NCBI GenBank assembly: GCA_946479615.1
Contig: CAMLGR010000168.1
Span: forward strand, 1 to 9,476
Length of the DNA: 9,476 bases
Source of the DNA: an uncultured Bacteroidota bacterium
GTDB taxonomy: Bacteria > Bacteroidota > Bacteroidia > Chitinophagales > Chitinophagaceae
Reading direction: 5' to 3'
Part shown: one piece after another, positions 1 through 9,476 of the stretch
Numbering within the stretch: position 1 is the stretch's first letter
Layout: the number at the start of each line of letters is the position of its first letter
Notes under the pieces: generated by a model
The model's database searches: none
What the model was told of the DNA's origin: nothing
The model's input: only the letters and a program-made list of their open reading frames with translations
Translations under genes and position numbers: made by a program

Positions 1-803
1 TGGGAAAAACCTTCGCGGGTCTGATGCTGATCGAACGCTTCGTGGTCCATGAGGGTGCCTTCTTCTTTTTGCATACCGGCTAGTGCTGCCGAAATAGAAC
101 CTTTGGTGGTCTGGTATTCTTTGGGAACGGAAATACCATAGCCATCATCCCACACAAAAATGGCCAGGGGTACCTGCATTACACCAGCTGCATTTACGGT
201 TTCCCAGAAATGTCCTTCGCTGGTAGACGCATCGCCAATGGTACAAAAACAAACCTCGTTGCCGTTGTGGGATAACTGGTCAAATTGTTTGAGTAAAGGA
301 ACTTCCCGGAATAATTTGGAAGCCAGGGCCAGCCCTACCGAACGTGGCATCTGGGCGGCTGTCGGCGCCATATCGGAAGCTGTATTTTTCTGGTTGACCA
401 GGTCGACCCAGTCGCCATTTTCTTTTACGTTGGGAGTAGCATAATGGCTGTTCATCTGGCGTCCCGCACTAAAAGGCTCCCTTTCGAGACTGGGGTCGGC
501 ATATACCTGGGCAAAGAATTGTTCGGCATTGGTGAGACCGATAGCAAACATGAACGTTTGATCGCGGTAGTACCCGCTGCGGAAATCGCCGGGCTTAAAA
601 AATTTGGCCATAGCTACCTGGGCCACTTCTTTTCCATCCCCGAAAATGCCAAATTTGGCTTTCCCGGTAAGCACTTCTTTACGCGCCAAAAGACTGGCGT
701 GGCGGCTGATACAGGCAACACGAAAATCGTTAAGAACCTCGTCCCTGAATGATTCAAAGGACAACTTGTCTTCAACAGGCAAAACTGGAATTTCATTTTC
801 CAT
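1..803 (-). CDS. 2-oxoacid dehydrogenase E1 component, N-terminal part (runs off left edge)
   Basis: The minus-strand frame starts at an ATG at 803-801 and stays open to the window edge, giving about 267 residues beginning MENEIPVLPVEDK. It matches the alpha part of thiamine-diphosphate E1 enzymes (branched-chain 2-oxoacid/pyruvate dehydrogenase type), which decarboxylate a 2-oxoacid and pass the acyl group to the lipoyl E2 subunit in the cytoplasm. Visible motifs are FRSGYYRDQTFMF at about residues 77-89 and the ThDP/Mg site: IGDASTSEG with D191, then VWDDGYGIS with D220 twenty-nine residues later. That is the normal E1 spacing, but the second metal ligand is Asp instead of the usual Asn and GDG reads GDA. 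Bacteroidota often carry a fused E1 alpha-beta chain; whether this one is fused cannot be seen. The start is supported by a TATTTTTG promoter element only 4 nt upstream. Substrate is uncertain (branched-chain oxoacids are my preference). Confidence 0.9.
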   Translation of the reverse strand, partial: MENEIPVLPVEDKLSFESFRDEVLNDFRVACISRHASLLARKEVLTGKAKFGIFGDGKEVAQVAMAKFFKPGDFRSGYYRDQTFMFAIGLTNAEQFFAQVYADPSLEREPFSAGRQMNSHYATPNVKENGDWVDLVNQKNTASDMAPTAAQMPRSVGLALASKLFREVPLLKQFDQLSHNGNEVCFCTIGDASTSEGHFWETVNAAGVMQVPLAIFVWDDGYGISVPKEYQTTKGSISAALAGMQKEEGTLMDHEAFDQHQTREGFS

Positions 804-807
804 AGCG

Positions 808-838
808 CAAAAATAAGGGAGAATATCCCCCGTTTAAA
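808..838 (-). promoter_or_regulatory. Promoter of the E1 dehydrogenase gene (Bacteroidota type)
   Basis: On the minus strand TTTA (838-835), a 19-nt spacer and TATTTTTG (815-808) fit the Bacteroidota consensus TTTG-N19/20-TAnnTTTG with one mismatch in the -33 box. The -7 box ends only 4 nt before the ATG, so the transcript would be leaderless or nearly so. Confidence 0.6.
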
Positions 839-876
839 CCCTCCTGAAAAAATGTGGATTAAGGCTGCAACCAATG

Positions 877-907
877 TTTGAAGTCTGGCATCTTTGGTGT
901 AAATTTG
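877..907 (+). promoter_or_regulatory. Promoter of the DUF1573 gene pair (Bacteroidota type)
   Basis: TTTG (877-880), a 19-nt spacer and TAAATTTG (900-907) match the Bacteroidota primary-sigma consensus TTTG-N19/20-TAnnTTTG exactly. The start codon follows at 930, giving a short leader of roughly 15-20 nt without a Shine-Dalgarno sequence. Confidence 0.75.
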
Positions 908-929
908 ATATCTTCAAAAATCCCAATTT

Positions 930-1370
930 ATGAAGCGAATCTTATCCCTTTCCGTAGTCCTCCTGGCCTTCTTTATCGCTGGGGCACAGACGACTACAAC
1001 TGCTGAAGATGTCTTACAATTAAAAGAAACCGAACACGATTTTGCCCAGATCCCGCAAGGCAAACCGGTATATTATACTTTTGTCATTAAAAATACAGGC
1101 GCCCAGGCTTTGAAGCTGGATGATGTACATGCAAGCTGCGGATGTACTACACCGGAATGGAACCATGAAGCGATCCCGGCCGGAGCCAATGGAGAGATCA
1201 GGGTTGGATATAATGCAGCTGCGGAAGGTAATTTTGAAAAATTCATTACCATCACTTACAACGGCACTCAGACCAAGCAATTAAAAATAAAGGGCATTGT
1301 ATGGAAAGTTCCTGCGGGATCTGCACCTGCCAATGCACCGGTAACATTTCTTAAAAAACAAATTCAATAA
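930..1370 (+). CDS. Secreted DUF1573 domain protein, copy 1
   Basis: A 146-residue protein with an N-terminal Sec signal peptide (basic MKR, hydrophobic core, likely cut after the AGA at residues 17-19, just before Gln20). The rest is one DUF1573 domain, an immunoglobulin-like beta fold common in Bacteroidota. Diagnostic features are the HDFAQIPQGKP segment (36-46), FVIKNTG (51-57), the ASCGCTTPEW motif (68-77) with C70 and C72, and VGYNAAAEG (92-100). The family is periplasmic or cell-surface and its biochemical role is unknown; the CGC motif might bind metal or form a disulfide, but that is inference. It is the first gene of a two-gene operon with a paralogue 11 nt downstream. Its basic, Pro/Ala-rich tail after residue 126 differs from copy 2. 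Family assignment is confident; function is not known. Confidence 0.9.
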   Translation: MKRILSLSVVLLAFFIAGAQTTTTAEDVLQLKETEHDFAQIPQGKPVYYTFVIKNTGAQALKLDDVHASCGCTTPEWNHEAIPAGANGEIRVGYNAAAEGNFEKFITITYNGTQTKQLKIKGIVWKVPAGSAPANAPVTFLKKQIQ

Positions 1371-1381
1371 ACGACACCAAC

Positions 1382-1789
1382 ATGAAGAAGATTATTCTTT
1401 TCGCATCTGCTCTTGTATTCAGCATTGCAGTAATGGCACAACAAAAAGTTGATGATGTTATCAAAGTGAATACTGAAAAACATGATTTCGGGAAAATCAA
1501 ACAGGGTGTTCCTGTCACTTATTTCTTCGAGATCACGAATACCACTGACAAACCGGTTGTAGTAGAAAACGCTTCTGCAAGCTGCGGTTGCACGGTTCCT
1601 GAAAAACCAACACAACCCATTCTCCCTGGTAAATCAGACAAATTAAAAGTGGTATACAATGCTGCGGCAGTAGGACCTATCAATAAAGATATCTATATCA
1701 AACTCGCAGGTATCGAACAACCTAAAACGGTTCATATCACCGGCGAAGTATTGACGGCGGAAGCGTATGATTCTTTACCCAAGAATTAG
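1382..1789 (+). CDS. Secreted DUF1573 domain protein, copy 2
   Basis: A 135-residue paralogue of the preceding gene, starting 12 nt after its stop codon and almost certainly on the same transcript. The signal peptide (residues 1 to about 19, cut before QQKVDD) is typical for Sec export. The DUF1573 domain shows HDFGKIKQGVP (34-44), FEITNTTDKPV (49-59), ASASCGCTVPE (64-74) with C68 and C70, and VVYNAAAVGP (90-99), lining up with copy 1 motif by motif. The pair therefore arose by tandem duplication, either here or in an ancestor. The stop codon is followed by an intrinsic terminator at 1809-1843, closing the operon. The function of the family is not established. Confidence 0.9.
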   Translation: MKKIILFASALVFSIAVMAQQKVDDVIKVNTEKHDFGKIKQGVPVTYFFEITNTTDKPVVVENASASCGCTVPEKPTQPILPGKSDKLKVVYNAAAVGPINKDIYIKLAGIEQPKTVHITGEVLTAEAYDSLPKN

Positions 1790-1808
1790 TCTTTTTAAAA
1801 GTCATATA

Positions 1809-1843
1809 AAAAAACCCTTTCATTTTTTATGAAAGGGTTTTTT
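1809..1843. terminator. Intrinsic terminator after the DUF1573 operon
   Basis: A perfect 15-bp stem (1809-1823 with 1829-1843) encloses a five-T loop. The A6 at the left base and T6 at the right base let it work on either strand. It lies 20 nt after the stop codon of the second DUF1573 gene. Confidence 0.85.
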
Positions 1844-1851
1844 ATTGTTTA

Positions 1852-2034
1852 AATAAGAAATGAAAAATAAGGGATAAGGAATGAGGAAGTAAATGTAAAA
1901 TGTAGAACCGCAAAATGTAAAATGTAAAAGGGGTGACCGATGGCCGGACACTCCTTTTACATTCTACATTCTACATTTTACATTTTGCGGTTCTACATTT
2001 ACTTCCTTATTCCTTATTCTTCATTTCTTATTAC
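1852..2034. repeat. Long imperfect palindrome, TACATT-unit family
   Basis: The left arm (about 1852-1930) and right arm (about 1954-2034) are inverted copies of each other with small indels. The arms consist of degenerate 7-nt units: TTACATT and CTACATT on the right, AATGTAA and AATGTAG on the left, with an embedded AACCGCAAAATG/CATTTTGCGGTT pair and an outer part built of TTATTCC-like units. The arms differ mainly by gain or loss of whole units. The central loop contains ACCGATGGCCGGA. The element fills the gap between the DUF1573 terminator and the DinB-family gene, and its right arm reaches to within about 23 nt of that gene's start. No transposase or target duplication is visible. Confidence 0.85.
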
Positions 2035-2056
2035 CTTGTATCTCCAACTCTTTTCC

Positions 2057-2521
2057 ATGAAAGAACAACTCCTCGAAACCTGGCGTATCAATCAGCGGAT
2101 GAATCTGCTGGTGATCAACAACACAACAGATGCCGGTATGCAAAAAACGCTTAGTGCCCGTGGTGGCCGTACCGTTTTCCAGCAATGGGTGCATATTCAT
2201 AATGTAAGAATGCAATGGCTGGAGATCACGGCGAAAGATATTTTTGCCCGGTATAAGATCCTGGATAAGGAGATGAAAGATGATAAAAAATCATTATTAA
2301 AGAATCTCGGCGATTCTTTTGCAGGAATTGAAGAATTGCTGGGAAAAAGTTGGGATAATGAAGGAAAGGTAAAAGGATTTAAGAAAGGTGTCCTGCCTTT
2401 TCTCGGTTATTTTATCTCTCATGAATCGCATCACCGCGGAAATATATTACTGACGCTGAAACAATCCGGCGAAAAGCTCCCCGATATACTCAAATGGGGA
2501 TTGTGGGAATGGGGAAAATAA
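2057..2521 (+). CDS. DinB-family (putative metal-dependent four-helix) protein
   Basis: A 154-residue cytoplasmic protein of the DinB superfamily, four-helix-bundle proteins that usually bind a divalent metal through three histidines; some members are thiol-dependent transferases, others have no known activity. The likely metal ligands are H46 or H48 in WVHIHNVRMQWLE and H122 and H126 in SHESHHRGNILLTL. The C-terminal LPDILKWGLWEW is also typical. The ATG at 2057 is chosen although the frame is open back to 1940: the upstream 39 codons lie in the intergenic palindrome and would encode a meaningless Tyr/Phe/Leu-rich stretch, whereas family homology begins at MKEQLLETWRINQR. No clear TAnnTTTG box is seen; TACCTTG at 2032-2038 is a degenerate candidate. 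The specific reaction is unknown. Confidence 0.85.
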   Translation: MKEQLLETWRINQRMNLLVINNTTDAGMQKTLSARGGRTVFQQWVHIHNVRMQWLEITAKDIFARYKILDKEMKDDKKSLLKNLGDSFAGIEELLGKSWDNEGKVKGFKKGVLPFLGYFISHESHHRGNILLTLKQSGEKLPDILKWGLWEWGK

Positions 2522-2722
2522 GTTGCTTTCATTTCCACGCGCGGCTGATCATAATCCCTTTTTTTCTACACTGTCACAATTCTGTCCTGGTGCGGGTTTC
2601 AGCCCGGTTATAAGTTTTCCACAAATTTTCTGCGTGAGGTAAGTGTTACTACTGGTAACGAAGCATAACGTAACTATTTCCGGCATGAATTTTACATAAT
2701 TATTATAATAAATGCTGCCATT

Positions 2723-3022
2723 ATGAATACTGTAGCCAGTAAGCTGGAGAATTTGTTGGCCCTATCGAATGATGTGGCAGATAAAGCATTCTCCTTTGAC
2801 ACGAACTTGAATAAAGACACTCCATCGATCAATAATTATTTTAAATCGATGAAAGAGATCGAAGCTGAATTTGTGGCCAGTATGAGCGCTGCAAAAAATA
2901 CGCTGATGAATATGATCAGCGATATAGGTCACTTCGGTCATAACCTGATTCACTTGGACGGTGATATAAACTTTCCAGACCCCGACAACATCCACGAAGG
3001 GTATATGGAAGAAAACTATTAA
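2723..3022 (+). CDS. Small hypothetical protein, acidic C-terminus
   Basis: A 99-residue frame starting at ATG 2723 in an AT-rich context. I do not recognise the family. There is no signal peptide or membrane segment. Residues 1-25 and 40-68 look helical and amphipathic. The last 20 residues are acidic (LDGDINFPDPDNIHEGYMEE) and contain a His cluster at positions 70, 73, 77 and 91. It is supported as a real gene by a balanced amino-acid composition, by filling the gap between two unrelated genes, and by a strong intrinsic terminator 35 nt after its stop. A second frame on the opposite strand (2762-2995) lacks such support. No good TAnnTTTG promoter is visible upstream, so its expression is uncertain. 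Confidence 0.6.
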   Translation: MNTVASKLENLLALSNDVADKAFSFDTNLNKDTPSINNYFKSMKEIEAEFVASMSAAKNTLMNMISDIGHFGHNLIHLDGDINFPDPDNIHEGYMEENY

Positions 3023-3057
3023 ATCTCTTTACCGTTAAAACTGTGGAGACTGATAGT

Positions 3058-3083
3058 GGGCAGATGCAAATCTGCCCTTTTTT
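3058..3083 (+). terminator. Intrinsic terminator after the small hypothetical gene
   Basis: A perfect 8-bp stem with a GCAA tetraloop, GGGCAGATGCAAATCTGCCC at 3058-3077, is followed by six T residues. This is a textbook rho-independent terminator and supports the upstream small gene being transcribed. Confidence 0.92.
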
Positions 3084-3085
3084 CG

Positions 3086-3169
3086 TCTGAGACCTATGTG
3101 TCTATGTGGTAAAAAGCTGACTGGCGTAGCTTACCACATAGAGACATAGGAATACACACATAGGTCTGA
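3086..3169. repeat. Palindrome copy A, CCTATGTG-unit family
   Basis: The left arm (about 3086-3112) and right arm (about 3131-3169) are inverted copies built of CCTATGTG-type units (ACCTATGTGTCTATGTGGTAA on top, TTACCACATAG and ACACATAGGTCTG below). The right arm has an extra unit of about 12 nt. The loop AAGCTGACTGGCGTAGCTT contains the core GCTGACTGGCGTA shared with copies B and C, and here adds an AAGCT/AGCTT pair to the stem. A T6 run follows at 3177-3182, so it might also terminate transcription. It lies directly after the terminator of the small gene and in front of the aminotransferase promoter. Confidence 0.85.
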
Positions 3170-3179
3170 AATTCTGTTT

Positions 3180-3211
3180 TTTCCCTGCTATTTTCCTCTT
3201 GCTTACCTTTG
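3180..3211 (+). promoter_or_regulatory. Promoter of the aminotransferase gene (Bacteroidota type)
   Basis: TTTC (3180-3183), 20 nt and TACCTTTG (3204-3211) match TTTG-N19/20-TAnnTTTG with one mismatch in the -33 box. The -7 box ends 4 nt before the ATG at 3216, predicting a leaderless or nearly leaderless mRNA. The -33 box overlaps the T-run that follows palindrome A. Confidence 0.65.
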
Positions 3212-3215
3212 CCGC

Positions 3216-4457
3216 ATGTTAAGTATTTCCCAGCGCGGGCAGCAAATGCCAGCCTCCCCCATCCGGAAACTGGTTCCTTTTGCAGAAGCCGCCAAGAAAA
3301 AAGGAATAACAGTGTACCATCTCAATATCGGCCAGCCTGATATTGAAACACCGCCTGCCATTATGGATGCAGTGAAGCATACGGATATTAAAGTATTGGA
3401 ATACAGTCACAGTGCCGGCAATGAAAGTTACCGCCGCAAACTGGTCACTTATTATAAAAAAGTCGGCATCGATGTCACGCATGAACAAATCATGATCACT
3501 ACCGGTGGTTCGGAAGCGATCATGTTTGGATTCTTTACCTGTCTCAACCCTGGCGATGAAGTGATCATCCCGGAACCTTTTTATGCAAACTATAATGGCT
3601 TTGCCTGTGCAGCAGGTGTAAAAGTGGTTCCTATTCCTTCGAGTATCGAAACAGGATTTGCTTTGCCCCCGATCGAAGATTTTGAAAAGGTAATTACATC
3701 GAAAACAAAAGCGATCATTGTTTGCAGTCCCAATAATCCAACCGGGTATTTATACAGTCTGGCCGAGATGGAAGCACTGAAAGATATCTGCATCCGTCAT
3801 CACCTGTATTTGTTCAGCGATGAAGCTTACCGTGAATTTTGTTATACCGAAGATGGCAGCCAGTATGTAAGTGCCATGCATTTGAAGGGATTGGAACAGC
3901 ATGTGGTGTTAATGGATACGATCAGTAAACGGTATAGCGCCTGTGGTGCAAGGATCGGCGCTTTGGTAACAAAGAATAAAACCGTGTATGATGCCGCGAT
4001 GAAATTTGCACAGGCAAGGTTAAGTCCGCCCGGACTGGCGCAGATCATGGGAGAAGCAGCGGTTGATTTACCTGATAATTATTTCGATGAGCCTAAGGCC
4101 GAATATTTAGCACGAAGGAATGCGTTGGTGAGCCGGTTGAATGCCATGCCTGGTGTGTATTGCCCGAATCCCGGTGGCGCTTTTTATGCAATTGCCCGTT
4201 TACCGATCGATGATTCCGATAAGTTTTGTCAATGGTTACTGGAAATCTTTTCGCATAATAATCAAACCCTGATGCTCGCCCCTGCTACCGGTTTTTATGG
4301 CACACCGGGATTGGGAAAAAATGAAGTGCGTCTTGCCTATGTATTAAATGTCAATGCGATCAATGCAGCAATGGATTGTTTGGAAAAAGCGCTGGAACAA
4401 TACCCGGGAAAGACGGAGGTGAGAACGGCGGAGAGTGTATTGGGCTTTAAGTGTTAG
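3216..4457 (+). CDS. PLP-dependent class I/II aminotransferase
   Basis: A 413-residue cytoplasmic enzyme of fold-type I, aspartate aminotransferase superfamily (class I/II), moving an amino group between an amino acid and a 2-oxoacid. Landmarks in order: NIGQPDIETP (37-46), the PLP-phosphate loop TTGGSEAI (95-102), PEPFYANY (119-126), SPNNPTG with N174 (171-177), SDEAYREF with D202 and Y205 (201-208), the Schiff-base lysine K238 in TISKRYSACGARIG with R246, and the carboxylate-binding R372 in EVRLAYV. All key residues are present and the length is normal. The amino donor cannot be named from sequence; Asp/aromatic or a related substrate is plausible. The start is fixed by the promoter 4 nt upstream. 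The last codons (FKC and stop) lie inside a sequence repeated inverted at 5503-5580, so the C-terminal tail after about residue 400 may have been altered by the repeat. Confidence 0.92.
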   Translation: MLSISQRGQQMPASPIRKLVPFAEAAKKKGITVYHLNIGQPDIETPPAIMDAVKHTDIKVLEYSHSAGNESYRRKLVTYYKKVGIDVTHEQIMITTGGSEAIMFGFFTCLNPGDEVIIPEPFYANYNGFACAAGVKVVPIPSSIETGFALPPIEDFEKVITSKTKAIIVCSPNNPTGYLYSLAEMEALKDICIRHHLYLFSDEAYREFCYTEDGSQYVSAMHLKGLEQHVVLMDTISKRYSACGARIGALVTKNKTVYDAAMKFAQARLSPPGLAQIMGEAAVDLPDNYFDEPKAEYLARRNALVSRLNAMPGVYCPNPGGAFYAIARLPIDDSDKFCQWLLEIFSHNNQTLMLAPATGFYGTPGLGKNEVRLAYVLNVNAINAAMDCLEKALEQYPGKTEVRTAESVLGFKC

Positions 4458-4526
4458 GTGAGAGAACTACTGGTTTTATTTTCCTTTCCTCTATGTGAAA
4501 CCTATGTTCCTATGTGCCTATGTGGT
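4446..4526 (+). repeat. Left copy of an 80-nt inverted repeat (pairs with 5503-5580)
   Basis: This stretch begins in the last codons of the aminotransferase (TTTAAGTGTTAG), continues through GTGAGAGAACTACTGGTTTT and ATTTTCCTTTCCT, and enters the left arm of palindrome B. Its reverse complement occurs at 5503-5580 with only one substitution (G/A at the position after GTGTTA) and one 2-nt indel. It is therefore a recent duplication or a gene-converted pair. The two copies bracket the acetyltransferase gene and tRNA-Met. Confidence 0.92.
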
Positions 4527-4580
4527 AAAAAGCTGACTGGCGTAATCTCACCACATAGGAACATAGGTTTCACATAGAGG
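4489..4580. repeat. Palindrome copy B, CCTATGTG-unit family
   Basis: The right arm (4550-4580) is a perfect inverted copy of the left arm (4489-4526), except that the left arm has one extra CCTATGTG unit. The units are CCTCTATGTGAAA, CCTATGTT, CCTATGTG and CCTATGTGGT. The loop is AAAAAGCTGACTGGCGTAAT followed by CTC, carrying the core shared with A and C. It starts 32 nt after the aminotransferase stop codon. As DNA it could extrude a cruciform with an arm of about 30 bp; as RNA it would be a very stable hairpin without a T-tract. Confidence 0.92.
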
Positions 4581-4593
4581 GATTGATACTTTG

Positions 4594-4615
4594 ATCCGGT
4601 AGCTACCGGATTTTT
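4594..4615 (+). terminator. Intrinsic terminator overlapping the 3' end of the acetyltransferase gene
   Basis: The perfect palindrome ATCCGGTAGCTACCGGAT (4594-4611) forms a 7-bp stem with an AGCT loop and runs into five T residues (4611-4615) on the plus strand, so it should stop transcripts from the aminotransferase side. On the minus strand the same bases encode the final Ile-Arg-stop of the acetyltransferase and lack a T-tract after the stem. Confidence 0.8.
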
Positions 4616-5190
4616 AATTCTATATCGCTCAAAAATTTCTCAAGGAATTCTTTATCGAGGTTTGAGAAAAGTATTGGCGGCACAGGATCATCTTTATATT
4701 CATGTAAAGTCAGTTGCCACCAACCTACATTTTTCCATTTGCCCAGTTTATAGCCAACACTTTTATAGGTAGCGAAATATTCAAAGCCCATTTTTTCATG
4801 CAGGGCAACACTGCGATCGTTAGGAAGATTGATCACTGCGTATACATTATAAAATCCCTGTCTTTTTAATATTCCGAACAAAGCGCTGTACAATGCCTGG
4901 GCAATTCCTCTTTTCAGGAAGTCGTCATGAATATACACTGAACATTCCACGCCCCATTGATAGGCAGTGCGTTCGCGGTAGCGGCTGGCATAGGCATAGC
5001 CGGCAATCATACCCTCTGTTTCACAGACCAGCCAGGGCCAGTTTTGCAGGTAGGTTTCGATCCGTTGGGCAAAGGCGTCGATAGCGGGCATTTCGGTTTC
5101 AAAAGTGATGGAAGTATCCCTGATATAAGGACCATAAATATCCAGTATACTTTTGGCATCGGCAGCAGTGGCTAAGCGGATCATACTCAT
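4603..5190 (-). CDS. GNAT acetyltransferase, phosphinothricin/methionine sulfoximine type
   Basis: A 195-residue cytoplasmic GNAT-fold enzyme of the COG1247 type, which transfers acetyl from acetyl-CoA to the alpha-amino group of phosphinothricin, methionine sulfoximine or similar amino acids. Features: IRLATAADAKSILDIYGPYI (4-23), SITFETEMP (27-35), AGYAYASRYRERTAYQW (63-79), the VECSVYI strand (81-87) with E82, the acetyl-CoA loop KRGIAQALY (93-101) with R94, G95 and A97, and NLPNDRSVALHEKMGF (121-136), the family signature. The C-terminal 25 residues (from about 170) extend slightly past the usual domain. An ATG at 5184 (M3) is an alternative start. A TAATTTCG box at 5211-5204, one mismatch from TAnnTTTG, lies upstream. 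It is a single-gene unit between palindromes B and C. The natural substrate is unknown; detoxification of an amino-acid analogue is inferred. Confidence 0.9.
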   Translation of the reverse strand: MSMIRLATAADAKSILDIYGPYIRDTSITFETEMPAIDAFAQRIETYLQNWPWLVCETEGMIAGYAYASRYRERTAYQWGVECSVYIHDDFLKRGIAQALYSALFGILKRQGFYNVYAVINLPNDRSVALHEKMGFEYFATYKSVGYKLGKWKNVGWWQLTLHEYKDDPVPPILFSNLDKEFLEKFLSDIELKIR

Positions 5191-5204
5191 GCTGTTAAAA
5201 CAGC
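5191..5204. promoter_or_regulatory. Small palindrome directly upstream of the acetyltransferase start
   Basis: GCTGTTAAAACAGC is a 6-bp inverted repeat with a 2-nt centre that abuts the ATG at 5190 and touches the TAATTTCG promoter candidate. It could be a repressor operator or a leader hairpin, but palindromes this short also occur by chance. Confidence 0.25.
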
Positions 5205-5244
5205 GAAATTAGGAAAGAGCGAAGAGAGAAAAGGTAAAAAATGA

Positions 5245-5276
5245 TTTCCCTTTTCAGGCAGGATTCTCTATTTTTG
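5245..5276 (+). promoter_or_regulatory. Promoter of tRNA-Met (Bacteroidota type)
   Basis: TTTC (5245-5248), 20 nt and TATTTTTG (5269-5276) give the same arrangement as in front of the aminotransferase. The mature tRNA begins 10 nt after the -7 box, leaving a short 5' leader for RNase P. Confidence 0.7.
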
Positions 5277-5286
5277 CCGCCCATTC

Positions 5287-5360
5287 GCCGGGGTAGCTCA
5301 GCTGGTTAGAGCATCGGATTCATAACCCGAAGGTCGGCAGTTCAAGTCTGCTCTCCGGTA
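5287..5360 (+). tRNA. tRNA-Met (CAT), elongator type
   Basis: The cloverleaf folds fully. The acceptor stem is 5287-5293 with 5353-5359 (7 bp, two G-T pairs), the D arm GCTC/GAGC is at 5296-5312, the anticodon arm is 5314-5330 with loop TTCATAA and anticodon CAT at 5321-5323, and the T arm GGCAG-TTCAAGT-CTGCT is at 5336-5352. The discriminator is A5360. CCA is not encoded (CAG follows), so it must be added after transcription. The anticodon stem has an A-C mismatch next to the loop. It lacks the three G-C pairs and the unpaired first acceptor position of initiator tRNA, so it is read as elongator Met. A lysidine-modified tRNA-Ile(CAT) is the main alternative. Confidence 0.93.
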
Positions 5361-5370
5361 CAGGTAAGTT

Positions 5371-5425
5371 AAAGGTGTTAGGTTTTAAGTGTTAGATTTT
5401 GACGCACTTAAAATCTAACACTTTT
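5371..5425. repeat. Palindrome after tRNA-Met, GGTGTTA-unit family
   Basis: The left arm (5371-5391, AAAGGTGTTAGGTTTTAAGT and one more G) and right arm (5405-5425, CACTTAAAATCTAACACTTT and one more T) pair at 19 of 21 positions around a 13-nt loop. It starts 10 nt after the tRNA and ends in CTTTT, so it probably serves as the tRNA terminator. The arm is related to the start of the palindrome at 7105-7239. Confidence 0.85.
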
Positions 5426-5440
5426 CCATTTATAATACCC

Positions 5441-5539
5441 CCTATGTGAAACCTATATGCCCTATGTGCCTATGTGGTAAAAAAGCTGACTGGCGTAATC
5501 TCACCACATAGGCACATAGGAACATAGGTTTCACATAGG
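5441..5539. repeat. Palindrome copy C, CCTATGTG-unit family
   Basis: The left arm (5441-5478) and right arm (5503-5539) are inverted copies that differ only around the second unit (ATATGCCC versus ATGTTCC). The loop is AAAAAAGCTGACTGGCGTAA followed by TCTC, identical to the loop of copy B apart from one extra A and in the same plus-strand orientation. The right side continues into the inverted 80-nt repeat that ends at the stop codon of the DUF72 gene. Confidence 0.92.
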
Positions 5540-5580
5540 AAAGGAAAATAAAACCAGTAGTTCTCTCACTTAACACTTAA
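5503..5580 (-). repeat. Right copy of the 80-nt inverted repeat (pairs with 4446-4526)
   Basis: Read on the minus strand from 5580 this is TTAAGTGTTAAGTGAGAGAA, then CTACTGGTTTTATTTTCCTT, then the CCTATGTG units. It is the near-identical partner of 4446-4526. It begins immediately downstream of the DUF72 stop codon (5584-5586), just as the left copy begins at the aminotransferase stop codon. Both copies thus occupy the same position relative to the gene they follow. Confidence 0.92.
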
Positions 5581-5583
5581 ACC

Positions 5584-6306
5584 CTAACCCCCAACCACCG
5601 CCCTCATATAATCCGCATTATGAATCGCTGCCATGCTGGCTGTATTGTTGAAGTAGATATAAGCCTTTTTTACCTTTTTATTTTCGTTGATAACAGCGGC
5701 TGTCGCTTCCAGTTGTCCGGTTGCGTATTCAGAGTGATACAATTCCGGCACCCCATGAAACCGGTAATAAACAACAGGTGTGTTGATGATCACATCTTCC
5801 GGCAGCCGGGGATAACTGATTCCACAAAAACTGATGCTGTTTTTGGCGAGCTCCTTCATGACATTCTCGCGCCACCAGCTACCATGACGAAATTCGATCA
5901 CATTTTCAAAAGAAGGATCCAGGTTGTTAATAATGTTCTGCAGGGTATCCATATTATACGCGATCTGGGGAGGTAATTGAAAAAGTACAGCCCCCAATTT
6001 ATCTTTCAATCCTTCGCGGATGGTGGTATAAAAATCTTTGATCAGATCCGCAGCATCCCTGAATTTTTTATAATGAGTGATCGCACGTGGTGCTTTCACT
6101 GAAAAAACAAAATCAGCCGGACTGGTATTGTACCAGTTTTCGAGAAAAGATAACTGCGGGAATTTGTAGAAGGTAACATTCAGTTCCAGCGTACTGTAAC
6201 GGGCGCTGTAAAACTCAAACCACCTGGCCGGTTGCATACCTGCCGGGTAAAATTTGTCTTTCCATTCTTTATAATGAAATCCTGAACATCCTATCTGCCA
6301 GTCCAT
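5584..6306 (-). CDS. DUF72 (YecE-type) protein
   Basis: A 240-residue cytoplasmic protein of the DUF72 family, predicted TIM-barrel-like, with no established reaction. All family blocks are present in order: IGCSGFHYKEW (5-15), ELNVTFYKFP (41-50), VKAPRAITHYK (70-80), LGAVLFQLPPQ (104-114), EFRHGSWW (138-145), YYRFHGVPELY (180-190) and YIYFNNTASMAAIHNA (216-231). The length matches the family and the start at 6306 leads straight into the first conserved strand. It is divergent from the Fpg/Nei glycosylase gene with 69 nt between them. Members have been suggested to act in DNA repair or nucleic-acid metabolism, and the neighbour is compatible with that but does not prove it. Its stop codon abuts the right copy of the 80-nt inverted repeat. 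Confidence 0.93.
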   Translation of the reverse strand: MDWQIGCSGFHYKEWKDKFYPAGMQPARWFEFYSARYSTLELNVTFYKFPQLSFLENWYNTSPADFVFSVKAPRAITHYKKFRDAADLIKDFYTTIREGLKDKLGAVLFQLPPQIAYNMDTLQNIINNLDPSFENVIEFRHGSWWRENVMKELAKNSISFCGISYPRLPEDVIINTPVVYYRFHGVPELYHSEYATGQLEATAAVINENKKVKKAYIYFNNTASMAAIHNADYMRAVVGG

Positions 6307-6375
6307 AGTTCTTTTCTACTATGTATACAAAACTGGAACCATCTTTGGATACATTCATTATCAATCAGTAATATC

Positions 6376-7104
6376 ATGCCCGAAGGACCATCCATCGTCA
6401 TACTTAAAGAAGCCTTACAGCCATTCAAAGGGAAAAAAGTAATCGCCTGCACCGGTAATACGAAGGAGGATGTGGGTTGGGTAGCAGGAAAAAAGATCAT
6501 CGATTTTAAATCGTGGGGAAAACATTTCCTTATCTGTTTCAAAGACCGGACAATCCAGATCCATCTCATGCTGTTTGGTTCTTACCGCATCAATGAACGA
6601 AAAGAAACCACTCCGCGCCTGAGTTTTCGCTTTGCCAAAGGAGAAATAAATTTTTATGCCTGCGTGGTAAAAGTACTGGAAGGCAACCTGGATAAAATTT
6701 ATGATTGGGAACGCGATGTAATGAATGACCACTGGAACCCACGCAAAGCAAGAAAGACATTGAAAGCCGAACCTGAAACCATGGCTTGCGATGCATTAAT
6801 GGATCAAACCGTTTTTTCGGGCGTGGGTAATATCATTAAAAACGAGGTCTTGTTCCGTATCTGTGTTCATCCCGAAAGTCAGGTAGGCAACCTGCCTCCT
6901 GATCGCTTAACCGCCCTGATCAAAGAAGCGCATATCTACAGTTTTCAATTTCTTGCCTGGAAAAAAGAATTTACCCTTAAAAAACACTGGCTGGCCTATG
7001 CAAAGAAGATCTGCCCGCGTTGTCATATCCCGCTGATCAAAAAAGAAACAGGCCAAAGAAAAAGAAGAAGCTTTTTTTGTACTAATTGCCAGGAGTTGTA
7101 TTAA
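6376..7104 (+). CDS. Fpg/Nei-family DNA glycosylase/AP lyase
   Basis: A 242-residue base-excision-repair enzyme that removes oxidised bases and nicks the abasic site in the cytoplasm. The N-terminus MPEGPSIVIL gives the catalytic P2 (Schiff base) and E3. K49 in SWGKHFLICF is the usual strand-hairpin lysine. The helix-two-turn-helix motif is at about 140-160 (QTVFSGVGNIIKNEVLF, with the invariant G-V-G-N). The C-terminal zinc finger uses C213/C216 (CPRC) and C235/C238 (CTNC), with RRSFFC supplying the conserved DNA-contact arginine. It is somewhat shorter than typical Fpg (about 270), and MPEGPS leans toward endonuclease VIII-like members, so no symbol is given. It has its own 3' hairpin at 7105-7239. 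Its pairing with the divergent DUF72 gene may reflect shared regulation, which is inference. Confidence 0.93.
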   Translation: MPEGPSIVILKEALQPFKGKKVIACTGNTKEDVGWVAGKKIIDFKSWGKHFLICFKDRTIQIHLMLFGSYRINERKETTPRLSFRFAKGEINFYACVVKVLEGNLDKIYDWERDVMNDHWNPRKARKTLKAEPETMACDALMDQTVFSGVGNIIKNEVLFRICVHPESQVGNLPPDRLTALIKEAHIYSFQFLAWKKEFTLKKHWLAYAKKICPRCHIPLIKKETGQRKRRSFFCTNCQELY

Positions 7105-7247
7105 GAGGTGTTGGGTGTTAGGTGTTAGGTTTTAAATGTAGATGGTAAATTGCCAGATGGTAAGTGTCATATTAATTATCAGGATCTTTCACATCTAAAA
7201 CTTAACACCTAACATTCAGAACCTAACACCTAACACCTCCTTTTTTT
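7105..7247 (+). terminator. Palindrome, GGTGTTA-unit family, acting as terminator of the glycosylase gene
   Basis: The left arm begins at the base after the glycosylase stop codon (7105 to about 7142) and pairs with the right arm (7190-7239). The arms are built of GGTGTTA and AACACCT units, with extra units on the right. GAGGTGTT at the base pairs perfectly with AACACCTC, followed by T7 (7241-7247), the hallmark of an intrinsic terminator. The AT-rich loop contains AGATGGTAA twice. It belongs to the same family as the palindrome after tRNA-Met (shared GGTGTTAGGTTTTAA). The chitinase start is only 27 nt beyond the T-tract. Confidence 0.85.
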
Positions 7248-7274
7248 ATATCTTGGGGATCAAACAGGTTTTCA

Positions 7275-8402
7275 ATGACAAAAAGAAATCGTTTTCCACG
7301 GCTTACCCTTTTCCCTGTTTTATTGCTGTTTATCCCGTTCCTGACGGCCAAACCCGGGCCCGCGGACAATCCGGTCGTCATCGGTTATGTGGCGGGTTAT
7401 AGCGGGCTGATCAATACCGAACTGCTCGATGCTTCTAAACTCACTCATATCAATTACGCATTTGTGGATATAAAAGATAACCGGGCCTGGTTGCATAATG
7501 AAGTCACCGATACCGTTAATTTCCGCAAACTGAATGAATTGAAATCGGCCAATCCTTCGCTGAAGATCCTGATATCGATCGGTGGCTGGTCATGGAGCAA
7601 GAATTTCTCCGATGCAGTATTAAGTGATACTTCCAGGCAGGCATTTGCCGCCAGTTCGGTTGCCATTATTGCTCAATATGGATTGGATGGCGTGGATATC
7701 GATTGGGAATATCCCGGTATGCGCGGCGACGGAAATATGTTTCGCCCCGAAGATCAATCCAATTATACATTGATGTTTCGCGCGATCCGCGAAGAGCTAA
7801 ATAAACTGCAGCAACAAACCGGTCGTTCTTATTTATTAACTACGGCTGCAGGCGGCTTCGCCTCTTTTATCCGGCATACGGAAATGGATAAGGCACAACA
7901 ATACCTCGATTATATCAACCTGATGACCTATGATTATAGTGAAGATGTATCGGTGCATCATACCAATTTATATGCAACGGGTAATAACCCGGAAGAAAAT
8001 TCTGCGGATAAAGCGGTAAAGGATTTCATGGCTGCCGGTGTTCCGGCCAGCAAACTGGTAATGGGCATTGCTTTTTATGGGCGGGCTTATATTCTCGAAA
8101 CGGATGATAATAAAGGGCTGAATCAAAAAGTCGTGTCAAGGACATGGGCCGGCGGGTATACTTATATAAAAGATAGTTTGATCGATCAGCAGGGATATAA
8201 AAGTTATTGGGATAAGAAAGCCAAAGCACCTTATCTTTTTAATAAGGAGAAAAAAATAGTACTCTCGTATGATAATGAGAAATCAGTAAAGGAAAAGTGT
8301 GCGTATGTAAAAAAACACAAGATGGGTGGTGTGATGTTCTGGGAATATTCTTCCGATCCCAAAGAATATTTATTGACGACTATAGAGAAGAACCTGTACT
8401 AA
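7275..8402 (+). CDS. Secreted GH18 chitinase-like glycoside hydrolase
   Basis: A 375-residue family 18 glycoside hydrolase expected to cleave beta-1,4-N-acetylglucosamine chains (chitin or related glycans) outside the cytoplasm. A signal peptide covers residues 1 to about 25 (basic start, LFPVLLLFIPFLTA). The TIM barrel shows IGYVAGYSG (36-44), LTHINYAFVDI (56-66), LKILISIGGWSWS (96-108), the catalytic DGVDIDWEYPG with D138, D141, D143 and acid E145, YINLMTYDY (213-221), AFYGRAY (266-272) followed by a chitinase insertion domain of about 60 residues, and MFWEYSSD with W356. All catalytic residues are present. There is no carbohydrate-binding module and no type IX secretion C-terminal domain, so it is probably periplasmic or released by another route. 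A degenerate TATCTTGG box lies at 7250-7257. It stands alone, not in a PUL with SusC/SusD. Confidence 0.93.
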   Translation: MTKRNRFPRLTLFPVLLLFIPFLTAKPGPADNPVVIGYVAGYSGLINTELLDASKLTHINYAFVDIKDNRAWLHNEVTDTVNFRKLNELKSANPSLKILISIGGWSWSKNFSDAVLSDTSRQAFAASSVAIIAQYGLDGVDIDWEYPGMRGDGNMFRPEDQSNYTLMFRAIREELNKLQQQTGRSYLLTTAAGGFASFIRHTEMDKAQQYLDYINLMTYDYSEDVSVHHTNLYATGNNPEENSADKAVKDFMAAGVPASKLVMGIAFYGRAYILETDDNKGLNQKVVSRTWAGGYTYIKDSLIDQQGYKSYWDKKAKAPYLFNKEKKIVLSYDNEKSVKEKCAYVKKHKMGGVMFWEYSSDPKEYLLTTIEKNLY

Positions 8403-8440
8403 AAAAGTAATGAACAGAATTTGAACCTGGCAATTGCCCG

Positions 8441-8544
8441 CTCTGCGGTTCTCTTTCTCTCTGTGGCCCTCTGTGGGCTATTCTTATAACAGCAACATCA
8501 CCTGATGGAAGAATTATTCCACAGAGAGAAAGAGGACTGCGGAG
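8441..8544. repeat. Palindrome between convergent genes, CTCTGTGG-unit family
   Basis: The left arm (8441-8466) and right arm (8519-8544) match at 23 of 26 positions. The three mismatches are transitions that leave G-U pairs in RNA of one strand. The arms use CTCTGCGG, TTCTCTTTCTCT and CTGTGG units, with an additional CCCTCTGTGG unit inside the loop. The element sits between the stop codons of the convergent chitinase and TolC-like genes and ends 3 nt from the latter, so it is well placed as a bidirectional 3'-end hairpin, although neither side has a T-tract. Confidence 0.85.
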
Positions 8545-8547
8545 ATA

Positions 8548-9476
8548 TTACCAGCTTAGTTTGCCCTGGTAATAGTCGAGAATTTTTGTGCGGACAATAT
8601 ATTCATAGCGGGCAATGATCAGGTTATTACTTGCCCTGTCGTAATTGGTTCTGGCTGTAAGGTAATCGATGGATGTTCCCACTCCTTCATTAAACCGGAT
8701 CTCTGCAGCCCGGAAGGATTGCTGGTAAGAATTGACCTGGTCAAGCAGGGTTTTATAGCGATCGTAAACCGTCGCCATATCAAGATAACTTTTTTCAACA
8801 GATTGCTGCAATCCTGTTTTCGCCGATTGCTCCAGCAGGGAATAATTCTTCGCATCGATCTTTGCCAGTTTTACCTGGTTGCGTGTACGCAGGGCATTAA
8901 ACAAAGGCACCCGCAGGTTGATACTGATATAGGTAGATATATTATTATTCAACTGTTTTGTATACGCGATCTTATCAAAACGGTAATTGCTTTGCTGGTG
9001 GATGACCTGCGCAGGTGTACCGCCGACCACTACATAATCATTGGTAGGCACATCGGTGGTATTGATAAAAATATTCTGGGAAGCTGCGCTGGAATAATTA
9101 CTGCTGGCGTTTCCGTTGAAGGTCAGTGTGGGGAATAATCGTCCCTGGTAGATCTTTACGGTCTTCTCCGCGCTTTTTGTTTGCAGTTCCGCATACCTGA
9201 TCATTGCAAAATCGCTTAATGCCTTATTATAAATATCGGTAGGCATATCGGGATAAGCCGATGCGATCGCATCTGCATTGAAGTTTTCCAGCTTGATATC
9301 CTTATCATATTTGATATTCATCAGCCTGCAGAGATCGATCTTAGCAGTTTCCAATGCATTGCGGGTAGCGATCAATGCCATCTGGTCGGAGGCCAGTTGT
9401 CCCTTGAGATCGTAGAGGTCAGACGGTTTGATGGATCCGTTGCTGTTCAGTATTTCCAGGCGCTGCACTTGTTTAC
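8548..9476 (-). CDS. TolC-family outer membrane efflux protein, C-terminal part (runs off right edge)
   Basis: The frame is open from the right edge to a TAA at 8550-8548, giving about 308 residues of a TolC/OEP protein, the outer-membrane duct of RND or ABC efflux and type I secretion systems. The visible part holds the end of the first OEP repeat (long helices such as LYDLKGQLASDQMALIATRN and ETAKIDLCRLMNI), then the second repeat: helix SAEKTVKIYQGRLFPTLTFN, a beta-barrel hairpin region rich in Asn/Tyr/Ser, ISINLRVPLFNALRTRNQVK, and the closing coiled coil FRAAEIRFNEGVGTSIDYLT ending in LDYYQGKLSW. A GTG at 9468-9466 is inside the coding region and is not the start; the signal peptide and N-terminus lie outside. 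Partner pump genes would be expected upstream, beyond the window. The C-terminus abuts the palindrome at 8441-8544. Confidence 0.9.
   Translation of the reverse strand, partial: KQVQRLEILNSNGSIKPSDLYDLKGQLASDQMALIATRNALETAKIDLCRLMNIKYDKDIKLENFNADAIASAYPDMPTDIYNKALSDFAMIRYAELQTKSAEKTVKIYQGRLFPTLTFNGNASSNYSSAASQNIFINTTDVPTNDYVVVGGTPAQVIHQQSNYRFDKIAYTKQLNNNISTYISINLRVPLFNALRTRNQVKLAKIDAKNYSLLEQSAKTGLQQSVEKSYLDMATVYDRYKTLLDQVNSYQQSFRAAEIRFNEGVGTSIDYLTARTNYDRASNNLIIARYEYIVRTKILDYYQGKLSW

Follow-up and report, generated by a model that had tools for sequence, protein, structure and literature searches.

The seven long intergenic palindromes of the window, i.e., the entire 9,476-nucleotide stretch of DNA from an uncultured Chitinophagaceae bacterium analyzed here, are members of a widespread Chitinophagaceae class of imperfect arrays with units of about 7 nt that often occur as inverted pairs. 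Such arrays recur at many loci with a fixed polarity, orthologous sites are empty or differently filled, and the arms change in a paired fashion. The best reading is that of a heptad-armed, REPIN-like variant: with a probability of about 60%, these are dispersed families of REPIN-resembling hairpins, the arms of which consist of tandem, varied units of approximately 7–9 nt, which spread to gene ends and are kept complementary by copying.

Within a genome, copies would disperse to intergenic positions, for the most part directly 3′ of stop codons, where the placed hairpins may come to replace, or adjoin, intrinsic terminators and could themselves act as such. Complementarity of the placed arms would be maintained largely by copying one arm from the other, probably via template switching at the hairpin, while slippage would lead to gain or loss of units and nested concentric shells would arise when a hairpin inserts into a second one. 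We propose that the spreading family differs by lineage, and that an orthologous gap may therefore contain another family, a plain terminator or no element at all. More tentatively, the elements may constitute a RAYT-independent hairpin class of the Bacteroidota in which the hairpin serves both as target (by landing on terminator or other hairpins or in their apex, which would give concentric shells) and as template, such that the architecture would be inherited while the unit sequences are replaced in each lineage. If the preferred reading of dispersed, REPIN-like hairpins is correct, a large share of the intergenic repeats of the family Chitinophagaceae belongs to one class of unit-built, sometimes nested hairpins that can rise from about 10 to about 2,500 pattern matches between sister species, replacing terminators. 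Chitinophaga solisilvae and its congeners would then offer a direct test of hairpin spread without a recognizable RAYT, and the system would bear on an old question of compensatory evolution, namely whether stems undergo paired changes through template switching of DNA or because the RNA is under selection.

Palindromes of the window

An inverted-repeat search confirmed that all seven palindromes claimed in an earlier note are real and in place; none of them is assigned to a strand. Palindrome A (1852–2034; arms 1852–1881/2003–2032 and 1859–1929/1962–2032) comprises, as judged by eye, an outer AATAAGG-like shell and an inner shell of TTACATT/CTACATT heptads, with a mirrored GAACCGC insert. Units of the type CCTATGTG build palindromes B1 (3086–3169; arms 3093–3112/3131–3150 and 3090–3105/3152–3167), which adjoins the terminator of a 99-aa ORF, and B3 (5441–5539; arms 5441–5461/5519–5539 and 5461–5478/5503–5520). 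Palindrome B2 (4488–4580) has 29-nt arms that are 100% complementary (4488–4516/4552–4580) and lies between convergent aminotransferase and GNAT genes. GGTGTTA units characterize C1 (5371–5425; arms 5371–5391/5405–5425) as well as C2 (7105–7239; arms 7105–7123/7221–7239), which adjoins the stop codon of a gene for a Fapy-glycosylase-like protein and precedes a T run. Palindrome D (8441–8544; arms 8441–8466/8519–8544) is made of CTCTGTGG units and resides between a GH18 gene and the convergent ORF 8548–9468. A strict palindrome detector marked four of the seven palindromes plus 21 places in the loci of 80 relatives; a first-order Markov control of these 1.44 Mb returned no such place. A looser detector reported 11 inverted repeats in the window vs. 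none in the window control; in larger samples its controls were non-zero (e.g., 104 vs. 50 for genome G013).

Units of families A, B and C are tandem, and in family D the left arm has two tandem CTCTGTGG copies at its inner end; the unit length is 8–10 nt in families B and D. The four families are not clearly unrelated: B (CTATGTG) and D (CTCTGTG) are similar by eye, and families are nested, because C-type arms (5374–5394/5571–5591) surround palindrome B3. In addition, a segment encompassing a flank and the left arm of B2 (4445–4526, forward strand) aligns with a reverse-complement copy at 5503–5583 on the opposite strand, the ends of both being approximate.

Closeness to stop codons or a tRNA was borne out: C2 starts directly after a stop codon ending at 7104, C1 begins 10 nt 3′ of tRNA-Met (5287–5361), and B2 and D start 31 and 39 nt past a stop codon, respectively. 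Palindromes A and B1 each follow a stop codon and a terminator-like hairpin on the forward strand, located at 1809–1843 behind the second DUF1573 gene and at 3058–3077 behind the 99-aa ORF; the latter hairpin is recognizable in the related locus L016, which is devoid of the palindrome. A third terminator-like hairpin (4593–4612, forward strand) lies 3′ of B2. Among the seven palindromes, a terminator scan marked 5387–5423 alone, and the 6 matches of the whole scan are no more than the 7.3 in shuffles. When the window was scanned with Rfam, the tRNA was the sole match reaching the gathering score, and sub-gathering matches to microRNA, snoRNA and leader models were taken as an effect of the long hairpins.

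Dispersal, polarity and orthologous gaps

Period 7 accounts for 55 of 117 intergenic arrays in the loci of 80 relatives and for 107 of 169 arrays in 400 kb sampled from a single genome. DNA of the B type occurs in 9 of 35 genomes with 1–10 matches each; different genomes carry different unit families and the same gap can swap its family. Several of the genomes are metagenome bins. Many arrays have neither an inverted nor a direct partner within 400 nt (58/149 in G032, 23/40 in G013 and 11/15 in G004).

Unit families keep one polarity, and this was confirmed out of sample. Polarity was consistent in 130 of 149 classified arrays in the initial sample (13 of 162 were unclassified) and in 77 of 95 outside it (p = 4e-10; 11 of 106 unclassified). 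For arrays no more than 20 nt 3′ of a stop codon the ratios were 50:0 and 22:2, and the preference persisted in divergent gaps (21/26 and 12/15). Support from G013 is weak (12/18 classified arrays), and family B of the window has the reverse of the polarity seen at 22 of 30 relatives' loci, as counted by eye. Gap types and polarity are based on crude longest-ORF gene calls in place of curated annotation and some gap types are therefore wrong; the label 'TolC' was assigned by eye.

The most conspicuous expansion is found in C. solisilvae (G034). The AATTACG pattern has 1241 + 1267 (2,508) matches in this organism, 122 + 145 in C. hostae and 6 + 6 (12) and 4 + 3 (7) in two further congeners, with 0–1 matches for a reversed-pattern control in the same four genomes. 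Matches are few in C. arvensicola and C. dinghuensis. In 552 kb of G034, 64 of 66 AATTACG clusters are F–R pairs 65–210 nt apart, and no wide F–R pair of 250 nt to 8 kb, i.e., a possible autonomous element, was present. Fifty of the 52 hairpins in this stretch are AATTACG-left or TTATTTG-left, none is reversed and two are of other type. By gap type, 25 hairpins fall into 54 convergent gaps, 13 and 11 into 110 and 71 unidirectional ones, respectively, and 3 into 71 divergent ones. If this stretch of the approximately 8-Mb genome is typical, G034 would contain some hundreds of hairpins.

Orthologous loci without an element do exist, and the alternative outcome, palindromes that are single-copy and conserved as terminators with no empty sites, did not apply to the relatives. 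Seven relatives lack the window palindromes at the orthologous gaps examined; B1 is absent from the corresponding gap of L016 and B2 from all six relatives examined that have the aminotransferase–GNAT pair. Where G034 carries the hairpin L218:8669–8783, the gaps of three congeners measure 28, 31 and 38 nt. Formerly empty sites as expected for MITE-type insertion are thus apparent for this hairpin, B1 and B2, with flanks too diverged between the compared genomes for a target-site duplication to be read. No gap was shared when the G034 hairpins were compared with 400 kb of G035 plus six loci, presumably owing to a lack of synteny between the stretches. At other sites the elements take the place of plain structures: plain hairpins in L072 and L077 correspond to an AATTACG hairpin in L074 and to an array of the AGCT type plus hairpin in L079, and a hairpin at L218:5833–5997 likewise stands where sister species have plain terminators.

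Pairing of the arms

Such replacements, together with the location 3′ of stop codons and the enrichment in convergent gaps, are also expected if the elements were bidirectional terminators or 3′-end stabilizers that have grown long, with pairing kept by selection on RNA and family likeness due to convergence or occasional copying. Some TTATTTG hairpins of G034 hold terminator-like cores (by eye), and a slight excess of sense-strand wobble is seen in this genome (38 vs. 23, one-sided p = 0.04). However, the pooled excess is not significant (52 vs. 36, p = 0.055), there is none in G032/G013 (14 vs. 13), and the test itself is poor, as the plain hairpins intended as control do not show an excess either (38 vs. 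42). The polarity kept in divergent gaps, the terminator-like hairpins already present beside three window palindromes and the at least 200-fold jump in pattern matches between congeners also speak against this explanation, which we consider rather improbable. From the suggestion of selection for 3′-end structure in the earlier note, the positional part is retained; the wobble test for selection on RNA is weak.

The changes in the stems point in another direction. In the C. solisilvae hairpins, 97.8% of cells are paired and 26 of 55 stem pairs have changed on both sides, vs. 11.7 in shuffles, with the qualification that copies share ancestry and covarying cells are therefore no independent events. 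Double changes comprise 62 transversions and 59 transitions, and G–T mispairs (17) are not more frequent than A–C (21; other, 7). Covarying stems, about half of the double changes being transversions, and the lack of a G–T surplus point to copying of arm from arm at the DNA level; the share of transversions also argues against terminators maintained by RNA selection. A hairpin's own arms were each other's best match in 37 of 52 G034 hairpins (two ties), arms being trimmed on their own alignment, which favors the own match, and in 8 of 43 in G032, where arms were trimmed differently. Template switching, as raised earlier, thus gains support from C. solisilvae, with arms varying in step and few wobble intermediates; inverted copying as sole origin is kept for G034 and is not supported in G032.

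Genus-level sampling around G032 consists of G032 alone. In this genome, whole-element copying is not apparent, because own arms are so rarely the best match and loops are unrelated: 21 loops of at least 30 nt (from 29 elements) gave a single 19-nt match, so that a single transposon with its own loop was rejected. Some G032 loops contain a terminator-like hairpin.

Evolution of hairpins by template switching at quasipalindromes has been described to involve arm homogenization, multibase compensatory changes and spacer inversion (PMC8794818; PMC8604942). The G034 hairpins agree with this in having paired changes and one loop that occurs in both orientations. The process, as portrayed in the parts of these papers considered, acts on hairpins in place, whereas here high-copy recurrence is observed as well.

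Relation to known repeats

Intergenic heptamer arrays (TAACTGA etc.) that occur sporadically, Bacteroidetes included, and are missing from relatives with shorter gaps have been reported as 169 sets of direct repeats and one indirect repeat (PMC4679880). Our arrays share the intergenic, sporadic occurrence and the shorter, array-free gaps of relatives, but inverted pairing, pair polarity and arm covariation were not encountered in the cited sections of PMC4679880. Could 7-nt slippage in unconstrained DNA, occasionally inverted by template switching and without any dispersal, be sufficient? According to one survey, heptamers are the most abundant long simple-repeat class in the majority of genomes (PMC4679880, citing Mrazek 2007). 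Period 7 is also the dominant one in the present data, units of 8–10 nt being found in families B and D, and long direct arrays exist, e.g., a GATGGTG array of about 200 nt 3′ of an aminotransferase gene in L025. Yet eleven unit families recur, each with a fixed polarity, at about 240 places within 800 kb of a single genome, and multi-unit stretches of 28–32 nt are identical between distant gaps. These observations call for dispersal and render a purely local origin unlikely.

REPINs are inverted doublets that form hairpins with conserved ends and a less conserved spacer, show compensatory changes and reach high copy numbers in extragenic DNA (PMC3116915), and REPs reside 3′ of genes and between unidirectional and convergent ORFs (PMC3733652). 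As far as the sources cited go, the elements studied here resemble those of the GTAG and CGTC super-families in all these traits: inverted conserved ends, a variable paired spacer, and high-copy extragenic dispersal 3′ of genes. They differ in that the ends consist of heptad arrays lacking a conserved tag, arms are paired almost throughout, several families coexist per genome, some in nested shells, and some hairpins occupy the place of a sister species' plain terminator. In 24 aligned G034 elements, the outer ends are paired AATTACG units, and by eye no unpaired GTAG or CGTC tag is conserved at the ends, GTAG being placed further in where it occurs. That RAYT (Y1/HUH) transposases mobilize the elements in trans as true REPINs is very unlikely: the RAYT domain PF01797 is present in 21 of 30 genomes but gave no match in any of four genomes of Chitinophaga (G034, G035, G036, G037), including the two richest in AATTACG matches (G034, G037), although a diverged RAYT may lie below the reach of the search, and no array of period 7 or 8 adjoined any of the 20 Y1 loci inspected in other genomes. 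Thus, from the earlier idea of REP-type dispersal, unit families at many loci, fixed polarity and absence from orthologous sites stand, while a cognate RAYT with adjoining repeats was not recovered. At the Y1 loci themselves, one period-14 array (L201) and, in two cases, GC-rich classical REPs were observed.

Among the papers listed by searches of one open-licence literature collection, no title or abstract opening described heptad-armed hairpins in Chitinophagaceae. Small mobile intergenic sequences such as the Yersinia palindromic sequences (YPAL; about 167 bp, PMC2759123) are likewise palindromic, intergenic, mobile and of similar size; according to the portion of the source consulted, YPAL is one repeat unit, whereas the arms described here are tandem arrays drawn from many unit families.

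Palindromes of the window and the corresponding gaps in relatives

All seven intergenic palindromes described in the earlier note were recovered by an inverted-repeat search, i.e., A (1852-2034), B1 (3086-3169), B2 (4488-4580), C1 (5371-5425), B3 (5441-5539), C2 (7105-7239) and D (8441-8544), and their assignment to four families is retained, some being nested. They are members of a class of intergenic hairpins that is both real and large. A strict palindrome detector marked four of the seven in 9.5 kb, compared with 21 places in the loci of 80 relatives (1.43 Mb); a Markov control as long as window and loci together gave no hit, so that the window is unusually dense. Terminator-like hairpins at 1809-1843, 3058-3077 and 4593-4612 each adjoin a palindrome, and the terminator scan of the whole window yielded six sites versus 7.3 in shuffles, i.e., no excess. 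Of ten window proteins that were scanned, nine exceeded the Pfam cut-off (E1 dehydrogenase, two DUF1573 proteins, DinB, aminotransferase, GNAT, DUF72, Fapy-glycosylase-like and GH18), a 99-aa ORF gave a match below it only, and the single tRNA gene is tRNA-Met. The longest ORF for DinB (1940-2521) starts within palindrome A, with an alternative start at 2057 outside, and automatic annotation may therefore stretch the protein into the repeat.

Relatives were chosen via the aminotransferase (best 80 of 527 candidate stretches, identity up to 89%). At the B2 site, all six examined relatives with an adjacent convergent aminotransferase-GNAT pair (aminotransferase 72-86% identical) have at most a plain hairpin in a gap of -9 to 80 nt, versus 145 nt including B2 in the window. 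Locus L025, left out of this count, also has GNAT next to the aminotransferase, separated by some hundreds of nt with a GATGGTG array in place of B2; this direct GATGGTG-like array (11199-11410, about 200 nt) lies immediately 3' of the aminotransferase stop, and no inverted repeat was reported in it. In the gap 5' of the aminotransferase, relative L016 (84%) has kept the terminator (GGGGCAGAGTGAGTTCTGCCCTTTTTT) and lacks B1. By eye, at least eight of the best 80 relatives carry arrays of differing units within about 260 nt 3' of the aminotransferase stop (TAGCTGT, CACCTGA with CACATAG, GATGGTG, GTGTTAG, ACAGGTT, CATGGTT, GTTTGGT and AAATGTA), while most have none.

Periodicity, inverted pairing and polarity of the arrays

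When periods of 4-16 nt were scanned, period 7 predominated among intergenic arrays (55 of 117 in 196 kb from the 80 loci); coding DNA (1,239 kb) gave 20 of 141 and the Markov control 8 of 71. In 400-kb samples period 7 accounted for 29 of 47 arrays in genome G013, 107 of 169 and 71 of 118 in genome G032 (two samples) and 5 of 8 in Chitinophaga arvensicola; 152 kb of Chitinophaga solisilvae gave 24 of 61. Arrays are scarce in genome G004 (period 7 in 3 of 5 and 6 of 14). For arrays of period 7, 8 or 14 in the first G032 sample (n=149), the partner within 400 nt was inverted in 61 cases, direct in 30 and absent in 58; the respective numbers were 14, 3 and 23 in G013 (n=40) and 4, 0 and 11 in G004 (n=15).

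Eleven unit families were each given one orientation on the first G032 sample, where the rule that F units stand at the left and R units at the right edge of the gap described, in-sample, 130 of 149 classified arrays (13 of 162 unclassified) and applied in all four gene-strand combinations. With the same definitions, 77 of 95 arrays obeyed in an independent 400-kb stretch of G032 (11 of 106 unclassified), and the ratio was 22 to 2 for arrays no more than 20 nt 3' of a stop codon. In G013, 12 of 18 classified arrays obeyed, 25 of 43 being unclassified. The loops between G032 arms are mutually unrelated (a single 19-nt hit among 21 loops), and the best match of an arm lay within its own hairpin in 8 of 43 cases only. 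In the same genome, identical multi-unit stretches of 28-32 nt occur at distant gaps (L155, L158, L166 and L168), one of them three times in L158 at 120-nt spacing.

B-type units (CTATGTG and its inverse CACATAG) had DNA matches in 9 of 35 genomes. As judged by eye, 22 of 30 excised loci have CACATAG left and CTATGTG right, two have the order of the window, one is mixed, three are one-armed and two lack a cluster. In L093 (1476-1800) both arms alternate in a run, resembling two or three fused B hairpins. In their middle, the B hairpins of L085, L100 and L108 enclose a stretch with CTTGTCCC-like or GGGACAAGTT-like words, which may be a second element that inserted at the apex. A single array in L014 (11194-11450) passes from CACCTGA heptads into CACATAG units, which suggests that unit families can grade into one another.

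Hairpins of Chitinophaga solisilvae and complementarity of their arms

A search of 17 genomes with GAATTACGAATTACGAATTACG (up to three mismatches) gave hits in nine, with 1241+1267 in C. solisilvae, 122+145 in C. hostae, 81+103 in G032, 6+6 in C. arvensicola and 4+3 in C. dinghuensis; because the hits overlap in register, they outnumber the arrays. Of 52 heptad hairpins in 552 kb of C. solisilvae, 32 are AATTACG-left, 18 TTATTTG-left, none reversed and two other, and all but two of 66 AATTACG clusters are arranged in F-R pairs. Hairpins are more frequent in convergent gaps (25 in 54) than between unidirectional genes (13 in 110 and 11 in 71) or divergent genes (3 in 71), and 68 of 74 stop-facing sides are no more than 30 nt away from the stop. 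Several hairpins look concentric by eye, with AATTACG surrounding TTATTTGAG or TTATTTG enclosing ATTTTGG and a core; some TTATTTG hairpins contain a terminator-like GC core.

Orthologous sites were compared within Chitinophaga for the few comparable gaps, which do not amount to a survey. Three congeners lack the C. solisilvae hairpin of L218:8669-8783 (gaps of 28, 38 and 31 nt vs. 155-173 nt). At L218:5833-5997 the hairpin consists of AATTACG units in C. solisilvae and of other, AAAGC-type units in C. hostae, and is plain and terminator-like in C. arvensicola and C. dinghuensis; all four genomes show a hairpin 3' of the plus-strand gene. The C. solisilvae hairpin at L218:1631-1758 is flanked by AAAATAAT and ATTATTTT; in its place C. 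dinghuensis has a plain, terminator-like hairpin that shares its outer stem. A further gap contains an AATTACG hairpin in C. solisilvae (L074), an AGCT-type array plus hairpin in C. hostae (L079) and plain hairpins in C. dinghuensis (L072) and C. arvensicola (L077). The locus pairs L046/L049 and L058/L060 likewise have different elements in the same gaps.

Covariation was analyzed on an alignment of 24 AATTACG hairpins; the remaining eight of the 32 were excluded by eye as longer or nested, decayed or possessing another inner stem. Of 1,291 cells 97.8% are paired, and double changes occur at 26 of 55 stem pairs versus a shuffle mean of 11.7 (none of 500 shuffles as high), a signal that is lost once the partner position is slid; covarying cells are not independent events, because the copies have common ancestry. 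Transversions, for which a G-U pair cannot serve as the intermediate, account for 62 of the 121 double Watson-Crick changes, and mispairs show no excess of G-T (17) over A-C (21; others 7). Taken together, the paired changes fit DNA copying of one arm from the other, a process treated in PMC8794818 and PMC8604942, better than slow compensation at the RNA level. A marginal sense-strand wobble excess (38 vs. 23 in C. solisilvae; 14 vs. 13 in G032 plus G013) comes from a test of little power, since the plain-hairpin control gives 38 vs. 42, no excess. In one subfamily the loop was found by eye in both orientations, which would be expected alike from template switching and from insertion either way round.

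Relation to known repeat systems

Heptamer arrays as such are already known, and polymerase slippage at a 7-nt step has been proposed as their cause (PMC4679880); a description of such a hairpin class was not found in the open-licence literature searched. The hairpins share their anatomy, including compensatory spacer changes, with REPINs (PMC3116915) and a preference for gene ends with REPs (PMC3733652). We term them REPIN-like and not REPINs, because the Y1 transposase/RAYT domain PF01797 was found in none of the four Chitinophaga genomes searched, none of 20 Y1 loci from other genomes had a period-7 or -8 array beside it (one, L201, had a period-14 array), and no conserved terminal tag was seen by eye in the aligned C. 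solisilvae hairpins. PF01797 is present in 21 of 30 genomes searched. GC-rich REPs accompany two of the 20 Y1 loci, and L205 and L206 are Y1 transposase loci with clusters of GC-rich classical REPs (CGTCCCTTCGGGACG; CGTTCCATCGGAACG).
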